Source of the DNA: Candidatus Woesearchaeota archaeon
GTDB taxonomy: Archaea > Nanobdellota > Nanobdellia > Woesearchaeales > ARS49
Direction of reading: 5' to 3'
NCBI GenBank assembly: GCA_018302815.1
Contig: JAGVZE010000007.1
Location: 186,001 to 250,000, forward strand
DNA length: 64,000 nucleotides
Shown: in pieces, positions 1-64,000 of the stretch
Numbering within the stretch: position 1 is the first letter of the stretch
Layout of the letters: each line of letters opens with the position of its first letter
The notes under the pieces: model-generated
What the model was told of the DNA's origin: nothing
Seen by the model: the letters and a program-made list of their open reading frames with translations, nothing else
The model's database searches: none
Translations under genes and position numbers: made by a program

Positions 1-239
1 GCTCCTTTTATCGCGTGCTCCCCATCCACTATGAGAGATCCCCTGCTTTGAATCCAGTCTGCCTGAGCCTTTGATGTGTGATACATCGCGCAGCTAAGTT
101 CCCCCTCTCTTGTGAGGTTCTTTAAAAGCTCAAAACAGTCTGTTTTATCGCAAAAGAAGGCGAAAACAGCCCCTGTTTCTGAAGGAAGAACGCTTTGGCT
201 TAAACAACCAGTGAGCAGGATAAATATGAGCAGTCTCAT
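1..239 (-). CDS. N-terminal fragment of a lipoprotein, possibly phospholipase D-like
   Basis: The gene runs off the left edge, so only about 79 residues are visible. The protein starts MRLLIFILLTGC, a short hydrophobic signal ending in a lipobox, so it is probably lipid-anchored outside the cell. The stretch after it (a Phe-Phe-Cys segment, then Ser-Cys-Ala-Met-Tyr) resembles the start of archaeal PLD-superfamily proteins; this is a weak, by-eye match because the HKD motifs lie outside the window. An in-frame ATG exists at 248, but a TATA-like ACTTATAAAG near 261-270 places the +1 at about 239, which favours a leaderless start there. Confidence 0.55.
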   Translation of the reverse strand, partial: MRLLIFILLTGCLSQSVLPSETGAVFAFFCDKTDCFELLKNLTREGELSCAMYHTSKAQADWIQSRGSLIVDGEHAIKG

Positions 240-330
240 TCCATTCATTTATAAAGGGGGCTTTATAAGTTTATTCAGGGTTTATTCGTAAGAATTATGT
301 TGCCACTTCGGAGTGGTCTTAAAGCGAAAG

Positions 331-387
331 CTTTAAATACCACTTGTACTATCCAGTAGTAGTAATGAGGTGAAAATGCCTCGTTAA
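331..387 (+). promoter_or_regulatory. Orphan promoter and ribosome-binding site with a 3-codon ORF
   Basis: A strong archaeal TATA box (CTTTAAATA, 331-339) is followed by GAGGTG and a start codon at 376, but the frame reads only ATG CCT CGT TAA. GAGG and CCTC around the start can also pair as a small hairpin. No plus-strand gene follows; downstream sequence is antisense to the 3' end of the S16 protease gene. It may be a remnant of a lost gene, a minigene, or the promoter of an antisense RNA. Confidence 0.35.
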
Positions 388-396
388 TATTCAAGA

Positions 397-2160
397 TCAC
401 CTCTTTTTCCCTCGCAGGCGTCGCTTCGGCGGCGCTTGCAGGGTTTTTTCTCTATTCCCTGATAGAAGTCTAAAGATAGAATATGCGATAACTACGCCTA
501 TAATCATTCCAGCTGCGAAAGCTAAAGTCGCTGAAGGAATCCTCACGACGACTCGCTTTTCAATCTTCACCTGCTCTGCCTGTCTCTTCTCGAAATAAAT
601 ATCCAGATTCGATAGTTCAAGAGCATACTCCGCGAAAAGCAACGATGACACGTTGTCGAATTCCTGCAAACTGCTCGCGTATTCATAATAACTATACGCT
701 ATAATCGGAAACACGCCTTTCTTCTGCGCTTTCATCAAAGCCTCTTTTGAGACATCAAGCTTGAGCGAAATCAATTCGCCGAAACGATCCTCTTCAACAC
801 CCATCACGCCCAGAACAACATCAGCTTCTGCCTTAGCTTTAGACGCAGTATACAAGCACATACTGTGCTTATTTTCTCTTAAAAGCGCGTAGGCATCATC
901 AATATCTGCCCTTGTCCCGTCAAGCGCGTCAGGAATCACGCTGCGAACATAATTATACCTCTCTTCAGCCTCTGAAATCTTTGAAACACAGCCTTTTTCC
1001 AGCGATTTCTCATCAATAATCAACTGCTGACTGCTTCCATCGAAAAACCTAGACCATGTGACTCCTGAAAACAATCGCTCTTCTGCGTACGCAACATCAC
1101 GCGCAGCTGTAGATCTCGCCTTGCTTTTGGATTCATTCGCATCGAACAATAATTCAAGAGCCTCATCAACACGCTCAAGCACAGCCATAGCTGTCTGCAA
1201 ATCAGTCAAAGTCGTGATGTTCTTGCTTTCCACGTTCTTTTTTACTCTCTGCGCCTCTACTACAAGCTCATAGATTTGTTTCTCAAGTTCGGCATTAGAG
1301 ACATTATACTCGATATTCTGTTTATATTCAACATTAGACCTGAAACAATACGACGCCGCAGCGTAAAATTCACCCTGCTCAAACGCCTTTTTTGCTCTTG
1401 CTGAATACTCCTGCGCTTTAGTGTCATTGCGCGCTTTTTTCGAGTAAGATTGCGAACGTTCGCATAAGTCCTGCGCTACATCACGCATAGTCATCGCGTA
1501 TTTTTCATCGATTTTAAGCGACTCATTGAATCGCACACGAGGGACGCCCAGTTCAAGCTCAAGCACTTCGCCAATCGTAGCCACTTCCATAACAGTGACA
1601 TTAAGCTGCTTTCCATACTCGATAAGGTCTATTGTTTTATTGCCTTCCTTAGAATCTTTAGTTCCTTTAGGTATATACGCGCGCTTTATCCCATGCTCGG
1701 CAGCAGCCTCGATCTTGAATCTCAAACCGCCAACAGGACCAATTAGGCCTCCGCTATTAATAGTGCCCGTCATCGCAACATCATCAGGGACGGATTTGTT
1801 AAGAAGCAAGGCTGATGTTATGAATGTCGCAGCGCTTCCAGCACTAGGACCTCCAACTATCCCCGGCAATGCTTGGATAGTGAACAAGAAATCCTTGTCT
1901 GAGCAATCAACGTCCAGCTCTTTGCAGGCCGTCTGCTGGGCAAATCTTAGGCTCGCCTGCGTAGTCACCTTAGTCATAGGATACGTTTCGAGGAAAACCC
2001 GCTCTTTTCCATCATGAATCTCAAGATCAAGCCTTGCGACACCACCAGACTGGCCAGTTCCGTTCTCAATCATGGCAAGAAGCAAGATGGAATCTTTTTG
2101 GATTGGAGATGCGAGAGCTAATGAAGATAACAACAACAGGAATATCAACGCTTTTTTCAT
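397..2160 (-). CDS. Membrane-anchored Lon-type (S16) serine protease
   Basis: A 587-residue protein with an N-terminal signal sequence (MKKALIFLLLLSSLALA) and a Lon-family proteolytic domain at about residues 20-215. The Ser-Lys dyad is visible: Ser106 in GPSAGSAAT and Lys149 in GGLRFKIEAA. No AAA+ domain is present, so unlike Lon it is not an ATP-driven machine. A helical middle region leads to a C-terminal transmembrane segment (about 545-570) and a basic tail, placing the protease outside the membrane with a cytoplasmic tail. Secreted S16-only proteins are common in archaea; substrates are unknown. The open frame extends upstream to 2307, but the signal peptide begins at 2160 and TTCTTAAAC lies about 27 nt before it. 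Confidence 0.9.
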   Translation of the reverse strand: MKKALIFLLLLSSLALASPIQKDSILLLAMIENGTGQSGGVARLDLEIHDGKERVFLETYPMTKVTTQASLRFAQQTACKELDVDCSDKDFLFTIQALPGIVGGPSAGSAATFITSALLLNKSVPDDVAMTGTINSGGLIGPVGGLRFKIEAAAEHGIKRAYIPKGTKDSKEGNKTIDLIEYGKQLNVTVMEVATIGEVLELELGVPRVRFNESLKIDEKYAMTMRDVAQDLCERSQSYSKKARNDTKAQEYSARAKKAFEQGEFYAAASYCFRSNVEYKQNIEYNVSNAELEKQIYELVVEAQRVKKNVESKNITTLTDLQTAMAVLERVDEALELLFDANESKSKARSTAARDVAYAEERLFSGVTWSRFFDGSSQQLIIDEKSLEKGCVSKISEAEERYNYVRSVIPDALDGTRADIDDAYALLRENKHSMCLYTASKAKAEADVVLGVMGVEEDRFGELISLKLDVSKEALMKAQKKGVFPIIAYSYYEYASSLQEFDNVSSLLFAEYALELSNLDIYFEKRQAEQVKIEKRVVVRIPSATLAFAAGMIIGVVIAYSIFRLLSGNREKTLQAPPKRRLRGKKR

Positions 2161-2248
2161 ATAACCTATTGATGGTAAGGAGTTTAAGAACTTTATGCAC
2201 AGCGCAATGCGTCGAATCGTATATAAACAACCCAAATATGCCTCTCTT

Positions 2249-3145
2249 ATGGACGAATGGTATCGCAGCGTGGAACGAGAATCTGGAATTGGAGACCCTT
2301 TAGCCACAAGAAGGCTTGCTACATTGGAGCGAAGAAGAGGAATGCCGAACCGAGTTCTTGAAAGGCTGTCTTCAGCGCTTTTACAAGACCCTCAAAATGA
2401 AGACTTACAAAAGGAATACCGAGCTGCAGGAGGTTTTTGGATAGAACGCACGCGAGATGAAATACTCGGCGATTCATTTATCTACATAAATATGGAATTC
2501 AACGGGCAAAAAGTCACGTTTGCGCGAAAGAGCGAACCTATAATGCATGGCTGGTTATCCAGAGACAAACAATGCCACTCACTTCAAACAACCGCAGAGT
2601 TCGAATACGCAACCCGCCTCCAGCTCCTTGAATACAAAAATCATCCCGCTCTCGCGCAAACAATATCCGAAGCGCTAACGACGCATAAATTGGAATTTTT
2701 GCCCCCAACAGGCATCATACTAGCAGACGTTTTCTCACTTGATGGAGCGCTACATTTCGAAGAATCAAAACTCTTTGGAAGGTCAGGGCAACGCGTTCTT
2801 GCTTATCCTTTGCAGCACGCGCCCGGAAACTGCCACTTCCTGCTTTGCGACTGTCCTGACCACAATACAGGAGATACTCCTCCTGCGTATATTGCTGAGT
2901 TTTTGCGCGGGCTCCTTGGCGAAAGATACGCGCAAGGATTGGCAGCCTCGCGTGAAATCCTGAAGAAACCAGGAAGACACATACCTATAACCCTCACAAT
3001 GCCATCCTTGGAAGAAATCACTGATGATAATTTTCAACTCGTTGCAAGAAAAGGAATGACTGAACTTAGAATAGAGAAACCGCACACATTACAAAACATG
3101 TTCAAGTTAGCCTACAAGTTGATAAGGCCAATTAACCCTATCTGA
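2249..3145 (+). CDS. Hypothetical protein
   Basis: I do not recognise the family. The frame opens at 2195, but a good TATA box (GTATATAAAC, 2218-2227) sits 27 nt before the ATG at 2249, so the leaderless start MDEWYRSVERESG is preferred (298 residues); 2195 and 2207 are alternatives. The protein is soluble, with no signal or membrane segment. The N-terminal region is helical and rich in Arg and Glu, and the rest is mixed. A C-x-C pair (LLCDCPDH) lies near residue 205. The 3' end overlaps the stop end of topA by 8 nt in convergent orientation. The promoter lies head-to-head with the S16 protease gene. Confidence 0.7.
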   Translation: MDEWYRSVERESGIGDPLATRRLATLERRRGMPNRVLERLSSALLQDPQNEDLQKEYRAAGGFWIERTRDEILGDSFIYINMEFNGQKVTFARKSEPIMHGWLSRDKQCHSLQTTAEFEYATRLQLLEYKNHPALAQTISEALTTHKLEFLPPTGIILADVFSLDGALHFEESKLFGRSGQRVLAYPLQHAPGNCHFLLCDCPDHNTGDTPPAYIAEFLRGLLGERYAQGLAASREILKKPGRHIPITLTMPSLEEITDDNFQLVARKGMTELRIEKPHTLQNMFKLAYKLIRPINPI

Positions 3146-5438
3146 CTTTCTTCTTCCTAACCACTTTTTTCTTAGCAGGCTTCTCATCGTCTTCCATAGG
3201 AACATCTGCTGTGGCCTCAAGAGATGCGCTGCTTTCAACTTTTTCATCAATTGCAGCAGGCTCCTCCTTCTTTGGCACCCTTGCGATATTGCGGCATTTT
3301 GGGAACTTGTTGCACGCTAGGAACGAGCCATAAACAGAACGCCTCACAACCATAGTACCTTCCTTGCACTTCTCGCACGGACGCTCCTTGAGGTCCGGCG
3401 ATTGCTTGCTTGGGCAGTCTAGATTGATGCAGACTTCCTGCGGACGCTTGCCCTTTCGAATCATCTTAATCATAGCGAAACTGCACACCTTGCAGATGTC
3501 CGGCGTAACTTCAACAAGCCCTGACGCGGGAACCTTAAAAGTCGTCTTACATTCAGGATACTTATTGCACGCGATGAACCTTCCGAACTTGCCGACACGC
3601 AAAATAAGGTCGCCATCCTTGCACGTATGACACTTGCCGACCGTAGTCATGGCGGCACGCGTTTCAGTGAACGTTTTCTTCAACTCTTCGCCAATCTCCT
3701 TTTCCTTGCTCTTGAATTCAGCTAACAATTCTTTTAGCACCTTTCTTGCCTCTTCCAAAACTTGCGGCTCGTGCGTCTTGCCTTCCCTGATGTTCTCCAT
3801 ATCGAGCTCGAAATGACGCGTTAGCTCCTCATCAAGAATTTTCGGACAATGCTTTTCAAGAATTCCAATAGTGTGAAAGCCAAGCTCTGTGACTTCAATG
3901 GCTTCGCCTATGATATAGTTCCTCTTCTTGAGCGTTTCTATGATTTCAGCTCTTGTAGCTTTGGTTCCTAAGTTTCTTTTCTCTAATTCACGGATAAGGC
4001 TAGCAGGAGTGTAACGTTTAGGAGGCTTAGTTTCTTCAGTATGCAGTATTATATCTTTGATGACAATCTCTTCCTTTTCCTTGACCGTCGGAAGCTCAGC
4101 CTCTTCTAGTTTGACATACGGAGCGTAGAACACATGCCAGTTGGACGCCACAGTCCTTGTGCCCCGCGCTTGGAACTTCTCCTGCGCGCAGTCGAGTATG
4201 ATTGTCATAGTCTCTCTAATTGCAGGCTCGCCGAAAGTAGCGAAGAATCTTTTTACGATAAGGTCGTATACTTTCGCTTCTCTTCCGTCGATAGATTTAG
4301 GCAAAATGCCGGTCGGATAAATGGCAGGGTGAGCAGGATCCGTCTTTTTGCCGTTGTTTGGCTTCAGATTACCTTTTTGCAAAAGCATATTCGCCAAATC
4401 CTGATATTCAAGATGCTTTGAGAGGTCCTTTAGAATTTTCGTGAAGCCCAAATTTTCAGGCAACTGCTGGCTGCTAGTTCTAGGATACGAAATCCATCCA
4501 TTCGTGTACAATTCCTGCGCGATTTGAAGAGTGACTTTAGGGTTGAGGCTGAACAAACGGTACGCTTCTGTCTGAAGAGTTGTCAAATCGAACGGCATAG
4601 GAGGAGATTGATTGAACTGCGTTCGATCGATAGCTGAAACAGTAGCGGACTTCTTATCTTTGACTTTGTCCATCACCAAGTCAGCTTTGTCTTTCTCCCA
4701 GAATTTATCAGCTTCGTGCCAAGCGATGAGGTCAGCGCCCTTAGTTTTTCCCTGAAGCTCTATCTGCCAGAACGGCACTGGCTTAAACGCCTTGATTTCG
4801 CGCTCGCGGTCAGTAACTATCTTCAATGCAGGACCCTGAACCCGCCCAGTGCTCAGAATCTTGAACATTCCGGCAGTTTTGATAGCTTTTGTGAGCGCGC
4901 GGGAAATATTGATACCATAATAGAAATCCAAGAAGTGGCGGGTTTCTCCTGCTTCCGCCTGCTTCCAATCGATGTGCGGAGAAGCTTTGTCGTACGCTTC
5001 TATCAGGTCTTCTTTAGTGAGAGTCGAGAACTTCATACGGCGCGCGTCCTTGCGCTTGCACGCATATCTTACGGCGTTAAGACCTATGACTTCTCCCTCG
5101 ACATCGTAGTCTGTAGCCACGGTTATCGAATCAGCATCTTTAGACAATTTTTTTAACGCTTCAAGATATTTCTTGCTAAAATCAGCATCCTTGCTAATCT
5201 CGTAATTCGGAACCCATTCAATATCGAAAACAGGATAAGAAAACCCTTTTGATTTCTCTTTTTCCGCAAGACCGAATAAGTGGCCAACAGCGCAGCCAAC
5301 GACGATTTCTTTACCGTGATATTTGACTTCGTAATACGGAACGCCCTTGATGTCTTTTTTTGTGAGCTTTCCTTCTGACAACGCTTCTGCTACTTTCTTA
5401 CTCGCGTTCGGCTTCTCTGTGATGATAAGCTCGTACAT
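3138..5438 (-). CDS. topA: DNA topoisomerase I (type IA), archaeal
   Basis: This 766-residue enzyme relaxes negatively supercoiled DNA by transient single-strand cleavage. The TOPRIM domain comes first (Glu8 in ITEKPNASKK; acidic cluster DYDVEGE at 110-116), and the catalytic tyrosine is Tyr318 in WISYPRTSSQQLP. The C-terminal ~170 residues carry three zinc-ribbon units (C-x2-C...C-x5-C types; CHTCKDG, CKVCSFA, CEKCKEG) that bind single-stranded DNA, then a Lys/Arg-rich tail. Length and zinc-ribbon number fit archaeal topoisomerase I. A TATA-like CTTTTTAAAC precedes the start by about 33 nt. The gene overlaps the convergent upstream gene by 8 nt. Confidence 0.97.
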   Translation of the reverse strand: MYELIITEKPNASKKVAEALSEGKLTKKDIKGVPYYEVKYHGKEIVVGCAVGHLFGLAEKEKSKGFSYPVFDIEWVPNYEISKDADFSKKYLEALKKLSKDADSITVATDYDVEGEVIGLNAVRYACKRKDARRMKFSTLTKEDLIEAYDKASPHIDWKQAEAGETRHFLDFYYGINISRALTKAIKTAGMFKILSTGRVQGPALKIVTDREREIKAFKPVPFWQIELQGKTKGADLIAWHEADKFWEKDKADLVMDKVKDKKSATVSAIDRTQFNQSPPMPFDLTTLQTEAYRLFSLNPKVTLQIAQELYTNGWISYPRTSSQQLPENLGFTKILKDLSKHLEYQDLANMLLQKGNLKPNNGKKTDPAHPAIYPTGILPKSIDGREAKVYDLIVKRFFATFGEPAIRETMTIILDCAQEKFQARGTRTVASNWHVFYAPYVKLEEAELPTVKEKEEIVIKDIILHTEETKPPKRYTPASLIRELEKRNLGTKATRAEIIETLKKRNYIIGEAIEVTELGFHTIGILEKHCPKILDEELTRHFELDMENIREGKTHEPQVLEEARKVLKELLAEFKSKEKEIGEELKKTFTETRAAMTTVGKCHTCKDGDLILRVGKFGRFIACNKYPECKTTFKVPASGLVEVTPDICKVCSFAMIKMIRKGKRPQEVCINLDCPSKQSPDLKERPCEKCKEGTMVVRRSVYGSFLACNKFPKCRNIARVPKKEEPAAIDEKVESSASLEATADVPMEDDEKPAKKKVVRKKKVR

Positions 5439-5531
5439 ACTATATTATATGCAGGCAAGGAGTTTAAAAAGTATTCGGTGGTGTAATTGGAAATAGAAGC
5501 ACTAATAAACATCTTATTTTGAGGTGGTCTT

Positions 5532-6323
5532 ATGGATGAAAATTTGCGCGATCTTGAAAGGAAAGTCGCGAACGGACAAGAAATGGTTGCTGTTCTCGTA
5601 CGGCCGTACGCGCGGGCAGGAAAATTCGCGATAGAGGAAATCGAGCCTGAACAGTTCGAACCACATTCAAAACTCCACAACGTCGAAGGAAAGACAATTG
5701 ATTTGTATTCTGAGCGGTCTTACACCATCGACAGCATGGGAGGATTCATATCGCTTCCTCCGATACGAGAACGTAAACGTTGCGGACTCGAAACAGAGCC
5801 CATACCGGGCTGGTTCATGCCGTCAGCAAAAACATACTTTTCAATCTGGAAAGCGTTTTATGACAACCAGAACTCATTTTTTGGAGAGAAGCTACAATAC
5901 ATACGAGAGACATTCGCTCTTGAAGCCTCACGCATGCAGATACAAGACCGGGACGCGAATCCTTGCTTCGAGCCATCAAAATATTGGATGCTCTCGGATA
6001 CGCTCCTTGAGCATAACAACGGCTCCTGGACGTGCACGCATTATCCAAAAAATCCAGAGCGTGAGGAACGAATATCCTTCGAGCCGTCTGATGAATTCAC
6101 TCCCGAATTATGTTCGAGCTTGTTCGGAAATAACGATGCTGAAGAAGTGAAAACAGTCCTTGAATGGATGACGCATCACAAACCGGTCATCGTGAATGAA
6201 ACGAATCGATATCTTAAAGTTCCTAAAACCTGCGCGTTCAGGGTTGAGCCGCACAGGGGACGCTTTGAAGTGCATCTGCGCGATTTTCGAACACGCGGAG
6301 CAAGCTGGCACGTGCGCTATTAA
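5532..6323 (+). CDS. Hypothetical protein
   Basis: An unrecognised 263-residue soluble protein. The start is fixed by a strong ribosome-binding site, GAGGTGGT, five bases before the ATG. It has no signal peptide or membrane segment. Aromatic and charged residues are abundant (Trp-rich middle, GWFMPSAKTYFSIWKAFYDN region), with four to five scattered cysteines and no clear metal motif. Its last 4 nt overlap the convergent M64-partner gene. It is divergent from topA, with both promoters inside a 93-nt gap. Confidence 0.7.
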   Translation: MDENLRDLERKVANGQEMVAVLVRPYARAGKFAIEEIEPEQFEPHSKLHNVEGKTIDLYSERSYTIDSMGGFISLPPIRERKRCGLETEPIPGWFMPSAKTYFSIWKAFYDNQNSFFGEKLQYIRETFALEASRMQIQDRDANPCFEPSKYWMLSDTLLEHNNGSWTCTHYPKNPEREERISFEPSDEFTPELCSSLFGNNDAEEVKTVLEWMTHHKPVIVNETNRYLKVPKTCAFRVEPHRGRFEVHLRDFRTRGASWHVRY

Positions 6324-7048
6324 GCTTTCTTTATCTTTCGCCGTCTTAGCAGAACTATCGCCAAGATTATCAGAATTATGAGCCACCAGTAGCTTTTCGC
6401 CGCATCCGCGCCTTTACCTGCGAGGTTTGAAGGGCTAAAGTCGCTCAAGTCAATGCCTCCAAGCAAACCGCCGTCTTCTAATTCGGAACGTGGAATAAGC
6501 GGAAGATTCTCTGTCTTTGCTGCGTTGGGGTTCACGGGCTTACCATCGAGCCACTGTTGAACAGGACCAGTCTCGCCAGCAAGACAATCAGAACACAATC
6601 CGGAAACTTCTCTGCCCGTGCACAGCTTATTCTGATCGCACTGCGCGAAAGAAGAGACATCAAGCGTTCGCATCCTGCGTCCCTCTTCATCGAAGAGCTC
6701 TATTGTTTTTCCTTCAGTGAAATACGGAAGGAGAACGATGTGGTCGAAATCGTCAATTTGGACCCAATTTCCCCAATAACCATCTGAACGCATGGGCGCT
6801 TCTATCTGCGATTGCACGGTGAAATATGAACGATACAATTCAGCGCCGAGGTGGTCCTTAAGAACGAGCATGAACCCTTCTCGTGCCTGCATCAGACGGT
6901 CAGGAGCGTAGCCTTGCTGAACATCGACAGACGCCTTCGTGAATCCTCCCTCTTTGTAATGAAGATTCACAGTGTATGATTTATCCTTGAGCGGAACCGC
7001 CGACACCGCGATTGATAACAAAACGAGCAGGATAATCAGTTTTCTCAT
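6320..7048 (-). CDS. Single-pass membrane partner of M64-type peptidase (cassette 1)
   Basis: A 242-residue protein with a signal peptide (MRKLIILLVLLSIAVSAVP), an extracellular beta-rich domain (about 22-130), a Cys pair region (CDQNKLC, CSDC), a linker, and one C-terminal transmembrane helix (SYWWLIILIILAIVLL) ending in RRRKIKKA. Its ATG overlaps the TGA of the upstream metallopeptidase gene (ATGA), so the two are translationally coupled. The extracellular domain resembles the protein at 25889-26413: both have a G(Y/F)AP element, a Y-x-V/I strand near the start and a TIEL/SVTL-D-x-x-GR strand. The repeated pairing suggests a dedicated anchor, receptor or inhibitor for the peptidase, which is inference. 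Confidence 0.8.
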   Translation of the reverse strand: MRKLIILLVLLSIAVSAVPLKDKSYTVNLHYKEGGFTKASVDVQQGYAPDRLMQAREGFMLVLKDHLGAELYRSYFTVQSQIEAPMRSDGYWGNWVQIDDFDHIVLLPYFTEGKTIELFDEEGRRMRTLDVSSFAQCDQNKLCTGREVSGLCSDCLAGETGPVQQWLDGKPVNPNAAKTENLPLIPRSELEDGGLLGGIDLSDFSPSNLAGKGADAAKSYWWLIILIILAIVLLRRRKIKKA

Positions 7049-9258
7049 TGATACGCCCCCAGCACGGTCTTGAGATGGTTGCTCGATACAGTTCCAAAGA
7101 ACATATTATTCACGTTATCCTTCATGATGTCTCCGCTAGTTGTAGAACGATACCAGTTCTCATATGAACATTTCTGCACGCATTCGAGCCCTTGCGTTCC
7201 GCTCCACTTCTGACACGTGCTTGACTCATCACAATTCGCGCGAGGATGCACAGTTGTCGTGTTCGAACCGTATGAATACTCATCATCAAGCCCCATCATA
7301 TGGCCCAGCTCGTGCACGAATACTCCCGTGGCAAGACCGCCATTGTAACTCACCGCGATGCTTCCACCGCTGCCGCCATACTGGCTTGCGCTATTCACCA
7401 GCACAAGCACGTTGTTGTACGGGCATTTTGAAGCGAGCGAAGTAGCCTTCGCAGTATCGCAGACGAGCAAACGCCACAAGTTCTGGCCATCAGGGTCTCC
7501 TGGCGCCTTTGTATACCTGCAATTAAGATTCTCGCTGAACTTTTCGATACGATAAAAGTTGATCCTCGCTTTTTCCGACTTGAACGGCTCCATGTTGATG
7601 AACGTGCCGTAGACCGTATTCACGTCAGTTTCGAACTTCGCCTTGTCCGCCGCTGTGTATTTGTCAGGAACAACGACAACGTCCCATTTCTGCGCAGGAT
7701 CGCCGCTCCGTAGTACTCGCTTGCACACTTCGACAGGCTTGCACTTGTGCTCGTTCGTGTCACAGGCAGTATCTTCGGCAGTGCACTGCGCGTCATTACA
7801 GCACTCGTGCGGAACACACGCATGGTCTTTCACTTCACCGCACTCGCATGGAACCTGCACACACTCTCCATTTTCGCAATGGTACGTGACAGAACAGTCG
7901 CTGTTTGACTCGCACGCGTTCTCAACGCACTCGTGCGCCCTTACTTTGCCTTTTGAACAAGGAACATCCACGCACACGTTCGAATCGCACTTCTCATCGT
8001 CAGGACATTTATCATCGCTGCAGCACGCGTACTTCTCGCACTTGTGGTCCTTTATCTCGCCGCAATCGCACTCTATCACCTGGCATTTACCGCCATCGCA
8101 CTTCTCAGATGCGGTGCAGTTCTTATCAGACTCGCACGAACGCCCGCCGGTTCCAGAGATTGTTACACTCGTCGGTTCAACGCAGGACTTGCCATCCTCT
8201 GATTTTTTCCAACCAGCAGGACACTTGCATTTCTTGTTGGCTGGATCGTACACTGAACCTTGGAACCTTTGCGGGCACGCCTCATCACCATATTCTTCTG
8301 GCGTTTGACACTTGGTGCCATCAACGCTTGCGCGATATCCTTCTGCGCACCCGCACACTCCTTCCTTGCACGCATATCCGGACGGGCACGGTTTCTCTGC
8401 AGAACAGGACTGGCCGATGGCGTCTGTGCCCTGCACGCAAGATTTCCTATCATCTGAAGGCACTTTACCCGAAGGACAGCCGCATTTTTTCTCACTTAAA
8501 ACGTAAACCGCTCCCAGATACCTATCGTTGCACACCTGCGTTCCGAACTCTTCAGGACTCTCGCACACGCCAGTGAACGCTGACGCGAATTTCTTCGGGT
8601 CTTCACAGACACACTTTTTCGTTGAAGGATTCCACGTAGCATCCAAAATCCACGCGCACTGATTCTCAACCTGTTGCTCGGTTTGGCAACCTCTTCTGTA
8701 CAAATCCTGAATGAATCCATCCTTGCAGCCGCACTTACCAGCCACATATTGCATATTAGGACGCGCCTCGCACTCCTGCTGCCGAGTCTGCGTTTGAGCA
8801 GGAGAGCTTGAAGATGAAGTAGTTGTACCCGTTCCTGATGAGCTTGTTGTACCAGATGACGATGGAGGACTCGAGCTAGACTGCGTTGATGAAGGAGGCG
8901 AACTCGAACCGCCAACGACGCACGCACTCTTATCCGCGTTCAAACCGTAACCTGCAACACACTCTCCGGTTATAGGATTCCAATTCGACGTGCTTTTCGA
9001 ACAATCCTCGCCTTCTGGAAGACAATGCGTCACAAGACCATTCTCGTCACCACATGTCACCCGGGGTGTTCCGCCCCACTCGCTTGTCCAGCACGAACAC
9101 GCCTCGCTGTACAGCCTTCCTGTTCCCGGAGGACATTTCTCCTGAACGCAGCCGATGACACCGCGGCTATATACCCGTCCAGGGCCGCAAGCATCGTCTG
9201 CTGCAACGAGCGGGATGATAGAGAATACTATGAGCGCAATGAGCACTAGTTTTCGCAT
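7045..9258 (-). CDS. Secreted Cys-rich M64-type zinc metallopeptidase (cassette 1)
   Basis: A 737-residue secreted protein: signal peptide (MRKLVLIALIVFSIIPLVA), Cys-rich N-terminus, a Ser/Thr linker (about 115-155), a series of small Cys modules of EGF-like or CxxG...KSC type, then repeats of the form CxCGE-(I/V)-KDHxC...CC, and a C-terminal catalytic domain from about residue 510. The zinc motif is HELGHMMGLDDEY (His649, Glu650, His653), typical of IgA-peptidase M64-like enzymes. The catalytic domain is paralogous to the protein at 24762-25892. A TATA box (CTTAAATAC) 27 nt before the ATG at 9258 supports a leaderless start. The Cys modules probably act in adhesion or cell-wall binding. Confidence 0.85.
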   Translation of the reverse strand: MRKLVLIALIVFSIIPLVAADDACGPGRVYSRGVIGCVQEKCPPGTGRLYSEACSCWTSEWGGTPRVTCGDENGLVTHCLPEGEDCSKSTSNWNPITGECVAGYGLNADKSACVVGGSSSPPSSTQSSSSPPSSSGTTSSSGTGTTTSSSSSPAQTQTRQQECEARPNMQYVAGKCGCKDGFIQDLYRRGCQTEQQVENQCAWILDATWNPSTKKCVCEDPKKFASAFTGVCESPEEFGTQVCNDRYLGAVYVLSEKKCGCPSGKVPSDDRKSCVQGTDAIGQSCSAEKPCPSGYACKEGVCGCAEGYRASVDGTKCQTPEEYGDEACPQRFQGSVYDPANKKCKCPAGWKKSEDGKSCVEPTSVTISGTGGRSCESDKNCTASEKCDGGKCQVIECDCGEIKDHKCEKYACCSDDKCPDDEKCDSNVCVDVPCSKGKVRAHECVENACESNSDCSVTYHCENGECVQVPCECGEVKDHACVPHECCNDAQCTAEDTACDTNEHKCKPVEVCKRVLRSGDPAQKWDVVVVPDKYTAADKAKFETDVNTVYGTFINMEPFKSEKARINFYRIEKFSENLNCRYTKAPGDPDGQNLWRLLVCDTAKATSLASKCPYNNVLVLVNSASQYGGSGGSIAVSYNGGLATGVFVHELGHMMGLDDEYSYGSNTTTVHPRANCDESSTCQKWSGTQGLECVQKCSYENWYRSTTSGDIMKDNVNNMFFGTVSSNHLKTVLGAYQ

Positions 9259-9367
9259 GAAACGCAATCAAGAGTACTGTGTATTTAAGCGTGACGTCGT
9301 ACAGAATTCGTTCTTGTCCTGCCAATACCTATAAATACTGTTATTTCCTTATAATCGGAAAAGAGGA

Positions 9368-11002
9368 ATGATGAATCCGGAACTTTCGCGCTTAAAAGAA
9401 GTTGTGAACACGCTGTCCAAGAAAGGACTTAATACTTATATCATTAGATATGGATTCGCGCAATACCTGCCATTCTTCAACAGAAAGACTCAACTTGTGC
9501 CATTCGATCTCGCGCAAAAATTGCGCGAAACAATGGAAGAATTAGGCGGAGCGTATATCAAACTTGGACAAATGCTCAGTCTCAGGCCGGATTTGATTCC
9601 TGCCGCATACTGTGATGAATTTGGCAAACTTCTCGATAACGTACCTGCGGAATCAATAGACACAGTCAAGCAGATTGTCGAAAAGGCGTTCAATCATCCT
9701 GTGAAAGACATTTTCTCACACATAGACCCTCGGCCTCTTGGCAGCGCGAGCATCGCGCAAGTACACAAAGCTCGCCTCAAGAACGGGAACGCAGTCGCAA
9801 TCAAAGTACAACGACCAGGAGCTGAAGAACAGTTCAAATCAGACATATCAATAATGAAACACCTCGCGCTCAAAATATCCAAACACTTTCAAAATCACGT
9901 AAACCCGCTCATCATTGTCGAGGAGTTCGAACGCTACACCCAAGAAGAACTCAATTTCGAAACAGAAGCCGAGCACATCGAACAGATGCGAACACTCGCT
10001 CCAAGACACATAACAATACCTAAAGTCTATTCAGAGTATACAAACAAAACCGTTCTCACAATGCAATATTTGGACGGCGCCAAAGTCATCGATCTTTCTT
10101 CCGCGAAGAAAAAACAAGTGTTGAACGTTCTTGTTCCTGCCCTAATCAGCCAAGTCTTCGAGCAAGGCGTCTTTCACGCAGACCTTCATCCAGGAAACAT
10201 CTTGCTTCTAGACAACGGAAACGTCGGGCTTCTTGACTTTGGAATCGTAGGAAGCATAGATGATTCGACACGTAAACGAGGATTAGACCTGTACCTTGCA
10301 ATACTTTCGCGTGACACTAGAACAATTACTGAAATACTACTCACCTACGGAACGCCGTCTGAGCGAACACAGGTAAAACTATTCGCCAGAAACGTAGAAC
10401 GGCTAGTCGATGCCTGGTGGCAGGACATACCATCAACACGCAGAGTCACGCACCTAATGAGACAACTATTCACACTTTGCGCTGAACACTACATAACCTT
10501 GCCACGAGACGTAGTACTAATCGGAAAAGCAATGACCACAATGGAACTCACCGCAAGACAACTAGACCCAACATTCAATTTCGTCAAAGAAGTACAACCG
10601 CACGTAGAACGACTCCTTCGAGCGCACAAGACACCCACTAAAATAGTTAAGGAAATCACCGCACGCTCACTTGAAGCCGCGCGAGCGCTCTCAATGCTCC
10701 CATCAGAAACACTTCGAACAGTCCAACAGCTAAAATCAGGAGAGTTCAGCTTAAACCTCAACGATTCACAATTTCGCCACCTCGGAAAAGACATCAATTT
10801 GTCAAGCAACAGGATGAGTTATGCGCTTGTGTCCGCATCCAGCATAATGGCAAGCGCCCTCACTGTACGCATCGGTCCTACAATCTATGATTACAGCATC
10901 ATCAGTATCGCGTTCCTATTATTCGCAAGCGTTTTTGTACTCGCTTTGCTTTGTAGTATAAGCCGTGAACATAAAACTCCAAACGATATTCATACAACAT
11001 AA
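9368..11002 (+). CDS. UbiB/AarF/ABC1-family atypical kinase
   Basis: A 544-residue member of the UbiB (ADCK) family of atypical protein kinase-like ATPases. Family markers are visible: the KxGQ motif (YIKLGQMLSLRPDL, Lys65-Gln68), an Ala-rich loop (PLGSASIAQVHKA), VAIKVQRPG with the ATP lysine, FHADLHPGNI (catalytic loop) and LLDFGIVG (metal-binding DFG). Two C-terminal hydrophobic segments (about 480-530) suggest membrane attachment. In bacteria and mitochondria the family supports quinone and lipid biology; in archaea its substrate is unknown. A GAGGA box precedes the start; the second ATG (9371) has better spacing. The phasin-like gene follows 12 nt later. Confidence 0.92.
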   Translation: MMNPELSRLKEVVNTLSKKGLNTYIIRYGFAQYLPFFNRKTQLVPFDLAQKLRETMEELGGAYIKLGQMLSLRPDLIPAAYCDEFGKLLDNVPAESIDTVKQIVEKAFNHPVKDIFSHIDPRPLGSASIAQVHKARLKNGNAVAIKVQRPGAEEQFKSDISIMKHLALKISKHFQNHVNPLIIVEEFERYTQEELNFETEAEHIEQMRTLAPRHITIPKVYSEYTNKTVLTMQYLDGAKVIDLSSAKKKQVLNVLVPALISQVFEQGVFHADLHPGNILLLDNGNVGLLDFGIVGSIDDSTRKRGLDLYLAILSRDTRTITEILLTYGTPSERTQVKLFARNVERLVDAWWQDIPSTRRVTHLMRQLFTLCAEHYITLPRDVVLIGKAMTTMELTARQLDPTFNFVKEVQPHVERLLRAHKTPTKIVKEITARSLEAARALSMLPSETLRTVQQLKSGEFSLNLNDSQFRHLGKDINLSSNRMSYALVSASSIMASALTVRIGPTIYDYSIISIAFLLFASVFVLALLCSISREHKTPNDIHTT

Positions 11003-11014
11003 AGAGGTGCCACT

Positions 11015-11308
11015 ATGAAACGAACCAGAAAAGCAATGAGCGTAGGCAAGCGCTTAGGAAAAAAAGCCGCAAAACTCGGAATGAGCGTAGCGCGAGAAGC
11101 AAAACAAAGAATGATGAGAGAACTATGCGAAGTCATCGAAGAAAAAGTCATGACAAAACAAGAAGCAAGAACGCTACTTCGCGAAGTCATCAGTGGCCTT
11201 AAAGACGAGAAACGACGCGTCGAAACCTTCGCCAAAGCCGAACTCAAACGGGTAAAACAAAAAGCGAAGCCACTTGTCAAAAAAGCGATAAAACGGGCGA
11301 AACGATAG
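11015..11308 (+). CDS. Small basic coiled-coil protein, phasin-like
   Basis: A 97-residue, Lys/Arg-rich, almost fully helical protein. The segment VIEEKVMTKQEARTLLREVISGL resembles the conserved start of phasin-like (PHA granule-associated) helical proteins, which are often encoded next to UbiB homologues in other organisms; the match is by eye. It starts 12 nt after the UbiB-like gene behind AGAGGTGCC, so the two form an operon. It may bind a hydrophobic surface or organise the kinase at the membrane (inference). It ends KKAIKRAKR. Confidence 0.75.
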   Translation: MKRTRKAMSVGKRLGKKAAKLGMSVAREAKQRMMRELCEVIEEKVMTKQEARTLLREVISGLKDEKRRVETFAKAELKRVKQKAKPLVKKAIKRAKR

Positions 11309-11473
11309 TCAGTCGGTTTTCATTCAGATATTGATGAGCGGTGAAAACCGCCGGAGTCAAAACTCGCGAATGGTTTGAATAGCGAATGTGGCAAGTATGC
11401 CACTTTCAGTAAACCTGCGGGCGCGAGATTTGGACAGGAAGCTTTTTAAAGGGTAATTATTCCTATCGTCGAT

Positions 11474-12499
11474 ATGGATACTGCCCATCTTCAGAAGCGA
11501 TTCCTCCAAGAAGGAGACGTTTTCCCCGCCATTCTAGGACAGGAGAGAACGAAGACCCAGCTTAAAAGCGCGCTTCTAACCAACAGACACGTCATCATAT
11601 TGGGACCTCCCGGAATAGGGAAGACTACCTTAGCAAAGAACGTGGCTGAACTTTTGCCGCCGATGACGCTCAACGACTGCCAATACCACTGCGATCCTAA
11701 AGAACCGCTATGCCCTGACTGCAAGGTTGCCAAGAAAGTCAAAACTGCAACATTCAAAGGCGTAGAGCGATTTATCAGAGTCCAAGGAAGCCCTGATTTG
11801 ACCGCGGAAGATTTGCTTGGCGATATCGATCCAACAAAAGCGTTGCAGCACGGCCCAACAAGCATCGAAGCGTTCACACCCGGAAAAATATTCAAAGCAA
11901 ACCACGGCGTCTTGTTCTTTGACGAAGTCAACAGATGTCCAGAAAAAATACAAAACGCACTTTTGCAAGTTCTCGAAGAAGGCAGAGCAACACTTGGCGC
12001 TTACACAGTAGAACTTCCTGCGAACTTCATCTTTATCGGAACAATGAACCCTGAAGAAACAGCAGCAACTGAAAAACTATCAGACGTCTTCCTTGACAGA
12101 TTCGACATAATCCACATGGGCTACCCTGAAAATCTCGAACTAGAGACGACCATAGTAAAGCAGAAAGGACACGTTCTTCCAGTCACATTCCCGCCAGACC
12201 TGCTCAATCTTGGAATACTATTTGTTCGCATATTACGAGAGCACAAAAACATACTCAAAAAACCAAGCGTACGCGCGACCATTGGAATATATGAACGAGC
12301 GCAAGCAAACGCTTTTCTCGCCAAAAACAAAACAGTAACCGGACAGGACTTAGCCGATGCGCTCATATCAGTCTTGGCGCACAGATTAGAACTCAAGCCA
12401 AGCGTCAAATACTTACAGTCGAACGAAGAATTCATCAAAGAACAATTCGACCTCTTCGCCAGCCAACACGAAGAGCTTGCCGGTGGTGGTCGTCTTTGA
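11474..12499 (+). CDS. MoxR-family AAA+ ATPase with a zinc-like insertion
   Basis: A 341-residue AAA+ ATPase of the MoxR/magnesium-chelatase-subunit group. Walker A is GPPGIGKTT (44-52), Walker B is GVLFFDEVN, and sensor/arginine-finger segments (GTMNPEE, LDRFD) follow. After Walker A there is a four-cysteine insertion (Cys69, 73, 80, 83; CQYHC...CPDC) likely to bind zinc. The downstream VWA gene overlaps it, the standard MoxR-VWA pair in which the ATPase remodels complexes recognised through the VWA protein's metal site. A TATA box (CTTTTTAAAG) about 27 nt before the ATG indicates leaderless expression. Confidence 0.93.
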   Translation: MDTAHLQKRFLQEGDVFPAILGQERTKTQLKSALLTNRHVIILGPPGIGKTTLAKNVAELLPPMTLNDCQYHCDPKEPLCPDCKVAKKVKTATFKGVERFIRVQGSPDLTAEDLLGDIDPTKALQHGPTSIEAFTPGKIFKANHGVLFFDEVNRCPEKIQNALLQVLEEGRATLGAYTVELPANFIFIGTMNPEETAATEKLSDVFLDRFDIIHMGYPENLELETTIVKQKGHVLPVTFPPDLLNLGILFVRILREHKNILKKPSVRATIGIYERAQANAFLAKNKTVTGQDLADALISVLAHRLELKPSVKYLQSNEEFIKEQFDLFASQHEELAGGGRL

Positions 12500-13670
12500 C
12501 ATCGAGCCAGAAGTGGCCCAGATCGGCAAAGGCGAAGAAGCCCCAGGAAAACTCCATAAACAATACGATGAAGACAAACTGATGAACTCTGTCCTCGAAG
12601 GGGACAAAGAAACAATCGAACACGCAGAAATGATACAGGAAGCGGGAAACCGCGGAATGGGCGCGTTCGCTCCAGACATGATGTTCCAAAACATCGTGAA
12701 CAACTTTTCTATCACGCGCCAGCTATATGGCGACAAGCTAATCAGCCTACTCACAGGATACGACCCGCGATACATCGAGAAAAACGCGAAAATCCCCGAG
12801 TTCAAACAACAACTCGCAAAAGCGATAGCAGAGACAGTCGAATCAATGAAAGATGAGGGCTTGCTCGATGATGAAGGAGCAATAACGAACAGAGGAACCG
12901 AACTTGCAAGCATAGCGCTCGTGCGCGAACTTGATAATATAATTCCAAAAGACCAAATGGGAGAGAAAACAAACAAGCAAACCAAACATTACGGAGAACG
13001 GGCGAACGTTCGCGTTTATCGCAAAGGCGATCGGTATAAAGACCTCAACCTACGAAAAACTGTTCACAAAGCAATAAGGCGAGGCCACAAAAGCGTGCAA
13101 GCATCAGACCTTATGACTTCCGAACGCGAAGGCAAAGGCACGATAAACATCATACTCGCTCTTGATGCGTCGGCTAGCATGAAAGGAGCGAAACTTGAAA
13201 CCTGCAAAAAAGCAGGAATAGGCCTTGCGTACAAAGCCCTGCAAGAAAAAGACCAAGTAGGACTAATCGTCTTTGGCTCAGAAGTCAAATCCGCAGTCGC
13301 TCCCACTAACGACTTTAGCACACTGCTCAAAACAATCTCAGACATAAGAGCGAGCAGGCAAACAGATTTCTCAGGAATGATAATGAAAAGCATAGAACTA
13401 TTCCCCGCGCGAGACATGACAAAACATCTAATCATCATCACTGACGCGCTTCCCACAGTCGGCAAAGAACCAGAACGAGAAACATTAAAAGCAGTTGCAA
13501 GCGCAAAAGCCGCAGGCATAACAACCTCGATCATAGGCATAAAACTCGACAACCCCGGAACAGAACTTGCCAAACAAGTAGTTCAGATAGGAGAAGGACG
13601 ATTAAGCTTCACTAAAGAATTAAAAGAAGTAGGACAGCTAGTGCTTGAAGATTACCAGTCGTTCAAGTGA
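12477..13670 (+). CDS. VWA-domain protein, partner of the MoxR ATPase
   Basis: A protein of about 397 residues with a long helical N-terminal region and a C-terminal von Willebrand factor A domain. The MIDAS metal site is visible as LALDASASMKG (DxSxS), with a Thr in RQTDFSG and an Asp in IIITDALPT. It overlaps the MoxR gene by about 14-23 nt. The start is uncertain: TTG at 12477 or GTG at 12483 or 12486, with no ATG nearby. With MoxR it probably forms a metal-dependent chaperone or chelatase-like system; the client is not evident. Confidence 0.9.
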   Translation: MPVVVVFDIEPEVAQIGKGEEAPGKLHKQYDEDKLMNSVLEGDKETIEHAEMIQEAGNRGMGAFAPDMMFQNIVNNFSITRQLYGDKLISLLTGYDPRYIEKNAKIPEFKQQLAKAIAETVESMKDEGLLDDEGAITNRGTELASIALVRELDNIIPKDQMGEKTNKQTKHYGERANVRVYRKGDRYKDLNLRKTVHKAIRRGHKSVQASDLMTSEREGKGTINIILALDASASMKGAKLETCKKAGIGLAYKALQEKDQVGLIVFGSEVKSAVAPTNDFSTLLKTISDIRASRQTDFSGMIMKSIELFPARDMTKHLIIITDALPTVGKEPERETLKAVASAKAAGITTSIIGIKLDNPGTELAKQVVQIGEGRLSFTKELKEVGQLVLEDYQSFK

Positions 13671-13722
13671 ATTTCTTTTTATCCCGAAATCTTTATATAT
13701 TAAGCAGTACAATTCAATTACG

Positions 13723-13965
13723 ATGGTAATGGATACTATTCAAATACGGCTCATGCCAGTTCTTGTTGAACGCATAGATACTCTTGTAAAAACAGGAGTG
13801 TATGGAAGCAGATCGGACGCCATACGCGACGCAGTCAGACATTTTTTCTGGCATAATGAGGCAGGGACGATATCAAAAAAAGGACAATCTGTAGAGGTTG
13901 TCCGCAAAGCCCGCAGACAGCTTTCAAAGCAAAAAATAAACCTCGCTGAAATCAATAAATTTTGA
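13723..13965 (+). CDS. Ribbon-helix-helix (CopG-type) DNA-binding protein, possible antitoxin
   Basis: An 80-residue protein. The N-terminus (MDTIQIRLMPVLVERIDTLV...GSRSDAIRDAVRHF) is a classic ribbon-helix-helix fold: one beta strand, then two helices. The C-terminal half is basic. TCTTTATATATTAAG lies about 28 nt before the ATG at 13723, so the mRNA is probably leaderless. Its 3' end overlaps by 14 nt the 3' end of a PIN-domain gene on the other strand. It may be the cognate antitoxin, although antitoxin genes normally lie upstream of and in line with their toxins. Confidence 0.85.
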   Translation: MVMDTIQIRLMPVLVERIDTLVKTGVYGSRSDAIRDAVRHFFWHNEAGTISKKGQSVEVVRKARRQLSKQKINLAEINKF

Positions 13966-14368
13966 CATCTTCAGGTCTTGAAGCAGCACATTGTTTTTTG
14001 GCAGCGAACTCGATTAGTTTTCTATCTCTTGTGATGAGAATTGCACCAATTCGTTTAGAAAGAGCAACGTGCATACAATCAAAAAAACTCAATTCAAATT
14101 CTGACTCACGTTCAAACTCGCGGGCATTAGAATAATCCTGCTCTGATGCGATGACTTTTTGAAATATCGCGCTATTGAATAATATTCTTCTTTTTGAAAA
14201 CTCTTCCGCAGTAAGAATATGACCCAATTCCTTCAACACGAAACCTGAGACGAAAATCGCGTTATCAGGATTATCAATAGCCTCAAAGAAATCAGCCGCT
14301 TTCTTCCACCATTTCTGCTCTTTTTGCCATAGGTTGAGATAAACGCAGCTATCGACATAAAACTTCAT
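13952..14368 (-). CDS. PIN-domain ribonuclease, possible VapC-like toxin
   Basis: A 138-residue PIN-domain protein. The acidic metal-binding residues are in place: Asp6 (YVDSCVYLN), Glu47 (LKELGHIL), Asp97 (FFDCMHVALS) and Asp115 (ITRDRKLIEF). PIN proteins of this size are usually RNA-cleaving toxins. The likely partner is the RHH gene read in the opposite direction, with the two stop ends overlapping by 14 nt. No antitoxin-like gene lies upstream on its own strand. Confidence 0.87.
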   Translation of the reverse strand: MKFYVDSCVYLNLWQKEQKWWKKAADFFEAIDNPDNAIFVSGFVLKELGHILTAEEFSKRRILFNSAIFQKVIASEQDYSNAREFERESEFELSFFDCMHVALSKRIGAILITRDRKLIEFAAKKQCAASRPEDVKIY

Positions 14369-14481
14369 TATTTTAGTTCATTCAATTGGCTTTTTATGTC
14401 CTATTATGAAAAAGTGGGAAGAGTCACGAGCGATTTCGGAGATTCTAAAGTTTTATAAACACCTCATTTAGGCCTATATTT

Positions 14482-14868
14482 ATGGCATTACTAACAGAAT
14501 TAGCTGAAAAAACAGCGGATAGCAAATTACACGATGCGGTTTTTCTTGCTGCGTGCGCACACGGGTATTATTTTGCGTCAAAACAGGATCGACTGCGTAA
14601 AACATTTCTTTTAAACAGAGATGAGAGCAGCAGTGATCTAGAACGCATTGCAACAAATAAATTAATGAACGTTGAATTAGGCTCTTTCTTTGCTTTAGCG
14701 TCAGTACCCGCGTTTTTTAATCTTGCAACTCAAGGTTCAATCGAGGCGAAAGAACTTAGCGTGTATTTTTTAGCACTTCTCGCATCTTACTGCGGGCAGC
14801 AGTTTTATTCAGTTTACTTACAATTTTCAGTTTTCTGTAAACGATTAGATTACGACCGCAAACCCTGA
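14482..14868 (+). CDS. Hypothetical protein, possibly membrane-associated
   Basis: An unrecognised 128-residue protein. It has two moderately hydrophobic segments (about 67-83, SFFALASVPAFFNLA, and 90-110, LSVYFLALLASYCGQQF) that could be short membrane helices. TTTTATAAAC lies 28 nt before the ATG, pointing to a leaderless transcript. It shares no operon with its neighbours. Confidence 0.6.
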   Translation: MALLTELAEKTADSKLHDAVFLAACAHGYYFASKQDRLRKTFLLNRDESSSDLERIATNKLMNVELGSFFALASVPAFFNLATQGSIEAKELSVYFLALLASYCGQQFYSVYLQFSVFCKRLDYDRKP

Positions 14869-14929
14869 TTTAGCAGCAACTACTATCTCACCACTTACAT
14901 TTTTAAACTCATACAACATTCTTTTGTTC

Positions 14930-15790
14930 ATGGTCTTTGAACAACTCTACTCCGCCGAGTATCTGCACGATAATCCGTGGTATGGCTTCTTACTCGGAGC
15001 AGGGTACACTGTTCTTGGCCTATTTATTGCGCTGATGATTTGGCGCGACGATCCTGCGCTCATAGCTGTCGGTATCATCAGCTTGTTATTGATGCCCTCA
15101 CTATTTCAGCTAACCGACAGCGCCGAAATATCAGAACGCAAAACGCCGACATTCAAAGCGTTCTTCTCGCAAACACTCCCACACGCCAAAGTCTACGCCT
15201 TCATATTCTTTGGAATATTTTTCACATTCGCATTATTCTCTATACTACTGCCTAAACTCGCAGCGAACCACTTGTTCAAGATACAACTTGGCATCGTGAC
15301 CGGCGGAGCCGCAACAGCAGGAGGAGCAGTATTTAGCACCGCGCTATTCTGGGACTTATTCACTTGGAATCTTCAAGTGCTCGGCCTTAGCTTCTTTCTT
15401 TCGCTAGTCGCAGGAAACGGCGCAATACTATTCATCGCTTGGAACGCATCAGTTTGGGGAACAGTATTTGGCAATCTGGCCAAAACAGCAGCTGTCGCTT
15501 CAACCGCGAATCCGTTCATAATATTCATACTGATCATATTATCGGTTTTTCCTCACACATTTCTTGAAGGATTAAGTTATATGCTTTCCGCGATATCAGG
15601 AACGACACTCTCAGACGGCCTTGCCAAAGAACAACTCGCGAGCACCACTATGTGGCATGTTTTCAAATATAACGCAGTACTTTTGATTATAGCAATAGGC
15701 GTCCTTGCCGTAGGAATGATGGTCGAGACTTACGTGCTAGGCAATTTCATGACGTATAGGACGATTATTAATATCGCTTTCCCGCGCTAG
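14930..15790 (+). CDS. SpoIIM-like integral membrane protein
   Basis: A protein of about 286 residues with six to seven predicted membrane helices. The central section (NLQVLGLSFFLSLVAGNGA) and the PHTFLEGLSYMLSAISGTT motif match the stage II sporulation protein M (DUF95) family, where a PHG/T-E-x-x-A/S signature lies in a membrane helix. In bacteria SpoIIM works with SpoIID/P in peptidoglycan removal; archaeal members have no assigned role. ATTTTTAAAC about 27 nt upstream supports the ATG at 14930 over the TTG at 14924. It overlaps the convergent Lrp-like gene by 4 nt. Confidence 0.82.
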   Translation: MVFEQLYSAEYLHDNPWYGFLLGAGYTVLGLFIALMIWRDDPALIAVGIISLLLMPSLFQLTDSAEISERKTPTFKAFFSQTLPHAKVYAFIFFGIFFTFALFSILLPKLAANHLFKIQLGIVTGGAATAGGAVFSTALFWDLFTWNLQVLGLSFFLSLVAGNGAILFIAWNASVWGTVFGNLAKTAAVASTANPFIIFILIILSVFPHTFLEGLSYMLSAISGTTLSDGLAKEQLASTTMWHVFKYNAVLLIIAIGVLAVGMMVETYVLGNFMTYRTIINIAFPR

Positions 15791-16284
15791 TCATTCAATG
15801 TGTATTCTTCGAATTTGTACGTTTTCAAGATAAGAAAACCACGCCAGTCTGCGATGATGCCTTTGAACTTCTGACGAATTTCTTGTGAAACTTTGTCTAA
15901 GTCTTCCGTACTCTTTGCAATCATGACGCAAGTAAAATCATAGTCACCCATGAGAGAAAGGAGATCGATAACTCTCGCATGACTCCTGAGAAAGCTGATG
16001 AACGCTTCTGTTTGCTCCTGTGAATTGTTGTTCAATTTGATTTTAACATCTGCAACCAATGGATAACCGATAATTCTCGGCTCAATGAAGGCGCCCACAT
16101 GGAGAATCTTTGTCTTTTTCATCCGCTCTATCCTTGCTTTTACTGTGTCAATTGCTACGTCTAGTTTCTTTGCGAGACTCGTGAGGCTGACACGGCCGTC
16201 TCGTTGAAGTTCTCTTAGAATCTGCTTGTCTTTCTCGTCTAAAGACACGACTTTTTCGGGTCTTGCAAGCTCCTTTTCGTTCAT
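15787..16284 (-). CDS. Lrp/AsnC-family transcription regulator
   Basis: A 165-residue regulator. An N-terminal helix-turn-helix (LDEKDKQILRELQRDGRVSLTSLAKKLDVAIDTVKARIERM) is followed by an RAM-type ligand-binding and oligomerisation domain (IIGYPLVADVKIKL...VIDLLSLMGDYDFTCVMIAKS). These proteins sense amino acids or similar small molecules and form octamers. The GDYD element in the effector domain is conserved. The target genes are not evident from its position, convergent with the SpoIIM-like gene. Confidence 0.93.
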   Translation of the reverse strand: MNEKELARPEKVVSLDEKDKQILRELQRDGRVSLTSLAKKLDVAIDTVKARIERMKKTKILHVGAFIEPRIIGYPLVADVKIKLNNNSQEQTEAFISFLRSHARVIDLLSLMGDYDFTCVMIAKSTEDLDKVSQEIRQKFKGIIADWRGFLILKTYKFEEYTLND

Positions 16285-16409
16285 AATTCGTAATAAATAG
16301 ATTTTTTATTTAAATTTATCGAAAAAATCGAGAAAAGTGTGCGAAAGTGTTAATAATATCAATGAATACTACTATATTGTGACGAAAGTCACGGAATGAG
16401 GTGATGATG

Positions 16410-17033
16410 ATGAACAAAGAACAAGAGATAAGCGACATTGAAACAATCATATGTGCTGCGCTCAAAATCGAGAACGCAGCCCAGAAAAGTGAAAAACCAC
16501 AACTATTGTATGATCTCGCCAGTCAACACTACACGAGCGCCCTTGAACTTTGCGCGAACGATGAAGAGCGAGCCACGGCCTACGTCCAGCGGGCACGAAT
16601 CCACTACAAGTTAAACCGATTCGACGCTGCCTTGCGCGACTGGGATGACGCAACCAGACTCAACCCGAACGAGAAAGTGGATCATTTCTATCGAGGACTC
16701 CTGCGCATACATGCGAAGCAATACGCCAAAGCAAGTGAAGACTTCGAACAGGAAATGCTCCGCCCGCAACCACTCAACGCGTTTGGGTACGCTGGTAGAG
16801 GAATCGCTCGCAAAGAACTCGGCCAGTACGATGAAGCAGTTTCAGACTTCACCGAAGCCATTCGACTTTATCCGGAGAGCCCTGCAAGTTACGCTCACCG
16901 AGCTCAAATTTACGCCCTTCAATTCGGAAGAATTGAAGAAGCTCGCCGAGACCTCAACGAAGCCATCCGACTTGACCCAATTTGGAAGGAAAAAGCAAAG
17001 GATCTTTGTAAGTTCTTGGCTGATTCGGCATGA
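16410..17033 (+). CDS. TPR-repeat protein
   Basis: A soluble protein of about 207 residues made mainly of tetratricopeptide repeats: at least four helix pairs with the A-x-x-x-R/Y-N-P-x pattern (for example DDATRLNPNEKVDHFYRGLL, EAIRLYPESPASYAHRAQIY). TPR arrays are protein-binding scaffolds. Several start codons are stacked (GTG ATG ATG ATG, 16401-16412); GAGGTG at 16398-16403 gives the best spacing to 16410. The partner is unknown. Confidence 0.85.
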   Translation: MNKEQEISDIETIICAALKIENAAQKSEKPQLLYDLASQHYTSALELCANDEERATAYVQRARIHYKLNRFDAALRDWDDATRLNPNEKVDHFYRGLLRIHAKQYAKASEDFEQEMLRPQPLNAFGYAGRGIARKELGQYDEAVSDFTEAIRLYPESPASYAHRAQIYALQFGRIEEARRDLNEAIRLDPIWKEKAKDLCKFLADSA

Positions 17034-17117
17034 ACTATTTTTTAATTTCTTTTTTTGAGTACCCAGACCTTTCAACAAATCACAAAGTATTAAAGCTTTA
17101 ACAGATTCCTTTTATCC

Positions 17118-17498
17118 ATGGCACTTTTGAAAAAAATAGTTGACATCAAAAAAGCGGTTGAACGGCTGAATAGGAATTCTTCTGATGCGGAGTTTGACGA
17201 AATAATTAAGAAAATTGATGAAATATTGCCACAGACGGACGTAATAAAGGATTCAACTCCCCGTGCACCAAAGAACCTACCACTACTGGCGGAACTTTCC
17301 TACTTTTTAATTCACGCTAAGCAAAGTTTGAAACAGCGCACATCACGCTACGTTCCAGCAGAAATATCTAAGGCGACTGCTGCTGAAGCGGCAGGACGGA
17401 ACTTGGCCACAGTAGAACAATATGCCACGCAGGGCCAACTTGAAGTTGATACCTTTATAGAAAATTTAACGATAATCAAAAAACTCCTTGGCAAGTGA
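17118..17498 (+). CDS. Hypothetical helical protein
   Basis: A 126-residue, mostly helical, soluble protein that I do not recognise. It starts with an amphipathic helix (MALLKKIVDIKKAVERL) and contains a segment with repeated Ala (KATAAEAAGRNLATVEQYA). ATTAAAGCTTTAAC lies 20-30 nt before the ATG and is probably the promoter. It sits between a TPR gene and a vapBC operon, with no overlap. Confidence 0.65.
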   Translation: MALLKKIVDIKKAVERLNRNSSDAEFDEIIKKIDEILPQTDVIKDSTPRAPKNLPLLAELSYFLIHAKQSLKQRTSRYVPAEISKATAAEAAGRNLATVEQYATQGQLEVDTFIENLTIIKKLLGK

Positions 17499-17603
17499 AA
17501 TCTGAGCGAAGTACACATTCTATTTTTCCAATAACAAGTTTGCAGGTTTCTCGTAGTTAAATATGCGAAAGCTTTAAATATATTACTCGTATTACAAAGC
17601 TTT

Positions 17604-17858
17604 ATGCCTGATGTCACCATCTCATTACGCGTAGACAAACAGATTCATCAGGAGATGAAACGACACGACGAAATCAATTGGAGCGCGGTACTGCGAAAAG
17701 GTATTGTTGATTATCTTGCAAAACACGACCATTTTGACGCTGAAAAAGCGCGCAAAGCAGCAGAAAGCATCGATTCGATCCGCCAATCAGGAATTTTCGA
17801 CAAAGGGAGACCTACCGGAGAAATACTCAGAGAATGGAGAGACAAAAGAAAGTTCTAG
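17604..17858 (+). CDS. vapB: VapB-type antitoxin
   Basis: An 84-residue protein with an N-terminal ribbon-helix-helix-like DNA-binding part (MPDVTISLRVDKQIHQEM...INWSAVLRKGIVDYL) and a C-terminal toxin-binding tail ending in GRPTGEILREWRDKRKF. Its 3' end overlaps the vapC toxin gene by 25 nt, the normal arrangement. A TATA box (CTTTAAATATA) lies 27 nt before the ATG, so it is probably leaderless and autoregulated. A related tail occurs in the small ORF at 46979-47122. Confidence 0.88.
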   Translation: MPDVTISLRVDKQIHQEMKRHDEINWSAVLRKGIVDYLAKHDHFDAEKARKAAESIDSIRQSGIFDKGRPTGEILREWRDKRKF

Positions 17859-18244
17859 ACGCATCTGTTCTTCTCAAACTCTTCGTTCACGAAGAAGGAA
17901 GCGATATTGCTCATGAACTCTGCCGCGCACATACAGACGCAAAGGCACAAATAATCGTTCCTGAACTCGCATTCCTCGAAATTTTAAACGTCCTTCGCTA
18001 CAAAAAAAAGAACGCTCAATCGCTTAGCTTGGTAAACGAGCGACTCTTCGAGCTTCAATTTCACGTTGAAAAAATCAGCCAGTACCTCATTGAACACGCC
18101 GTTCGTCTCGCAATTGAGCACGACCTTAGTGTCTACGATGCTATCTACCTCGCCCTCGCACGACTCCACGGTTGTCCTTTATATACTGCCGACCATAAAC
18201 TTGGAAAATGCACCGGAACAATACTACTCGGAGATAAACCATGA
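17834..18244 (+). CDS. vapC: VapC-type PIN-domain toxin ribonuclease
   Basis: A 136-residue PIN ribonuclease. The acidic site is intact: Asp9 (VLDASVLLK), Glu44 or Glu49 (PELAFLEILNVL), Asp102 (VYDAIYLALA) and Asp120 (YTADHKLG). VapC toxins typically cleave tRNA or rRNA loops. It overlaps vapB by 25 nt and the next gene by an ATGA. This puts a toxin-antitoxin pair at the head of a four-gene transcript. Confidence 0.92.
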   Translation: MERQKKVLDASVLLKLFVHEEGSDIAHELCRAHTDAKAQIIVPELAFLEILNVLRYKKKNAQSLSLVNERLFELQFHVEKISQYLIEHAVRLAIEHDLSVYDAIYLALARLHGCPLYTADHKLGKCTGTILLGDKP

Positions 18245-18855
18245 GACTCCTAGCATTCACAGACCTTCACGCAGGCATCACTGCATACAAGAAGATAGTC
18301 CTTAAAATAAAAAAGTACAATCCGGACCTTTTAATCTGCACAGGAGATTTCACTATTTTTGAACAGAACATAGAGCCTGTACTTGCAAAGATAGCAGAGC
18401 TAGGAAAGCCAGTCCTTCTAATACACGGAAACCACGAGTCGGACGCCATAGTAGCAAAACTCGCTAAAAGGCACGCGAATATCATGTTTGTACATAATAA
18501 ATTCCACAAAATAGGCGATTATACTTTCATCGGGCACGGAGGCGGGGGATTCTACGGCCAAGGAGAAGATTTAGAGGGCGATGAAGAATTCGAAGAACTC
18601 ATACGCCAAAACAAACGAAAGCTCAAAGGCAAAATGGTGCTATTGACACACGCGCCCCCAGCACAAACCAAACTAGACTATATCGATTGGATAGGAGACC
18701 ACGTCGGCTGCACAAGCTACACAGAATTCATCAACAAATACAATCCAATCCTCGCAATAAGCGGACATCTGCACGAAAACTTCGGAGTCAAGGAAAAATA
18801 CGGAAAAACAGTGTTACTCAACCCCGGACCCGAAGGGATGATAATCGAATTATGA
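18241..18855 (+). CDS. Calcineurin-like metallophosphoesterase
   Basis: A 204-residue single-domain phosphoesterase. All five family motifs are visible: DLH (Asp8, His10), GD (36), GNHE (63-66), THAPP and GHLH near residue 177. The two-metal site would hydrolyse phosphomonoesters or cyclic phosphodiesters; the substrate is unknown (YfcE-like and MJ0936-like members are the closest in style). ATGA overlaps join it both to vapC upstream and to an MFS transporter downstream. Confidence 0.9.
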   Translation: MRLLAFTDLHAGITAYKKIVLKIKKYNPDLLICTGDFTIFEQNIEPVLAKIAELGKPVLLIHGNHESDAIVAKLAKRHANIMFVHNKFHKIGDYTFIGHGGGGFYGQGEDLEGDEEFEELIRQNKRKLKGKMVLLTHAPPAQTKLDYIDWIGDHVGCTSYTEFINKYNPILAISGHLHENFGVKEKYGKTVLLNPGPEGMIIEL

Positions 18856-20153
18856 ACCCGCAAAAAACATTCCTTGCGCACATCGGCATTTGGGCCGCGT
18901 ACGAAGGATTCACCGCAGTATATCTTACAGCATACGCTCTCGCGCTAGGAGCCAGCAACACAGTAATAGGATTCCTCGGAGCACTGCCATTTCTTGCAAG
19001 CATGCTAACCCAAATAATTGGAGCAGAGCTTGTTCAACATTACTCTCGACGCCACATTTATGCACTGTTTGCAGGCATAGGACGATTGCTTTGGCTTCCA
19101 ATCTTGCTCGCGCCGTTTCTTTTTGAAAAACCACTTCTTACCGTGGCTGTTGCTTATCTATTCATCAAACTATTCGAAACTATGACTGACCCTTCATCGA
19201 CAACACTTCTTGCGGATATAGTTCCCGAACAGGCAAGAGGAGAATTCACCAGCAACCGCCTGCGTTTGTTGAGCCTTTGCGCGATGATATCAATGGTCCT
19301 TGGAGGACTATGGCTCAAGCAATTCCCCAAAGAAAGCCCGACAGGATTCGCGATAATGTTCGCAGTAGGAGCAGTGTTTGGAATAATATCTGTAATATTC
19401 TTCACAAAAGTCAAAGAACCGGAATACTCAGACCACGTTCATCACAAACTCACAGAATTCTTTTCACTGGATTCAAATCTGCGCAGATTCGTCACATTCT
19501 CCTGCGCGTTCAACTTCGCATACATGCTCGCATCCCCGCTCATCGCAGTATATATGCTAAAGACATTGGAGCTAACGTACAGCTTTTACGGCTTGCTGAC
19601 AGCATTGAGCCTTCTTACGCAACTAATCTTTTCACGATACATAGGCAAACTCACAGATTCTTTTGGCGACAAGCCAATAGCAATACTTGGAATCATAGGC
19701 ACTGCAGTCGTTCCCCTGATTTATTTGCTGATAAACAAAGAAACAACGTGGCTTCTCATACCTGCGCACATTTTCTCAGGATTTGTCTGGACTGCAGCCG
19801 ACATTTCCCGCTTTAATTTATTGCTTGATTTGACATCTCCGCAAAAACGAGCGATGCAGATAGCAGAATACTCGCTTTACACCAACATACCGCTAATAGT
19901 TGCTCCAATACTTGGAGGCTGGATGACTGAGAACGTGAATTTTATTATAGCAGGAATCCCGCTCGTATTCACTTTAAGCGCCATACTTAGGTTCATCAGC
20001 GCGGCATTCCTAATCCCAATCAAAGAACCACGAGCGAAGCAGGAATACTCCGCGGCATACGTGCTTAGGCATTCAATTCATTTCTCTCCAACTAAAGGAA
20101 TAGTTCAAGGAGTATCATCTGTACGAAGAGTCGCCGGCGGGCTATTTAGATAA
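18852..20153 (+). CDS. Major facilitator superfamily transporter
   Basis: A protein of about 433 residues with 10-12 hydrophobic helices and a cytoplasmic loop in the middle (KVKEPEYSDHVHHKL), typical of MFS permeases. The open frame extends upstream into the phosphoesterase gene, but MNPQKTFLAHIGIWAAYEGF at 18852 starts in an ATGA overlap with that gene and at the beginning of the first membrane helix. The substrate cannot be told from sequence. Confidence 0.9.
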   Translation: MNPQKTFLAHIGIWAAYEGFTAVYLTAYALALGASNTVIGFLGALPFLASMLTQIIGAELVQHYSRRHIYALFAGIGRLLWLPILLAPFLFEKPLLTVAVAYLFIKLFETMTDPSSTTLLADIVPEQARGEFTSNRLRLLSLCAMISMVLGGLWLKQFPKESPTGFAIMFAVGAVFGIISVIFFTKVKEPEYSDHVHHKLTEFFSLDSNLRRFVTFSCAFNFAYMLASPLIAVYMLKTLELTYSFYGLLTALSLLTQLIFSRYIGKLTDSFGDKPIAILGIIGTAVVPLIYLLINKETTWLLIPAHIFSGFVWTAADISRFNLLLDLTSPQKRAMQIAEYSLYTNIPLIVAPILGGWMTENVNFIIAGIPLVFTLSAILRFISAAFLIPIKEPRAKQEYSAAYVLRHSIHFSPTKGIVQGVSSVRRVAGGLFR

Positions 20154-20196
20154 ATAATTAGCAATACTTTTAAACACCTCCTCGTTTTTCGTTTCT

Positions 20197-20685
20197 ATGG
20201 ACCTACACGAAGCACTAGCCAAGCTAACCCGACACAGCGTGTTCAAAGACTGGCAGAAAACCAACAAAGACGCGTTCTTAGCGCACGCATTCGTCATGCT
20301 CGATGAAGCGAACAAAGATGTTTGGCAGATAGGATTCTATACCAAAGAAACAGAAAGGATGGTCACATTCATGGTGGCTGAAACTATAACTCACACTCCT
20401 GAACAAGAAGTCTTAAAGACTGATGGCGAAATAGAAAAATTAGACGTCGCAAAAATCAAAATAAGCGTCGAAGAAGCGCTTTCAACCGCCAAAAAATGCG
20501 TCACAGAGAATTACGGCAAAGAAAACACGTTCAAACAGTTCTTTATCATACAAACAATCGAGCACGCGCCAATTTTTAATATAACTTATCTAACTCAAAG
20601 CTTCAAAACAATCAACATCAAAATAGACGCACACGACGGGAAAATTCTAAAACAGAACATACAGGCGCTTGCTGAATTTGGGTAG
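20197..20685 (+). CDS. Hypothetical protein, PepSY-like C-terminus
   Basis: A 162-residue soluble protein. The C-terminal segment (FKTINIKIDAHDGKILKQNI) has the look of a PepSY-type or inhibitor-like strand-turn, as in proteins with a conserved A-x-[DT]G-K ending; this is a weak match. CTTTTAAAC about 27 nt upstream supports the start. The function is unknown. Confidence 0.65.
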   Translation: MDLHEALAKLTRHSVFKDWQKTNKDAFLAHAFVMLDEANKDVWQIGFYTKETERMVTFMVAETITHTPEQEVLKTDGEIEKLDVAKIKISVEEALSTAKKCVTENYGKENTFKQFFIIQTIEHAPIFNITYLTQSFKTINIKIDAHDGKILKQNIQALAEFG

Positions 20686-20741
20686 TACCAACACTTTAAA
20701 TAACTACGTTCTCATTAAAAAAATCGAAGGGGTGTTCAAGT

Positions 20742-20807
20742 ATGGCAAGCGAAGTCGATTATGAAGAAAAACGTAAGAATAAAGAATTAGATTCTTTCTT
20801 TGATTAA
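20742..20807 (+). CDS. 21-residue small protein
   Basis: A very short but well-equipped ORF: TATA box (CTTTAAATA, about 20693-20701), ribosome-binding site GGGGTG, ATG, 21 codons starting MASEVDYEEKRKNK and ending in SFFD, then TAA followed directly by a terminator hairpin. The peptide is highly charged and could be a small regulator or a leader-type peptide. It has its own promoter and terminator, which is the main argument that it is real. Confidence 0.55.
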   Translation: MASEVDYEEKRKNKELDSFFD

Positions 20808-20830
20808 AGAAATCGCAAATCGCGATTTCT
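20808..20830 (+). terminator. Hairpin terminator after the 21-residue ORF
   Basis: A perfect 9-bp stem (AGAAATCGC with GCGATTTCT, 5-nt loop) begins right after the TAA of the small ORF and is followed by a T-rich stretch (GTATTTCATTTT). Confidence 0.6.
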
Positions 20831-20888
20831 GTATTTCATTTTGGGTTTAGTTATCGACGTGAACTTCAGGATATAGACCAAAAAGAAA

Positions 20889-21434
20889 TCAGAATAATCT
20901 TTCAACACGCGCTCTTACTTTCCCGAAAACAATCTCGGGACCGTATTTCGCGTCGATAATAAACGCTTTTGATGCAAGATATTTTTTTCGCGCGCGTTCA
21001 AGCACACCTGTTTTCTCGAATGCGGACTTTTTTCTTTTCAAGCGCTTTAGCGCGGCTTCCACGGGAACGTCAAGCACAATCGTGAGGTTGGGAGCAGGAA
21101 AACGAGCGTTTCTCAATTTCGCTTTGCGCTCGTCCCGAGAGTACGCGATCGCTGAAAGAACATACCTGTCACAAATAACCACATAGCCATCGTGCAACGC
21201 AGGGGAGACAACATTCTTCAAATGACTTGTCCTATCCATCGCGAACAAACGCTGTAGAATATCAGATGAAGTGTATCCGGACAGAAATCGCGCGAATCTT
21301 CCCCAAAACGACGAAGACGGCTCTTTAGTCAAAATAACTTTCTTTCCAATGGTTTGCAGCCACTCTGCAAGCATCCTTGCCTGCGTGGTTTTTCCAGAAC
21401 CGTCAATGCCCTCGATCGCGATGAAAATGCCCAT
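20889..21434 (-). CDS. tmk: Thymidylate kinase
   Basis: A 181-residue enzyme that phosphorylates dTMP to dTDP with ATP. The P-loop is IEGIDGSGKTTQARML (residues 7-22), the DR(Y/F) substrate motif is CDRYVLSAIAYS (about 89-100), and the C-terminal lid is basic (RLKRKKSAF). The protein is somewhat shorter than typical thymidylate kinases (about 205-215). The gene has its own promoter and is divergent from the kinase-like gene at 21528. Confidence 0.93.
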   Translation of the reverse strand: MGIFIAIEGIDGSGKTTQARMLAEWLQTIGKKVILTKEPSSSFWGRFARFLSGYTSSDILQRLFAMDRTSHLKNVVSPALHDGYVVICDRYVLSAIAYSRDERKAKLRNARFPAPNLTIVLDVPVEAALKRLKRKKSAFEKTGVLERARKKYLASKAFIIDAKYGPEIVFGKVRARVERLF

Positions 21435-21527
21435 AGCTCACTGTTAGGTTCAACACTATAAATACGTTAGCTACCACCGCAGAGTTGGCAGAAACCATTA
21501 AAATATCCTTTCTGCTGATTTTTTTCC

Positions 21528-22088
21528 GTGATTATAGGCATCACGGGAAGCTACTGCTCAGGAAAAGACACTCTTGCAGAGTATCTAATACAAAAAGGAT
21601 TCGCGCACTTATCACTATCGGACATTCTGCGAGCGGAAGCTGCACGAAGAAATCTTGTTGCGGATAGAGAAACATTGATAGCGATAGGAAACGAACTTCG
21701 AGAGAAACACGGCCCAGGAGTTCTTGCACAGCTGGCGCTTTTGCATATGAACGGCTCTAATCACGTCGTTAGCAGCATACGCAACCCATCAGAAGTCAAA
21801 GCCCTTCGCGCGCGATCAGATTTCATCCTTATCGCCCTTGACGCGCCTCAATCAATTCGATGGGAGAGGATGAAACAAAGAAAGGCCCTCCATAACATCG
21901 CCACATTCGAGGAATTCGAACAATTCGAGAATGCAGAAAAAAGCTCGGACCCGAATAAACAACAGCTCCATCTCGTCATAAATCAAGCTGACAAGATAAT
22001 CGTCAACGCAGGAACCGTCAAAGAACTAAACGACGCGATAGATGAGATAATATCAGCAGTACACTGCTCGCGTCAAGAAAATGCATGA
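21528..22088 (+). CDS. P-loop nucleoside monophosphate kinase-like protein
   Basis: A 186-residue P-loop protein starting at a GTG. Walker A is GITGSYCSGKDTLAEYL (4-20); LSLSDILRAE and VVSSIRNPSEVKAL follow. This pattern resembles the kinase-like domain fused to or associated with dCMP-deaminase-type proteins, and dephospho-CoA kinase/UPF0200. It probably phosphorylates a nucleotide or a CoA-type precursor; the substrate is uncertain. TTAAAATATC about 25 nt upstream supports a leaderless GTG start. Confidence 0.8.
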   Translation: MIIGITGSYCSGKDTLAEYLIQKGFAHLSLSDILRAEAARRNLVADRETLIAIGNELREKHGPGVLAQLALLHMNGSNHVVSSIRNPSEVKALRARSDFILIALDAPQSIRWERMKQRKALHNIATFEEFEQFENAEKSSDPNKQQLHLVINQADKIIVNAGTVKELNDAIDEIISAVHCSRQENA

Positions 22089-22089
22089 T

Positions 22090-22227
22090 GCGAGCGTCTA
22101 CCAAGCACAAGAGCGCTTGACTTGTTCGGCGCTCGCTACATTATAATAAATGCACGCATTTTCTGGACGCAGAAAAGCCATAAACTAACATTCATCCAAT
22201 GACTAAAGCCAGCGGTTTTCTGGCTTT
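22090..22227 (+). other. Intergenic stretch with three consecutive hairpins
   Basis: Between the kinase-like gene and nucS there is no ORF for 325 nt. Three stem-loops follow one another: GCGAGCG/CGCTCGC (22090-22136, enclosing a CAAGC/GCTTG stem), TTTTCTG/CAGAAAA (22159-22176) and AAAGCCAG/CTGGCTTT (22205-22227, followed by TCTTCGTT). The last could terminate the upstream transcript. The whole could be a structured small RNA; I see no known family. Confidence 0.45.
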
Positions 22228-22333
22228 TCTTCGTTAACAAAAAGTATCACCTCTTTTTCTCACCTCTCGAAAAAATTTCAGCAAAGTACGTTTAAATGCA
22301 TTTATGTTTTTGATTTGTATAGATAGCGGTTCT

Positions 22334-22368
22334 TAGTTTGTAGTTTGTAGTTTGCGTTCAGTAGTTTG
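22334..22368 (+). repeat. Heptamer tandem repeat (TAGTTTG x 4 of 5 units)
   Basis: Five consecutive 7-nt units: three perfect TAGTTTG, one diverged (CGTTCAG), one perfect. The array ends 13 nt before the TATA box (CTTATTTAAC) of nucS. The period and position suggest binding sites for a regulator upstream of nucS, or simple slippage. Confidence 0.75.
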
Positions 22369-22413
22369 CATTCCCAGCAACTTATTTAACCATCTCCTGC
22401 TTTTTTCAAGCAT

Positions 22414-23151
22414 ATGGACTTAGAAGACTACGCGGTTTTACTCAAAGACGCAATAAACCGCACGGAAACAATCGTTTTTTCCTGCCGATGCCAAGTGCGC
22501 TATTCAGGAAGGGCTGAAAGCTATCTTGATACCGGCGATAGAGTTGTCATGATAAAATCCGACGGAGCGCTCCTCATACACCAGCCGACCGGAAACGCGC
22601 CAATAAACTACATGAAACCAGGGACAAGCCACACTTTAATAATCAACTCAGGCAAGCTCAAACTCAAAAGCAATAACATCCACCAAAAAGAATCAATCGA
22701 TGTCTCAATAGACAAAATGCACTTTTTCAACAGCCACAAGCTTGAAGACGCTCAAAACATAATCGTGAGCGGAACCGAAGACGACATGAGCGACATGATT
22801 TACCGCAATCCCGCCATGATTGAAGATGGATTCAAGCCGGTAAGCCAAGAAGAACAGACAAAATACGGGTTCATAGACGTGATGGGAGTCGATAAAAAGG
22901 GAGTCCTTACAATAGTTGAATGCAAACGATACTGCGCAGAGCTTTCAGCAGTAACCCAGCTTCGAAGATACGTAGAGAAAATAATGGTCAGCAAAGGAAT
23001 AACCAAAGTTCGCGGAATCATCGCAGCGCCCAAAATCACTGAAAACGCCAAAAAAATGCTTGAAGACTGGGGATTCGAATTTAAATCGATAAATCCTCCC
23101 AAGTATTTCGAAGAATACGACAAAAAACAAGCCAGACTCGATGTTTTCTGA
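22414..23151 (+). CDS. nucS: Endonuclease NucS/EndoMS
   Basis: A 245-residue endonuclease that in archaea and actinobacteria cuts branched DNA and both strands at mismatches, working with the sliding clamp. The N-terminal beta-rich DNA-binding domain is followed by a RecB-like nuclease domain with Asp155, Glu169 and Lys171 (GFIDVMGVD...IVECK). The C-terminus (EEYDKKQARLDVF) includes the clamp-interaction region expected in the family. The start has a TATA box 27 nt upstream, and a heptamer repeat lies just beyond it. Confidence 0.95.
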   Translation: MDLEDYAVLLKDAINRTETIVFSCRCQVRYSGRAESYLDTGDRVVMIKSDGALLIHQPTGNAPINYMKPGTSHTLIINSGKLKLKSNNIHQKESIDVSIDKMHFFNSHKLEDAQNIIVSGTEDDMSDMIYRNPAMIEDGFKPVSQEEQTKYGFIDVMGVDKKGVLTIVECKRYCAELSAVTQLRRYVEKIMVSKGITKVRGIIAAPKITENAKKMLEDWGFEFKSINPPKYFEEYDKKQARLDVF

Positions 23152-23186
23152 AAAAGTTAATAAATCACCTAATCATATAACTTTTC

Positions 23187-23561
23187 GTGAAAACAATACG
23201 TGAAATTCTGCGCACAAGATACACAAGCACGGACATCTACGGCGCGGTCAACGATTGGATAGAAACACTCCACAGAACGATAGACGCGCTTCCAGACGGC
23301 GAATTATCAGATAACGCAAAAAAGCTCATTATGGCTCTTCTTAGCTCGATACGAAAAGACATACTCCTTCTTGAAAAAATCCCGAACTTCTCAGAAAACG
23401 CGGTGACAATATCCCTACACTTCATAACAGTAGAGAACGCACTGCGCACAAGAGTCCTACACGAAAAAGACGAGCTTGAGAATTATGTCGGCAAATTCGT
23501 ATTCGCTCCACTAGGAAAACTGCTTCGCGCTTATATCGATTTTGAGGCGGTCAACGCATGA
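23187..23561 (+). CDS. Hypothetical helical protein
   Basis: An unrecognised 124-residue soluble protein starting at GTG, with AGTTAATAAATC about 27-30 nt upstream as promoter. Predicted to be all-helical (IYGAVNDWIETLHRTIDAL..., KKLIMALLSSIRKDILLLEK). It follows nucS by 35 nt but has its own promoter. Confidence 0.6.
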   Translation: MKTIREILRTRYTSTDIYGAVNDWIETLHRTIDALPDGELSDNAKKLIMALLSSIRKDILLLEKIPNFSENAVTISLHFITVENALRTRVLHEKDELENYVGKFVFAPLGKLLRAYIDFEAVNA

Positions 23562-23604
23562 TTGCGGCGTTACATTTATAAAGCGATTTTTTGCACTGCG
23601 GCGT

Positions 23605-24234
23605 ATGATCGGTAAACTAAACAAAGTGGAATATTCTTTTGAATCCGATGATTTTAGTGAGGATGGCGTATATGAGCGCAGATATTCAATAAACGGCGAT
23701 TTATCCTCCAAGCTCACTTTGCGCCCCGGAAAAGGAGAATTCATCATAATGCAAGATAGCATTCCATTTAAGATAACTCACGGACTAAATGATCTGCGCG
23801 AAAACATTTCGTACATGTTAAAAGATAGAAGATTCCACGAGTTAAACGCAGAAAGCGTACTCGTGCAAGAATTGCACGGGATGAGCCTGCAAATCAATAC
23901 AGGGATGGCGCCGCATCCCGAACTTGCCACACGATACCTTGCCGCACTACAATATCTTGAAATCGAGCCAGAACAATGGGAAGCGTACACGCAAAAAAAG
24001 CGCGCGAAAATCATCATTGATGTTCTAGTATCTCTGCGCGCAGATATGCAAAAAGTGACGGCCATTCAGATAACCGGATCAGGAATAGAGTCACTTTCAG
24101 ACATATTGCACGATGAAGAACCAATTTTCAAATTAGAAGAACCAATATACACTACGCACAGTCCATACAGTTTTAAATTCCATCAAGAATTTGAACTTTT
24201 CAATACGCTGATTCTAGAACATCAACCAAAATAA
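23605..24234 (+). CDS. Hypothetical protein
   Basis: An unrecognised 209-residue protein. CATTTATAAAGC sits about 27 nt before the ATG at 23605 (MIGKLNKVEYSF), which decides the start over an upstream non-ATG codon. The N-terminal half looks beta-rich and the C-terminal half helical; no signal peptide. Its stop end overlaps by 13 nt the stop end of the convergent Tyr-rich membrane protein gene. Confidence 0.62.
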   Translation: MIGKLNKVEYSFESDDFSEDGVYERRYSINGDLSSKLTLRPGKGEFIIMQDSIPFKITHGLNDLRENISYMLKDRRFHELNAESVLVQELHGMSLQINTGMAPHPELATRYLAALQYLEIEPEQWEAYTQKKRAKIIIDVLVSLRADMQKVTAIQITGSGIESLSDILHDEEPIFKLEEPIYTTHSPYSFKFHQEFELFNTLILEHQPK

Positions 24235-24665
24235 TACGGATAACTTATCTCAGGAGTCGGATACAATCCTCTTGGCCTTACACATACACCCGCGCCGCGC
24301 ACACGGCTTATAGTATACTCGCATTCAAGACCGAACTCACAGCCGTACGCCACTCCATTCATCAAACCGCACAATTGCCCTTCGCTGCTTCGAGGAACAT
24401 AGGACATGCCATATCTGTATAAATATTCTGACGACAATGGAGTGGGATATGAATACTGCGGAGCGAATGAACCCGGATAAACAACTGTAGGTTCTTGCGC
24501 AGGAACATACACGCCTACAGGCTGTTCGGTTTGCGGATAACCATAGAACGGATAATCATGATAATAGAAACTTCCATAATTAGTATAGCCCCAACGGTGC
24601 GTCGCTGTAACTACCACTGCAACCAAAAGCACGACAGCCACGATAGCTATAACAGTCTTTTTCAT
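24222..24665 (-). CDS. Tyr/Pro-rich signal-anchored surface protein
   Basis: A 147-residue protein with an N-terminal hydrophobic anchor (KKTVIAIVAVVLLVAVVVTA) and an extracellular, Tyr/Gly/Pro-rich low-complexity region (YHDYPFYGYPQ, APQYSYPTPL). Near the C-terminus four cysteines (LCGLMNGVAYGCEFGLECEY...GVCVRPRG) form a small disulfide-type module. GAGG sits directly before the ATG. It is divergent from the second M64 cassette, and perhaps functionally related to it as another surface component. Confidence 0.65.
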   Translation of the reverse strand: MKKTVIAIVAVVLLVAVVVTATHRWGYTNYGSFYYHDYPFYGYPQTEQPVGVYVPAQEPTVVYPGSFAPQYSYPTPLSSEYLYRYGMSYVPRSSEGQLCGLMNGVAYGCEFGLECEYTISRVRGAGVCVRPRGLYPTPEISYPYYFG

Positions 24666-24761
24666 CCTCTTTTCAAATAATGCAAACGCGTCTGAATATA
24701 AAAACGTTTTCAATTTGTCATACCGCACACTTTAAATATTTCCTGATGCTAACCATTTTTC

Positions 24762-25892
24762 ATGCGCACGCACCTGCTGCTAATTTTTCTCATATCGCTG
24801 CCTGCGGTATTCGCTGCTCAAGATGATGAAAGCGTCTGCAAAAAAGCGATGCTCAAACTGGATTTCATGGGTGCTTATGACTGCTATCGAGACATAGGCG
24901 ATAAGCGGCTCGCACAGGCGACCAACGCTCTTGGCACTGGAGATACCGCAAAAGCAATAGAACTTGGCAAAGACGCCATCAGACTCAAGGCAGGATTCGG
25001 ACTGTGCTTCAAATATTATATGTGCGGAGCCGCAGCCCACGCAGCAACGTTAGTTAGCGTAGCATACGAAAAAACCGGCAGCAAGGGCCAGGCAGAAGCC
25101 TATGCTAAGCGAGCAATCATGTATGCTAAAAACAGCGGACAATGTGAAGGCAGCGCCGTCGATGAAGAAGCGAACGTATTCTGCGCTCTACAATACTATA
25201 TCAGTGCGAGCAGCGCATACCGTGAAACAAAACTATTCAACGCGCCGGCAGAGTGCAAACTTTTGCACGGCAACACAAACCCCGACCATTTGGATGTAGT
25301 CTTCATAGGCTCAAACTTCCCTAACGACGCTCCATTCAACGAATACGTCGACAAAGCATACCGCGGACTTCTCTCCATGCAGCCATTCGCGCGCAACGCC
25401 CACAAATTCAACATATGGCGCCTTGATACTCGTCAAGACTTATCGTGCGTCACAGAGGAACCAAGATTGTTCAGCTGCGATCGAAGCAAAATCACGCGGA
25501 CAGCAAGCACCTGCCCCAACGATGTAACCGTAGTTGTAGTAAACAACAACGAGTGGAGAGGAGCAGGATTCATGAACGAGAATCTTCTCTATCTTGGAAT
25601 GGGCGTTCCTACTTCCGCATTCGTGCACGAACTAGGACACGCGTTCGCAGGACTTGACGATGAATACATGTATTCGGGAACAGACCCCTACACGCCCGGA
25701 TCGAGCCTCAACTGCGATACTGTGAATACCTGTCCTAAATTCACCAGTGTTCCTGGAACTCAATGCAAACAAGAATGCGGCTTTGCGAACAGATACAGAA
25801 GCATCGATGTCGGCATGATGCGCGTACTTGGAAATCCATTCGGAATATTCGATGAGAAGATAATCGAACAAAAACTTTCGAGGTACAAATGA
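24762..25892 (+). CDS. Secreted M64-type zinc metallopeptidase (cassette 2)
   Basis: A 376-residue secreted protein: signal peptide (MRTHLLLIFLISLPAVFA), a helical N-terminal domain with TPR-like character (about 25-160) and a catalytic domain whose zinc motif is FVHELGHAFAGLDDEY (His289, Glu290, His293). Order and cysteine pattern after the zinc site (NCDTVNTCPKF...QCKQECGFANRYRS) match the paralogue at 7045-9258, which has a different, Cys-rich N-terminus. A TATA box (CTTTAAATA) lies 27 nt before the ATG. The next gene overlaps by ATGA. Confidence 0.87.
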   Translation: MRTHLLLIFLISLPAVFAAQDDESVCKKAMLKLDFMGAYDCYRDIGDKRLAQATNALGTGDTAKAIELGKDAIRLKAGFGLCFKYYMCGAAAHAATLVSVAYEKTGSKGQAEAYAKRAIMYAKNSGQCEGSAVDEEANVFCALQYYISASSAYRETKLFNAPAECKLLHGNTNPDHLDVVFIGSNFPNDAPFNEYVDKAYRGLLSMQPFARNAHKFNIWRLDTRQDLSCVTEEPRLFSCDRSKITRTASTCPNDVTVVVVNNNEWRGAGFMNENLLYLGMGVPTSAFVHELGHAFAGLDDEYMYSGTDPYTPGSSLNCDTVNTCPKFTSVPGTQCKQECGFANRYRSIDVGMMRVLGNPFGIFDEKIIEQKLSRYK

Positions 25893-26413
25893 AACGCGCG
25901 CTTCTAATCCTGTTGCTTCTTTGCACGCCTGCATTCGCGGAAGTCCTGTTAGTGACTGTCAAAACAGACGGGACGAGTTATAAAATAACAGACACTGAAC
26001 TCGCATCAGGATTCGCGCCGCAAGTATACTCTGGCGGGCAGTACACGTTTACCAAAGATGGAGCGCCTGTCGCCAGCGGAAATTTCCCGCTTCCCAGTGA
26101 AGTCGTTCTTGAACGATTCAACTCTGATGGCACAATAGACGGCGAAATCAAACGACAAACAGGAACATTCACCGTGGCGTTGCCAGCGAACATAAGTGCG
26201 GACAGCGTCACCCTTGCTGATACCAGCGGGCGTACAATAGGAACAGCATCAGTCGATTTAGACATAGGAATAGACGCGCAAGAACTATCTGAAGAAAGTG
26301 ACTTATTCATACGCTACGAATGGGTATACCTTCTTTTGAAATGGTTTGTGATTCTGGGAGTCTTGATTTTCGCGCTGCGATTCGCTTGGCGCAAGCTTCG
26401 CACGAAGAAATAA
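25889..26413 (+). CDS. Single-pass membrane partner of M64-type peptidase (cassette 2)
   Basis: A 174-residue protein: signal peptide (MKRALLILLLLCTPAFA), extracellular beta-rich domain, one C-terminal transmembrane helix (LLKWFVILGVLIFALRFAW) and a basic tail (RKLRTKK). It shares with the protein at 6320-7048 a G(Y/F)AP motif, a strand ending in DTSGRTIGT / DEEGRRMRT, and the overall plan. The ATGA overlap with the peptidase is the same in both cassettes, so the pairing is conserved. It may anchor or regulate the peptidase. Confidence 0.82.
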   Translation: MKRALLILLLLCTPAFAEVLLVTVKTDGTSYKITDTELASGFAPQVYSGGQYTFTKDGAPVASGNFPLPSEVVLERFNSDGTIDGEIKRQTGTFTVALPANISADSVTLADTSGRTIGTASVDLDIGIDAQELSEESDLFIRYEWVYLLLKWFVILGVLIFALRFAWRKLRTKK

Positions 26414-26415
26414 TA

Positions 26416-26730
26416 TCAGATATTGAGCAATTCCCATCCTTTGACTTTTTTGACAGCTATACCTTGCTGGCCGTTGATGATTGTTTTATTATTGGAGTCC
26501 ACAACAATATACCCTGCGTCCAAGAACCCGGCTTTTAACGCAGGAAGAATGTTATTTATGCCCTGCGCGAGAATCGAATCAAGTTTTCTATAATGCACTC
26601 TTGCGAAATAAATGCAGTCATCCTTCACGAAAACAACATTCACGCTTGACATGTCTGAAACCCTCCGCACGCAAGCTTCGGCTTTAGCCCGCATCATAGT
26701 GCAGGGTTTCCGAGCATGCTCAACAACCAC
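26416..26730 (-). CDS. Hypothetical small protein
   Basis: A 104-residue protein that I do not recognise. It starts at GTG (26730), or at ATG 26697 if shorter. It has a Cys-containing N-terminal helix (KPCTMMRAKAEACVRRV) and a C-terminal alpha/beta part with an ILPALKAGFLDAGYIVVD strand. It is convergent with the M64 partner gene, 2 nt away. The composition looks like a folded protein rather than a shadow. Confidence 0.55.
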   Translation of the reverse strand: MVVEHARKPCTMMRAKAEACVRRVSDMSSVNVVFVKDDCIYFARVHYRKLDSILAQGINNILPALKAGFLDAGYIVVDSNNKTIINGQQGIAVKKVKGWELLNI

Positions 26731-26767
26731 GATTATGTTTGGTTGATTATCACTGAGTCAAACACGT

Positions 26768-26785
26768 CACTCGCTTTAGCGAGTG
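26768..26785 (-). terminator. Hairpin in the gap after UPF0235
   Basis: A 7-bp perfect stem (CACTCGC/GCGAGTG, 4-nt loop) in the 121-nt gap between the end of the signal peptidase-to-UPF0235 operon and the next minus-strand gene. No T-run follows, so it is only a candidate terminator. Confidence 0.3.
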
Positions 26786-26851
26786 GTTGTTGACATGACA
26801 AAAACGCGCGATTTTGGCTTAAAGAACTTATGGGGGGAAAATACGCAATAA

Positions 26852-27097
26852 TTACCGAACAATTCGGATAACTTTCGATTTTGAAGTCAGACCCTTTAAA
26901 ATCTCTATTCGTTTTCCGACAAGCTTTGAGAAGAACCTGATGACTTCGATATTCGTCCTGTTATCTTCAGCAGGCTCTGAGATATCAACGCGGAACGCCT
27001 GCTTTTGCTCATCAAATCCAATTATTTGTGTTTTCTTAGCGTTCGGCTTCACTATGATAGTGATGCTGCCTTTTTCTAGATATACTTTCGCATCCAC
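26852..27097 (-). CDS. UPF0235 (DUF167) family protein
   Basis: An 81-residue protein whose sequence (GSITIIVKPNAKKTQI...FRVDISEPAEDNRTNIEVIRFFSKL) carries the conserved V-x-P-x-A/S-x-K and PAxxNxANxxxxxxL pattern of the UPF0235/YggU family. The function is unknown. It is the last gene of a four-gene operon and overlaps the hydrolase gene by 22 nt; GAGGTTGT lies before its ATG inside the hydrolase gene. Confidence 0.88.
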   Translation of the reverse strand: MDAKVYLEKGSITIIVKPNAKKTQIIGFDEQKQAFRVDISEPAEDNRTNIEVIRFFSKLVGKRIEILKGLTSKSKVIRIVR

Positions 27098-27759
27098 AAG
27101 ACAACCTCTTCAATTACTTTGGCGCGATCTTTAAGCAAATTATGGTTTGAATCAACAATCACTTTCTTTTTCGGTTCATTCGCGTTTCCGTATAATTCAT
27201 CCGCTTCTTCAACTTCCACAATAGTATCGTTTTTTCCATGGATGACAAGCAGCGGAGCTTTGATGTTTTTGACAGCTTTGATCAAGTCGGTCCTTGCCAC
27301 AACTTCTAAAAACTCATCAGAAAGTTTTTTCCCTGCCCAATCCATCGCGAATTTGAGCAACAATTCAGCTGAAAGATGAACTGGAGTTGAGAGCGTCGCC
27401 ATGCCGCTCAACTTAACTTCTCTGCCCGCGAGCAGCGCGACCTCTCCACCCATGCTGTGCCCCACAAGCCCAATAGAGTCACATCCTTTCTCCTTCAAGA
27501 AAGCTATTGCGCACAAAAGGTCGCCAAATTCTTTTTCATGATGAGACTCCTCAAACTTTCCCTCGCTCTTCCCATTGCCCGAAAAATCAAAACGCAAAAC
27601 AAGAAAACCTGCCTGAACAAGGCTTTTCGCGAGACTTTTCAACAACGGCTCGTCCTTGTTGCCAGTAAAACCGTGACAGAGAATAACTCCTTTTGAACCG
27701 CTGCCTTCAAGAATTCCTGCAAGCTTTTCCCCTTTGTTGTTCTTGAATGTTACGTCCAT
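27076..27759 (-). CDS. Alpha/beta hydrolase
   Basis: A 227-residue alpha/beta-hydrolase-fold protein. The nucleophile elbow is VGHSMGG (about residues 97-103), the oxyanion region is LCHGFTGNKDE, and a late IHGKNDTIV (Asp) and DSNHNLL (His) complete the triad. It is probably a cytosolic esterase or acylaminoacyl-type hydrolase; no signal peptide. Its ATG follows the TFS stop codon with no gap. Confidence 0.9.
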   Translation of the reverse strand: MDVTFKNNKGEKLAGILEGSGSKGVILCHGFTGNKDEPLLKSLAKSLVQAGFLVLRFDFSGNGKSEGKFEESHHEKEFGDLLCAIAFLKEKGCDSIGLVGHSMGGEVALLAGREVKLSGMATLSTPVHLSAELLLKFAMDWAGKKLSDEFLEVVARTDLIKAVKNIKAPLLVIHGKNDTIVEVEEADELYGNANEPKKKVIVDSNHNLLKDRAKVIEEVVLWMRKYI

Positions 27760-28071
27760 TTATTTGTATTCTCTCCACGTGTGCCTGCATTTGAGGCATT
27801 TGTGGAAACGTGTGGGTGGTTCATCCGCTGAACGCGTCTGTAATTCCCAATACTCAGCCTTGCCATGATCGCACTTTGGGCATCTCGCGTCTATCACGAC
27901 GTTCACCGACTTTTCATCGCCAACGACCGCTATATCCGCAGAAGCCTTAACCGACTCTTTGAGCGTAACGCTCTGCGCTTCCTGCTTATACCCGCAGCCG
28001 CAAACAAGATACTTCTTGCCTTTTTCAAGCTTCGGCATCATTATACTTTTACATTTCGGACAAAACATCAT
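27760..28071 (-). CDS. tfs: Transcription factor S (TFS/TFIIS-like)
   Basis: A 103-residue transcript-cleavage factor that rescues backtracked RNA polymerase. The N-terminal zinc ribbon (FCPKCKSIMMP...CGCGY) resembles that of Rpb9/RPC11, and the C-terminal ribbon ends with RSADEPPTRFHKCLKCRHTWREY, where the Asp-Glu pair is the catalytic acidic tip. GAGGTGACACT precedes the ATG. It lies between signal peptidase and hydrolase genes in one operon. Confidence 0.95.
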   Translation of the reverse strand: MMFCPKCKSIMMPKLEKGKKYLVCGCGYKQEAQSVTLKESVKASADIAVVGDEKSVNVVIDARCPKCDHGKAEYWELQTRSADEPPTRFHKCLKCRHTWREYK

Positions 28072-28075
28072 AGTG

Positions 28076-28693
28076 TCACCTCACAAAGAGCTGCAATAAG
28101 CTCACCGCTATTATTTTAACCCAACCAAGAAAAGGAACACGCCAGACCGCCTTTCCAATCACGTGCTCTTGCGCAATACCTTTCTCGAATTCGCCAATAT
28201 CGCAATTATGATCGCCTTTAGTCGTGAAAACCTTTTTACCAGTAGTTTCATCAATAGCTATAACTCGGTGGATAATCGGGTCAGGCCTATTAGGCACAGT
28301 GTATACTATAACATCACCCACCACGGCGTTATCAGGGCGGTATAATATCATGATATCTCCCTTGTTGAAACCATTAACAAAAGAGAACTCTGCAAACACA
28401 TCGCGGGTGATGTTCCTGTTCTCATAGAACGGCCCCTGCGCTTCTCTTCGCGCGCAGTTATACGAACAACAGATAGGGCTCTGCCAAAAAGACTCGAAAC
28501 CACTATCATGCTCCATACTGCCTGAAACCACCGCTACAATGGGCGCCGCTGTCCCAAGCGCCAAACCAAGGCCAGGATACACTAAAAACTTGATTATTAT
28601 GAACGCGAGCGCGACATTGACGATCCAGCTTGCAAAACTATCCTCTTCCCACAAAAAACTCCAAACATTCTTCGCTTTCGACTTCAAACTCAT
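28076..28693 (-). CDS. Archaeal signal peptidase I (Sec11-like)
   Basis: A 205-residue membrane protease that removes signal peptides. The N-terminal transmembrane anchor (about 22-45) is followed by the nucleophile Ser59 (VVSGSMEH), then His142 (PIIHRVIAID) and Asp161 (TTKGDHNCD); the Ser-His-Asp pattern marks the archaeal/eukaryotic type rather than the bacterial Ser-Lys type. A C-terminal hydrophobic stretch follows. A start 13 codons upstream is possible but adds a non-conserved tail. First gene of the operon with tfs. Confidence 0.92.
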   Translation of the reverse strand: MSLKSKAKNVWSFLWEEDSFASWIVNVALAFIIIKFLVYPGLGLALGTAAPIVAVVSGSMEHDSGFESFWQSPICCSYNCARREAQGPFYENRNITRDVFAEFSFVNGFNKGDIMILYRPDNAVVGDVIVYTVPNRPDPIIHRVIAIDETTGKKVFTTKGDHNCDIGEFEKGIAQEHVIGKAVWRVPFLGWVKIIAVSLLQLFVR

Positions 28694-28745
28694 ATAACCA
28701 CATTTCCAGCAAAGACTTAAAAAGGTTTTCATTTTAAAAGAGGAT

Positions 28746-29177
28746 ATGAAACCAACAGGCGGAGGCTATTTTGAAGGAATCCTGCAGCTGCGCGAGACCA
28801 CTGATGAAATCGCAAACTGGGTAAGAAACAAAGTCCAAAAGGACGCGAAAGCAGTCATCACCAAGGAAAAGCCAGTCACCAACGGAATAGACCTATATTT
28901 CAACGACCAGCACTATCTTCAAAGCCTAGGCAAAAAACTCAAGCTTCAATTCGGCGGAACGCTCACGATAAGCAGACGACTGCACACAGTCCACAAAATA
29001 ACCAGCAAACTCCTATACCGAGTGAGCGTACTGTACAAACCATTACCATTCAAACGAGGAGACATAATAGACGTCCACGGCGAACAGGCAATAGTGCTCG
29101 CAGTCGGCTCAAAAGTACAGATACGCTATCTTTCCAGTTCGAAAAAAGACATGATCCGCGCAGATAGATTACGCTGA
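28746..29177 (+). CDS. NMD3-like ribosome-export-type protein (C-terminal domain)
   Basis: A 143-residue protein matching the core of archaeal/eukaryotic NMD3: GGYFEGILQLR, ITKEKPVTNGIDLYF, FGGTLTISRRLHTV, and a C-terminal beta domain (FKRGDIIDVHGEQAIVLAV). The usual N-terminal CxxC zinc part is absent, so it is shorter than eukaryotic NMD3. It is expected to bind the large ribosomal subunit. It is divergent from the signal peptidase operon; the gap between the starts is about 50 nt. Confidence 0.82.
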   Translation: MKPTGGGYFEGILQLRETTDEIANWVRNKVQKDAKAVITKEKPVTNGIDLYFNDQHYLQSLGKKLKLQFGGTLTISRRLHTVHKITSKLLYRVSVLYKPLPFKRGDIIDVHGEQAIVLAVGSKVQIRYLSSSKKDMIRADRLR

Positions 29178-29223
29178 ACGCCCCCTCTGATATTCCTCAA
29201 CCATACGGACTAAGCACGCGAAA

Positions 29224-29880
29224 TCATACTTTAATAACGATATTTCCCCTGCCTTTTTTCACTTTCTTAAGAACACCTTTGCTTTCAAGCTCATCAATCA
29301 TCAGAGAAATCTTAGCTTCAGAATGCGGAAAATGATGGCGAATCTCTTTTTGAGTAGTCCTGCCGCCTTCTTTCTCCACAAAATGAACCAGTCTATCGAG
29401 CTCCTGTGAGACCACGACTTCCTTGATTTCTTTTACAACCTCGGTTTTTGGAGCTTTCGACAAACGATAAATAATGTATCCGAGCGCTAAGAACACGGCA
29501 AGCCAAATAAACCACTGGCTCGCAGGCGTATCTTCAACGATATCCTCGATGGGAGGAAGCTCTTGCGGTTCATCCAACAGGTCAGCATCCACATCAGGAA
29601 GAAGAATCAAGTCTATCACGTACCTGCCTTCGCTTGCGATTACTATCTCTTCTTGCGTCTTCTCATTAGACTTAACGTGAATCGCTTCAAGCAAGTATCT
29701 GCCTGCAGGAACCTCGAATGAATACGTGCCATTCTTCGCCACGAATTTCTGGAGGGGTGTGGTGTTTATTTCAACAATAGAGCCTGAAACTTTGTTAAGC
29801 CCAAAATCATATACTGTGCCTTGGATTGTAGTTGCGCTAACAAACGAAGAAAGCAGCAAAAGCACAAGCACGTATTTCAT
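29224..29880 (-). CDS. Membrane-spanning transcription regulator with extracellular sensor
   Basis: A 218-residue one-component regulator: signal peptide (1-17), an extracellular beta-sandwich of the carboxypeptidase-regulatory type (GTVYDFGLNKVSGSIVEI...GTYSFEVPAGRYLLEA, 18-95), an acidic Pro-rich linker, a transmembrane helix (122-140) and a cytoplasmic winged helix (155-218, TTQKEIRHHFPHSEAKISLM). Such COG2512-type proteins are known in archaea. They would pass an outside signal directly to DNA; the targets are unknown. Confidence 0.85.
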   Translation of the reverse strand: MKYVLVLLLLSSFVSATTIQGTVYDFGLNKVSGSIVEINTTPLQKFVAKNGTYSFEVPAGRYLLEAIHVKSNEKTQEEIVIASEGRYVIDLILLPDVDADLLDEPQELPPIEDIVEDTPASQWFIWLAVFLALGYIIYRLSKAPKTEVVKEIKEVVVSQELDRLVHFVEKEGGRTTQKEIRHHFPHSEAKISLMIDELESKGVLKKVKKGRGNIVIKV

Positions 29881-30105
29881 ACAGTTTATAGCAAATCAAT
29901 GGTTTAAAAATGTTTCTCGAGTATATACCTCTTTAACGTCAAACGAAGGATTAAAACGCCTCCGTTAAGTTATGTGAGCCCGAATGAAGCTTTATGAAGT
30001 TTTAAAGACACTTTAGTTTCTTCTTTTTTTATAGATATGAAAGCATCCTTTTAAAGGACTGTGCTTGAAAGATTACTTGCAAGGCACAAAACCTTGGAGG
30101 TCAAA

Positions 30106-31155
30106 ATGAAAATAACAGCATTGCTTGCGCTGTTCATTGTGGCATTATCGCCATTTGCAGCAGCACAAGAAGTAAGCGTTGACGCATCAGTCGACGTAAC
30201 AGCGACCGTGGACGCTGATAATGATAGAAGCCCACGAGCGAATAAGACAAATGATAGGATGCAAGAGACCCGCACGAACGCTAAAGACGCCAGTGTCTTG
30301 AAAGCAGAAGTTGGCGCCAAAGCCCGTGTTGAAGCTCGCAGCATCAAAGACATAGAAGCATCACTCAAAGAGTGCCGTGGAAAACGCACTGATGACTGTG
30401 CGCAGAAGAGAAGCGAAGCAAAGCTCTCTGTCAAAGCAAGTCTCATCAAGGCAGCAGACAGCGTACTTGAGCTCTTAGGAAAAACCAAAGCACGCCTAGC
30501 TGAATCAAACGCTCCAGGCAAAGACGCAGCCATAGCTGATCTTGACTTGCAGATAACTGCAGTAACTCAAGCAAAGGCAACAGTCGAAACTTTGAACGAA
30601 ACCAGCACGCGCGCTGACATACAAAGAGCGGCAAAAGATTTGCGCTCAGCCATCAACGATGCACGAGAGAGTTTGCGCGCAGGAGCACACAAGCTTGTAG
30701 CATTAAGGCTTGGCGGAGTAATCCAGAAATCCGAACACCTTGAAAACAGGCTTGAGAACGCGCTAGCAAAGCTTGAAAGCCAAGGAGTTGACACATCAAC
30801 CGTCAACCTTGACGCATTCGAAGCAAAGCTTGACACAGCAGCATCACTTCACGTAGAAGCGATGGCATCATATGACGCAGCCCAATCCGCTTCCGGAAAA
30901 GCCAAATCAGAAGCGATGAAGACCGCAACTCAGAAACTAAGAGACTCGCACAAAGCACTCAAGGAAGCGCACAAGATATTGCAAGAAATGCTAAAAGAGC
31001 TCAAAGCCCTTCGAGGAGGCAACCAAGCGCTGAACGAAGCCTCGAGTGAAGAATCAGAAGACGACGAGGAAGACAACGAGAGCGAAGACGATGACGAAAC
31101 TGTCAACGCATCAGTTGAGGCAAACGTTTCAACTGAAGTAAACGTGACTGCGTAA
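30106..31155 (+). CDS. Secreted coiled-coil protein with acidic tail
   Basis: A 349-residue protein with a signal peptide (KITALLALFIVALSPFAAAQ), a Val/Asp-rich repeat (VSVDASVDVTATVDAD), a long helical region with Ala-rich heptads (about 50-320), a very acidic segment (SEESEDDEEDNESEDDDE) and a short Val-rich tail (NASVEANVSTEVNVTA). GGAGGTC lies before the ATG. No enzymatic motif. It is probably an extracellular structural or binding protein. The next gene, 33 nt downstream, encodes a lipoprotein. Confidence 0.75.
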   Translation: MKITALLALFIVALSPFAAAQEVSVDASVDVTATVDADNDRSPRANKTNDRMQETRTNAKDASVLKAEVGAKARVEARSIKDIEASLKECRGKRTDDCAQKRSEAKLSVKASLIKAADSVLELLGKTKARLAESNAPGKDAAIADLDLQITAVTQAKATVETLNETSTRADIQRAAKDLRSAINDARESLRAGAHKLVALRLGGVIQKSEHLENRLENALAKLESQGVDTSTVNLDAFEAKLDTAASLHVEAMASYDAAQSASGKAKSEAMKTATQKLRDSHKALKEAHKILQEMLKELKALRGGNQALNEASSEESEDDEEDNESEDDDETVNASVEANVSTEVNVTA

Positions 31156-31188
31156 GGTTTAAATATAAACCTGCAGATGGTGGAACAA

Positions 31189-31443
31189 ATGAAATACGCA
31201 TTCGTGTTTGCAACTCTCGCATTGCTCCTATTGGCAGCGTGCGGTCAAAAACCGATGGAAAAAGCACCGGCACAACCGCCGGCACAGCCAGATCCCGCGA
31301 CATCTGCGCCAAGCGCAGACGTTGCGAGCGATCTGGACCAGTCAGTTGCTGAAGTCGACTCGCTCACAAGCGAGCTTGACACGAGCAGCCTCGATTCACT
31401 CGATGCTGAACTCGCAGCGATAGACAGCTTGGACCTGGGTTAA
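31189..31443 (+). CDS. Small lipoprotein
   Basis: An 84-residue protein. It starts MKYAFVFATLALLLLAACG, a signal with a lipobox (LAAC), followed by a Pro/Ala-rich linker and an acidic Ser/Asp-rich tail (SELDTSSLDSLDAELAAIDS). A TATA box (TTTAAATAT) about 27 nt before ATG 31189 and GGTGG nearby support this start over 31177. The mature protein would be lipid-anchored outside the membrane. The function is unknown. Confidence 0.7.
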   Translation: MKYAFVFATLALLLLAACGQKPMEKAPAQPPAQPDPATSAPSADVASDLDQSVAEVDSLTSELDTSSLDSLDAELAAIDSLDLG

Positions 31444-31510
31444 GCAAATTATTTTTATTTTTTCTTTTATTTTATCAATCTTTTTATACGCTCGACCTTT
31501 TCTTGTTCCT

Positions 31511-32596
31511 ATGAACATTCTTGACGGCTCATTCGGAGAAGGAGGGGGGCAAATAGTTCGCACAGCACTCGCTCTTAGCATGCTTACACTTGAGCCATTT
31601 CGGGTAAAAGACATCCGCAGCGGACGAGACAAACCCGGCCTTAAAGCCCAGCACGTCACCTGTATTAGGGCTTTGCAGCAGCTAAGCTTGTCAAAAGCAG
31701 ATGGAGATTTTGAAGGAAGCTCTGAATTACTCTTCATACCTGCGCCTGTAACCTCCAAAAACATAACTGTTGATATAGGAACAGCGGGAAGCATACCTTT
31801 GCTACTTCAAGCAGTGCTGCTTCCCTGCATGTTCGCGCAGAGAAGTCATACGCTCACATTAATTGGGGGCACAGACACCAAATGGAGCATGTCAATAGAT
31901 TATCTAACTCAAGTGGTTCTTCCGCAGTACAGGCGCCTTGCAGGAATAGACCTTAGCTTGCTCAAACGAGGATATTATCCAAAAGGAGGCGGAAAAGTCG
32001 AGATAACAATCAAGCCTGAAGTCAAACGAAAAGAATTCGAAACATTCGAAGGATTCGTCAAAGCGCTATCGCACAAAGCTTTTTCTCTTGAAAAACAAGG
32101 AATTTTGATGAGCATCAAAGGACTAAGCCATGCAAGCTTGGACTTGGAAAACGCCAAAGTCGCAGAACGACAAATGATGTCCGCAAAACAAAAACTCAGC
32201 GCTTTGAATGTGCCAATAGACATATCCTGCCAGTATTATGATGCTTTAAGCACTGGAAGCGGAATCACCCTTTGGGCAATATTCAGCCACGGATATGATA
32301 TAGATGCAGATAATCCTGTGCGCGTAGGAGCAGATGCCCTTGGCGAAAAAGGCAAGTCATCTGAAGCGGTAGGTATAGAAGCCGCAGAGAAATTAATGCA
32401 AGAGCTACAAAGCCAAGCGCCGGTTGATAGCCACCTAGCGGACAACATGATACCACTGCTCGCTTTTTGCAGACCAAGCAGCATCAATGTGGCTCGCGTG
32501 ACACCGCACACTGTAACGAATATGTATGTCGTTGAGAAATTCTTAGGAAAAATGTTCAAACACACAGACAAGAAAATAAACACTTACGCGTTATAA
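31511..32596 (+). CDS. rtcA: RNA 3'-terminal phosphate cyclase
   Basis: A 361-residue enzyme that converts RNA 3'-phosphates to 2',3'-cyclic phosphates using ATP. The start MNILDGSFGEGGGQIVRTALALS matches the family signature, and the adenylated His is His308 in PVDSHLADNMIP. Other conserved blocks (RPGLKAQH-type, KRGYYPKGGGKV) are present. A TATA box (CTTTTTATACG) lies 27 nt upstream. Its end overlaps the convergent hypothetical gene by 13 nt. RtcB, its usual partner, is not in the window. Confidence 0.96.
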   Translation: MNILDGSFGEGGGQIVRTALALSMLTLEPFRVKDIRSGRDKPGLKAQHVTCIRALQQLSLSKADGDFEGSSELLFIPAPVTSKNITVDIGTAGSIPLLLQAVLLPCMFAQRSHTLTLIGGTDTKWSMSIDYLTQVVLPQYRRLAGIDLSLLKRGYYPKGGGKVEITIKPEVKRKEFETFEGFVKALSHKAFSLEKQGILMSIKGLSHASLDLENAKVAERQMMSAKQKLSALNVPIDISCQYYDALSTGSGITLWAIFSHGYDIDADNPVRVGADALGEKGKSSEAVGIEAAEKLMQELQSQAPVDSHLADNMIPLLAFCRPSSINVARVTPHTVTNMYVVEKFLGKMFKHTDKKINTYAL

Positions 32597-33018
32597 AGCG
32601 CGTGCTCCAGATTACGAAGGAACGTTGAGCACTCTTTTAACATTGGAACGTCATCTTGCGTGGTTTCTCTTCTCGCATCAAGGTCTTTCATGAACGCTTG
32701 ATAATTCTTGAGTCGATCTTTTAGTTCATCTTGAGAGAATTTTGGCTCGTAATAAGATGCTGAACCAGACTTGATAGCTTTGATTGTGAGGTATTCGGCC
32801 TCATCAAAAGTCATATTTTTGAGGTTTTTATCTGAGACGTCCATGTTCAAACCAAATTGGATTGCGTTGAACAAGTCATCCATCCTAAAGAAACGGTCAG
32901 CGATAAAATCAGGAATCTTCTGCGGTTTTTCTGCCAGCTTTTTCAATATATTACCATTTGTATTAATGGCTATTCCCCAACGCGTATTCACACTGCCATA
33001 ACTGATGACGTCACACAT
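32584..33018 (-). CDS. Hypothetical protein
   Basis: An unrecognised 144-residue soluble protein, mainly helical, rich in Asp and Lys (MTFDEAEYLTIKAIKSGSASYYEPKF). CTTTTATAG lies 27 nt before the ATG. No motif of known function is visible. The 3' end overlaps rtcA convergently. Confidence 0.6.
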   Translation of the reverse strand: MCDVISYGSVNTRWGIAINTNGNILKKLAEKPQKIPDFIADRFFRMDDLFNAIQFGLNMDVSDKNLKNMTFDEAEYLTIKAIKSGSASYYEPKFSQDELKDRLKNYQAFMKDLDARRETTQDDVPMLKECSTFLRNLEHALYNA

Positions 33019-33068
33019 GTTTTTCTTTCTAATACGGAACTATAAAAGACTTATGAAAAAGAAAATAA

Positions 33069-35978
33069 CTATGCCAGTGAGGCAAGCTTAATGCTCGTTT
33101 TAATGTCGCGGATATCGTACATCAAAGTCCTGCGCTCTTCAGGATCCTTGATCTTCTCAACCAAATACTCCGCTTCGACAACCATGCGAACAGCGTCATC
33201 AACTTTGCCGACATCCAGCCGTGACTTAGCATCCTCAATCATCGAACGAATCTCGGGCTGGCTATGCTCGTGCGCGACACCCACGTTTTCATTATGCGTC
33301 TCTTTTCGAACATACTCAGTGAACGCGCGCTCCTTGCCAGCTTCAAGATTGATCAATTTACGCTCCTGCTCAAGCAGATAGTGCGCTTCCTTGTGCAAAG
33401 ACTCCTCAATATCCTTAGCTTCCCTCACTCTTGCAAGCTTCGCACGCTTGCTTGTCAAATCACGAGCCGTCTCAAGCGCTTCGGACTCCATGGACGTGAC
33501 CTGCTTACGCAGCTCCGCATATCTTCTTTGCAACGAAGGCAATTCCTTTCGAAGCTCTCTTGCCCTGTAAATTTCATCCTTCTCTTTCTCAATCTTCGCT
33601 TTTTCCGCTTCAAGCATGTTCAAGCCCTTGGCAAGGACACGCTCGTTGTCAACTATTCGCTTTTCTTTTTCAGAGAGTTTTGCTTCCGCACGCTCGAACG
33701 CCTCTTTTGCGCGTTCAAGCTCAGAAACCTTCTTCGTGACCGAGGACTCTTCTTTTTCAAGCGTTCTACGATCGTCCTCAAGCATCATAATCGCCTGCAC
33801 GACCTCCTCTTCCTTGTCTTTTAGCGCGTTAACATCGCTCTCAATCAAAGTACGAACATCCGATTTGTCCTTTCTTAGCGAATCGTGCTCTGACTTGAGC
33901 GCTGAAATCTTCTGCTCCCATTCTTTTTCAATGGCAGTGAGCTCAGATTTTCGCTCGGATATGACTTTCTCAAGCTGCTCCTTATCTTTTCTTAGCATCT
34001 TGGTAGCTTCCGACACTGAATGCTCTCTTGAACCAACTTCTGACTCGCGTTCGTGCAAAAGACTCAATTTCTCATCTATGATCTTTGCCTTGCGGTCAAA
34101 CTCTTTCTGGATAACTAACAGACGAGCGGCAGCATGCTCTGCTTTCCTTTCATGGTCTCTTAACGCAGAAACAGACCTGCTGTTCTCAGCGATAGCTTTC
34201 TTCAACTCATCAAGAACGCCCTTCTTCTCATCCATAGTGGATTCGGCTTCTTTTCGCATGCGCTCAATCTCCTGCGCTTCTTTCTTCAACGCATCGACTT
34301 CACTTCTCTTCTCCATAACAGCGCTTTCGATTCGTTCAAGCGCCTGTTCGCGCTGCGAGAGAAGAGCAGATTTACTACGCAGCTCTTCCTTCACTCTTTC
34401 AAGCTGAGACGTCACCTGCTTCATCTCATCGACATCCTTCTTTATCTCACCAAGAATAGAATCTTTTTTGCCAAGCTCTGAAGTTAGCTGGGTTCTTTGA
34501 GCTGAAAGCTGCTGGACCTCTGAACGAAGCTGCGGCAACTGTGAAAGCACTTTATCAAGATCCCCTTGCTTACTAAGCAGAAGTTTTGCCGCTTCCTGCG
34601 CACGTCTCTCCTTTTGAATGACTTGCGATTGAAGTTCACGATCCCTTGCCACAAGCTCCTTCAAATCAGCCTCAAGCTTTGGAATCTCATCACGCTTCTC
34701 AAGCAATGAACCCATCTCGTTAGTCAGCGCTCCAAGCGCCTTTTGCGTTTGCTCAACAACACCCTTCTTCTCCTGCGCGAGCCTATCCAACTGCGAAACA
34801 CGCTCTATAAGCCTTGCTTCCATCGCGCGCAATTGCTGCAAACGGGACTCCTCCTGCTTTAGCTGCTTTGCGTGCTCAGCGAATCTCTTATCGAACTCCT
34901 GCACGAGTTTAGTCCTGGATTCAACAATCTTTTTCGCATCATCCGCCTGACGCTTAGTCAACGCAAGTTTCTGCTCCTCGCGCTTTATCTGCTCAAGCCT
35001 TGGCCCTGCGTCCTTATCGAGAGTGGACAACTCTCTTTTAATATTCAACATCTGGGATTCCAACGTTTTAAGCAAATTTTGACGTTCAGAAACTTCTTTT
35101 TCAAGCTGAACAAGCTTGTCCTGCATCGCAACCTCGCGAACCTGCAAACCATTAAGCTCCGATCCTTTCTCCTTCGCAAGCTTCATCAATTTTGATTGGC
35201 GCGAAGTCAACATGGATTCCAATTCACTCTGCTTTTTTCGCGTTAACTTTTCCACTTCAGACTGCTTTTGTTGAATGTGTTTTTCAACTTCTGCCTGCTT
35301 TCTTTGAGCGAGCCTTTCAACTTCAGACTGCCTATTCGCAAGCGCGCGTTCGAACTCAAAAAGAGTGCGCTCTTTTTGGGAAAGCGCCCGCGCCTTCTCC
35401 TCGAGCTGTTTATTGAGCGATTCTTCTTTCTGCGAAACACCGCTCGCTTTTTGCGCAATCTGTTTTCGAATAGACTCTAAATTTTGCTCCTCTTTTCGAG
35501 CCTCAATCCTTCTGCGCTCAGCCTCTTGAACAGCGCGCTTCATATCATCTCGAATGGATTCTAATTGTGAAACGTATACACTCACCTGTTTTTGCAGCTC
35601 TGCGACAGCGCCCCTCTTCTGCGAGCGCTCATTCTCAAGCTGGGCTATTTTAGCTTTAAGCGAGCCCTCATGCTTTTCCAACTCAGTCAATCTACTGGCA
35701 TCAGCTTTTAAAACACTCACTCGCTCGGAAACATCGTTCTCTAACGCAAGCGCCTCTGCCTCGCGCTTTTGCGCAGCTTTCAACTTTTGAGCCACTTGAG
35801 ATTTAAGCTCGCTTAACCTTGATTCCTCTTTCTTGGCAGCCGCGATTCTGTTTTCAGCTTCAGCTATTTTCGACGACGCCTCCTGTTTGATATCAGAAAG
35901 CTCGCGCTTCATCCTAGAAATCTCATCCTTCGCAGTAGAAAGCTCAGACTTACCCCATGTAAATAATGACTTTGCCAT
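33069..35978 (-). CDS. Giant coiled-coil protein
   Basis: A 969-residue protein that is almost entirely heptad coiled coil, rich in Lys/Glu/Gln/Arg/Leu (for example KQSEVEKLTRKKQSELESML, a short internal repeat). There is no Walker A/B or ABC signature, so it is not an SMC or Rad50 ATPase. There is no signal or membrane segment, so it is cytosolic. The last ~75 residues (RSMIEDAKSRLDVGKVDDAV...) form a small helical, TPR-like end. GGGGGTAGGT precedes the ATG. It may be a cytoskeletal or chromosome-organising filament; this is inference. Confidence 0.82.
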   Translation of the reverse strand: MAKSLFTWGKSELSTAKDEISRMKRELSDIKQEASSKIAEAENRIAAAKKEESRLSELKSQVAQKLKAAQKREAEALALENDVSERVSVLKADASRLTELEKHEGSLKAKIAQLENERSQKRGAVAELQKQVSVYVSQLESIRDDMKRAVQEAERRRIEARKEEQNLESIRKQIAQKASGVSQKEESLNKQLEEKARALSQKERTLFEFERALANRQSEVERLAQRKQAEVEKHIQQKQSEVEKLTRKKQSELESMLTSRQSKLMKLAKEKGSELNGLQVREVAMQDKLVQLEKEVSERQNLLKTLESQMLNIKRELSTLDKDAGPRLEQIKREEQKLALTKRQADDAKKIVESRTKLVQEFDKRFAEHAKQLKQEESRLQQLRAMEARLIERVSQLDRLAQEKKGVVEQTQKALGALTNEMGSLLEKRDEIPKLEADLKELVARDRELQSQVIQKERRAQEAAKLLLSKQGDLDKVLSQLPQLRSEVQQLSAQRTQLTSELGKKDSILGEIKKDVDEMKQVTSQLERVKEELRSKSALLSQREQALERIESAVMEKRSEVDALKKEAQEIERMRKEAESTMDEKKGVLDELKKAIAENSRSVSALRDHERKAEHAAARLLVIQKEFDRKAKIIDEKLSLLHERESEVGSREHSVSEATKMLRKDKEQLEKVISERKSELTAIEKEWEQKISALKSEHDSLRKDKSDVRTLIESDVNALKDKEEEVVQAIMMLEDDRRTLEKEESSVTKKVSELERAKEAFERAEAKLSEKEKRIVDNERVLAKGLNMLEAEKAKIEKEKDEIYRARELRKELPSLQRRYAELRKQVTSMESEALETARDLTSKRAKLARVREAKDIEESLHKEAHYLLEQERKLINLEAGKERAFTEYVRKETHNENVGVAHEHSQPEIRSMIEDAKSRLDVGKVDDAVRMVVEAEYLVEKIKDPEERRTLMYDIRDIKTSIKLASLA

Positions 35979-36115
35979 ATTACCTACCCCCTTTTGATGA
36001 ATTAAGTGCTCGATGATTTATATAGTTTTGTTATCTCTTTAGAGTGGAAAGAATTCTTGCGCATCCAGACCAAACAATCATAACATTTTTAAACCCCTCA
36101 CTGTCACAACGGCGT

Positions 36116-36280
36116 ATGAACACATGCATAACGTGCAAACAGCCAAGTATTGGCCAAACAGGGTTTACTATATTCAAGTGCCCAAAATGCCTTAAGACAG
36201 ACCTCTCACGATGCTCGCACTGCAGGAAAATCGCGGCCAAATTCAGCTGCCCTCAATGCGGATTCGAGGGACCTAACTAA
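36116..36280 (+). CDS. Zinc-ribbon RNA-binding-type protein (HVO_2753-like)
   Basis: A 54-residue protein with four CxxC pairs (CITCKQ, CPKCLK, CSHCRK, CPQCGF), typical of the small archaeal double zinc-ribbon proteins usually found just before aEF1B. ATTTTTAAAC 26 nt upstream supports the leaderless ATG at 36116. Its TAA is directly followed by the aEF1B ATG. The proximity suggests a translation-related role. Confidence 0.9.
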   Translation: MNTCITCKQPSIGQTGFTIFKCPKCLKTDLSRCSHCRKIAAKFSCPQCGFEGPN

Positions 36281-36571
36281 ATGGCAAACGTAATAGTCAC
36301 GCTCAAAATAATGCCGAGCAGCCCTGAAGTAGACCTAGACGTGCTCTACACAGAATCCTGCAAGAAAGTACGCGCGTTCATCGACACCAAACACAAGGAC
36401 GATGAAGTTCGAAAAATAATAGAACCGGTCGGATTCGGCCTCAAAGCGCTCAAACTCATGTTCGTCATGGACGAAAGCATCGGAACGACTGACAAACTCG
36501 AAGAGGACATCAAAAACCTCAAAGGAGCAGAATCAGTCCAAGTAACCGACGTAAGGCGAGCCATAGGTTAA
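36281..36571 (+). CDS. ef1b: Translation elongation factor 1-beta (aEF1B)
   Basis: A 96-residue guanine nucleotide exchange factor for aEF1A. The family blocks are visible: IMPSSPEVDLDVLYTESC, EPVGFGLKALKLMFVMDES and TDKLEEDIKNLKGAESVQVTDVRR. It has the normal archaeal length. It is the second gene of a three-gene run (zinc ribbon, aEF1B, FKBP lipoprotein). Confidence 0.96.
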   Translation: MANVIVTLKIMPSSPEVDLDVLYTESCKKVRAFIDTKHKDDEVRKIIEPVGFGLKALKLMFVMDESIGTTDKLEEDIKNLKGAESVQVTDVRRAIG

Positions 36572-36591
36572 TTACCACTGGAGGTGTTTTT

Positions 36592-37533
36592 ATGAAAAAG
36601 ATTCTCTTGCTATTATTGCTAGTAGCGTGCGGACTTGCGCCGCCTGACGCAGGCATGACCGTTCCGGCAGATAACACCACTTCGGTTGATACCGGAGTCC
36701 AAAAAGGAGACCTAGTCACAGTCAATTTCGAACTTACGCTTGAAAACGGCACTGTCGCAGACACGAACAACCCTGCTCTTGCCGAACAGAACGGCGTTAA
36801 GAACTATGTCAAAGGACCATACGCGTTCATTCTAGGCCAAAGCGGAAAAGTCAAAGGATTCGATGACGCAATAATAGGAATGAAACTTGGCGAAAAACGC
36901 GAAGTCAACATCAAACCAAGCGAGCCTGAAATAATCTTGAACTTAAACAAGACAATAATACGAAACAGGCTGGTCACCATACCGCGCCTTCAGGCGTTCC
37001 CCCTTGGAACGTTCAAAGAACGATTTGGAAAACAGGCAATAATCGGCGATGTAGTATTTAGCAACGATTTTCCATTCAAATACCAAATAGTCAATATGAC
37101 CAACAAAAGCGCGATAGGAAAGATGCTTCTCAAAGAAGGAGAAGAATACGTTCTGCCTAACACTGAATGGAAAAGCGAAGTAGCGAAAGTCACCGAAGAA
37201 GACGCCATGTTCTATTCTGAACCACAGGATAATCAGACCATAAGTTCACCGTTCGGCAATGCGACAGTGACTTTTAGCAAAAGCAGACTATACATCATAT
37301 TTCACCCAGAACTTGGAAGAATATTCAACTACACAGCAGAAGTAAATGAAAACGGAATCGGAATTCCCATGACGTTCCAAGTGGTCAAAATCCATGACGC
37401 AGGGTTCACAATAAAACGATACGGCTCGCTCGCGGACAAAAACTTAAAGCTCAACGTCGAACTGCTTGAAGTCACTGAAGACGTCAAAGAAGTTCGTGAA
37501 TCGCGAAGCCGCGTCAAGACAAGCGTTGCATAA
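36592..37533 (+). CDS. Lipoprotein FKBP-type peptidyl-prolyl isomerase
   Basis: A 313-residue protein. The signal ends in a lipobox (LLLLLLVACG), so the enzyme is anchored outside the membrane. An FKBP domain follows (GDLVTVNFELTLENGTVADT...FILGQSGKVKGFDDAIIGMKLGEKREV), with an insert-in-flap region of SlyD type in the middle and a long C-terminal extension. It would catalyse folding of secreted proteins. GGAGGTG precedes the ATG 21 nt after aEF1B. Confidence 0.9.
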   Translation: MKKILLLLLLVACGLAPPDAGMTVPADNTTSVDTGVQKGDLVTVNFELTLENGTVADTNNPALAEQNGVKNYVKGPYAFILGQSGKVKGFDDAIIGMKLGEKREVNIKPSEPEIILNLNKTIIRNRLVTIPRLQAFPLGTFKERFGKQAIIGDVVFSNDFPFKYQIVNMTNKSAIGKMLLKEGEEYVLPNTEWKSEVAKVTEEDAMFYSEPQDNQTISSPFGNATVTFSKSRLYIIFHPELGRIFNYTAEVNENGIGIPMTFQVVKIHDAGFTIKRYGSLADKNLKLNVELLEVTEDVKEVRESRSRVKTSVA

Positions 37534-37590
37534 CACAACAATCTTTATATATTTCCAAAAAAGGGTTTTCAATAACAAAGGGTGATCACT

Positions 37591-37977
37591 ATGCCAAAAA
37601 GCGCTAAAAAAGCCAAGAAAGAACAACCTGTTGAAGATGTCGAATTATCAGATGAACCAGAAGAATTCTTAGACGAGCCATCAGAACAAGTCGGCGAAAC
37701 TGCCCACGAGCTAAAAGTCAAAGTCGGCGAACGCGAAGAAGACGTCTATACAGAAGAAGGACGGGAAGAACTAGAGGAAAGCGACGAAGTCGCCCCTTGG
37801 GAAGAAGGATTCTCAAAAGGCGCAGACCACGGAGGAGAAGATGCCACGTGCGCTCATTGCGATAAAGTGTTGGGCGATCGTGACGAAGAAGAGATTATCG
37901 AGCGCAAATACAAGGGCGATTCCATGAAATTCTGTTCAGAAAAATGCGCGATGGCTGGACCCAAAGGGAAGAAGTAA
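37591..37977 (+). CDS. Acidic protein with a C-terminal zinc finger
   Basis: A 128-residue protein. A Lys-rich start (MPKSAKKAKKEQ) is followed by a very acidic disordered section and a C-terminal CxxC...CxxxC finger (CAHCDKVLG...MKFCSEKCAMAGP) resembling a TRASH/MYM-type treble-clef finger. GGGTGATC precedes the ATG; a GTG three codons upstream is less likely. It may bind nucleic acid or metal. The next gene begins one base after its stop. Confidence 0.75.
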   Translation: MPKSAKKAKKEQPVEDVELSDEPEEFLDEPSEQVGETAHELKVKVGEREEDVYTEEGREELEESDEVAPWEEGFSKGADHGGEDATCAHCDKVLGDRDEEEIIERKYKGDSMKFCSEKCAMAGPKGKK

Positions 37978-37978
37978 G

Positions 37979-38302
37979 ATGGACCCTGAACTTCAACGGC
38001 TTAAAGAAATACAACAACGAATCGAAGATGAAAACACTAACTGGTACGTTCTTTGCCGAGAAGATAGAGCAAAACCATACCAATTCGCAGCCGAGACACC
38101 ACCCGGATGCCGCATGGGACTCTCATTAGAACCAGCCATTAGCTTCCCACGCCAAAAAGCATACGCAATCAAAGAAGCGCTAGAAAAAAAAGGATACGAC
38201 GTTCAACTCGCAAAAATGCGAGGCGAGTATGATACGGTCAGCGTGGATTTTCTGCCTTTAGAGGAAAAAGTCAATAGGGCGCAGGGGAATGGCGAATTTT
38301 AG
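37979..38302 (+). CDS. Hypothetical protein
   Basis: An unrecognised 107-residue soluble protein starting one base after the zinc-finger gene, so co-transcribed. It contains an RxxKAYAIKEALEKKGYDVQLAKM alpha/beta segment. Four nucleotides overlap the convergent XPD-like helicase gene. Confidence 0.65.
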   Translation: MDPELQRLKEIQQRIEDENTNWYVLCREDRAKPYQFAAETPPGCRMGLSLEPAISFPRQKAYAIKEALEKKGYDVQLAKMRGEYDTVSVDFLPLEEKVNRAQGNGEF

Positions 38303-40131
38303 AACAACCTCCCAAAAAACCTCGCTATTTCTGTCTTGTATTCTTGCGTTATCTTAGTGTTCCAGTCCTGCGGAAAACAATTACTGTACCTTGGCCAAGC
38401 GTAGCGCTCGTCAAGAAACACTATGACTCCTCGGTCTTTTTCAGACCTGATACAGCGCCCAGCGTTCTGGATGCATCTTGTCATCGCGGGCAAAGTGTAA
38501 GCATACTCCCAGCCCTTGCCGAACTTGCGGTCGTAATAAGAGATAAGCTCTGTTGTTTCCAAGTCAGGCTTATCTAGCGGGAGGCCGACAACGATGACTC
38601 CTTTCAAGACACCTGGCAGGTCGACGCCTTCGCCGAATGAGCCGGCGGCTACTCCTAGAAGGACTGCGCCTGTTTTGGCTTCAGCTGAAAACCTGTCAAG
38701 CAGTTTCTGCTTATCTGCCTTCTCCATTTTCGGCTCCTCAAAAAACACTTTATGATTGTACGAATCCGCGAAAAACTGGTGGACTTTATCCCGCAAAAAA
38801 TAACTCGGGAAGAAAATCATAACGGCGCCACCGATAGAATTCGCAAGGTCAGCGCAGACACGCCCTATCTCTTGGTATTGCGCATCGCTTCTCAACGTGA
38901 ATTTGGTTGTGGTTCTTGGTACTATCAATGAGAGCCTGTTTGTTTCAGGGAACGGACTTTTGAACGAGCGCTGAACCGCAGTCTGAAGACCAAGAACATC
39001 TGCGAACATCGAAGTTGGGCTCAACGTTCCTGACATCACAATCGAAGCGTAACAATTATCGAACACTTCTTTAGTCAAAATTGCAGGGTCCAGACAGCGG
39101 TTGCTCAAAGTCACCATCATGTTCTCCTTTTGGATGGTCCTTGCAAACCCCGTATCTTTGCGACTCCATTCGTTCAGAAAAGTAGCTACTCCGCCAATAT
39201 GCGAAACTTTCTGCTCCTCTCTTGCCATGTCAGCCGCGAGATTAAGCTCGTCGATGATTTCAGCGTAAGGTTTTATTTTTTCGACTTCTTTGACGAACTG
39301 CTCTTGACGCACTATCTTCTCATCCTTCACATCGCCGCTCAATTTCACAATGACGTCCTGGATTTCAACAAGCATACTTAACGCGTCATCAAGACCGTTC
39401 TTCTTCGCCTCTGCGATAGCGTGCTTCATCATATTGCCAGAAAGACGAAATGTCAAAAGATCCCTTAATCTTCCCGGAAGATTATGTCCCTCGTCCACTA
39501 TTATGATCGCGTTCTCAATCTTCTTTTTTATTTTACCAAACAAAGACTCACGGATGTGCTTATTGAAAATGTAAAAATAATCCGCAATGATGACTTTAGA
39601 ATCTTCTGCCAGCATCAAGGAAAGCTCGTAGGGGCATATCTTTTCCTGACTTGCTCTTGCCACGACCGATTCAGTTGCGAGCGGAGCGTCTTTCTTGATT
39701 TCTGAAAGAAGATGCAAAGCCTGCATGTTGTTCTTGCCCCTCGCGTTCAAATAATATTCACATTGGTTTCCTTCAATCAAGCTTTTACAATACTCGGTGA
39801 AATCTCCCGACGGCATATTCTGCACGTTCTCCTGCGCGCACATCCACTTCTTGCCAATAAGGCTCGTCGCAAGGACATTAAGCCCTGTCTTCGCTTTTAA
39901 TTTGTGCAGAGTTTCAAGCACAATCCTGTGCTGAGTGTGCCTCGACGTCAAAAAGAAGACAGTCAAGTCCTTTTGCATCGCAAGCTCAATAGCAGGACAC
40001 AACGCCGCCGCGGTCTTGCCAAGCCCCGTCGGAGCATGAGCTAACACGTGCTTTTTCTGCGAAAGAGCAGCCTGAATGGTCTCTATCAGCTCCTTTTGGC
40101 CAGGACGTATATCGTCGTGGGAAAACAACAT
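38299..40131 (-). CDS. XPD/Rad3-family DNA helicase with iron-sulfur cluster
   Basis: A 610-residue superfamily 2 helicase (5'-3' type). Walker A is APTGLGKT (33-40), the DEAH-type box is DEGH (213-216), and motif VI is QNAGRCIRSEKDRG near the C-terminus. Four cysteines for the 4Fe-4S cluster are present: Cys98, 115, 124 and 166. It would unwind damaged or bubble DNA in repair. CTTTAAAGG lies about 27 nt before the ATG. It is convergent with, and overlaps by 4 nt, the gene at 37979. Confidence 0.94.
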   Translation of the reverse strand: MLFSHDDIRPGQKELIETIQAALSQKKHVLAHAPTGLGKTAAALCPAIELAMQKDLTVFFLTSRHTQHRIVLETLHKLKAKTGLNVLATSLIGKKWMCAQENVQNMPSGDFTEYCKSLIEGNQCEYYLNARGKNNMQALHLLSEIKKDAPLATESVVARASQEKICPYELSLMLAEDSKVIIADYFYIFNKHIRESLFGKIKKKIENAIIIVDEGHNLPGRLRDLLTFRLSGNMMKHAIAEAKKNGLDDALSMLVEIQDVIVKLSGDVKDEKIVRQEQFVKEVEKIKPYAEIIDELNLAADMAREEQKVSHIGGVATFLNEWSRKDTGFARTIQKENMMVTLSNRCLDPAILTKEVFDNCYASIVMSGTLSPTSMFADVLGLQTAVQRSFKSPFPETNRLSLIVPRTTTKFTLRSDAQYQEIGRVCADLANSIGGAVMIFFPSYFLRDKVHQFFADSYNHKVFFEEPKMEKADKQKLLDRFSAEAKTGAVLLGVAAGSFGEGVDLPGVLKGVIVVGLPLDKPDLETTELISYYDRKFGKGWEYAYTLPAMTRCIQNAGRCIRSEKDRGVIVFLDERYAWPRYSNCFPQDWNTKITQEYKTEIARFFGRLF

Positions 40132-40271
40132 CCATTCCTCGCACGAATCCGCCTTTAAAGCTTTATCGCACCCTTTTTAGCAACATTTTCATCCCTCTCC
40201 AATACTGACTTCGAAATCTTTAAATATATATTCGATTACAACAATGAACATTCCAATACGGGGTGGGTAGT

Positions 40272-40544
40272 TTGAACAAAAACAAAGAAATTTTTAGAAC
40301 ATTTTTCCGAGAAAAACCGGCAATGATGCTGGTCGAATTGAAAAACGCCAAAAGCGAAGTCTACGCGAGCAGCCTCGCTAAAAACATCGATTGCACGTAT
40401 TCACACGTCGTGAAAATACTGCAAGAGATGGAAACCGAAGGGCTCATAAACTTCGACAAGCAAGGACGATTGAAACTTTTGACTTTGACCCGCAAAGGGT
40501 CGGACGTCGCAAGCAGGATAGATGATATCAGGAGCCTTTTATGA
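40272..40544 (+). CDS. Winged-helix (MarR-like) DNA-binding protein
   Basis: A 90-residue protein with a winged helix (ASSLAKNIDCTYSHVVKILQEMETEGLINFDKQGR). TTG at 40272 is the likely start, with GGGGTGGG ahead of it; a GTG at 40263 is an alternative. A TATA box (CTTTAAATATATA) lies about 50 nt upstream. It overlaps the next gene by ATGA, so it is coupled to the first of three small paralogues and may control them. Confidence 0.82.
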   Translation: MNKNKEIFRTFFREKPAMMLVELKNAKSEVYASSLAKNIDCTYSHVVKILQEMETEGLINFDKQGRLKLLTLTRKGSDVASRIDDIRSLL

Positions 40545-40798
40545 GTGGGATGCCACGACAGGTGGATTCCGCGTTTCTTGACTATTGGTTGAAAAATTGC
40601 GACAAACTTGAACTCAAAGCGGATGATTCTGTTCGATTCATGAGCGGCCCTCGCACGTTAAGAGAACTTGTCGAAGAAATAAAGCGAGACACTGTCGAAG
40701 GAAAAGCGTTCTACCGCGCATTGACACTCGATCCGCAAGTGATTGCGCTCTACGAAGAGTTCAAGACGCAACAACTTCCTGAACAGCGAAATCATTAA
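40541..40798 (+). CDS. Small paralogue 1 of a tandem trio
   Basis: An 85-residue acidic protein. It shares with the next two genes a pattern: aromatic start (FLDYW), then SG-x-RTLRELVEEIKRDTVEGKAFYRALTLDP, then YEEFK. I do not recognise the family. It is translationally coupled (ATGA) to the winged-helix gene. Small, similar, tandem and next to a regulator: a clustered multigene set of unknown job. Confidence 0.7.
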   Translation: MSGMPRQVDSAFLDYWLKNCDKLELKADDSVRFMSGPRTLRELVEEIKRDTVEGKAFYRALTLDPQVIALYEEFKTQQLPEQRNH

Positions 40799-40822
40799 AA
40801 CCATCTTTTGATTCACTTTTTT

Positions 40823-41050
40823 ATGATTATTGACAAACCAGACCCAGTTTTTATCGATTTCCTTGTTATTGTCGGAGATTCTATTCTTTCGCAGCCAAAA
40901 GTTCGAGGAGATTTGACGCCGCGCAAATACGATGAAATGATAGAATCGATACGCGCGTGGACACCCGAAGGAATGCTCTATTACCGCGCTTTCTTAGATA
41001 CGCCTTCAATACAGCAAGAGTTTGAAAGGTATAAGGCGAACCTTTCTTGA
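40823..41050 (+). CDS. Small paralogue 2 of a tandem trio
   Basis: A 75-residue protein (MIIDKPDPVFIDFLVIVGDS). The shared core is LTPRKYDEMIESIRAWTPEGMLYYRAFLDTP, then QQEFERYK, close to paralogue 3. ATG 40823 is preferred over a TTG upstream because CATTAAAAC sits about 27 nt before it. It is therefore transcribed on its own promoter in addition to any read-through. Confidence 0.68.
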   Translation: MIIDKPDPVFIDFLVIVGDSILSQPKVRGDLTPRKYDEMIESIRAWTPEGMLYYRAFLDTPSIQQEFERYKANLS

Positions 41051-41101
41051 CTACTTTTGAACAGCGAAATTCTTATTAAGATCTGATTATGGGATTTTTC
41101 C

Positions 41102-41332
41102 ATGGCTGAATGGAACCCCGACTTGGAATTCCTACTCTTCTTCGAGCAGAAAGCTCAGGAATTAGGCGTTGACACTCCAATCGTGAGAGCGATGTCTTCA
41201 GGAAAAGTGCTTACTCCGGCTATAATGGCAACCGAATTGCGTGAAGGAACTCCTCTTGGCAGGAAGTTGTACAAGGTATTCTATTCTTCGTTCCAAAAAG
41301 AATTTGAAGAGTATAAACAGAACAACTCTTGA
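41102..41332 (+). CDS. Small paralogue 3 of a tandem trio
   Basis: A 76-residue protein (MAEWNPDLEFLLFFEQKAQ). The core is SSGKVLTPAIMATELREGTPLGRKLYKVFYSSF, then QKEFEEYKQN. CTTATTAAG lies about 26 nt before the ATG. No membrane or signal segment. It is paralogous to the two genes upstream. Confidence 0.7.
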   Translation: MAEWNPDLEFLLFFEQKAQELGVDTPIVRAMSSGKVLTPAIMATELREGTPLGRKLYKVFYSSFQKEFEEYKQNNS

Positions 41333-41418
41333 GCGCGGTGCAGAGTGGTTTCGCGCTTTTGTGAACACAGCTTGATTCTGCAGAAGGTTTATAAACCGAC
41401 TTTCGGCGCTTCGTTTCT

Positions 41419-42249
41419 ATGAAAATCACTTTGCTCAAAGGAAAGCACGAGACTGCTGAAGATGCCAAACATGGACTTCCTTACATACAGACGTGCGATG
41501 TGTATTCGCCTGAATGCGCGTTCCAGAGCGAACTTGAGGCAGTGCGAGTGGAAGATGAATGGATGCTTTTACTTCCGCAGAGCAGATCCCGCATGAAAGA
41601 CTTGATAGCACAGTCTGTAAAGTTAAATGCCTGCCCTGATTTCGCTCGCGCCCAAAAAGAGCTACTGCACCGCAACAGCAAACCCATATGGTACACTGAA
41701 CGCTGGCATCAACGCGAATCTATCCTTTCACGCCAAATGCATGATCACGCTAACTTAGTGGTAAGGAAAGCAGCAGTAGCATCCTTAGATGGACGATTCG
41801 ATGATTACGTGAGGGACTTTTGGTGTCATTGGCAATATTCTAAAGAAGAAAAAACGAAACGGGATACACATATCGCGCATAATTTCGAAATCGCTGAAGA
41901 ACGCATAAGAACACGCTACCCTTCCTTGCGTGAACAACGCGAGCTTCATCTTGTCGCAAGACTTGGCGCAATGCACTGTCCTGAGCAATATTGTTCAAAA
42001 CCAGTTGAAGTAGTACAGCTGCCTTCTGAGCGTAGTCCAATATTTGTTGAATATAATCGGGTCATAGAAACAGCGACTTCGCCGGATGAAGCACGGCCGA
42101 TAATGCTCGCATTCGCATTGCAAGGCATATCTGCGAAACAACATGCAGGACTTTCTGATTCAGACATCCTTGCGATGAGCATCTCTGAGCTAGAAAGAAC
42201 GATACGCGCTTTGGTGCGCGCTGAGAAAAAACAAGCGAAACCTTTATAA
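41419..42249 (+). CDS. Hypothetical protein
   Basis: An unrecognised 276-residue soluble protein, mostly helical, rich in Arg/Glu/His (TERWHQRESILSRQMHDH, REQRELHLVARLGAMHC). GTTTATAAACC lies 27 nt before the ATG. Three cysteines occur early and two near the middle, without a clear motif. It precedes rps15. Confidence 0.62.
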   Translation: MKITLLKGKHETAEDAKHGLPYIQTCDVYSPECAFQSELEAVRVEDEWMLLLPQSRSRMKDLIAQSVKLNACPDFARAQKELLHRNSKPIWYTERWHQRESILSRQMHDHANLVVRKAAVASLDGRFDDYVRDFWCHWQYSKEEKTKRDTHIAHNFEIAEERIRTRYPSLREQRELHLVARLGAMHCPEQYCSKPVEVVQLPSERSPIFVEYNRVIETATSPDEARPIMLAFALQGISAKQHAGLSDSDILAMSISELERTIRALVRAEKKQAKPL

Positions 42250-42309
42250 AGACCCTTCTGAGATTTCGTCTTATTCGAGAGATGTGACGGTGAAAGCTTG
42301 CACATACTG

Positions 42310-42330
42310 GAGAATGATGAAGACATTCTC
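42310..42330 (+). promoter_or_regulatory. Hairpin in the leader of rps15
   Basis: A 7-bp stem (GAGAATG/CATTCTC, loop ATGAAGA) lies about 30 nt before the rps15 start. A TATA box (CCTTTATAAAG, about 42240-42250) implies a leader of roughly 85 nt, unusual in a window dominated by leaderless genes. S15 proteins repress their own translation through leader structures in bacteria; whether archaea do so here is inference. Confidence 0.45.
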
Positions 42331-42361
42331 GTTCGGATAAATACTTCGGAGACAAACGAAC

Positions 42362-42817
42362 ATGGCAAAAATGCACAGCAGAGCGCGAGGAAACGCGCAC
42401 AGCCACAAGCCGCTCAAACCGGCCAAGCCAACGTGGATACGGCATCAATCAAAAGAAGTCGAAATGCTCGTAGCAAAACTTTCCAAAGAAGGAAAAAGCG
42501 CAAGCGAAGTCGGACTCATCCTGCGAGACAGCTACGGCGTTCCAAGCGTCAAACTGCTCACTGGCAAGCGCGTCCAGGAAATCCTAGCAGAGAAAAAACT
42601 CCTGCCAGAACTTCCAGAAGACATGCTCGCGCTGATGAGACAAAGCGTCTTGATCAAAAAACACCTTGAAGCGAACAAACACGACATGACTGCGCTTCGA
42701 GGACTCCAATTCGCAGAAAGCAAAATCAAACGACTTGTCAAGTACTACAAGCGAGCGCAAAAGCTCCCTGTCGACTGGAAGTTCGATGCGAACAAAGTCA
42801 AGATGTACACACAATAA
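42362..42817 (+). CDS. rps15: 30S ribosomal protein S15 (S13e type)
   Basis: A 151-residue small-subunit protein of the archaeal/eukaryotic S15P/S13e type. The N-terminal extension (MAKMHSRARGNAHSHKPLKP) and the core (TGKRVQEILAEKKLLPELPEDM, YYKRAQKLPVDWKFD) are characteristic. It binds 16S rRNA in the central domain. A possible SD (GGAG) lies about 10 nt upstream. The length is normal. Confidence 0.97.
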   Translation: MAKMHSRARGNAHSHKPLKPAKPTWIRHQSKEVEMLVAKLSKEGKSASEVGLILRDSYGVPSVKLLTGKRVQEILAEKKLLPELPEDMLALMRQSVLIKKHLEANKHDMTALRGLQFAESKIKRLVKYYKRAQKLPVDWKFDANKVKMYTQ

Positions 42818-42846
42818 TTTTTTTCCCTTTCAAGGGATTTTTCACA

Positions 42847-43578
42847 ATGGGGCGCAACTATCTATGGATTCTCATCGTGTTCCTAGTAGCGTGCGCTCAA
42901 ACACCGCTTAACACAGTTCCTACGGCAAACTTCTCATTTAGCAATGAAAGCGCAGATTCGCAAGAAACTGTAAATCCCTGCGCAACAATTCTTTGCTCAT
43001 CAGATAAAGTCTGCGTCGAAGGCACTTGCGTTTGCCCGCAGAAAACCTGCAACGGCAAATGCGTAAGCGCAAACACCTGCTGTTCGAATAGCGATTGTCC
43101 GCAAGGACAAGGCTGCTCTGATGGAACGTGCGTAGAAAAGCCTCTTTGCAAACTAGGCGAAGACTTCATAGACGGCGAATGCCAGTGCGATGAGAACCAT
43201 TTCTACTGCGGGGCTCAAATGCGGTGCATCCCTCGCGGCAAATGCTGTGAGCACAATGAATGCCAAAGATTCGAAAGATGCGTTCCATGGATGGCAAAAT
43301 CACGCCTTTGCGTACACGACGGAGAAAAGAAAACCTGCAAGCTATTCACTGAGAATGGACGCGACGAACTTTTCATACTTAATACAAGCATACTGCGCGT
43401 AAACGATGAAGGCTATTTCGCAGACAAAAGCGTAAGCTTCAACGTCAGCGGAGAGATACTCACTTTACAGGCAAACGTAACGCTCAATCATTCAAACTCT
43501 ACATTCTACCAAGAAGGCATTGAAACACTCGGCGGCTATTGCAAGCCCGATGAACCTGAAGAAGAGGAAGACGATTAG
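42847..43578 (+). CDS. Cys-rich lipoprotein
   Basis: A 243-residue protein: lipobox signal (LWILIVFLVACAQ), then Cys-rich modules (CSSDKVCVEGTCVCPQKTC, CCSNSDCPQGQGCSDGTC, CQCDENHFYCG), then a beta-rich domain and an acidic tail. The modules are of the same style as in the large M64 peptidase (CCSDDKCPDDEKC), suggesting a shared surface-binding or disulfide module. It would be lipid-anchored outside the cell. Confidence 0.78.
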   Translation: MGRNYLWILIVFLVACAQTPLNTVPTANFSFSNESADSQETVNPCATILCSSDKVCVEGTCVCPQKTCNGKCVSANTCCSNSDCPQGQGCSDGTCVEKPLCKLGEDFIDGECQCDENHFYCGAQMRCIPRGKCCEHNECQRFERCVPWMAKSRLCVHDGEKKTCKLFTENGRDELFILNTSILRVNDEGYFADKSVSFNVSGEILTLQANVTLNHSNSTFYQEGIETLGGYCKPDEPEEEEDD

Positions 43579-43720
43579 CCGCACGTGTTATTACGCGCAA
43601 TTGAGTTAATTCACCCAATAGAGATTATTTTATATCTTTGTCCCTGTAAAAAGGTAACTACTCTTTTTAATGGAATATCACAACCAGTATACTAATAAGT
43701 ATACAACTGAGGTGAATTGA

Positions 43721-44155
43721 ATGGAAGAAGAACACAAATGACATAATTTAGCAATACTGGGAATCGTAGCGGTTCTTGCAGTAGTAGGATTAGTATTATT
43801 GTTTAAAGGAGGAGCAGGAGGATCTACCGGAGCAGCAGTAGCATCACCTGACACGCAACAGCCGTGCAGTGATGTAGGTCTGATGGAGTGCACAAACCCA
43901 GTGGCACATCCCGTGACAGAAGCAGCCGGACAACAGCTGCAAGAACAAGGATGGTCATTGCAATTTAGCTCGACCTCCCCAACAAATCTTTGCGCGATCA
44001 AATGTGCCACGTCCGGCGGAGGACTTGATTGTTCTGACGACCCATCGGTACCTGCGAGCTGTGTTGACGCTGGTTGCATCAGGTGTAGTCCAAGAGAACT
44101 AGGCTGCAATGATGGCGACTGTATCGACGCAAACTGCGACGGCTTCTGCGGTTAA
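43721..44155 (+). CDS. Membrane-anchored small Cys-rich protein with an in-frame TGA at codon 7
   Basis: GAGGTG is placed seven bases before an ATG at 43721. The frame reads MEEEHK, then TGA (43739-43741), then HNLAILGIVAVLAVVGLVLLF and 118 more residues with ten cysteines (CSDV, CIRCSPRE, CIDANCDGFCG). The TM anchor comes right after the TGA, in the same frame, and no ATG lies between. The plain options are a nonsense mutation or sequencing error (TGG to TGA, Trp), read-through, or selenocysteine. A palindrome (GTATAC/GTATAC) sits in the promoter region. Confidence 0.5.
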
Positions 44156-44177
44156 GTCAACATAATTTCTTTTTCTT

Positions 44178-44603
44178 TTATTTTTCTTTGTAAATTTCCA
44201 AAAACTTCGGCAACTGGCTGTGAAGCGGACTCGGCAGAGCGTCTAACCTGAACCAGCCAATATCATCCATCTTGTGCGGATCGCCGATTTTCACGTTCTC
44301 TGTCGCGATTCTCACCTTGAAATCAAGACCGACCCAATGGCTCTTTCTTCCATCAACTACGCGGTGGACATCACGATAGCCCAAAAACTCGCACTCAAGA
44401 ACCTCAGCGCAATATTCTTCCATCACTTCCCTTCTGATGCCGTCCACTGCATTTTCACCGAATTCTAAAGAACCACCGCCATTATCCCAACAACCACGCT
44501 CATCACGACAGTTCTGACTGCGCTTGTTCATCAAAACGTTACCTTTACCATCGTGGCAGAAGAAGACGACAGAAACGCCGGTGTAGTCGAGACCTTTTTT
44601 CAT
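44178..44603 (-). CDS. NUDIX hydrolase
   Basis: A 141-residue NUDIX-family hydrolase. The Nudix box is clear (GGSLEFGENAVDGIRREVMEEY; GX5EX7REUXEEXGU pattern). It would hydrolyse a nucleoside diphosphate linked to another moiety; the substrate is not predictable. The ATG at 44603 is preferred to the one eight codons upstream because MKKGLDYTGVSV begins the family-like region. Confidence 0.9.
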   Translation of the reverse strand: MKKGLDYTGVSVVFFCHDGKGNVLMNKRSQNCRDERGCWDNGGGSLEFGENAVDGIRREVMEEYCAEVLECEFLGYRDVHRVVDGRKSHWVGLDFKVRIATENVKIGDPHKMDDIGWFRLDALPSPLHSQLPKFLEIYKEK

Positions 44604-44665
44604 TTTAACTTCACTGGACAAACGCACAGGTGAACTATTTAAGCATTTATGCTGGCAATGCAGTA

Positions 44666-45436
44666 ATGAGTCCTGATGAGATAGCTGCAGAACTTTGCGG
44701 GATAATACTGGGGGATGGACATGTTCACAAGCATTCTAATCGCATCACTATATCTGGGAGTTCGGACGATCTCGTTTATTTCCGAATAAGAGTCATCCCA
44801 CTTTTTCAGAAACTTTTTCCATTTGTAAATCCAAGAATTGTGAAGCTTAAGAACAAGAACGCATATAATCTTGAAGTAGAAAATAAATCTATCATCAATT
44901 TTTTCATTGGGCGATTCGGTTTTAAGCGTGGGCCAAAGTATGAAGCACACATACCGCCAGACATTCTTTCGTCTCCTTCATTCATACCTCATTTTTTGCG
45001 CGGCTTATTTGATACGGATGGGTGCTTGAAATTCTCAAAGCAAGCCAGAGCTTATTCCTATTATCCGCGCGTCCGCATCGCGCTTGTTTCCTCTCCACTC
45101 ACACATCAACTCAGTTCTATTCTTACGCAGGCAGGTTTCACTTTCAGCAAAGGCACTCAGCAGAATCATGGATATGCGACTAAGAGATCGTTGGTGTGCT
45201 ATGAAATCTCGGGGAAACACGCGTTTGAAAAATGGATGCGCCTCATTCGACCTGCAAATCCAGTCCATGTGACAAAGTATGAATACTGGAAGAAGTTCGG
45301 ACACTATATACCGAAGATAACTTTTGCTGAACGCATTCGGCAAATAGGCCCGGGCGGATTCGAACCGCCGTCACAGGAGTCAGAGTCCCGTATACTTGAC
45401 CGCTATACGACGGGCCTGTTGGACATGGAACGCTAA
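44666..45436 (+). CDS. LAGLIDADG homing endonuclease, intact two-motif form
   Basis: A 256-residue protein with two LAGLIDADG-type motifs: ELCGIILGDGHV (about 8-19) and FLRGLFDTDGCL (about 114-125), giving a monomeric site-specific endonuclease. A TATA box (CTATTTAAGC) 27 nt before ATG 44666 supports this start over GTG 44630. The gene is convergent with tRNA-Gln(CTG): its reading frame runs straight into the tRNA gene (45346-45417, opposite strand) and ends beyond it, so its last ~30 residues are antisense of the tRNA. It is free-standing, not inside an intron or intein that I can see. Confidence 0.8.
   Translation: MSPDEIAAELCGIILGDGHVHKHSNRITISGSSDDLVYFRIRVIPLFQKLFPFVNPRIVKLKNKNAYNLEVENKSIINFFIGRFGFKRGPKYEAHIPPDILSSPSFIPHFLRGLFDTDGCLKFSKQARAYSYYPRVRIALVSSPLTHQLSSILTQAGFTFSKGTQQNHGYATKRSLVCYEISGKHAFEKWMRLIRPANPVHVTKYEYWKKFGHYIPKITFAERIRQIGPGGFEPPSQESESRILDRYTTGLLDMER
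45346..45417 (-). tRNA. tRNA-Gln (CTG)
   Basis: A 72-nt tRNA on the minus strand. Acceptor AGGCCCG/CGGGCCT is perfect, T-arm GGCGG/CCGCC with loop TTCGAAT is perfect, anticodon stem CGGGA/TCCTG holds the loop CTCTGAC (anticodon CTG). A TATA box (CTTTAAATA) lies about 25-35 nt upstream. No intron. The 3' end abuts the end of the homing endonuclease gene. Confidence 0.95.
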
Positions 45437-45446
45437 ACATTAGTAT

Positions 45447-45899
45447 TTAAAGGTTACCTTGGACGAGGAAAATAGTCGCAAAGCCTATCAGGGCGCCTAA
45501 TACAAGTCCTGCTGCGACGTCAGAAACGTGATGCTTTTTTTGCACAACTCTTAACGCTGCAACGCTAATCGCAAGCAGGCTAAAAAGAACAGTCAAAGGC
45601 GTGCTTTGGAAATACATCGCGAGAACAACAGCTAATGTGCCAGCACGCGCGCTATGAGCGCTTGGGAAACTCGAAGCGTCGACCTTCTCGACAATATTGC
45701 TGAATCGCTGCTTTACAGGACGCTGCCTGAAGAACAGCAACCTGATGCCTATGACCACGACGATGTCCGCTATCAATCCAAAAGCTATCTGCCAGCCAAG
45801 AGCGGATAATCCTAACATGAATGCTGAGAGTATCAGGACAACAGAGAGCGGAAAACCGCCGAACGCCTTCAAATCCTGCGAGAGTTCTTCTTGGTACAT
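45447..45899 (-). CDS. PAP2-family phosphatase
   Basis: A 150-residue integral membrane phosphatase of the type-2 phosphatidic acid phosphatase family. Motifs: KxxxxxxRP-type in RLLFFRQRP, PSAHSARA in the middle (PSGH position), and RVVQKKHHVSDVAAG (Arg...His...Asp). Four to five membrane helices. It may dephosphorylate a polyprenyl phosphate or a lipid phosphate. Confidence 0.9.
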   Translation of the reverse strand: MYQEELSQDLKAFGGFPLSVVLILSAFMLGLSALGWQIAFGLIADIVVVIGIRLLFFRQRPVKQRFSNIVEKVDASSFPSAHSARAGTLAVVLAMYFQSTPLTVLFSLLAISVAALRVVQKKHHVSDVAAGLVLGALIGFATIFLVQGNL

Positions 45900-45922
45900 G
45901 GTAATGATAACTCACCCTATAG

Positions 45923-46543
45923 TTAAAATGATTTCGGCTTTTTGCCCCAGCAGAAAATCTCTTTCCAAATAAACGGTTTGAGAAAGAAGAAGGGGATGCG
46001 CAGGAGCGCTTGAAGACGTCTTGGCAGAAACTCCAACAAGCGGTAGCACCATTCTACTTGTTCGAACTCGAAGTCTTTGAGCAGTTGCGGAAGACTTGAA
46101 TGGTTGTATGGCCTCACATGCGACCATTCGCCATAGAAGAACGGGTGATAATCAGTAGGTGTCGCCACAATGAGAACGCCTCCTCTCTTCAGAACACGCC
46201 TCATCTCGTTCATCACATTCTGCAATTCCCTCTTCTCGAAGTGCTCGAGGATGTTGGAAGCGAAAACACAGTCGAACGATTCCGTCTCGTATGGCAACGG
46301 CTCGTTGTCCAAGTCAACGCACGCCGCGCTGAGCCCCTGCTTTTTAAGGTTATCAACTTCTTTCTCCGAATAGGTGACTCCTTCATATTTTTGAGTATTT
46401 GAAAGCGCCTTGCTCAGAAAACCAGTTCCGCAACCGACGTCGAGGACGCTATTCGAACTCTTAAGAAGCCGCAATGCGGTCCTTGGAAGTTTAGGCGCTC
46501 GCGCGACATCGATAGCTCGAGTTGAGCCGCTGTATTCGTACAT
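45923..46543 (-). CDS. SAM-dependent methyltransferase
   Basis: A 206-residue class I methyltransferase. The SAM-binding motif is VLDVGCGTGFLSKAL, and FDCVFASNILEHFEKREL and MRRVLKRGGVLIVATPTDYHPF follow as motifs of the type-11 group. The substrate may be a small molecule, glycan or lipid; this is not decidable. It lies downstream of tRNA-Gln(TTG) and its remnants. Confidence 0.9.
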   Translation of the reverse strand: MYEYSGSTRAIDVARAPKLPRTALRLLKSSNSVLDVGCGTGFLSKALSNTQKYEGVTYSEKEVDNLKKQGLSAACVDLDNEPLPYETESFDCVFASNILEHFEKRELQNVMNEMRRVLKRGGVLIVATPTDYHPFFYGEWSHVRPYNHSSLPQLLKDFEFEQVEWCYRLLEFLPRRLQALLRIPFFFLKPFIWKEIFCWGKKPKSF

Positions 46544-46565
46544 GATGACCTTTGCGTTCTTAAGT

Positions 46566-46645
46566 TATAGCCCTGACCGGATCTGAAAAACCCTGCGAGG
46601 TTTTCCAGCCCATGAAAAGCCAATGGCTTTTCAGGTTCGAACTAC
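46566..46645 (-). repeat. tRNA-Gln 3'-end remnant with a hairpin insert (copy A)
   Basis: Read on the minus strand, the tail of a tRNA (GTTCGAACC, then GATCCGGTCAGGGCTATA) is interrupted inside the T-loop by a 50-nt insert (46584-46633). The insert holds two hairpins: TGAAAAGCCA/TGGCTTTTCA and a GGAAAACC/GGTTTTTC-type stem. A mirror-image T-arm (GAACTA...TAGTTC) precedes it. It resembles the neighbouring tRNA-Gln(TTG) 3' end (GAATCCGGTCGGGCCTAT). Confidence 0.65.
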
Positions 46646-46730
46646 GCTCACTTACGTTCGCTAGTTCAAATCCGCTCGTGGCTATGCGCATATTTATGCG
46701 TTGATGCTTCGCATTTGAATAGCTTAGCAA

Positions 46731-46788
46731 TATAGCCCCGACCGGATTCGAACTGCCCCACCCCTTCGGGCTGGTGCAGTTCGAATCC
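46731..46788 (-). repeat. tRNA-Gln 3'-end remnant with inverted T-arm (copy B)
   Basis: On the minus strand GCAGTTCGAATCCGGTCGG (46740-46756, continuing GGCTATA) is another truncated tRNA 3' end. A second, inverted copy of the T-arm follows: GGATTCGAACTGC (46744-46756) and GCAGTTCGAATCC (46776-46788) are a perfect 13-nt inverted repeat around a CCACCCC/GGGCTGG hairpin. The adjacent sequence (to 46833) holds further short hairpins. Confidence 0.65.
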
Positions 46789-46833
46789 TCAGTGCACATT
46801 TCTGTGCAGGGACTTTGTCCTTAACTATTTCAT

Positions 46834-46905
46834 AGGCCCGACCGGATTCGAACCGGTGTCAACGGGTCCAAAGCCCGCTATACTTGACCGCTATACGACG
46901 GGCCT
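46834..46905 (-). tRNA. tRNA-Gln (TTG)
   Basis: A 72-nt tRNA on the minus strand: acceptor AGGCCCG/CGGGCCT, anticodon stem GCGGG/CCCGT with loop CTTTGGA (anticodon TTG), T-arm ACCGG/CCGGT with loop TTCGAAT. A TATA box (CTTTATAAG) lies about 27-33 nt upstream. It shares its acceptor and D-arm sequence with the tRNA-Gln(CTG) gene. Two degenerate 3'-end copies lie downstream. Confidence 0.95.
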
Positions 46906-46978
46906 GCAGTAGCGAGAATAAGCCAAGGAGCCACTTATAAAGGTTTTGGCGATTCACTTTAAGAACTACGCACCAAAA

Positions 46979-47122
46979 CTAGTTTTTCCAGCCTTTCCTC
47001 AATTCAGCTATGATTTCCTGAGTTGGGCGTGTGTCCTTGACAGGTCCAATGTTCCACAATACTTTTGCAAGCGGCAAGTTCTTGAAATTTTCATCTTGTT
47101 GAATTGTACTATTTTTAGTCAT
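46979..47122 (-). CDS. 47-residue antitoxin-like protein
   Basis: A short minus-strand ORF. The ending VKDTRPTQEIIAELRKGWKN resembles the C-terminal toxin-binding tail of the VapB protein at 17604 (KGRPTGEILREWRDKRKF). There is no DNA-binding domain and no toxin gene nearby, so it may be an orphan or degraded antitoxin. The promoter is weak by eye. A plus-strand ORF over the same stretch looks less protein-like. Confidence 0.42.
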   Translation of the reverse strand: MTKNSTIQQDENFKNLPLAKVLWNIGPVKDTRPTQEIIAELRKGWKN

Positions 47123-47177
47123 ACGATTCAGTTAGTCAAAGTGATATGAATTTCTTTTGAACGGCTAAATTGAGTCA

Positions 47178-47930
47178 CTATTTGAACTGCTTCAGCGCTT
47201 CCTCTTCAAGGAAGTGCAATTGGCCCGGAACTATCAGTGCATGCGGAGCATCGCCGAATTGTGCGTCAGCTACGTCAAGAACTTTTCCTGCAACTATTTT
47301 TTGAGTCTTCCAGCCAAGTCTCGCTACGCCAACACACCAATCATTTGGAGTGAACACATTCTCCTTTCTGTTGCGTTCTATCCTCCTTAGAATCTCTATC
47401 GCTTCATAGATAGACATATACTTGTTCTCCTTCGGCCTTAAGTCCAGAAGGACAAGAGTGTGAGCGCCGATTGATTTGTTGGCTTTTATCATATCATATG
47501 CTGTTTCAGGTTCAAAACCTTCCTGCGGAAAAGGAATGCTGGTCGTTTTACCGAACTTGTAAACTTGCAAACCCGTTGCGCCAATGGCTGATATTATTGA
47601 TGCGTTATGGAACACTTCTGTTTTGATGTTTTGTTCTTTTGCTCTACCTAGAATGTCCCAGTGGGTCGTCGCGCACAGAGGGTCGCCTATGACCAATAGG
47701 GCTACGTTTTCTTTCTTTGATTCGGTTAAAAGCTGTTTTGCATCTTCAACGAATTCACGGTCGGCCAGATTAACTTTCTTGCCGTAGAGTTTTTCTAATG
47801 ATTCAATCGGACAACTCAGCTTAGAGGTATAACTCTCCAAATACACTTTCGAACACTTTTTCACTGCTTCAAGACCCTTGACCGAAACGTCCTTTTCGTC
47901 TGAAAGGCCAAGCCCTATGAGGTATAACAT
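47178..47930 (-). CDS. dphB: Diphthine synthase
   Basis: A 250-residue SAM-dependent methyltransferase that trimethylates the 3-amino-carboxypropyl histidine of aEF2 in diphthamide formation. It shares the corrin/porphyrin (TP) methyltransferase fold: MLYLIGLGLSDEKDVSVKGLEA, VIGDPLCATTH, FHNASIISAIGATGLQVYKFG. CTTTAAAAAC lies about 27 nt upstream. Other diphthamide genes are not in the window. Confidence 0.96.
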   Translation of the reverse strand: MLYLIGLGLSDEKDVSVKGLEAVKKCSKVYLESYTSKLSCPIESLEKLYGKKVNLADREFVEDAKQLLTESKKENVALLVIGDPLCATTHWDILGRAKEQNIKTEVFHNASIISAIGATGLQVYKFGKTTSIPFPQEGFEPETAYDMIKANKSIGAHTLVLLDLRPKENKYMSIYEAIEILRRIERNRKENVFTPNDWCVGVARLGWKTQKIVAGKVLDVADAQFGDAPHALIVPGQLHFLEEEALKQFK

Positions 47931-48005
47931 GTGATAAAGAGCGCTAAAGGGGGTTTTTAAAGGTTTATGCTAATGCTTATAATTCGCCTATTTTTCCAGC
48001 CGACT

Positions 48006-48479
48006 ATGACTGTCCTCGACATCCCCAAAGTTAAACAAAAGCCAAACCATTGCGGGCCTGCCTGCCTTAGCATGGTCGCCCAGTATTTCGGGAAGTCCCT
48101 TGACCAGGAAGAAATCGCGCAGTATTGGGGCGGCGAGGAACATTTCAAGAAGGGAGGAGTCGCGAGGCAAACACTTGTCCAATGCGCAAGGCATCATGGC
48201 TTCATCGCCAATTCGTACGAAGGACTATCTCTTGACAATGTTGTCGAGTTCATAGATCGAGGGCTCCCAATCATCGCAAGAGTCCAAGCTTCAAGACGAT
48301 GGTCACACTACATAGTCATCAAAGGCTACCAAACCAACCCCACCTCGCTTTTCCTAAACGACCCCGGCAGCAGTCCGTACGAAGAACAACCCTATGAAGA
48401 CTTCGTTCTCAGATGGCGGATAAGACGAAAGAACCATGCGAGTTACCGATATGGGATTGTTTTAAGACCAAGAGAGTGA
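48006..48479 (+). CDS. Peptidase C39-like cysteine peptidase
   Basis: A 157-residue, single-domain C39-type papain-like protein. The Cys-His pair is Cys16 (NHCGPACLSMVAQYFG) and His101 (RWSHYIVIKGY); Asn118-Asp119 (LFLNDPGSS) completes the site. There is no ABC transporter domain, so it is a stand-alone peptidase of unknown target. GCTTATAATTC 27 nt upstream supports the ATG at 48006. Confidence 0.85.
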   Translation: MTVLDIPKVKQKPNHCGPACLSMVAQYFGKSLDQEEIAQYWGGEEHFKKGGVARQTLVQCARHHGFIANSYEGLSLDNVVEFIDRGLPIIARVQASRRWSHYIVIKGYQTNPTSLFLNDPGSSPYEEQPYEDFVLRWRIRRKNHASYRYGIVLRPRE

Positions 48480-48494
48480 ACGCTTTTTGAAAGT

Positions 48495-49133
48495 TTAGGC
48501 CGCCTTGAATTGAAGATATTCTTTTAGTCTTGACTCATTCGCAGACCCCAAAAACGCATCGACCGCTCTTTCCAAGTATTCAATACGTCTCTTTTCCCAC
48601 GTATCAGATGCTGCATTCTTATCATCCTCATTTGAATACGTCTTGAACGCGGTATTCATATCTTTGAAGAAATTCATAGAATAACCTGCTATCTGCGTCA
48701 TCGTTCCGCAAAGCGTTCCATATACGCCTCGAGCATCCAATTCATCAATTTTCGAATCCATCCGTACTACATCGATCTGTACAACTGCTTCGTCAAGCCC
48801 AACGCCCGTTCTTCGAATTAATCCATACGAAAGTGTGTCGATATCTTCATCCAATTGAGGACTATGAGGGAAAACGATGAGCATCGAATCGTCTTTTATT
48901 CCGCTGAATGCCGATCTTTTAGTAAGACCCCCTCGGAATGAATACGGAATACTTCTGTCAGATGAGTGTTTCAAAACGCAGGCCATCGCGTGCAGAGCAG
49001 GTATGCTGATTCCAGCGTATCCGAAACGAGAGTCATATCGCGCAGTATTTTTAATCGCATGTCCGAACCTGCCATCGAATGCAGAATCTGCGCAAGAGAC
49101 AATCAACGTAATTAATTTTTGATGCTCATTCAT
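48495..49133 (-). CDS. Hypothetical protein
   Basis: A 212-residue soluble protein (MNEHQKLITLIVSCADSAFDGRFG) that I do not recognise. The N-terminal half looks alpha/beta with conserved-looking ARYDSRFGYAGISIPALHAMA; the C-terminal part is helical. The start is decided by a TTTTTTAAC about 25 nt upstream; a longer frame to 49223 is not supported. Confidence 0.62.
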   Translation of the reverse strand: MNEHQKLITLIVSCADSAFDGRFGHAIKNTARYDSRFGYAGISIPALHAMACVLKHSSDRSIPYSFRGGLTKRSAFSGIKDDSMLIVFPHSPQLDEDIDTLSYGLIRRTGVGLDEAVVQIDVVRMDSKIDELDARGVYGTLCGTMTQIAGYSMNFFKDMNTAFKTYSNEDDKNAASDTWEKRRIEYLERAVDAFLGSANESRLKEYLQFKAA

Positions 49134-49185
49134 GAATTTTGCTTTTAGTTGAACGGTTAAAAAACATTTATGTGGTGGAATATGG

Positions 49186-49220
49186 ATAAAAGAAAAAAAA
49201 GAACCCTCCTTGCGGAGGGC
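49186..49220 (-). terminator. Intrinsic-type terminator downstream of ftsZ
   Basis: On the minus strand a 6-bp GC stem (CCCTCC/GGAGGG, loop GCAA) is followed by TTCTTTTTTTTTC. It lies about 75 nt after the ftsZ stop codon. An overlapping plus-strand ORF is not credible for this reason. Confidence 0.8.
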
Positions 49221-49295
49221 CAAAGGTTTGCCTTCAAGTTGCGCGTAAAGCGCATGGGGGTGGTAAATGAAGGCATAGAATGTAATGTAAAAAAA

Positions 49296-50363
49296 CTAAT
49301 GGAGGACTTCGATTCCGAGGTCGTCGTATTGTCTTGCGCTGGCAGACTGCTTTGGAGCGGTCTTTCCTATGATTGAAGTGCTCTTGACGCCAGTGATGAT
49401 AGTCATCACCATTATCTTGCCCTTCATCTCTTCGGTGACTCTGGCTCCCCAGATGACATTCGCATCTTCATCAAGCGATTCAGTCGCAAGCTCACCTACG
49501 CGGTTGATCTCATCAAGAGTCATGTCCGGACCGCCCCATACGTGGATGAGAGCGCCGGTCGCGCCTGCGTAGTTGATGTCAAGAAGCGGATTCTGCAAAG
49601 CTCCTTTCACAGCCTCTTCAACCCTGTTCGTAGTGTCGGAACTTCCAACACCAATTGCTGCAACGCCGCCATTTGTCATGATCGCGCGCACATCAGCGAA
49701 GTCAAGGTTCACAAGGCTTGGGACTGCAATAGTTTCAACGATACCCTTTATCATAGTCGAAACAAGCTCGTTCGCGACAGCGAAAGCCTGCTGAATAGGC
49801 AGGTTGCCCGCAATCTGAACCAAGCGGTTGTTGTCGATAACGATAACAGTGTCAGCGCCCTTTCTTAATTGCTCAAGACCAAACTCTGCTTTCTCAATTC
49901 GAGCACGCTCGATAGAGAAGGGCATAGTCACAGTGCCGATAACGATCGCGCCCATATCCTTGCAAAGCTGGGCAACAACAGGAGCTGAACCAGTACCGGT
50001 TCCTCCACCCATACCTGCGCAGACAAAGACCATATCCGCTCCCTTAAGCGTAGCTTTGAGCTCGTTGATAGATTCCTGAGCAGCTTCAGCTCCCTTTTGC
50101 GGGAAACCGCCGCAGCCAAGACCACGAGTCGCTTCCTTACCGATGATGAACTTCTTATCAGCTTCTGATATTTTCAGATGTTGAGTGTCAGTATTCACCG
50201 CTACTATTTCGGCGCCTTTAATTCCCCTCTTATATAACCACGTGACCATATTGTTGCCGGCTCCACCGCAACCGATCACCTTAATATTGGCCTGACCTAG
50301 TGCTAGGCCTCCAAAGCTCTCTTCTGTTATACTGTTTTTTGCGTTTTGTACCAAAAACTCCAT
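49296..50363 (-). CDS. ftsZ: Cell division protein FtsZ
   Basis: A 355-residue tubulin-like GTPase that forms the division ring. The tubulin signature GGGTGTGS is at 119-126, with [10 protein letters not shown] at 29-38 and VNTDTQHL for nucleotide binding. The C-terminus DLGIEVLH matches the short conserved tail of archaeal FtsZ. GGGGG precedes the ATG, and GTATAAAATTT further upstream would give a leader of about 25-30 nt. A terminator follows. Confidence 0.97.
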
Positions 50364-50764
50364 GTTGGTCCCCCCTTTTGGTGTTAGTGTGTTACTTCCA
50401 AGTACTCCTAAAAAATTTTATACTTGGAGCTATTACTGTTCTCTCAGAAGGTGTTGTGATTCGCGCCAAACGATATCAACATCTAGTTCGCCAGAACGCC
50501 AGTAAAGTATCAGTTCAATCGTCGCCAAACGATTGGACAAACACAAAGTAACTTTGCGCCAACAAAGTTTACTTATAATTTTCTTTCATCTTTTTATCAT
50601 TTATAAATGTTGTGGCAGATGAAACTATATTTTGTAGTTTATTTGATGTCTTTTTTTGAAATTTATCGACGATGACTGGTAGTGAAAATAATTTCATACC
50701 ACTTGGGAGTGAACTTGTTTTTGTTTCATCAAAAACCAAATCAACTTAAAAATAAACTAAGAAT
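50364..50764. other. Long intergenic region upstream of ftsZ
   Basis: About 400 nt without a convincing gene. It holds the ftsZ promoter, an 11-nt direct repeat CGCCAAACGAT (50464-50474 and 50523-50533), further CGCCA units and a CAAAGT/ACTTTG palindrome (50544-50556). The segment toward 50764 is AT-rich. The repeats may be regulator sites for ftsZ; I see no RNA gene. Confidence 0.4.
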
Positions 50765-51397
50765 TCATCCCTGCAATCTTCTCGCGAAATCACTCACGAG
50801 CTGTTTGCCTTTCTTTATCGCTTTCTGCACGTGCTCGCCGTACCATTCCATGTACGCCGCGATGTCTTTTATGCGATTGCCCCAAGAACCGAGGAAGACG
50901 ACATTCTCAAGAGTCAGCCTTACTGGCATAGGCACTTTCTCATCAGCATAACCAAGAGGAATCACTGCGTGAATCGCCGCGTTACCAGGAACACCAACGA
51001 TACGGCGAAGTTTCTCCTCTTCAAACGCGCCAACCCAGCAGCTTGAAACTCCCTGATCGTGAGCCGCAAGAAGAATATTCTGCACGGCAGTGCCAGCGTT
51101 ATGAGCGCTGTAAAGCACACCCTTCTCTCCATAAAATCTTTTCGTCTTATCAGGATCAGTGCAAACGACAAGAATGACCTGCGCCGTTCCAACCCAATAC
51201 TGCTCGACGCACGCGCTCCCGATATCCTGACGCGCCTGCTCGTCGGTCACCAAAATTATTTTCACATCCTGCAGATTTCCTGCCGACGGAGCGAACCTGG
51301 CAGCATCCAAAATGTTCCCAAGCTTCTCAAATTCCAAAGGGATATCTTGAAATTTGCGTATACTCCTTCTTGTAGCTATGCATTCAAGCGCGTCCAT
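50765..51397 (-). CDS. Nitroreductase-family flavoprotein
   Basis: A 210-residue FMN-dependent oxidoreductase of the nitroreductase family. ATRRSIRKFQD at the start, APSAGNLQDVKIILV (FMN/substrate contact) and VGAFEEEKLRRIVGVP in the second half match the family plan. Reduces nitro, quinone or flavin-type substrates with NAD(P)H. A stand-alone gene. Confidence 0.92.
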   Translation of the reverse strand: MDALECIATRRSIRKFQDIPLEFEKLGNILDAARFAPSAGNLQDVKIILVTDEQARQDIGSACVEQYWVGTAQVILVVCTDPDKTKRFYGEKGVLYSAHNAGTAVQNILLAAHDQGVSSCWVGAFEEEKLRRIVGVPGNAAIHAVIPLGYADEKVPMPVRLTLENVVFLGSWGNRIKDIAAYMEWYGEHVQKAIKKGKQLVSDFARRLQG

Positions 51398-51447
51398 GAA
51401 ACCTCTTTATAGAAGAATAAAAAGAAAAAACGTTAATAAATGTTTGC

Positions 51448-52008
51448 CTACTGCGGCTGCTGCGGGATGGCCATTCCAACTTCCGAAAGCAAAGCTCCCA
51501 AATCTTGGAAGTTCACATCAGAAGGCGGAACGAACATATCATCGCTAATGGAAACCGATTCACAAGCCATATCGGGATTCTGCGCCTCGCTCACCAATTC
51601 GTCATGGCTTTTAGTCTGAGGCGCCTGTCCTCCAAGCTTCACTAAATCTGCCATTTTCATCTTGCTTCCGACATTTCCTGACCAAGAATACATCCATTCC
51701 TGCGTGTAAATTCCGTGAGCATCAACAGGGCTCGTGTCCATACGAACGTTCTTGCCCTTGAAATAGAGAGTCGCAGTCATGCCTTCTTTAGTCGAAACAC
51801 ACTTGACAGGAAGTCCATTTGTCAAAGCATTCGCAAGATCGAACAGGCTGGTAGTCTCTTCCACCGGCGCTTTCTTCTCTTGCTGAACTGGCGCAGGCTC
51901 TGAATTTACCTGCGATTCACCTGACGCTACCTGATTTGTTTCCGCTGCAGGCTGGCTTTCACCGCACGCGAACAAAAACAAACACAACACTATAAACAAT
52001 TTTTTCAT
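51448..52008 (-). CDS. Lipoprotein of unknown function
   Basis: A 186-residue lipoprotein. MKKLFIVLCLFLFACG gives a signal and lipobox, then a Gln/Ser/Pro-rich linker and a domain of about 120 residues beginning PVKCVSTKEGMTATLYFKG with two cysteines (CVS, MACE). GAGGTG precedes the ATG. The domain looks like a ligand-binding or sensor beta fold (TLYFKGKNVRMDTSP). No known family recognised. Confidence 0.75.
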   Translation of the reverse strand: MKKLFIVLCLFLFACGESQPAAETNQVASGESQVNSEPAPVQQEKKAPVEETTSLFDLANALTNGLPVKCVSTKEGMTATLYFKGKNVRMDTSPVDAHGIYTQEWMYSWSGNVGSKMKMADLVKLGGQAPQTKSHDELVSEAQNPDMACESVSISDDMFVPPSDVNFQDLGALLSEVGMAIPQQPQ

Positions 52009-52045
52009 AAAAACACCTCAAAACCCGCTACATTTGGCGCAGCTA

Positions 52046-53803
52046 TTAAACCTTTTCGTCCCTGCCCCTTTGAGACGACGCCATCGATACTATGTCATCA
52101 ACAGTATTGATATCCTCAACATTGCGGTCATCACGCAGCCTCACAAATCTTGGGAATCTAAGCGCGAACCCTGATGAATAAGTCGGCGACGATTGAATCT
52201 CCTCATAATTGACTTCGATCACTATTGATGGCTTGACTCTGACCTCGCGCCCGTTCTCCTCAATTATGTTCGGTCTTAACATCTCGGTTAGCTGACCAAA
52301 AGACATGCCTTCCTTCGCCTTCTCCTTTATGCCTGTTCCGACCCTGCCAATCTCTTTTAATTCTCCAGTATCCTTGTCACGCACAGCGATTATGAATGAA
52401 GCCAGCCACTGGCCGCGCTTGCCCTCGCCCCACTCCGCTCCAACGATAACAACTTCCAAAGTATCCATCGTGGGCTTTACCTTGACGCCAAAACCAACCC
52501 TTGAACCGGGCTTGTAAATCGCCTGCAAATTCTTCATCATAATGCCTTCATTGCCCTGCTCGAGAGACTTCCCATAGAACTCCTCGGCCTCACTTTGGTT
52601 TGAGCATAAAACTTCTTTTGCAAGTGTAAGGACTCCCTGTTCTTGTTCTATCATAGATTCAAGCAATTTTCTCCTTTCGAGAAATTGAGTTTGCAGCAAA
52701 CTCTTTTCCACGAACAAAGCATCGAAAATGACAACTTCAACAGGAAACTTATCCGCAATCTCTACAATATCGTATTTGCGCTTGATACGCTGGCTTATAT
52801 CCTGGAACGGGCGATACTTGCCTGTGAACTTGTCAATGCCCACTGCCTCAGCGTCGATTATGAACTCCTCGCCTCTGACCCTCTTTGTTATAACCGCCAC
52901 CACATCAGGAAATTGCGCGGTCACATCCTCAAGCCTTCGCGTGTAAAGAACAATCTTTTTGTCTTTCTTATGAATTTGCAAACGAAAGCCATCATATTTG
53001 AACTCAAGCGCGGCAGGAGTTCCTACCATCTCAAAACCATCGGCAATATTTTTTGCCTTCTGATAAAGCATCACTTTGACCGGCCTCAACGGAATGAGGG
53101 AGATATTCTCCAACGCCTCGCGCCCCCTGCGGGCAAGAGACGCCACCTCAACAAAATCATTCAACATATCAAGCGCGTCCTGAACGAGCTGCGCTGACGC
53201 ATCATATTTCTCTTGATCCTCGATTTCAAGAATATTTTTTTCCTGGTTGTAGCCTGCTTTGCACTCCTGCCCAAAGAACGCCCACACTATAGAGTCACGT
53301 AAAGTACCTTCACCAAGACCAATGCGCATCTCCTGCAAAACTGTTCGGATGATATATTTCGCTTCCATTCCCTTTGCGGATGAAAGCAATTCAGCGATAA
53401 GCTGAGATTTCCTATCGACCGTACCTTCACCTTCAAGATCCGCTATTTTTCTAAGATTATCAAAAACCTTTGCGCACGAAAGCTCCCGCGAGAAAAGAGT
53501 AACTTGCGATTTTTTGCCCACCAGCTGCGATGCGGCTTCGCCCAAATCACCAGTCTCTTTCCAGACCTTGTCGATATGTTCCATGGAAGCGCCTGACGCT
53601 ACACTAATCGCCTTCAAAAGAAGCTTTGAAGCCATTCCAAGCTCGCGCTGGTCCCAATTCGGAAACACCCTTCCTTGAACTAGCAGCAGAACTTTCTCGT
53701 CTTGAGTCGTTTTCAGGAATTCAGAGAGAATGTGCGTTTTTTCAAGCCGTTTACTTGTGGATTCAAGACGCTCGTACACCGCAACCAGTTTTTTGTATTC
53801 CAT
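52046..53803 (-). CDS. lig: ATP-dependent DNA ligase
   Basis: A 585-residue replicative ligase of the archaeal type. The active-site lysine is Lys269 in EFKYDG; further motifs are RLED(V), EFIIDAEAV, NEGIMMKNL and GFGVKVKP. The N-terminal DNA-binding domain (1-220) has the expected length. ATTTATACC lies about 26 nt upstream. It closes nicks in replication and repair. Confidence 0.97.
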   Translation of the reverse strand: MEYKKLVAVYERLESTSKRLEKTHILSEFLKTTQDEKVLLLVQGRVFPNWDQRELGMASKLLLKAISVASGASMEHIDKVWKETGDLGEAASQLVGKKSQVTLFSRELSCAKVFDNLRKIADLEGEGTVDRKSQLIAELLSSAKGMEAKYIIRTVLQEMRIGLGEGTLRDSIVWAFFGQECKAGYNQEKNILEIEDQEKYDASAQLVQDALDMLNDFVEVASLARRGREALENISLIPLRPVKVMLYQKAKNIADGFEMVGTPAALEFKYDGFRLQIHKKDKKIVLYTRRLEDVTAQFPDVVAVITKRVRGEEFIIDAEAVGIDKFTGKYRPFQDISQRIKRKYDIVEIADKFPVEVVIFDALFVEKSLLQTQFLERRKLLESMIEQEQGVLTLAKEVLCSNQSEAEEFYGKSLEQGNEGIMMKNLQAIYKPGSRVGFGVKVKPTMDTLEVVIVGAEWGEGKRGQWLASFIIAVRDKDTGELKEIGRVGTGIKEKAKEGMSFGQLTEMLRPNIIEENGREVRVKPSIVIEVNYEEIQSSPTYSSGFALRFPRFVRLRDDRNVEDINTVDDIVSMASSQRGRDEKV

Positions 53804-53882
53804 TCAAAAACCAGAATCGAGAAGGTATAAATGCTTATTCGTGCGCTATCTTTATAAACCGCTCCTGAATCGTTCAATTTAT

Positions 53883-53976
53883 GTCCCGGTAGGCTAACGG
53901 ATAGATCGCAAAAACGTAATGCGTTTTTGAGAACTCGGAAAGCTCGGCTTTTCGCGTTTATGAAAATCAAACACAC
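53883..53976 (+). repeat. 5' remnant of a tRNA-Arg gene with a palindromic insert
   Basis: 53883-53905 (GTCCCGGTAGGCTAACGG...) matches the first 23 nt of the adjacent tRNA-Arg at 21 of 23 positions. It then breaks into a stretch with two hairpins: CAAAAACG/CGTTTTTG (53909-53929) and CGGAAAGC/GCTTTTCG (53936-53954). TATA (CTTTATAAAC, about 53849-53858) lies in the right place to start transcription at this remnant. Confidence 0.7.
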
Positions 53977-54048
53977 GCCCCTGTAGGCTAACGGATAGAC
54001 TGAGCGGTTGCGGTCCGCTATATCTGGGTTCGATTCCCAGCAGGGGCG
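53977..54048 (+). tRNA. tRNA-Arg (GCG)
   Basis: A 72-nt tRNA: acceptor GCCCCTG/CAGGGGC, anticodon stem AGCGG/CCGCT with loop TTGCGGT (anticodon GCG), T-arm CTGGG/CCCAG with loop TTCGATT. The D-arm has one mismatch. No intron. It is flanked by a 5' remnant (53883) and a 3' remnant (54086). Confidence 0.93.
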
Positions 54049-54085
54049 TTTGATTTTCCTTTTTTATTGACGGAGCTTTTTGCGT

Positions 54086-54187
54086 CTGAGCGGTTGCGGT
54101 CCGCTATATCTGGGTTCGTCTTAAAGGAGCATAGCGATTTTAAGAACTCGAAAATCCGCAGATTTTCGCGTATTCCACGCAGGGGCG
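54086..54187 (+). repeat. 3' remnant of tRNA-Arg with a palindromic insert in the T-loop
   Basis: 54086-54118 is identical over 33 nt to the anticodon arm through the first T-loop bases of tRNA-Arg. A 53-nt insert (54119-54171) follows within the T-loop, then ATTCCACGCAGGGGCG, the rest of the tRNA. The insert has two hairpins: TCTTAAA/TTTAAGA (54119-54145) and CGAAAATC/GATTTTCG (54149-54168). It is clearly related to the insert in the 5' remnant (AGAACTCG, TTTTCGCGT shared). Confidence 0.75.
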
Positions 54188-54334
54188 TTCTTATCTTCAA
54201 TCGGGTTTTCAAGAACAGGGTTGTAATCTTTCCAAACCCCTTTATAAACGCCTTAGAATTCTTCTAAATTGTAGTCTCTTTTTAGTGATTAAATAATGGA
54301 AAGATTTATAAAGCATTATTTGCAGATATCGTCT

Positions 54335-55297
54335 ATGGGTGAACAAATGACGACTCGGAAAGCAGGTATGATGCCTGCGGTACGAACAATAGAGGACTTT
54401 TTGTCAGTTGGCATTTCGATACATTCCACTATTGAAACTGAACTGCTCACAGTACTTTCCAGACTTGAAGATAAACTGGCGCATAAAGTGTCGCTTGAAC
54501 TTACAATTTCAGGCAAGACAATCGAGTATGGAGATGTCTGCGAATCGCATTCACGCCTGCAATTAATCGAAGGCGCCTATCTTACTTTTGAAAATGATCC
54601 GCTTCTCCTAAGCTTAAAATCGAAGGAATATTTGCGCGAAATCGCGCCTTATCTCGCCCTTGCTGTGCGCTCAGTTATGGTTGCGGAATCCCAGCGAAAC
54701 CTCGCGGGACTCGCCTTGACAGACGGCCTTACCGGCCTTCACAACAGGCGCGCGCTTGACAGGTTAATCGGAGATGAACTAGCCGAACTGCGCGAACAGG
54801 AACGAAGAGACAGCAAACGCCAAAACGACTCTACTCACGGTCTTTCAGTAATGATGCTTGATGTCGATAATTTCAAAAGCTATAATGACCGCCACGGACA
54901 CGGCGGCGGAGATGAGACTCTTCGAACGCTCGCGCAATATCTGCGCCACGGCAGGCGAAAACACGACGGCGTCTTTAGATACGGCGGAGAAGAATTCGCA
55001 ATAGTTTTGCCTGATTGCCCGCTTGACGCGTCTATTCGCAGAGCGAATGAAGTGTGCGCTTACGTAGCAGAACAATCAATTAATGATTCAAAGCAGGGAA
55101 AACTTCCTGAGTCGTTCACTATCTCAATTGGCATAGCCAATACGTCTGAACTTCCTGCTGAAACGCGCTACGAAGGAACAAAAAGCTCTTTTGGCGGAAT
55201 AGATTATTCGATAGTAGCTTTCGCAGATGAGCGTTTGTATGTCGCGAAGAAAAATGGACGCAACAGGGTTTGTTCGTCGAGCGCCCCTGTGCAGTGA
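54335..55297 (+). CDS. Diguanylate cyclase (GGDEF) with intact active and inhibitory sites
   Basis: A 320-residue protein: an N-terminal domain of about 115 residues (GAF-like in style), then a GGDEF domain. The signature is GGEEF (217-221), LTDGLTGLHNRR marks the domain start, and an RKHD inhibitory site sits exactly five residues before GGEEF. This fits synthesis of cyclic di-GMP from two GTP. There is no membrane segment. TATA (GATTTATAAAGC) 27 nt before ATG 54335 supports a leaderless start. GGDEF proteins are rare in archaea, so horizontal transfer is possible. Confidence 0.92.
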   Translation: MGEQMTTRKAGMMPAVRTIEDFLSVGISIHSTIETELLTVLSRLEDKLAHKVSLELTISGKTIEYGDVCESHSRLQLIEGAYLTFENDPLLLSLKSKEYLREIAPYLALAVRSVMVAESQRNLAGLALTDGLTGLHNRRALDRLIGDELAELREQERRDSKRQNDSTHGLSVMMLDVDNFKSYNDRHGHGGGDETLRTLAQYLRHGRRKHDGVFRYGGEEFAIVLPDCPLDASIRRANEVCAYVAEQSINDSKQGKLPESFTISIGIANTSELPAETRYEGTKSSFGGIDYSIVAFADERLYVAKKNGRNRVCSSSAPVQ

Positions 55298-55342
55298 TTA
55301 TACTTCGTAAGGTTTAAATAGGGTTCCTCGGTTGAGTCCATA

Positions 55343-55774
55343 ATGGAGTATCTCACAATCGATGAACTCAATCTTTGCTGGGAAAACCAGCTGAAAAAGG
55401 CGCATAGGATGTGTATGCCAAGAACGCTCATCGTTTGCGAGTTTCCACAAGATACTTCAACTCTCCAAGCGATCATATCAGACACGCCAGGATGCTTTGC
55501 TAAACACGGCTACGGCTCGACTATCGCGGTTCTTTTCTCAAACGAATTAGAGTATGCCTGCGTGATTGCAGAGATGGCAGCCCATTATTCCCGTAACGGC
55601 ATAGAAACAGCCTTATCTGCGGTGACATACAACGGAACCCAGAACGTCCCTTCAGATGACTTTGAAACCGCCGCTCGATTATCCCTCGAAAGTGCGTTCA
55701 AGAATATGCAAACCGCACGAAAGACAAAACAGCCGGTTCACTGCGATCTTTCAGAACTACTCCAGACTCAGTGA
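55343..55774 (+). CDS. Hypothetical protein, possibly degenerate GGDEF-like
   Basis: A 143-residue soluble protein. The middle (PRTLIVCEF...KHGYGSTIAVLFSNELEYACVIAEMAAHYSRNGIETALSAVTYN) follows the strand-helix-strand order of a GGDEF domain but has lost the GGDEF signature. It sits 45 nt downstream of the active cyclase and overlaps the convergent Hel308-like gene by 7 nt. It could be a partner or receptor; this is inference. TATA (GTTTAAATA) 27 nt upstream. Confidence 0.55.
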   Translation: MEYLTIDELNLCWENQLKKAHRMCMPRTLIVCEFPQDTSTLQAIISDTPGCFAKHGYGSTIAVLFSNELEYACVIAEMAAHYSRNGIETALSAVTYNGTQNVPSDDFETAARLSLESAFKNMQTARKTKQPVHCDLSELLQTQ

Positions 55775-57264
55775 GACTTCGGCTCAAATTCCCCGAAGAC
55801 GTCATCCTCGAGCTTCTCGCCAACTTGTTTTTTGAGAGATTTAGCGACAGAATCACCAACAATTCTTGCAAGCTTTTCCTGCGATGCGTTTTTTACATCG
55901 CCAACATCCTTTATCCCTTCCTTGAACAACTTTCTAGCACGCACGCGCCCAACCCCTTCAAATCGTATCAGCGCGAGCAGCTCCTCCTTTACTCCATACT
56001 TGAGCCGTAGCCTTGTCTTGACTATCTCTTTTAGCAACGGCTGCAAAGAAAGAAGCCTTGCAAGCTCATGGCAGGAATACAAAAGCCAATCAGCATTATC
56101 GATCTTCACGCGCATCTCGCCCGGCCTGCAATCATATTTTTCAAGCATCCACTCCTCATCCTTCTCGTCAATCCATTCCTCAAGCATCAGAGCAGTCTTG
56201 AACGCGTTTAGATACTCTTCATATTCAGGCTCGAACATGCTCGGCTCGGGTTTAAGCAAGTAGGATTCCAAAAGGTGATATTTTTCCTGCACATCATCAA
56301 ACTCTTTTTGCTTAACCCTCAAAAGAGGACGCATCTCGAGCGAATCGCAGACAAGATGAAGGAATGAAATCGACTTTAGTTTTATCGACTCTGAACGCAT
56401 CAAAGCATCGATGAAAATGTGCGCGGTGAGCGGGTCGAGATAAAGCTCGGCCACTCGTTTTCCAATGATAGTCGCGCGATACCCTTCCTGAATTTCCTGA
56501 ATGAATCCCCACTCCATCAACAGTTTAAGCATCCTGTCAATAATTTTTGCCATACGCTCCAAATCATTATACTGGAACGCCCAGAAAGTCCTGCTGAAAA
56601 AATCCAAAATGGTCTCTTTCGAATGAATTATCCTGCTGTTGATAAGCGAAAGAAGATAAGTTCGTAGAACAGGCTCTACCGCGAGCTTGCTGTAAATCTC
56701 CTCAGGAACGCCCCTAAGATATGTGTCTATGACATATTGTTTGTCAGTCTCTGTTTGAACAATAACGATAGCTTCGCCCACAGTGTCGTATTTTGGCCTT
56801 CCCGCGCGCCCTGCCATTTGAAGGAATTCCAGAACAGGAATCGGCGCCATACCATGCGGGCCAAAACGCTTCAAATCCCTTATTATCGCCCGATACGCAG
56901 GCAAGTCAAGACCTGCCGCGAGCGTCGGCGTGCACGCGATTATCTTGATAACACCCTCGCGAAAAGCGTTTTCTACCAATTCTTTTTGCTTCGCGTGCAA
57001 ACCCGAATGATGGAACGCGATACCCTTTTTCGCGCAAAGCGCAAGACGTTCGCATTGTTTTGTTGGTCTTGGAAGGATGGTTTTGATGTCTTCTGATAGC
57101 TGCGATAGGGCGTCTGATTTAAGCGGTGATTTCTTCGAGATATCCTCTGCTACTTTTTCAGCCGAACGCTTCGCATTGACAAATACTAACGCCTGTTTCT
57201 TGAGCTCAATAGTATCAAGCGCTAGGTTGACCACCGGATCCGGACTTTTTTGCAGCAGGTTCAT
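55768..57264 (-). CDS. hel308: Hel308-like helicase lacking the first motor domain
   Basis: About 498 residues that match Hel308 from the second RecA domain on: motif IV (ALVFVNAKRSAE), motif V (IIACTPTLAAGLDLPA), motif VI (QMAGRAGRP), then winged-helix, ratchet and helix-hairpin-helix (EGVGRVRARKLFKEG) parts. The whole N-terminal RecA1 domain with Walker A, DEAH and SAT motifs (about 200 residues) is missing. Upstream there is tRNA-Ile and mobile sequence. The frame opens at TTG 57327; ATG 57264 is the likely start. Split or truncated gene. Confidence 0.85.
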   Translation of the reverse strand: MNLLQKSPDPVVNLALDTIELKKQALVFVNAKRSAEKVAEDISKKSPLKSDALSQLSEDIKTILPRPTKQCERLALCAKKGIAFHHSGLHAKQKELVENAFREGVIKIIACTPTLAAGLDLPAYRAIIRDLKRFGPHGMAPIPVLEFLQMAGRAGRPKYDTVGEAIVIVQTETDKQYVIDTYLRGVPEEIYSKLAVEPVLRTYLLSLINSRIIHSKETILDFFSRTFWAFQYNDLERMAKIIDRMLKLLMEWGFIQEIQEGYRATIIGKRVAELYLDPLTAHIFIDALMRSESIKLKSISFLHLVCDSLEMRPLLRVKQKEFDDVQEKYHLLESYLLKPEPSMFEPEYEEYLNAFKTALMLEEWIDEKDEEWMLEKYDCRPGEMRVKIDNADWLLYSCHELARLLSLQPLLKEIVKTRLRLKYGVKEELLALIRFEGVGRVRARKLFKEGIKDVGDVKNASQEKLARIVGDSVAKSLKKQVGEKLEDDVFGEFEPKSH

Positions 57265-57375
57265 TTGTTGTTGGTTAACTTCAGTATAGCTTTTACCATA
57301 ACCTTTAAAAAGCAATCCACTCCACAACGAGTATCACGGCCCCGTAGCTTAGCCTGGTGGAGCATTCGACTGATA

Positions 57376-57394
57376 ACCCACAGATGGGCTAGAC
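57376..57394 (+). other. tRNA-Ile intron 1 (position 37/38)
   Basis: A 19-nt intron ACCCACAGATGGGCTAGAC. It folds as a hairpin (CCCA/TGGG) next to the 3-nt bulges TAA and ACA, with a weak central helix (CTGA/CTAG) as in a relaxed bulge-helix-bulge. Cutting after the second base in each bulge joins GATA to ATCGAA and restores the anticodon loop. Confidence 0.8.
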
Positions 57395-57400
57395 ATCGAA

Positions 57401-57419
57401 AGCGTCAAAACGCCGATTA
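57401..57419 (+). other. tRNA-Ile intron 2 (after position 43/44)
   Basis: A second 19-nt intron AGCGTCAAAACGCCGATTA. It has a GCGT/ACGC hairpin, 3-nt bulges AAA and TAA, and a perfect 4-bp central helix ATCG/CGAT. Cutting after the second base of each bulge joins TCGAA to AGGTC, giving a normal variable loop. It is in a non-canonical position. Confidence 0.8.
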
Positions 57420-57449
57420 AGGTCCCGTGTTCGAATCACGGCGGGGCCA

Positions 57450-57624
57450 TTTTTTTTAATACTCTGTGTGTACTATGCTGTGGCGGCGTGATTCGAAAAT
57501 CCAACCACTTCGTGGCTGTCCCTCAAGAAGTTCGCTTTTGCTCACTTCTCGAGGTCATCAGACCTTCGGTCCTCGACTTTAGAACGCTCGTTTTACTCAC
57601 GTATCTAAAGTCACAGCGGGGCCA
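57450..57624 (+). repeat. Hairpin-rich stretch and 3'-end remnant of tRNA-Ile
   Basis: An inverted T-arm CGTGATTCGAA (57487-57497, mirror of 57430-57440) opens the block. Then come stems CCAC/GTGG, CCTCAAGAAG/CTTCTCGAGG (one mismatch), GACC/GGTC and ACTTTAGA/TCTAAAGT. It ends with TCACAGCGGGGCCA (57611-57624), a copy of the tRNA-Ile 3' end. It matches the remnant pattern beside the other tRNA genes and marks the end of the homing endonuclease gene. Confidence 0.7.
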
Positions 57625-58014
57625 TTTATATTTCAAATCATCAAAAGTGCATTTAAACCCTAATTCTGTTATTACTTCATCAAGTTTGACTCTCAATATT
57701 TCACTTTCACTATTTGTCAGTCTTACCATGAACAAGTCTTTCCAACCATATTTTTTTCTTTCATGGACGTACATTTTCGGAGTGAGCTTCAGTTGTTTGA
57801 GTAAACCCATCAGTTGGGCCGCAAGGTTTTTAGAAATTGTCGACAAGATGAATTTCTTCTTCAAATATCCGTCACTTAACGCCAAACCAAGTATGAATCC
57901 TTCGTTAAACTTTGATGATTGCACATTTCTTAAACACACTGATTCCGATTTTAATCTTGAAAAAACGAGATACTTTTCGGGGAATTTGTAAATAAATTTA
58001 GAGTGAATTTTTAA
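57523..58014 (-). pseudogene. C-terminal half of a LAGLIDADG homing endonuclease split by an IS
   Basis: This fragment reads LKIHSKFIYKFPEKYLVF at its interrupted end and carries the second LAGLIDADG motif, EGFILGLALSDGYL. No ATG precedes the frame. It joins in frame to the N-terminal fragment (58801-59211) when the intervening 786 bp is removed. Its far end runs through the tRNA-Ile 3'-end remnant, so the endonuclease gene converges on that tRNA as in the tRNA-Gln(CTG) case. Confidence 0.75.
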
Positions 58015-58800
58015 TTAGTTTGCCAAGAATTCGTCAGGGTCTGGAGCGTAGCGGAAGACCTGACGATGAATTGGCATAAAGCGTAAGTATTGGTTGCTAT
58101 TTCTTGTTACTGGCGCTGTCAAAGAGACTGGTAGGAAGCACACCAAACGCAACAGTGTCGCCCTCTGACCACTTTTCGTAAAGCGGTGAGGGTTCGAGCC
58201 AACCCGGCGAGCAGCGATGATGTGCTTCTTTTGAACCTTTTCTTTATAGCGTGAGCTATAAAAAACTTTCTGGAGATGATTTTTATGACGAGAAATGATA
58301 CGAGAAATAACTGGTTAGACTTTATGTTTGTGACGAAATGCAGGTACAACTGTTTTGGAAAGCAGTCGCACATTGACACGTGCACTGCGGCATTTCGCGA
58401 ACTCGAAGCATTCGGCTTTGAGTTCGGAGTGTTTGGTTTTGGCGGGACGCATGTGCATTTTCAGGCGAATGTGCCAAAGAAATACGCAGTACAGGTCGCG
58501 GAAATCATGTTGAAGTCGCGCTCAGCACAAAGGATGTTCGAAAAACATCCAGGTTTTCGCAAGCGTTACCCACGAGGAAGTTTCTGGAGCGGATACGAAT
58601 ACCACGAATCGATTGGTCGCAAAGACTTTGCAGAATCAACAGAGTACATTCTTGACCAAGAACACCACCACAATGTCAAAGTAATTGACGACCGACAACA
58701 AAAACTAAACGCCTTCACCGCCGAGCGAGATACGGCAAGCCCCGCAAGGGCTTGACGAGAAGCGAAGGCGGAAAGGGGTCATAGGGGGTCGCACCCCCTA
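58015..58800 (+). mobile_element. IS200/IS605-type insertion sequence
   Basis: A segment of about 786 bp with a single transposase gene. Structured ends: an imperfect 56-nt hairpin at 58021-58076 (TGCCAA...TTGGCA outer, CGTCAGG...CCTGACG inner), and a perfect 8-bp stem TAGGGGGT/ACCCCCTA at 58782-58800. A further TTTATAGC/GCTATAAA hairpin lies before the gene. The endpoints are inferred from where the split homing endonuclease frame rejoins (GAATTTTTAA to TTTCATAC). No direct repeat flanks it, as expected of this family. Confidence 0.7.
58285..58755 (+). CDS. tnpA: IS200/IS605 TnpA transposase (Y1-type)
   Basis: A 156-residue HUH transposase. The HUH motif is His56-Val57-His58 (GTHVHFQANVP) and the catalytic tyrosine is Tyr121 (ESTEYILDQEHHH). 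The helix KSRSAQRMFEKHPGFRKRY and SFWSGYEYHES are typical. It would act as a dimer on single-stranded hairpin ends. ATG 58285 has GGAG upstream. No tnpB gene accompanies it. Confidence 0.93.
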   Translation: MTRNDTRNNWLDFMFVTKCRYNCFGKQSHIDTCTAAFRELEAFGFEFGVFGFGGTHVHFQANVPKKYAVQVAEIMLKSRSAQRMFEKHPGFRKRYPRGSFWSGYEYHESIGRKDFAESTEYILDQEHHHNVKVIDDRQQKLNAFTAERDTASPARA

Positions 58801-59211
58801 TTTCATACTCGCTTGATTACCTTGATTGCTATCATGGTAGAGTTTGACCTCTTTCTTGAATAGGTTATTGATTATTTCTTTACAAAATACAATTAGAGTC
58901 TCATTCCTGCGGTCGAGATGAATTTTCGTGATGAAACCATTATTATGGTATCTCGAACCGTCTCCTGCCCAAAGACCGACATACGTTCCTATGAGCAGCT
59001 CGTTTCCATATGTTTGAGTTATTTTCGTTTTTTTATTCAGAATGCCTGTTTTGGATAGCTTATACCAAAGTGTAGATATTGGAATTCCCGTAATTTCGCT
59101 CACTTTTCGAAGAGAAGGGGTTTTTTCATAAAGTGCAGTAAGCATAATCATTCGGACAAAAGTCTTATTTTTAAACCTCGCCCGGGTATTTGTCCTTTGT
59201 GTCCTGTGCAT
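58801..59211 (-). pseudogene. N-terminal half of the split LAGLIDADG homing endonuclease
   Basis: This 137-codon fragment has a helix-turn-helix (SLRKVSEITGIPISTLWYKL) and the first LAGLIDADG motif (LLIGTYVGLWAGDGSRY). It ends SMK followed by TAG formed by the IS end. Restored to the fragment at 57523 it gives one protein with two motifs and HTH start. The insertion therefore inactivated a homing endonuclease. Confidence 0.72.
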
Positions 59212-59274
59212 TCTTAGGGAAACCTTTTAATATCCACAGATGCTTTTCTTTATTGTACCTAAAAGAGGGTCAAG

Positions 59275-62200
59275 TTGAGCGAAAGAGTCATACGGATAGA
59301 TGCAACAGTTCTGGTATTCGCAGTACTGTTAGTCGTAGCGACAGGCATGCTATTCCTTAGTACAACCCCTGATTCGCCTACGGGAAATCTGGTCATACCG
59401 CCCGCAGCTCCAATGGACTGTCAGTTTGTAGCAGGCACAAGCTGCCCAGGCTTATTCACAAAGATATATGCGATGAGCAATGGAACAAACGCTCACGCGG
59501 AACTTCCAAATGAGACAAATTACGCCGTCAGCGTATGCTGCAGAGATACAACTGCAAGCAATGTCATTAGCACGACATCAGGTCCTGTCGCGCTCCATCT
59601 GAGCAATTTCACGAACGCTCATGCCGAAAGATTCCTCAACACCAACTATAACGTATCAGTATTCTTCAGCTCAGCACCAAACCAAGTGTTCTGTCTCAAT
59701 GTCGCGAACGGAAGCGGCACGTGTCCTGCTCTATACGGCTGTCTAGGAACGCTTTCAAATGAAACCAATGCCCATGTTGCCAATTGCAGCGCAGGCTCTG
59801 CGTACAATATAACTGTCTGTTGCAGCTTCGGAGGATTAATCACTGCATACTTCCATCCGGACCTCTCGTCAGGAAACCTTCTTAACGCGAATGGAAGCAT
59901 AAACGGCACGCTGATCGATAATGAAACGAGCTATCTTACCCAAACAATAACATATCTCAACTCAACAACGAACCGAAGGTTCCTTCGTTTCGAAGGATTC
60001 TTCAATCAAAGCGATGTCGACGCATCACTTCTTTTAATTCAATTCAATGATACTGCCGTTGCGATAAATACAAGCGGAGTAACAGGAGATAGCACAAACC
60101 ACAGCCTTTTCTTGCCCAGAGACACCGTATCAAATCTGGGAGTGCGCGTTTGCCCTCAATCGTTAAATTTGACAGTTACAAATCAGACGTGCACTAATGG
60201 ACTTGAATATTACGGACCGTTCCCGCAGACTATCAGTAATTTTACGGTTCTATTCGATGGCGGAGAATACCGCATCGACAACCTCACAAGCACAGGAGCA
60301 ATCCTGCTCATCATAGTTAACAGTACAATACTTGATAGCAATCTGACTAACAGCTCGGTTTTCAACAGCACAATCATCAATAGCACGCTCAATAATTCTC
60401 AGGTGAACATAAGCAACATCACCAATTCAACAATAATCAATTCCACAATTGTGAACTCGAGCAAGATAAACAGCACGATAATCAACAGCACAGTCATCAA
60501 CTCAACCAATTATCTATGCAACATGTCTGTCTCTACAGAAATAAACAGCCAGTGCACACAAAGCAATTCCTCAAACAGCAGCCTATCTGGAAGCAATCTT
60601 ACAAATTCATCTTCAGTCAACAGCACGATAATAGATTCGAACAAGATAAACAGCACGATGCACAATAGCACGATAACCCGTTCGACGAATATGAACTGCA
60701 CAATCTCGGGGTCAACTGAAAGCGGTTCGCTCTGCATCAATTCAAACGTGACCAATTCGACACTAGTCGATCTTACCGTCATAAACGCGAGCATAATCAA
60801 CGGATTCTGCAACAGCGGAACAATCGTGTTCCGCGGAAGTAATTTCCCCTGCCCAATCGCACTATTCGAATTCTTGCCAATGCAGACAACCACAGACAAG
60901 ACAGATTCACGCGATCCAGTCGCGGTCAGCGATACGTTCACTTATACAATCACTTTAACGAACAACGACAATGCGACCGCATTCAACGTGACTGTGAACG
61001 ACACATATCCTGCAGGAGTGACCTTCATCACGAGCAGCCCGCCTGCCACAGTAGGCGACAACTTCTTCGCACTTGGCAACATTACTGTCGGACAAACGGC
61101 CACAATCAACATAACAGTATTAGTTAACTCAGTACCCAATGGAACCGTGCTAGTAAACGATTATGTTCTGACTCACGTGCGCGGTTCAGGAATAGACTTT
61201 AACATAACAAACAGCACCACGACAACCGTGTTCGCGCTGCCTAATGTCACGACCAACAAGACCGATAATATCGACCCCATAATCAAAGGTCAATTGTTAA
61301 ATTATACGATATTTATAACAAACGATGGCGAAGAAGCAGCGTACAACACGACAGTCATAGAGACGTATCCAGCCGGCACGAGCTTTGTCAACTCAACAAT
61401 ATCACCTTCAAGCGGAAACAACATTTTCCTAATAGGCAACATATCGCCAAATGAGACAGCAAATATCACGATAACTCTTCTAGTGAACACAAGCGTTGCA
61501 AACAATACCGTGATAAACAATACGTACGAGGTAAATTTCACAGGATTCCTTGGCAACCAGCTAAGCGTTAGCAATTTAACTAATACAACAGTACTAGGAT
61601 TCCCGGACCTGATCATAAGCAAGACTGACAGCCCTGATCCAGTCACATTCGGAGGAACGCTTGTTTACACAATCAACGTTTTGAACAATGGCGATGAGAC
61701 CGCCAACAACACACTCGTAGCCGACATTTTTCCGGCAAACGTGAGCTATGTAAGCTCAAGCATAGCTCCATTGGATGCCAACAGCACGTACGACCTTGGC
61801 AACCTTGTTTCGGGACAATCTGTTAGCTTCACAATAACAGTTCTTGCGCCCACAATCACCAGCACAATCGTCAATTCAATCAATGTCAGCTTCATAAACG
61901 CGACCGGCGTCAACACAACCATCAATACCTCACAGGCTACTTTAGTAGTGCCGCCAAGCACCGGACAAGGAGGCGGAAGCAACTCAATGCAGCACGGACA
62001 AATATACAGCGGTCCAAGATCTTATGGACTGGATGGAGACAGCATACTAACTCCTTTGCTCTCACGGCTAGATAGCGTGCAGTTCAGCATGCAAGATGGA
62101 CTTCATACACTCACCGTTCTAGATGTATCGGCCAGCAAAGCGGTCGTCAGCGTGCAAAGCGCGCTTCAACAATTCGATATACTGCCTGACAAAACGCAAA

Positions 62201-62874
62201 CAATCGATCTTACTGGCGATGGAAAACTAGACCTTCGCGTGCGCATAGTCAAAATAGTACAAGGACAACAAGTTCAGCTGTTAATAGAGAAGATCAAAAC
62301 ACCCGTGACTATTGCTCAGCCAAGTCCAGTGGTCGAAGAAGAAATCGTTCCAACTTTGCAAGAACCAGCGCATCAAGAACCAGCATACGTCGGAGACGCA
62401 TACCAAACACCAATGCAGGAAAAACTAGCCAGAAACGAATCACGCAAATCCACGGGATTCCTTCTCACAGCAGTTATAATCTTCATAGCTCTTGCAATCC
62501 TTGCCACGATGGTTTGGAGCAGAAGACGCGGCGCAAAAGAAGAGACTGAAGCAGTACGGCCAGAACAACAATTTGTTCCTCCTTTAGTACCTGAACCAGA
62601 ATCAAATTACGTTCCAGAACCTGTTGTCGAGCATTTAGAAGAACCAGTTGAAGAGATAGAAATCGTGCACGAACCGAGCGTAAAAGAAGCCAAAGAACCA
62701 AAAGTTCCTAAACAGCCTAAAGCTCCAAAACAGACCAAGCCAAAAGCAATCAAAAAGACCAAAGAACAAGTATTGGCGGAAAAAGAAGAGCTCGCGCGAA
62801 AAAGACGAATGGCAGAGATAAAAGCGCGCATCAAGAAAGAAACAGCGAAAAGATTGCATAGACGGATAAACTGA
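59275..62874 (+). CDS. Giant signal-anchored surface protein with NST pentapeptides and DUF11 domains
   Basis: A 1199-residue protein. It has an N-terminal hydrophobic anchor (about 10-30), a beta-rich Cys region with repeats of the GTNAHAELPNETNY type, a pentapeptide ladder (about 348-509), three DUF11-like Ig-fold domains (about 540-890, each YTITLTNN...PAGVTF), a spacer, a C-terminal transmembrane helix (about 1061-1078) and a Lys-rich cytoplasmic tail with PKQPKAPKQTKPKA. TTG start with GAGGG ahead. An adhesin or S-layer-like protein. Confidence 0.85.
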   Translation: MSERVIRIDATVLVFAVLLVVATGMLFLSTTPDSPTGNLVIPPAAPMDCQFVAGTSCPGLFTKIYAMSNGTNAHAELPNETNYAVSVCCRDTTASNVISTTSGPVALHLSNFTNAHAERFLNTNYNVSVFFSSAPNQVFCLNVANGSGTCPALYGCLGTLSNETNAHVANCSAGSAYNITVCCSFGGLITAYFHPDLSSGNLLNANGSINGTLIDNETSYLTQTITYLNSTTNRRFLRFEGFFNQSDVDASLLLIQFNDTAVAINTSGVTGDSTNHSLFLPRDTVSNLGVRVCPQSLNLTVTNQTCTNGLEYYGPFPQTISNFTVLFDGGEYRIDNLTSTGAILLIIVNSTILDSNLTNSSVFNSTIINSTLNNSQVNISNITNSTIINSTIVNSSKINSTIINSTVINSTNYLCNMSVSTEINSQCTQSNSSNSSLSGSNLTNSSSVNSTIIDSNKINSTMHNSTITRSTNMNCTISGSTESGSLCINSNVTNSTLVDLTVINASIINGFCNSGTIVFRGSNFPCPIALFEFLPMQTTTDKTDSRDPVAVSDTFTYTITLTNNDNATAFNVTVNDTYPAGVTFITSSPPATVGDNFFALGNITVGQTATINITVLVNSVPNGTVLVNDYVLTHVRGSGIDFNITNSTTTTVFALPNVTTNKTDNIDPIIKGQLLNYTIFITNDGEEAAYNTTVIETYPAGTSFVNSTISPSSGNNIFLIGNISPNETANITITLLVNTSVANNTVINNTYEVNFTGFLGNQLSVSNLTNTTVLGFPDLIISKTDSPDPVTFGGTLVYTINVLNNGDETANNTLVADIFPANVSYVSSSIAPLDANSTYDLGNLVSGQSVSFTITVLAPTITSTIVNSINVSFINATGVNTTINTSQATLVVPPSTGQGGGSNSMQHGQIYSGPRSYGLDGDSILTPLLSRLDSVQFSMQDGLHTLTVLDVSASKAVVSVQSALQQFDILPDKTQTIDLTGDGKLDLRVRIVKIVQGQQVQLLIEKIKTPVTIAQPSPVVEEEIVPTLQEPAHQEPAYVGDAYQTPMQEKLARNESRKSTGFLLTAVIIFIALAILATMVWSRRRGAKEETEAVRPEQQFVPPLVPEPESNYVPEPVVEHLEEPVEEIEIVHEPSVKEAKEPKVPKQPKAPKQTKPKAIKKTKEQVLAEKEELARKRRMAEIKARIKKETAKRLHRRIN
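60316..60801 (+). repeat. NST-rich pentapeptide repeats in the surface protein
   Basis: In the reading frame of the surface protein (residues about 348-509) the 5-residue unit is x-N-S-T-(I/V), for example INSTIINSTVINST. Each unit contains an Asn-x-Ser/Thr sequon, so the array is a ladder of potential N-glycosylation sites. Two Cys-containing interruptions (NYLCNMSV, NMNCTISG) split it. Confidence 0.8.
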
Positions 62875-62937
62875 TTTTACAGATTCAATTACAGGCATGA
62901 TAAGTTTATTATACACAAAACTTACTTGCTTAAAGTT

Positions 62938-63876
62938 ATGACCTCTGAATTGAAATATTACTCATTGCCAGGAGAATTGACTGATTTAAAAGATTTTCAA
63001 GAGTTTACTGATTGGTTGTCGCCTGAGCCGAGGGTTATTTTTCAGGTCGCGCAAGGCCTTATTATTCACGATATGTGGGTTGAACGGTACGGCGCTAAAA
63101 TTAAAGCGAGCCCAAAGAGCGCCAAATGCAGCCCGAGCGCCAAAGATATTCTCGCGCAGGCATACAAGCTAAAAAACAGTTCTTTTGCACTGCCACGCAG
63201 CCTAGATGAACGCATTATTGGGTGCTGCAGAGAGTTTGCATTGCTTGCAACCGCATTGTTCAGGGCGAAGGGCAGGCCTGCGCGTGCGAGGTGCGGTTTT
63301 GCCTTGTACCTTGCATATCCCGGATTCTATGAAGACCATTGGGTGTGCGAGTATCACGATGGTAAGAACTGGATAGCAATCGACCCACAAATCGATCCGT
63401 TCCAGCAGAGCTCTTTTCAGAATTATGCAAATACGCAAAAAAATATCGATTCTGAATATAAAAAAATGCTTTTGACCCTTAATCCACTGAATGTCAGTTC
63501 TAAGCATTTTATTGATGCGGGAACAGCCTGGAAACTGTATAGAACAGGTAAAGTCGAACCGGACAAATTCGGCATCGGCGCAAATCCTAAAGAGTTCGGA
63601 CTTAAAACCCTGTATGGCTCATGGTTTATGCGAGGTCAACTCCTTCGGGATTTCGCAGCCCTCAACAAGGTTGAGACTGTGCCTTTTCTTGTACGCCTTG
63701 AAAAAAAGTTAGACTGGACTTCTTGGAGATTGGCTTCTGCAAACGATGATGAACTCACGAATAGCGATTTAAAATTACTTGATACAATCGCTAACTTGTG
63801 CGCAAAACCTGACGGGCGAATAACTGAAATAAACAAAACATACCAGAGCAATACTGGTCTTCATCCTTTATTGTAA
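62938..63876 (+). CDS. Transglutaminase-like cysteine protein
   Basis: A 312-residue soluble protein of the transglutaminase-like superfamily. The triad candidates are Cys96/97 (IIGCCREFALLATALFRA), His134 (YEDHWVCEYHDG) and Asp149 (WIAIDPQID). The family includes peptidases and crosslinkers; no signal peptide, so cytosolic. GTTTATTATAC about 27 nt upstream supports ATG 62938 over a TTG at 62926. A terminator follows the stop. Confidence 0.82.
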   Translation: MTSELKYYSLPGELTDLKDFQEFTDWLSPEPRVIFQVAQGLIIHDMWVERYGAKIKASPKSAKCSPSAKDILAQAYKLKNSSFALPRSLDERIIGCCREFALLATALFRAKGRPARARCGFALYLAYPGFYEDHWVCEYHDGKNWIAIDPQIDPFQQSSFQNYANTQKNIDSEYKKMLLTLNPLNVSSKHFIDAGTAWKLYRTGKVEPDKFGIGANPKEFGLKTLYGSWFMRGQLLRDFAALNKVETVPFLVRLEKKLDWTSWRLASANDDELTNSDLKLLDTIANLCAKPDGRITEINKTYQSNTGLHPLL

Positions 63877-63909
63877 CATAATTACTATGTTGTAAGAATA
63901 TCTTTTTTT
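63875..63909 (+). terminator. Terminator after the transglutaminase-like gene
   Basis: A 6-bp stem (AACATA/TATGTT, 5-nt loop) at 63875-63891 overlaps the stop codon, followed by TCTTTTTTT at 63901-63908. Confidence 0.55.
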
Positions 63910-63917
63910 ACTAAATC

Positions 63918-64000
63918 TCATGGAACAATAATCGTCTGCACCAATGGAACGCCAATCATCTGATTGCCGTCACGACACATGCTCATAATCGTTCCATATT
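63918..64000 (-). CDS. C-terminal fragment of an unknown protein
   Basis: At the right edge a minus-strand frame ends in MIGVPLVQTIIVP and TGA, about 26 residues visible. The open frame runs out of the window. The residues contain one Cys (SMCRDGNQ). It is not enough to name a family. Confidence 0.4.
   Translation of the reverse strand, partial: YGTIMSMCRDGNQMIGVPLVQTIIVP

Follow-up and report, generated by a model that had tools for sequence, protein, structure and literature searches.

The LAGLIDADG gene that overlaps tRNA-Gln(CTG) in the analysed stretch of 64,000 nucleotides (the window) is not a local oddity: it belongs to a large family of endonuclease genes that stand free in the genomes of DPANN archaea. 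Within one clade of this family, the constant features are the identity of the adjoining tRNA and the tight linkage to it, not the junction between the two genes. We propose, as the probable explanation, that these genes encode selfish endonucleases that cut one particular tRNA gene and spread beside it by intronless or collaborative homing.

Intact endonuclease gene at tRNA-Gln(CTG)

The intact gene and its surroundings contain the following features.

44612..44620, + strand: promoter box CACTGGACA, 54 bp before start 44666, with a TATTTAA box at about 44636
44666..45343, + strand: free-standing two-motif LAGLIDADG endonuclease core, 226 amino acids (Pfam LAGLIDADG_3, PDB profile match, kept catalytic Asp columns)
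45344..45436, + strand: C-terminal ORF extension, antisense of tRNA-Gln (sequence; homologue alignments stop at residue 224)
45345..45417, - strand: tRNA-Gln(CTG), intronless, with D-arm variant GTCGTATAGCGG
46833..46905, - strand: tRNA-Gln(TTG), intronless, with a D-arm variant identical to that of tRNA-Gln(CTG)

A preceding sequence-only reading described an intact two-motif gene at 44666-45436 that runs antisense into tRNA-Gln(CTG), and the ORF, the tRNA coordinates and the motifs were all confirmed. The endonuclease ORF (44630/44666-45436, + strand) spans the whole tRNA in antisense: the tRNA sequence starts at codon 227 of 256, and residues 227-256 are its antisense translation, which matches unrelated tRNA-Gln genes in tblastn. 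Because homologues align to residue 224 only, this 30-residue tail is a read-through of the tRNA and not a part of the enzyme.

The LAGLIDADG_3 domain is recognized in the intact gene by Pfam (E 3e-9), both motifs (LCGIILGDG and LRGLFDTDG) are intact, and D17 and D118 are invariant or nearly so among 30 relatives. Judged by these motifs and by similarity, the window protein is an I-DmoI-like, monomeric two-motif LAGLIDADG homing endonuclease. It shares the two-motif architecture and a PDB profile match (E 4e-10) with the I-DmoI type of archaeal rRNA-intron endonucleases, and archaeal intein endonucleases were matched as well. In contrast to the I-DmoI type, the gene lies outside an intron and overlaps its host gene, which is a tRNA gene rather than an rRNA gene. 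A location within a long tRNA intron was also considered and rejected, as a long-intron ARAGORN search returned only artefacts composed of two tRNA pieces. The subset of neighbouring ORFs that was scanned encodes NUDIX, PAP2, methyltransferase and ribosomal S15 proteins and two proteins without a match; no integrase was found among them.

Split endonuclease gene at tRNA-Ile(GAT)

A second family gene in the window is interrupted by a transposase.

About 57338-57449, + strand: tRNA-Ile(GAT) with intron(s) (Rfam RF00005, G000:C26:243338-243449)
57523-57939 or 57990, - strand: C-terminal half of the split LAGLIDADG gene with the second motif (Pfam LAGLIDADG_3, E 7e-7)
57611..57625, + strand: short copy of the tRNA-Ile 3' end, 14/15 bases, within a palindromic stretch
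58276..58755, + strand: IS200-like Y1 transposase interrupting the LAGLIDADG gene (Pfam Y1_Tnp, E 5.6e-11)
58798..59211, - strand: N-terminal half of the split gene with an HTH-like part and the first motif (Pfam LAGLIDADG_3, E 0.026)
59200..59208, - strand: CACAGGACA, a promoter box with one mismatch, 57 bp before the likely start 59151

The tRNA-Ile(GAT) gene was missed by ARAGORN because of its introns. The split gene had been read as ending in the copy of the tRNA-Ile 3' end. The copy is real but short (its score was equalled in 0 of 400 shuffles, although a separate set of 300 shuffles gave a best score of 14), and, as it lies in a palindromic stretch, it may have another origin. The ORF does not end there but continues to 57523. 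The surrounding region holds a stretch with several hairpins near the Y1 transposase (57476-57630, fold about -45.6 kcal/mol), an archaeal helicase with Hel308-like domains directly upstream of tRNA-Ile (55768-57327), and a 1199-residue, Asn/Ser-rich, surface-like protein with DUF11 repeats that directly adjoins the split gene (59275-62874).

Linkage to tRNA genes across DPANN archaea

In the 1.55-Mb genome that contains the window, which has 41 Rfam tRNAs, six of the seven free-standing family genes are no more than about 200 bp away from a tRNA gene (chance P about 8e-9); the adjoining tRNAs, some of them identified by eye, are Gln, Gly, Ala, Ile, Phe and iMet. Relatives were collected by a genome search, which gave matches in 35 of 57 genomes, and by a contig search, which gave 80 loci from Woesearchaeota, Pacearchaeota, Nanoarchaeota, Aenigmatarchaeota, Diapherotrites, Altiarchaeales and others, with some bins labelled bacteria or Thaumarchaeota that may be mis-binned. 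By design, the queries contained no tRNA sequence, although residues encoded by a tRNA stand at the end of a few rows in the query alignment.

An adjacent tRNA could be assigned in 92 of 106 non-redundant DPANN loci, a count that is uncorrected for phylogeny and in which the labels of intron-rich tRNAs were given partly by eye, a few of them after similar endonucleases had been seen. The view that these genes stand outside introns and are anchored at tRNA genes thus holds well beyond the window. Many tRNAs with introns were missed by ARAGORN, and its conservative calls put the start of an intronless tRNA in the first 200 bp behind the gene at 32 of 103 loci, compared with nine across all bins between 200 and 2000 bp. 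Where both genes share a strand, the endonuclease stop codon is often located inside the tRNA at position 10 or 15 (TAG/TAA of the box A region); where they lie on opposite strands, the protein C-terminus is often encoded by the antisense of the tRNA 3' sequence. Nearly all family junctions in the DPANN loci contain tRNA sequence, as the sequence-only reading had expected.

LAGLIDADG domains also occur in other settings. One family member (L101) has no tRNA and lies in an open frame beside a thiolase-like gene, where it is probably an intein or an in-gene insertion. Those at G000:C21:98275-98808 lie within an open frame of 1263 residues and probably belong to an intein.

Endonuclease lineage and gene geometry

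Endonuclease lineage follows tRNA identity. On a tree of 106 proteins, whose tRNA labels were in part assigned by eye, the label changes 27 times; the minimum is 17, the mean of shuffled labels is 68.3, and none of 200 shuffles was as low. All 13 Arg(TCG) loci fall into one supported group, and 12 tRNA-Gln loci, comprising the window gene and 11 others, form another with a support of 99. The placement of the gene varies inside this Gln clade: it is downstream and antisense in the window, downstream and sense most often, and upstream and divergent in three loci (L067, L071 and L072).

Could such a pattern arise if the enzymes have their targets elsewhere, tRNA flanks are merely tolerated and tRNA identity is kept by descent of the locus? 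Flanks of tRNA genes are common insertion places for mobile DNA in general, and inheritance of the locus alone could yield the clustering of labels. However, the gene switches side and strand at the same tRNA, unlike the inheritance of one locus, and it is associated with one rare intron site rather than with introns overall (see below), so that we regard such hitch-hiking as unlikely.

The changes of side and orientation inside one clade also rule out a fixed insertion at the tRNA 3' end, which the sequence-only reading had inferred. Since geometry varies whereas the tRNA and the linkage are constant, cutting within the tRNA followed by co-conversion fits better than integrase-like insertion.

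tRNA fragments beside the gene

In five loci, a piece of the tRNA is repeated directly on the far side of the endonuclease gene, with one complete tRNA present. The repeat scores range from 14 to 29 and the best shuffled score is 13, which makes the weakest locus marginal. It is more often the 5' part of the tRNA that is duplicated, and most loci have no repeat. At one locus (L095, archaeon GW2011_AR20), the tRNA-Ser(GCT) fragment, a 5' piece, extends beyond the intron site and has no intron there, and the full copy has the intron. Such a pattern is to be expected when breakage of an intron-free tRNA is followed by its replacement with an intron-bearing copy that arrived with the endonuclease.

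These fragments bear on the proposal that the endonuclease recognizes the 3' part of the tRNA, inserts at the 3' end and rebuilds it in the manner of an integrase-borne element. Both window genes converge on tRNA 3' ends, and direct repeats of tRNA fragments flank the gene in five relatives, which agrees with rebuilding of a tRNA end. However, such a repeat is absent around the intact gene of the window and at most other loci, the 5' part is the commoner fragment, the majority of the genes share a strand with the tRNA and adjoin its 5' end, side and orientation vary within one tRNA-specific clade, and an integrase was not found among the neighbours examined. Insertion at the 3' end is therefore improbable as a general route.

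Association with specific intron sites

The tRNA-Gln(TTG) genes of 193 genomes were sampled with a pattern that ignored the 5' side, the T-arm and the stretch behind the anticodon as possible intron places, and splice sites were located by alignment with intronless copies, with a possible error of a base or two. An intron near position 10/11 is rare in this sample (nine genes). It is found in 5 of 5 genes with an adjacent endonuclease and in 4 of 103 without one (p 1.1e-6); the five cases represent five families, and the statistics are uncorrected for shared ancestry. In iMet, the 53/54 intron is present in 4 of 5 tRNAs with the iMet-A gene versus 1 of 47 without it (p 9e-5), and an intron near 29/30 in 2 of 2 with the iMet-B gene versus 4 of 50 (p 0.01). 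The respective site is thus free of an intron in 99 of 103 gene-free tRNA-Gln and 46 of 47 gene-free iMet genes. The intron without the gene in four tRNA-Gln and one iMet could reflect loss of the endonuclease gene. One intronless iMet (L268) is accompanied by a weak and distant endonuclease match.

The association does not extend to introns in general, which were considered as the link and rejected: tRNA-Gln introns at 37/38 and in the T-loop are common without the gene, and 10/11 alone associates. In the tRNA-Gln(TTG) sample, no tRNA whose only intron lay at 37/38 or in the T-loop was accompanied by the gene. T-loop introns of about 115-156 nt occur in three tRNA-Gln genes without an endonuclease gene (L145, L157 and L179).

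The frequency of introns in the D-arm, in the T-loop or at 10/11 of many adjoining tRNAs may also bring to mind a maturase, that is, a protein that binds the precursor tRNA and aids the splicing of unusually placed introns, and some LAGLIDADG proteins are indeed maturases. However, many adjoining tRNAs, including that of the window, are intronless, introns in the T-loop and at other unusual places often occur where the gene is absent, and both catalytic Asp positions are kept. A maturase role is accordingly very unlikely.

The presence of a rare intron at one fixed spot in two lineages points to tRNA genes without an intron as the targets through which the endonucleases spread. Introns appear to protect some lineages, not all: none is found at tRNA-Gln(CTG) of the window, at the Gly and Ala loci of the same genome or at most loci of the Thr lineage, and resistance by introns is thus not the whole story. 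For the Thr lineage, a substitution at T-loop position 59 failed as an explanation of resistance because gene-free tRNA-Thr genes also vary there.

Proposed homing mechanism

In the homing mechanism that we propose, each lineage would attack one tRNA gene, and its endonuclease gene would be fused to that tRNA or lie within about 100 bp of it. On meeting a susceptible allele of the tRNA in another genome, the enzyme would cut it, and repair templated by the donor would introduce a resistant tRNA together with the linked endonuclease gene, as in intronless homing. In the Gln and iMet lineages, the cut would be expected near 10/11 and at 53/54, respectively; an intron in the target would confer resistance, and intron and endonuclease would travel together, as in collaborative homing. 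The introns in the target tRNAs are presumably of the archaeal bulge-helix-bulge type. The truncated tRNA pieces on the far side would result from imperfect repair that is confined to one side.

The tRNA-Gln of the window has no intron, and its D-arm variant GTCGTATAG at the expected site, 10/11, may act as resistance instead. Several family relatives carry the same variant, which rules it out as a private resistance allele of the window.

Relation to known systems and significance

SegB of phage T4 belongs to a different enzyme family, GIY-YIG, and we know of no link between SegB and introns. SegB (PMC2330249, cited in PMC10448857) resembles the present genes as a free-standing endonuclease linked to the inheritance of tRNA genes and differs from them in its location in a phage tRNA cluster.

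A closer parallel is provided by the collaborative homing of T7-like phages and a cyanophage, in which a free-standing endonuclease gene lies beside an intron-bearing essential gene and cutting of the sequence into which the intron inserts introduces the intron and the endonuclease gene together (PMC10448857). Likewise, in the Gln(TTG) and iMet-A lineages, the endonuclease gene adjoins the intron-bearing gene instead of residing inside it. The archaeal case differs from this phage system (PMC10448857) in its chromosomal setting, tRNA targets, LAGLIDADG enzymes, short archaeal introns free of ribozymes and many lineages, each with a tRNA of its own; cleavage is what we infer here.

Mobile DNA at archaeal tRNA genes leaves tRNA fragments and has been tied to intron gain in an integration model (PMC3293823). 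The present loci resemble such elements in these respects. In contrast to tRNA-integrating elements of the SSV or pNOB8 type, they consist of a single endonuclease gene whose geometry is not fixed to the tRNA end, and the window gene has neither an integrase among its scanned neighbours nor tRNA-end repeats at both borders.

A paper on intron transposition describes the way in which tRNA introns of archaea move as unknown (PMC4090602), and the processes behind the disruption of tRNA genes are described as unidentified (PMC3293823). Selfish endonucleases tied to single tRNA genes and to clade-specific intron sites would offer a concrete and testable driver of intron movement. The family would also account for antisense ORFs that end in tRNA sequence, for gaps in the tRNA annotation of DPANN genomes and for the tRNA fragments that these genomes contain. 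It is, in addition, a source of many natural enzymes whose predicted targets are highly conserved. No description of a tRNA-anchored endonuclease family was found in the open-access papers searched.

Promoter box shared with DNA-repair genes

The box CACTGGACA, followed by a TATA-like box, is positioned 45-60 bp upstream of where the free-standing endonuclease genes of this genome probably start, with one mismatch at the split gene and an uncertain start for the C18 gene. It also precedes the genes for UvrB, an RNase H-like exonuclease, DinB, Hjc and a Bro-N protein (G000 contigs C6:43243, C11:13081, C17:82247, C21:20184 and C26:40452), at a distance of about 103 bp for Hjc and about 45-60 bp otherwise; we take the Bro-N protein to be DinD-like. 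Among 104 endonuclease loci, the exact box occurs within 250 bp upstream in 39 and on the opposite strand once. The dinB box recurs, exactly or with one mismatch, at -51/-52 in 3 of 3 relatives. The box upstream of hjc was rejected as a conserved regulon feature, as, apart from this genome, just one close relative has it.

The shared box suggests that the endonucleases may be expressed under DNA damage, when recombination repair would be available, and the genes behind it possibly form an SOS-like regulon in a DPANN archaeon. As a tentative extension, which we hold to be conceivable but short of probable, a damage-inducible network of tRNA-targeting endonucleases would spread tRNA introns, including those at non-canonical sites, by collaborative homing and thereby provide the mechanism of archaeal tRNA intron gain that has been missing.

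The box, in part as the tandem CACTGGACACTGGACA, occurs at six further positions (G000 C24:161014, C13:10710, C26:114798, C20:41752, C22:70913 and C24:212113), behind which lie genes with no or a very weak Pfam match, or no clear ORF. These genes are candidates for new repair or mobile genes.

Follow-up and report, generated by a model that had tools for sequence, protein, structure and literature searches.

The window, that is, the whole stretch of 64 000 nucleotides analyzed here, comes from a Woesearchaeota-like genome of 1.55 Mb with 41 tRNAs. At its tRNA-Arg locus (53851-54187), a complete tRNA gene lies between the parts of a second copy, and two hairpin-forming inserts interrupt that copy. 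The features are as follows:

53851..53858, + strand: TATA box (TTTATAAA), read from the sequence, 25 nt ahead of the 5' tRNA-Arg fragment
53883..53905, + strand: outer tRNA-Arg copy, 5' fragment, nucleotides 1-23 (sequence; same arrangement in the relative G023)
53906..53957, + strand: upstream double-hairpin insert after nucleotide 23 of the outer copy (held-out match of model R1, 25.9 bits)
53962..53971, + strand: left arm (GAAAATCAAA) of the inverted repeat around the working tRNA-Arg (sequence)
53977..54048, + strand: complete tRNA-Arg (GCG) (ARAGORN and Rfam)
54049..54058, + strand: right arm (TTTGATTTTC) of the same inverted repeat (sequence)
54086..54118, + strand: outer tRNA-Arg copy, nucleotide 24 to T-loop nucleotide 57 (sequence; copy detection)
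54119..54171, + strand: double-hairpin element of the E type at T-loop 57^58 (R1, 64 bits; a training sequence)
54172..54187, + strand: outer tRNA-Arg copy, T-loop nucleotide 58 to the 3' end (copy detection)

The upstream and downstream fragments are nucleotides 1-23 and 24-72 of one outer copy, with the complete inner gene between them. The TATA box is the sole evident promoter of the locus and precedes the whole outer copy; no TATA box of its own could be read ahead of the inner gene. The initial annotation had placed both inserts in the T-loop, which is correct for the downstream one, between nucleotides 57 and 58, but not for the upstream one. It had also considered them related, and this was borne out: their local alignment score was 35, compared with a best score of 30 in 2000 dinucleotide shuffles, and both folded better than shuffles (z of -3.0 for the upstream and -2.8 for the downstream insert). 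The upstream insert is conserved in G023.

Two further loci of the window carry comparable sequences:

46833..46905, - strand: complete tRNA-Gln (TTG) (ARAGORN and Rfam)
46733..46832, - strand: Gln array unit 1, with leader, inverted T-arm, hairpin and direct tRNA-Gln 3' end
46568..46732, - strand: Gln array unit 2, interrupted in the T-loop by a double hairpin of a second type
46583..46635, - strand: double-hairpin insert following TTCGAA in Gln unit 2
57338..57449, + strand: intact tRNA-Ile with intron (Rfam)
57450..57624, + strand: Ile unit, with inverted T-arm, several hairpins and direct tRNA-Ile 3' end

The broken tRNA pieces first noticed beside the Arg, Gln and Ile genes are real (54049-54187, 46568-46832 and 57450-57624, respectively). 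However, those at Gln, an array of two units, and at Ile are units of a repeating architecture and not merely broken tRNAs. The reported T-loop insert in a Gln copy is the one that splits unit 2; two other arrays of the genome, both at tRNA-Leu genes, carry inserts of the same type. A scan of the window against Rfam at gathering score gave no match other than tRNA.

Tandem hairpin units downstream of tRNA genes

The inserts had been taken as the main feature, whereas the larger phenomenon consists of hairpin units in tandem, by which the 3' ends of tRNAs are duplicated, and it extends well beyond the window. We searched up to 700 nt downstream of each tRNA gene. All genomes compared were draft assemblies, probably MAGs, and tRNA positions in relatives were taken from Rfam tRNA matches; forced-intron ARAGORN gave mostly false tRNAs there. 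In the host genome (G000 in the comparisons), one to three units stood downstream of 17 of the 41 tRNA genes, and the end of every unit coincided exactly with that of a copy of its own tRNA 3' end. Many units were found in relatives, four members of the same family of tiny, uncultured archaea also having arrays, and the proportions of tRNAs with arrays in five genomes were 17/41, 19/37, 11/30, 5/25 and 4/19. The shuffled null was 0.6-1.5% in the three genomes for which it was computed (∼1% for the host genome), and a 16-mer upstream control gave 1/41, 3/37 and 0/19.

A unit consists, in order, of a leader of ∼45 nt, an inverted copy of the 3' half of the local T-arm (typically starting ∼45 nt into the unit), one or more hairpins and the direct tRNA 3' end. 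Simple units were mostly 93-109 nt, uniform in length and fixed in architecture; units overall were mostly 65-280 nt, with no integrase-size gene inside. The mirror-image T-arms seen in the window proved general: the inverse of the unit's own T-loop octamer was present in 47 of 78 units from five genomes (shuffled mean 3, maximum 9). The T-stem beside the inverted T-loop matched the unit's own tRNA (178/329, compared with a permuted mean of 135 and maximum of 157). Matching of the acceptor stem by the inverted arm was at chance level (51 versus 50), and we therefore restrict the claim of local identity to the T-arm. The units are also related to one another: 64 pairs, many of them cross-isotype, had alignment scores of at least 40, the null maximum being 26. 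With regard to viral contigs, matches to the simple-unit pattern fell into two groups, neither of which was the same element: viral tRNA-Ser genes matched by chance at the anticodon loop, and a group of prophages carried half a tRNA, inverted, at what is probably an attachment site. One of these gave no match in the phage collection.

Several properties raise the question whether the units are RNA genes or maturation elements of the host, co-transcribed with the tRNA and maintained by selection, in the manner of the E. coli tyrT repeats. Paired changes were found in the Cys unit between genera, in the leader stems and in the stems of the double-hairpin elements (MAFFT alignment of simple units misaligns the T-arm stem, and only leader-hairpin covariation was used from it). 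Loops and mismatches were biased to the sense strand: triloops of 91 hairpins included 35 GNA and only 9 TNC (∼4 for both together in shuffles), and GT and GA mismatches numbered 42, compared with 17 for the complementary AC and CT. The position of the Arg promoter ahead of the entire outer copy would also suit such trailer RNAs. On the other hand, turnover between congeners is fast. The Cys unit is present in G000 and G023 but absent from G013, a congener of G023, and Gln units occur in G000 and G013 but are absent 3' of the G023 tRNA-Gln examined. Moreover, decay was greater in distal copies (P 0.02-0.05), many units open with a T-rich stretch that would probably end archaeal transcription, and the stable RNA tetraloop types were not prominent (GNRA in 4 and TNCG in 2 of 56). 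Considering both sides, we regard a trailer RNA function as quite unlikely.

Double-hairpin elements and their insertion sites

The second layer is a non-coding, repeated module of two adjacent hairpins, 50-60 nt in length. In two genera, and in copies of no fewer than four tRNA isotypes (Arg, Glu, Ala and Ile), E-type elements occupy T-loop position 57^58. The initial annotation had suggested a covariance-model search of related genomes and a comparison of empty with filled tRNA loci. The former found further copies at 57^58 in the held-out genomes G017 and G002; in the latter, the Arg site that is filled in G000 was empty in the orthologous copy of G023, and an empty site was also recognized in a paralogous pair of G000 (C17 unit 2 versus C24 unit 3). 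The absence of further copies, or similarity at chance level, had been named as grounds for giving up the idea; copies were found, and the similarity was above chance. The paired changes noted in the second stem were supported, with compensatory changes in four of eight pairs on eight sequences. In an unsystematic look at the E alignment, no REP-type tetranucleotide tag (for example, GTAG) was noticed.

The proposal of a small palindromic family directed at the T-loop end of tRNA genes is thus supported by the recurrence at 57^58, the empty sites and the held-out matches. The T-loop is not the only target, however, since one held-out copy lies inside the loop of another hairpin and several E-like matches have no detected tRNA nearby. 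Where inserts lay in tRNA sequence, they were seen only in spare copies.

Candidate enzymes and neighboring genes

Three genes of the window were considered as possible sources of cutting activity:

58276..58755, + strand: Y1 transposase gene, IS200-like HUH (PF01797, 5.6e-11)
57523..57939, - strand: LAGLIDADG_3 ORF overlapping the Ile unit (Pfam, 7.4e-07)
44630..45436, + strand: LAGLIDADG ORF adjoining and overlapping tRNA-Gln (CTG) on the opposite strand

The Y1 gene is the sole copy in the genome, lies ∼0.65 kb past the Ile array and has hairpins in its flanks, which would fit a REP/RAYT-like system driven by this gene. However, Y1 was not found in three array-bearing relatives (G023, G015 and G005), and it was dropped as the main driver on that account. 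In addition, the GAGCnnnGCG apex motif was at chance level in the window and the Y1 protein scored under the NCBIfam IS200 cut-off. Such a system appears very improbable.

The LAGLIDADG_3 ORF at the Ile unit is a possible driver of breaks. More generally, nucleases such as free-standing LAGLIDADG homing endonucleases by tRNAs might cut tRNA genes, after which fold-back synthesis and template switching would copy the tRNA end both ways and leave hairpins. This would explain why the local T-arm is copied in both orientations, as well as the split outer tRNA-Arg copy, and LAGLIDADG ORFs within ∼300 nt of a tRNA were identified in four genomes (6/41 in the host genome, 2/30 in G013, 1/37 in G023 and 1/19 in G015). 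However, 8 of the 10 tRNAs with such an ORF lacked a unit, and G005, which has units, had neither a LAGLIDADG ORF near the tRNAs examined nor a PF14528 match. Furthermore, scars should be idiosyncratic, but related units were found again at many isotypes, and so was one double-hairpin module, with a single insertion point. We consider an origin by break and repair unlikely.

The initial statement that no integrase is present holds within the window, which nonetheless has the Y1 gene; in the genome there are eight tyrosine-recombinase matches, three of them directly downstream of tRNAs. Each unit could accordingly be what a virus or plasmid left behind after integrating through a tyrosine-integrase crossover in the T-loop. 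In agreement with this, the right end of a 13.1-kb integrase-bearing element at a tRNA-Arg (C24), placed between the tRNA and an older unit, has the same T-loop breakpoint. That end, however, lacks the inverted T-arm and the hairpins, and the uniform length and fixed architecture of simple units are unlike random relics. Attachment-site relics are, in our opinion, a decidedly unlikely source of the units. The 13.1-kb element, with its shared breakpoint, and the tRNA-linked LAGLIDADG genes are leads for the enzyme.

A proposed two-layered mobile element on tRNA genes

Taken together, the data make a two-layered system somewhat probable, in which small, non-coding mobile elements that form hairpins reside on tRNA genes and are moved in trans. 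Directly observed are the arrays with their match to the local tRNA, the spread of units over isotypes, filled as well as empty sites, recurrent insertion at one point and the differences in unit content among congeners. The greater decay of distal copies, the strand bias of loops and mismatches and the breakpoint of the 13.1-kb element also speak for this reading. In the first layer, a unit would be placed between the tRNA and its former flank, with its end duplicating the local tRNA 3' end, so that the proximal gene stays whole and the displaced end is shifted outwards; arrays appear to grow adjacent to the tRNA. In the second layer, double-hairpin elements of 50-60 nt would enter hairpin loops, above all T-loop 57^58 of spare tRNA ends. 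We infer that the elements travel as single-stranded DNA in which the tRNA-sense strand is folded, and that they are cut by an enzyme whose gene lies elsewhere, be it a tyrosine recombinase, an HUH nuclease or one of another kind. The restriction of inserts to spare copies would arise because selection spares intact tRNA genes.

It should be noted that some observations speak against mobile elements. Two arms that both match the local tRNA are hard to obtain by simple insertion, and copying or gene conversion may be needed. RNA would account for the strand signature no less well than single-stranded DNA, and the paired changes of the Cys unit are what a functional RNA would give. None of the candidate enzymes could be linked with the elements; Y1 and PF00589 were each missing from some array-bearing genomes (G003 has an array but no PF00589 match). 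The E-like matches away from detected tRNAs also belong here. A tentative and rather improbable reading is a cassette system of folded single-stranded DNA with the tRNA T-arm as home site, in which hairpin cassettes would be inserted beside the tRNA, each insertion would renew the tRNA 3' end and double-hairpin elements would enter hairpin loops. It would be integron-like in logic, yet non-coding, archaeal and tRNA-anchored.

Comparison with known systems

In the E. coli tyrT operon (rtT RNA), tandem repeats, each with a tRNA 3' end, follow the tRNA. The archaeal units are likewise tandem tRNA 3'-end copies downstream of tRNA, but whereas the former are known from one operon, the latter occur at many isotypes per genome and have an inverted T-arm, hairpins and T-loop inserts; no rtT Rfam match was obtained in the window. 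The boxes of integron attC sites are GTTRRRY (R') and RYYYAAC (R''). The archaeal direct box is GTTCRAAT, the tRNA T-loop, with C at the first R, and the inverse box ends in GAAC; thus, the archaeal boxes differ from those of attC. Like integron cassette arrays and their attC sites, archaeal ones included (PMC9668308), the units follow one another in tandem, close with an imperfect palindrome that bears an inverted and a direct box, and have a strand-biased fold; unlike them, they are gene-free.

Integrative elements that target tRNA genes and leave tRNA fragments are typically ∼9-23 kb and carry an integrase (PMC9897764). Both the units and the 13.1-kb element share with them the tRNA 3' end duplicated at the far junction and the whole proximal gene, but the units are mostly ∼100 nt, non-coding and without an integrase of their own. 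REP/REPIN elements with RAYT transposases (PMC3116915, PMC2817692) are also short, sometimes paired palindromes, and the host genome has a single-copy Y1 protein; however, Y1 is unlinked to arrays across relatives, and the archaeal insertions are at tRNA T-loops. The double-hairpin elements of Allomyces mitochondria (Paquin, Laforest and Lang 2000, as cited in PMC2800124) and the repetitive hairpin-forming elements of sponge mtDNA (PMC2800124) are short, non-coding, patchy among relatives and proposed to be moved by an enzyme. Set alongside by description, the archaeal elements are also short non-coding double hairpins, repeated, with filled and empty sites between relatives. Those elements are organellar, whereas the present ones are archaeal, concentrated near tRNA genes, inserted at a fixed T-loop point and associated with tandem duplicates of tRNA 3' ends.

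Implications

tRNA genes are the commonest landing sites of mobile DNA. Our search of the literature revealed no report of a genome in which non-coding hairpin elements are arrayed in tandem at numerous tRNA genes and have inserted again and again at the same T-loop position. The hairpin arrays, which follow a large share of the tRNA genes in the best-sampled genomes, together with the double-hairpin pieces in T-loops, have the appearance of mobile DNA of a little-known type that is directed at tRNA genes. Units present in one congener and absent from another offer a direct test of the movement of mobile hairpins, a question shared with the mitochondrial double-hairpin elements, and tRNA-linked arrays may help to account for the frequent fragmentation and rearrangement of tRNA genes in DPANN archaea.

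Units downstream of tRNA genes

The genome containing the window (G000; 1.55 Mb, 26 contigs, with the window at C26:186001-250000) has 41 tRNA matches, and flanking DNA was retrieved for all of them. The Hel308-type helicase of the window has its nearest relatives in Woesearchaeota MAGs (51-58% identity for the top matches), which makes a woesearchaeote the most likely source. By local alignment, 15 of these 41 tRNAs had a direct copy of their own 3' end within 500 nt downstream (score ≥24), and no upstream direct copy reached this score at any of the 41; the top shuffled scores were 22 for direct and 24 for inverted copies. Using 16-mers with four mismatches allowed, we identified 25 units (a leader of ∼45 nt, an inverted 3' half of the T-arm, one or more hairpins and a direct tRNA 3' end) on 17 of the 41 tRNAs, compared with ∼0.8% of tRNAs in shuffled sequence and 1/41 upstream. 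The initial annotation had described intact tRNA-Arg, -Gln and -Ile genes in the window, each followed by its own fragments, which was borne out. Unit-bearing tRNAs were also found in same-family relatives (G023, 19/37; G013, 11/30; G005, 5/25; G015, 4/19); all of the genomes, including G000, are drafts, the counts vary with the thresholds chosen, and the shuffled null of the 16-mer counts covers G000, G023 and G015 only.

A strict simple-unit pattern was present in 7 of the 26 genomes of the family and in 3 of ∼165 further genomes of the order; 12 of the 14 matching loci contain a tRNA at the match or nearby. The reversed pattern, used as a control, had no match in the same genomes. Across the phylum, the simple-unit pattern matched only seven of 371 sampled genomes, three of them outside the family.

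Units at different tRNAs were also related to each other. Alignment scores of at least 40 were observed for 64 unit pairs (null maximum 26), including pairs of different isotypes (Leu, Ser, Glu). G013, which belongs to the same genus as G023, lacked the Cys unit found in G000 and G023. Gln units occurred in G000 and G013, and none followed the tRNA-Gln gene examined in G023. Decay was greater in distal than in proximal copies (P=0.02-0.05).

Architecture and strand signature

The direct copy terminates at the last base of the tRNA and starts in the T-stem (-21 to -25) in many units and in the T-loop near -16 in others, a position towards which the detection is biased. Inside 47 of 78 units the tRNA's own T-loop octamer was present in inverted form, compared with a mean of 3 and a maximum of 9 in shuffled sequence; most of these inverted octamers lay 39-56 nt after the unit start. 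The adjoining T-stem fitted the unit's own tRNA (178/329) better than permuted tRNAs (135, maximum 157), whereas the acceptor stem showed no better fit to its own tRNA than to permuted ones. A short hairpin with paired changes was found in unit leaders; such changes could stem from template-switch correction or from selection on RNA.

On the tRNA-sense strand, GNA triloops were strongly over-represented (35/91, versus 9 TNC), and GT and GA mismatches outnumbered AC and CT mismatches (42 versus 17). Both excesses suggest that this strand was folded, as single-stranded DNA or RNA. GNA-type DNA triloops are known for their stability, and DNA is favored over RNA because these triloops are prominent.

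Double-hairpin inserts

The tRNA-Arg locus of the window contains:

53851-53858, TATA box before the outer tRNA-Arg copy
53883-53905, upstream piece of the outer copy (nt 1-23)
54086-54118 and 54172-54187, downstream piece of the outer copy (nt 24-72)
54119-54171, 53-nt insert of the E double-hairpin type

The two pieces are one outer tRNA-Arg copy split by a complete gene. A 10-nt inverted repeat brackets the inner tRNA-Arg, and G023 keeps the same split layout. E elements (50-60 nt) were found at the T-loop position 57^58, between tRNA nt 57 and 58, of Arg and Glu copies in G000 and of Glu, Ala and Ile copies in G023, and the orthologous Arg copy of G023 represents an empty site. The upstream Arg insert, held out from training, matched the E covariance model R1 with 25.9 bits. 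At an E-value of ≤0.05, R1 matched 9 of 25 same-family genomes (G000 excluded; G023, one source of training sequences, included) and 3 of 31 other genomes, where each match was single and weak. Spare T-loops of G017 and G002 again had held-out copies at 57^58, and one held-out copy lay within the loop of the Cys-unit hairpin in G017; several copies had no detected tRNA nearby.

Gln unit 2 is split at 46583-46635 by another double-hairpin type, which was also present at two Leu arrays; the corresponding empty site is in the related Leu unit at C17. Separately, unit 2 (281 nt) of the Glu array at C16:24947 in G000 contains a longer nested palindrome, GGAATGCCACC...GGTGGCATTCC, and its GGTGGCATTCC half recurs at C21:64437 (L286), adjoining an E-like element.

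Neighboring genes and elements

A 13.1-kb element with a tyrosine integrase ORF (427 aa) lies at tRNA-Arg C24:61406 (C24:61406-74772; L018, L232). Because the tRNA is repeated from -15 at its right end, directly followed by an older unit, the element entered between tRNA-Arg and the unit, at the same T-loop breakpoint. Near-perfect inverted duplications resembling the tRNA-Met 3' half were seen in prophage-like viral contigs (L243, L246, L248, L251, L252, L256, L259); that of L251 adjoins an integrase-like ORF and is likely an attachment-site palindrome.

LAGLIDADG ORFs lie within ∼300 nt of 6 of the 41 tRNAs in G000:

44630-45436 (window)
57523-57939 (window)
C18:3686-4573
C26:83661-84512
two more

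They are free-standing and homing-endonuclease-like, two of those read having a probable N-terminal helix-turn-helix, and similar tRNA-adjoining loci occur in G013, G023 and G015. The one Y1 (IS200-like) transposase gene of G000 (58276-58755 in the window) was not found in the array-bearing relatives G023, G015 and G005; it has an HVH motif, a score under the NCBIfam IS200 cut-off and hairpins in its flanks. Between the Arg and Ile arrays, 54296-55297 encodes a GGDEF (diguanylate cyclase) domain protein, unusual for an archaeon.

Interpretation

The tRNA-linked elements share their form and signs of mobility with mobile double-hairpin elements. Their cassette-like logic resembles that of integrons, although they failed the sequence test for attC sites; the linkage test for REP/RAYT was likewise failed. 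A putative enzyme may move them, possibly through a single-stranded intermediate. The best-supported interpretation is that small non-coding hairpin elements accumulate on tRNA genes, renewing the tRNA 3' end, and that double-hairpin elements also enter hairpin loops, mainly the T-loop.

Follow-up and report, generated by a model that had tools for sequence, protein, structure and literature searches.

A two-intron tRNA-Ile(GAT) gene beside a decayed homing endonuclease gene suggests that homing endonucleases help spread tRNA introns in Woesearchaeales

Introduction

Archaeal tRNA genes of Thermoproteales, N. equitans and ARMAN carry short bulge-helix-bulge (BHB) introns that are spliced by proteins, may number several per tRNA, and occupy canonical as well as non-canonical positions (PMC4033280, PMC8450103). 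The multi-intron tRNAs of Thermoproteales, with a maximum of three introns per tRNA, have been attributed to endonucleases of broad specificity (PMC4033280). Transposition of tRNA introns in Thermoproteales has also been proposed, from similar introns in different tRNAs (Fujishima 2010, on the account given in PMC4033280); the citing review names no homing enzyme, and the word homing is absent from it.

For the origin and movement of archaeal tRNA introns, the reviews consulted offer intron transposition, with no enzyme named, and relaxed endonuclease specificity as explanations. Two systems in which an intron is associated with a homing enzyme are close to the locus described here. I-DmoI, the LAGLIDADG endonuclease of a BHB intron in archaeal 23S rRNA, is encoded inside its intron; the collaborative homing of phages uses group I introns. 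The latter term describes a free-standing homing endonuclease gene (HEG) that lies beside an intron interrupting its target (PMC2988022, PMC10448857).

The present locus, a tRNA-Ile(GAT) gene and a neighbouring HEG relic, lies in a 64,000-nt stretch of woesearchaeal DNA, the whole of which is called the window below. Its introns resemble the described archaeal BHB introns in being short, predicted to be protein-spliced, several per tRNA, and placed at both canonical and non-canonical positions; unlike in Thermoproteales, the genome has one plain EndA, and relatives reach up to four introns in tRNA-Ile. The HEG has in common with I-DmoI two LAGLIDADG motifs in one chain and a link with BHB introns, whereas it is free-standing, antisense beside the tRNA gene, and provided with an N-terminal helix-turn-helix region. 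As in phage collaborative homing, a free-standing HEG adjoins an intron-bearing gene and the introns lie in the presumed target gene, but the introns here are BHB introns of ~12-60 nt in archaeal tRNA genes, and cleavage by the enzyme is a prediction. Like the transposition proposed for Thermoproteales, homing would be a way of multiplying archaeal tRNA introns, with the difference that there is a candidate enzyme acting on DNA, whose clades each go with one isotype. A search of open-access literature, which also covered multi-intron tRNAs of DPANN archaea, brought up no earlier report linking archaeal homing endonucleases with tRNA genes.

Results

The tRNA-Ile(GAT) gene

The original prediction, made from the DNA letters, placed a tRNA-Ile(GAT) with two 19-nt introns in a DPANN organism. 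The host is a member of Woesearchaeota, the DNA ligase of the genome being closest to Candidatus Woesearchaeota, and the gene was recovered as predicted (Table 1). A match to the Rfam tRNA model RF00005 spanned exactly the whole 112 bp (47.4 bits); ARAGORN, with introns allowed, returned tRNA-Ile(gat) and put a 19-nt intron at gene position 39; and the top-ranked solution of an exhaustive parse with BHB scoring consisted of the two introns listed in Table 1. An uninterrupted tRNA-Ile from another genome in the family (L040) agreed with the spliced product of the window gene at 73 of 74 bases, so the exon ends are backed by a natural, intronless allele that differs at one base only. The spliced product, GGCCCCG TA GCTT AGCCTGGTG GAGC A TTCGA CTGATAA TCGAA AGGTC CCGTG TTCGAAT CACGG CGGGGCC A, has a 7-bp acceptor stem, the D, anticodon and T arms, and the anticodon GAT. 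That the gene and its two introns are real is, in our judgement, practically certain.

The genome (1.55 Mb in 26 contigs) yielded no further copy of tRNA-Ile(GAT), and the gene is therefore probably essential. The TATA-box-like sequence upstream of it is a putative archaeal promoter, judged by consensus only. Scans of plasmid, viral and GTDB contigs gave no match to the tRNA or to its two-intron motif.

Table 1. Features at the tRNA-Ile(GAT) locus, in window positions
Feature	Positions	Strand	Basis
TATA-box-like TTTAAAAAG, 26-34 nt before the tRNA	57304..57312	+	read from sequence
tRNA-Ile(GAT) gene, 112 bp, two introns, 74 nt when spliced	57338..57449	+	Rfam, ARAGORN, parse, intronless allele
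Intron 1, 19 nt, canonical 37/38, relaxed BHB	57376..57394	+	ARAGORN, parse, folding, shuffles
Intron 2, 19 nt, non-canonical 43/44, strict BHB	57401..57419	+	parse, shuffles, covariation
Eight-T run, terminator-like, immediately 3' of the tRNA	57450..57457	+	read from sequence
Degenerate duplicate of the tRNA-Ile 3' end, lying antisense within the HEG reading frame	57610..57627	+	sequence comparison
HEG relic, C-terminal half, second motif GLALSDGY (ORF 57523-57939)	57625..58017	-	Pfam LAGLIDADG_3; family profile E 6.8e-54
Insertion splitting the HEG, approximate ends	58018..58797	.	bounds deduced from the flanking HEG halves
IS200-like Y1 transposase ORF within the insertion	58276-58755	+	Pfam Y1_Tnp 5.6e-11
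HEG relic, N-terminal half, helix-turn-helix region and first motif GLWAGDGS	58798..59211	-	family profile E 2.0e-51; alignment

The two introns

One of the introns had been expected to be non-canonical, which is the case for intron 2, intron 1 being at the canonical site. Both are flanked by 3-nt bulges, as had been claimed, and the boundaries proposed for them follow the known cleavage rule, by which the cut comes behind the second base of a bulge; the motif of intron 1, however, is relaxed. Its central helix (CTGA 57370-57373 with CTAG 57389-57392) forms 3/4 pairs, one of them G-T, and holds one A-C mismatch, while its inner helix (CCCA 57377-57380 with TGGG 57385-57388) forms 4/4. It thus falls short of the strict 3-4-3 BHB and has the form seen in the 37/38 introns of relatives; 0.04% of shuffles did as well as the real sequence.

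Intron 2 shows the complete archaeal BHB, with two 3-nt bulges, a 4-bp central helix and an inner helix within the intron. The perfect central helix that had been read beforehand, formed with exon bases beside intron 1, was found at 4/4 pairs (ATCG 57395-57398 with CGAT 57414-57417), as was the inner helix (GCGT 57402-57405 with ACGC 57410-57413), and both helices were formed by 0 of 200,000 shuffles. When 353 genomes of the order were searched for its pattern, the same intron was located in seven other genomes belonging to four further families (G043; G208, G216 and G226; G076 and G239; G039), and five other hits were set aside because they do not look like tRNA genes. Over the eight genomes, 100% of cells were paired and three pairs of the inner helix had changed on both sides, whereas the slid controls collapsed; the central helix is invariant because it copies exon bases 38-41. 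Covariance for a different fold had been named as grounds for abandoning the two-intron reading; the covariation instead backs the 43/44 insert as an intron. The 43/44 intron is not a trait of the window genome's family, being absent in the other members searched. Group I introns were also rejected as candidates, given the length of 19 nt and, across the window, the lack of any match to a group I model of Rfam.

Splicing order and EndA

Bases 39-41 are needed both by the anticodon stem, which is the outer helix of the intron 1 motif, and by the central helix of intron 2. In the full precursor, the pairing probability was ~0.57 for the anticodon stem and ~0.33 for the intron 2 central helix; the latter rose to ~1.0 with intron 1 removed, and the former to ~0.8 with intron 2 removed. 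By these probabilities the intron 2 motif forms whether intron 1 is present or absent. The suggestion that the order of splicing may matter held in so far as the two motifs exclude each other at bases 39-41. An obligatory order, by contrast, was rejected, since neither motif needs the other to be spliced first; as a whole the suggestion is thus weakly supported, and in the folding model either order appears possible. Order-dependent removal is in any case not a new idea, because tRNAscan-SE 2.0 already copes with archaeal introns whose closeness requires one to be removed before the other (PMC8450103).

The type of splicing endonuclease, proposed as a check on the introns, was read from a single EndA locus at C21:15942-16424, the only one found in the genome for PF01974 and PF02778. 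It encodes 175 aa with both domains and the catalytic Tyr-His-Lys; its RVYDRG, HAKW and STKKRL align to the active subunit of N. equitans, and its alignment with M. jannaschii EndA, 159 residues against 157, shows no large insert, both of these enzymes being among its closest solved relatives. With one two-domain gene, no second subunit gene and no large specific-loop insert, the enzyme is by sequence a plain alpha4-type EndA. Enzymes of this type are reported to cut only canonical BHB motifs (PMC4033280); intron 2 has a strict motif, though in a non-canonical position.

Introns in other tRNA genes and in relatives

Introns were present in at least 15 of the 44 tRNA genes found in the genome (G000). 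Non-canonical introns occur in Val(TAC), in the D loop, in Phe(GAA), in the anticodon stem, in Ile(GAT), and in two further genes. Of these, tRNA-Lys(TTT) has two introns (T loop and 37/38), and so does a tRNA-Asn(GTT) located ~950 bp past the window end (G000:C26:250948-251074), at 30/31 (33 nt) and 37/38 (21 nt). Multi-intron tRNAs had been taken to be known mainly from Thermoproteales-type archaea, but both N. equitans and ARMAN have published examples (PMC4033280), and the genome itself has two more (Asn and Lys).

Nor did the supposed rarity of non-canonical introns in this group survive comparison, relatives carrying three or four introns in tRNA-Ile. Three (30/31, 37/38 and 43/44) were found in G208, G226, G076 and G239. 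In G043 (L117 1985-2153) the same three are joined by a T-loop intron, and the gene splices to a perfect 74-mer; in G039 (L082) they are accompanied by a D-loop insert with a less clear BHB. A four-intron tRNA-Ile, as in G043 and less clearly in G039, exceeds the maximum reported for Thermoproteales.

The HEG relic

A LAGLIDADG HEG runs antisense from the 3' side of the tRNA-Ile gene and is split by an IS200-like insertion (Table 1). Alone, its N-terminal half matched no Pfam family at E<=0.001, with LAGLIDADG_3 reached only at 0.026. The frame in the window is interrupted by the insertion and by in-frame stops, and intact frames are present in relatives, for example at the tRNA-Ile-clade loci of G208 (L112), G142 (L113) and G051 (L111). 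Among all relatives the best match lay in G043, beside the four-intron tRNA-Ile; as it lies 3' of the complete tRNA gene, a HEG encoded inside an intron was rejected. Positions 57611-57627 match 57436-57452 at 16/17 bases, and since the HEG frame of relatives runs ~16 nt into the tRNA 3' end, this second copy probably marks the former HEG-tRNA junction.

Between the tRNA and the relic (57482-57606) lie four consecutive hairpins and part of the T arm in inverted form, which may be REP-like or a repair scar. Similarly, in G019 (L063) the 3' end of tRNA-Ile is repeated in tandem beside the tRNA, along with a hairpin. On its other side the tRNA adjoins a Hel308-type helicase gene (55768-57327, minus strand) that begins within the C-terminal helicase domain and is without the N-terminal helicase half; a similar Hel308 C-terminal half lies beyond the tRNA-Ile/HEG pair of G043 (L108 1-897, minus strand), and the protein is possibly naturally split.

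A family of HEGs beside tRNA genes

The search for the HEG family covered the 353 genomes of the order and, after intein-like hits in very long frames had been dropped, left 49 free-standing members. Within ~150 bp of a tRNA gene were 46 of the 49, where ~0.5 would be expected (binomial p ~1e-88 against ~1% expected); these counts and the intron counts below come from scripts and reading by eye, the test inputs were entered from them, and many of the genomes are incomplete bins. Orthologous HEGs stand antisense at the tRNA-Ile 3' end, in the same orientation, in about 10 other families. A tree of 47 HEGs grouped them by adjacent tRNA (Ile/Asn, Ala, Gly, Pro and Ser), with 6 isotype changes over a minimum of 5; shuffled trees averaged 18.4 changes, and 0/200 were as low.

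The members have two LAGLIDADG motifs, each with an acidic residue, and belong to Pfam LAGLIDADG_3; both motif aspartates, the D in AGDG and the D in the second-motif DG, were invariant in 14 sequences. The family profile matched I-DmoI at 4e-8, the closest solved structure by profile. The family extends to other orders of the class, including G373, whose tRNA-Ile has 30/31 and 37/38 introns. We are confident that it is a real tRNA-associated family. Decayed HEGs were found in the window and in G043, G186, G351 and G092, as expected if HEGs die after invasion while introns outlive them.

Two further family HEGs were observed in the window genome. The first (L237, G000:C18:3815-4627) shares 5 bp with an intronless tRNA-Ala(GGC), and the second (L249, G000:C26:83300-84900) lies ~100 bp before an intronless tRNA-Gly(TCC).

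Discussion

The locus is best explained as a functional tRNA-Ile(GAU) with two protein-spliced BHB introns, combined with collaborative homing, an explanation that we hold to be somewhat more probable than its negation. The single EndA would cut each pair of bulges, after which the exons would be joined by a tRNA ligase, and both introns would have to leave before the anticodon arm became usable. The 43/44 intron belongs to a recurring set of anticodon-stem introns (30/31, 43/44 and 45/46) in Woesearchaeales tRNA-Ile that goes with an antisense, free-standing HEG at the tRNA 3' end. The endonuclease is envisaged to recognise the tRNA-Ile gene in its intronless form, in the region of the anticodon arm, where introns at 30/31, 37/38, 43/44 and 45/46 would all interrupt one ~20-bp site centred on the anticodon loop, making the carrier immune; double-strand-break repair would then copy the introns and the adjacent HEG together into intronless alleles. 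At this locus the HEG is dead, and the introns would be left as its footprint. Splicing, cleavage by the HEG product, its target site and homing are all inferred from sequence, and whether introns and HEG spread together by homing we consider evenly balanced.

The arrangement is that of collaborative homing, a free-standing HEG adjoining an intron-bearing gene that is its presumed target. Its main rival is that the HEGs are free-standing parasites that merely land at the conserved tRNA gene or its flank and cut close to where they are inserted, the insertion protecting the carrier, and that the introns are unrelated, in a lineage rich in them. We regard this as possible, though doubtful. It gains from the HEGs that abut intronless tRNAs (L116, L120, L137, L138, L143, L144, L237 and L249; within the order 6 of the 46, including the tRNA-Ile of L116), because of which introns are not required and the HEG insertion may itself protect. 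In the tRNA-Ile clade, most HEG frames end within the tRNA or at its edge, and insertion thereby alters the flank of the gene, and the window genome is intron-rich elsewhere, as its tRNA counts attest.

Against mere landing, introns were present in 40/46 HEG-adjacent tRNAs of the order (hand tally), compared with 12/41 of the tRNAs first found in the window genome. Introns in the anticodon stem of tRNA-Ile (30/31, 43/44 or 45/46) were concentrated in HEG-bearing families, at 8/11 vs 2/37 in those without (Fisher p 1.7e-5, from a hand tally in which related families were treated as independent and ~15 genomes had no located tRNA-Ile). The total number of tRNA-Ile introns averaged 1.7 with a HEG and 0.7 without (Mann-Whitney p 0.002); T-loop introns of tRNA-Ile showed no link with HEG presence. 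Counting against homing, no HEG was found at the locus in G076, G239 and G039, which have stem introns. A second case in its favour is the HEG clade at tRNA-Gly(TCC): the adjoining gene has a T-arm intron at 53/54 for each of the 10 members seen, and none of the tRNA-Gly(TCC) genes next to this clade lacked it. The pattern of this intron was matched in 19 genomes, 7 of which have a HEG at the gene.

These associations suggest that homing endonucleases help spread tRNA introns in these archaea. The wider proposal, that isotype-dedicated HEG clades (Ile/Asn, Ala, Gly, Pro and Ser) drive the gain and spread of BHB introns by collaborative homing in Woesearchaeales and other orders of the class, and that multi-intron tRNAs represent layered immunity to cutting events that followed one another, is put forward tentatively, as somewhat less than an even prospect. 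A HEG family that adjoins tRNA genes isotype by isotype is a concrete enzyme to test; it would supply endonucleases specific for tRNA genes and could help explain how a lineage whose EndA is plain and encoded by one gene comes to have intron-rich tRNAs.

A purely coincidental neighbourhood of ordinary BHB introns and a HEG, with nothing linking them, is very improbable: tRNA genes are common integration sites, and the window also contains an IS200-like element and repeats, but HEGs recur in the same antisense orientation at the tRNA-Ile 3' end in other families, and the near-universal adjacency to tRNA genes strongly disfavours it. Least credible, and in effect refuted, is a single large intron or another fold in which the 43/44 insert is kept as the long variable arm of a type-II-like tRNA, since the best parse restricted to a single intron, while leaving a variable arm of 13-15 nt, loses the perfect anticodon stem, the spliced forms of such parses score 6-7 points lower, and both the intronless allele and the covariation of the insert stand against it.

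Two other tRNA-Ile sequences stand out. In G012, L047 1498-1543 runs from the 5' end of a tRNA-Ile(GAT) up to position 44-45 and no further, unrelated coding-like sequence coming next; it may be a split tRNA, a broken copy or a gene with a very long intron. The window genome also has a tRNA-Ile with the anticodon TAT and a 42-nt canonical intron (G000:C22:16702-16817), the UAU anticodon being rare in archaea.
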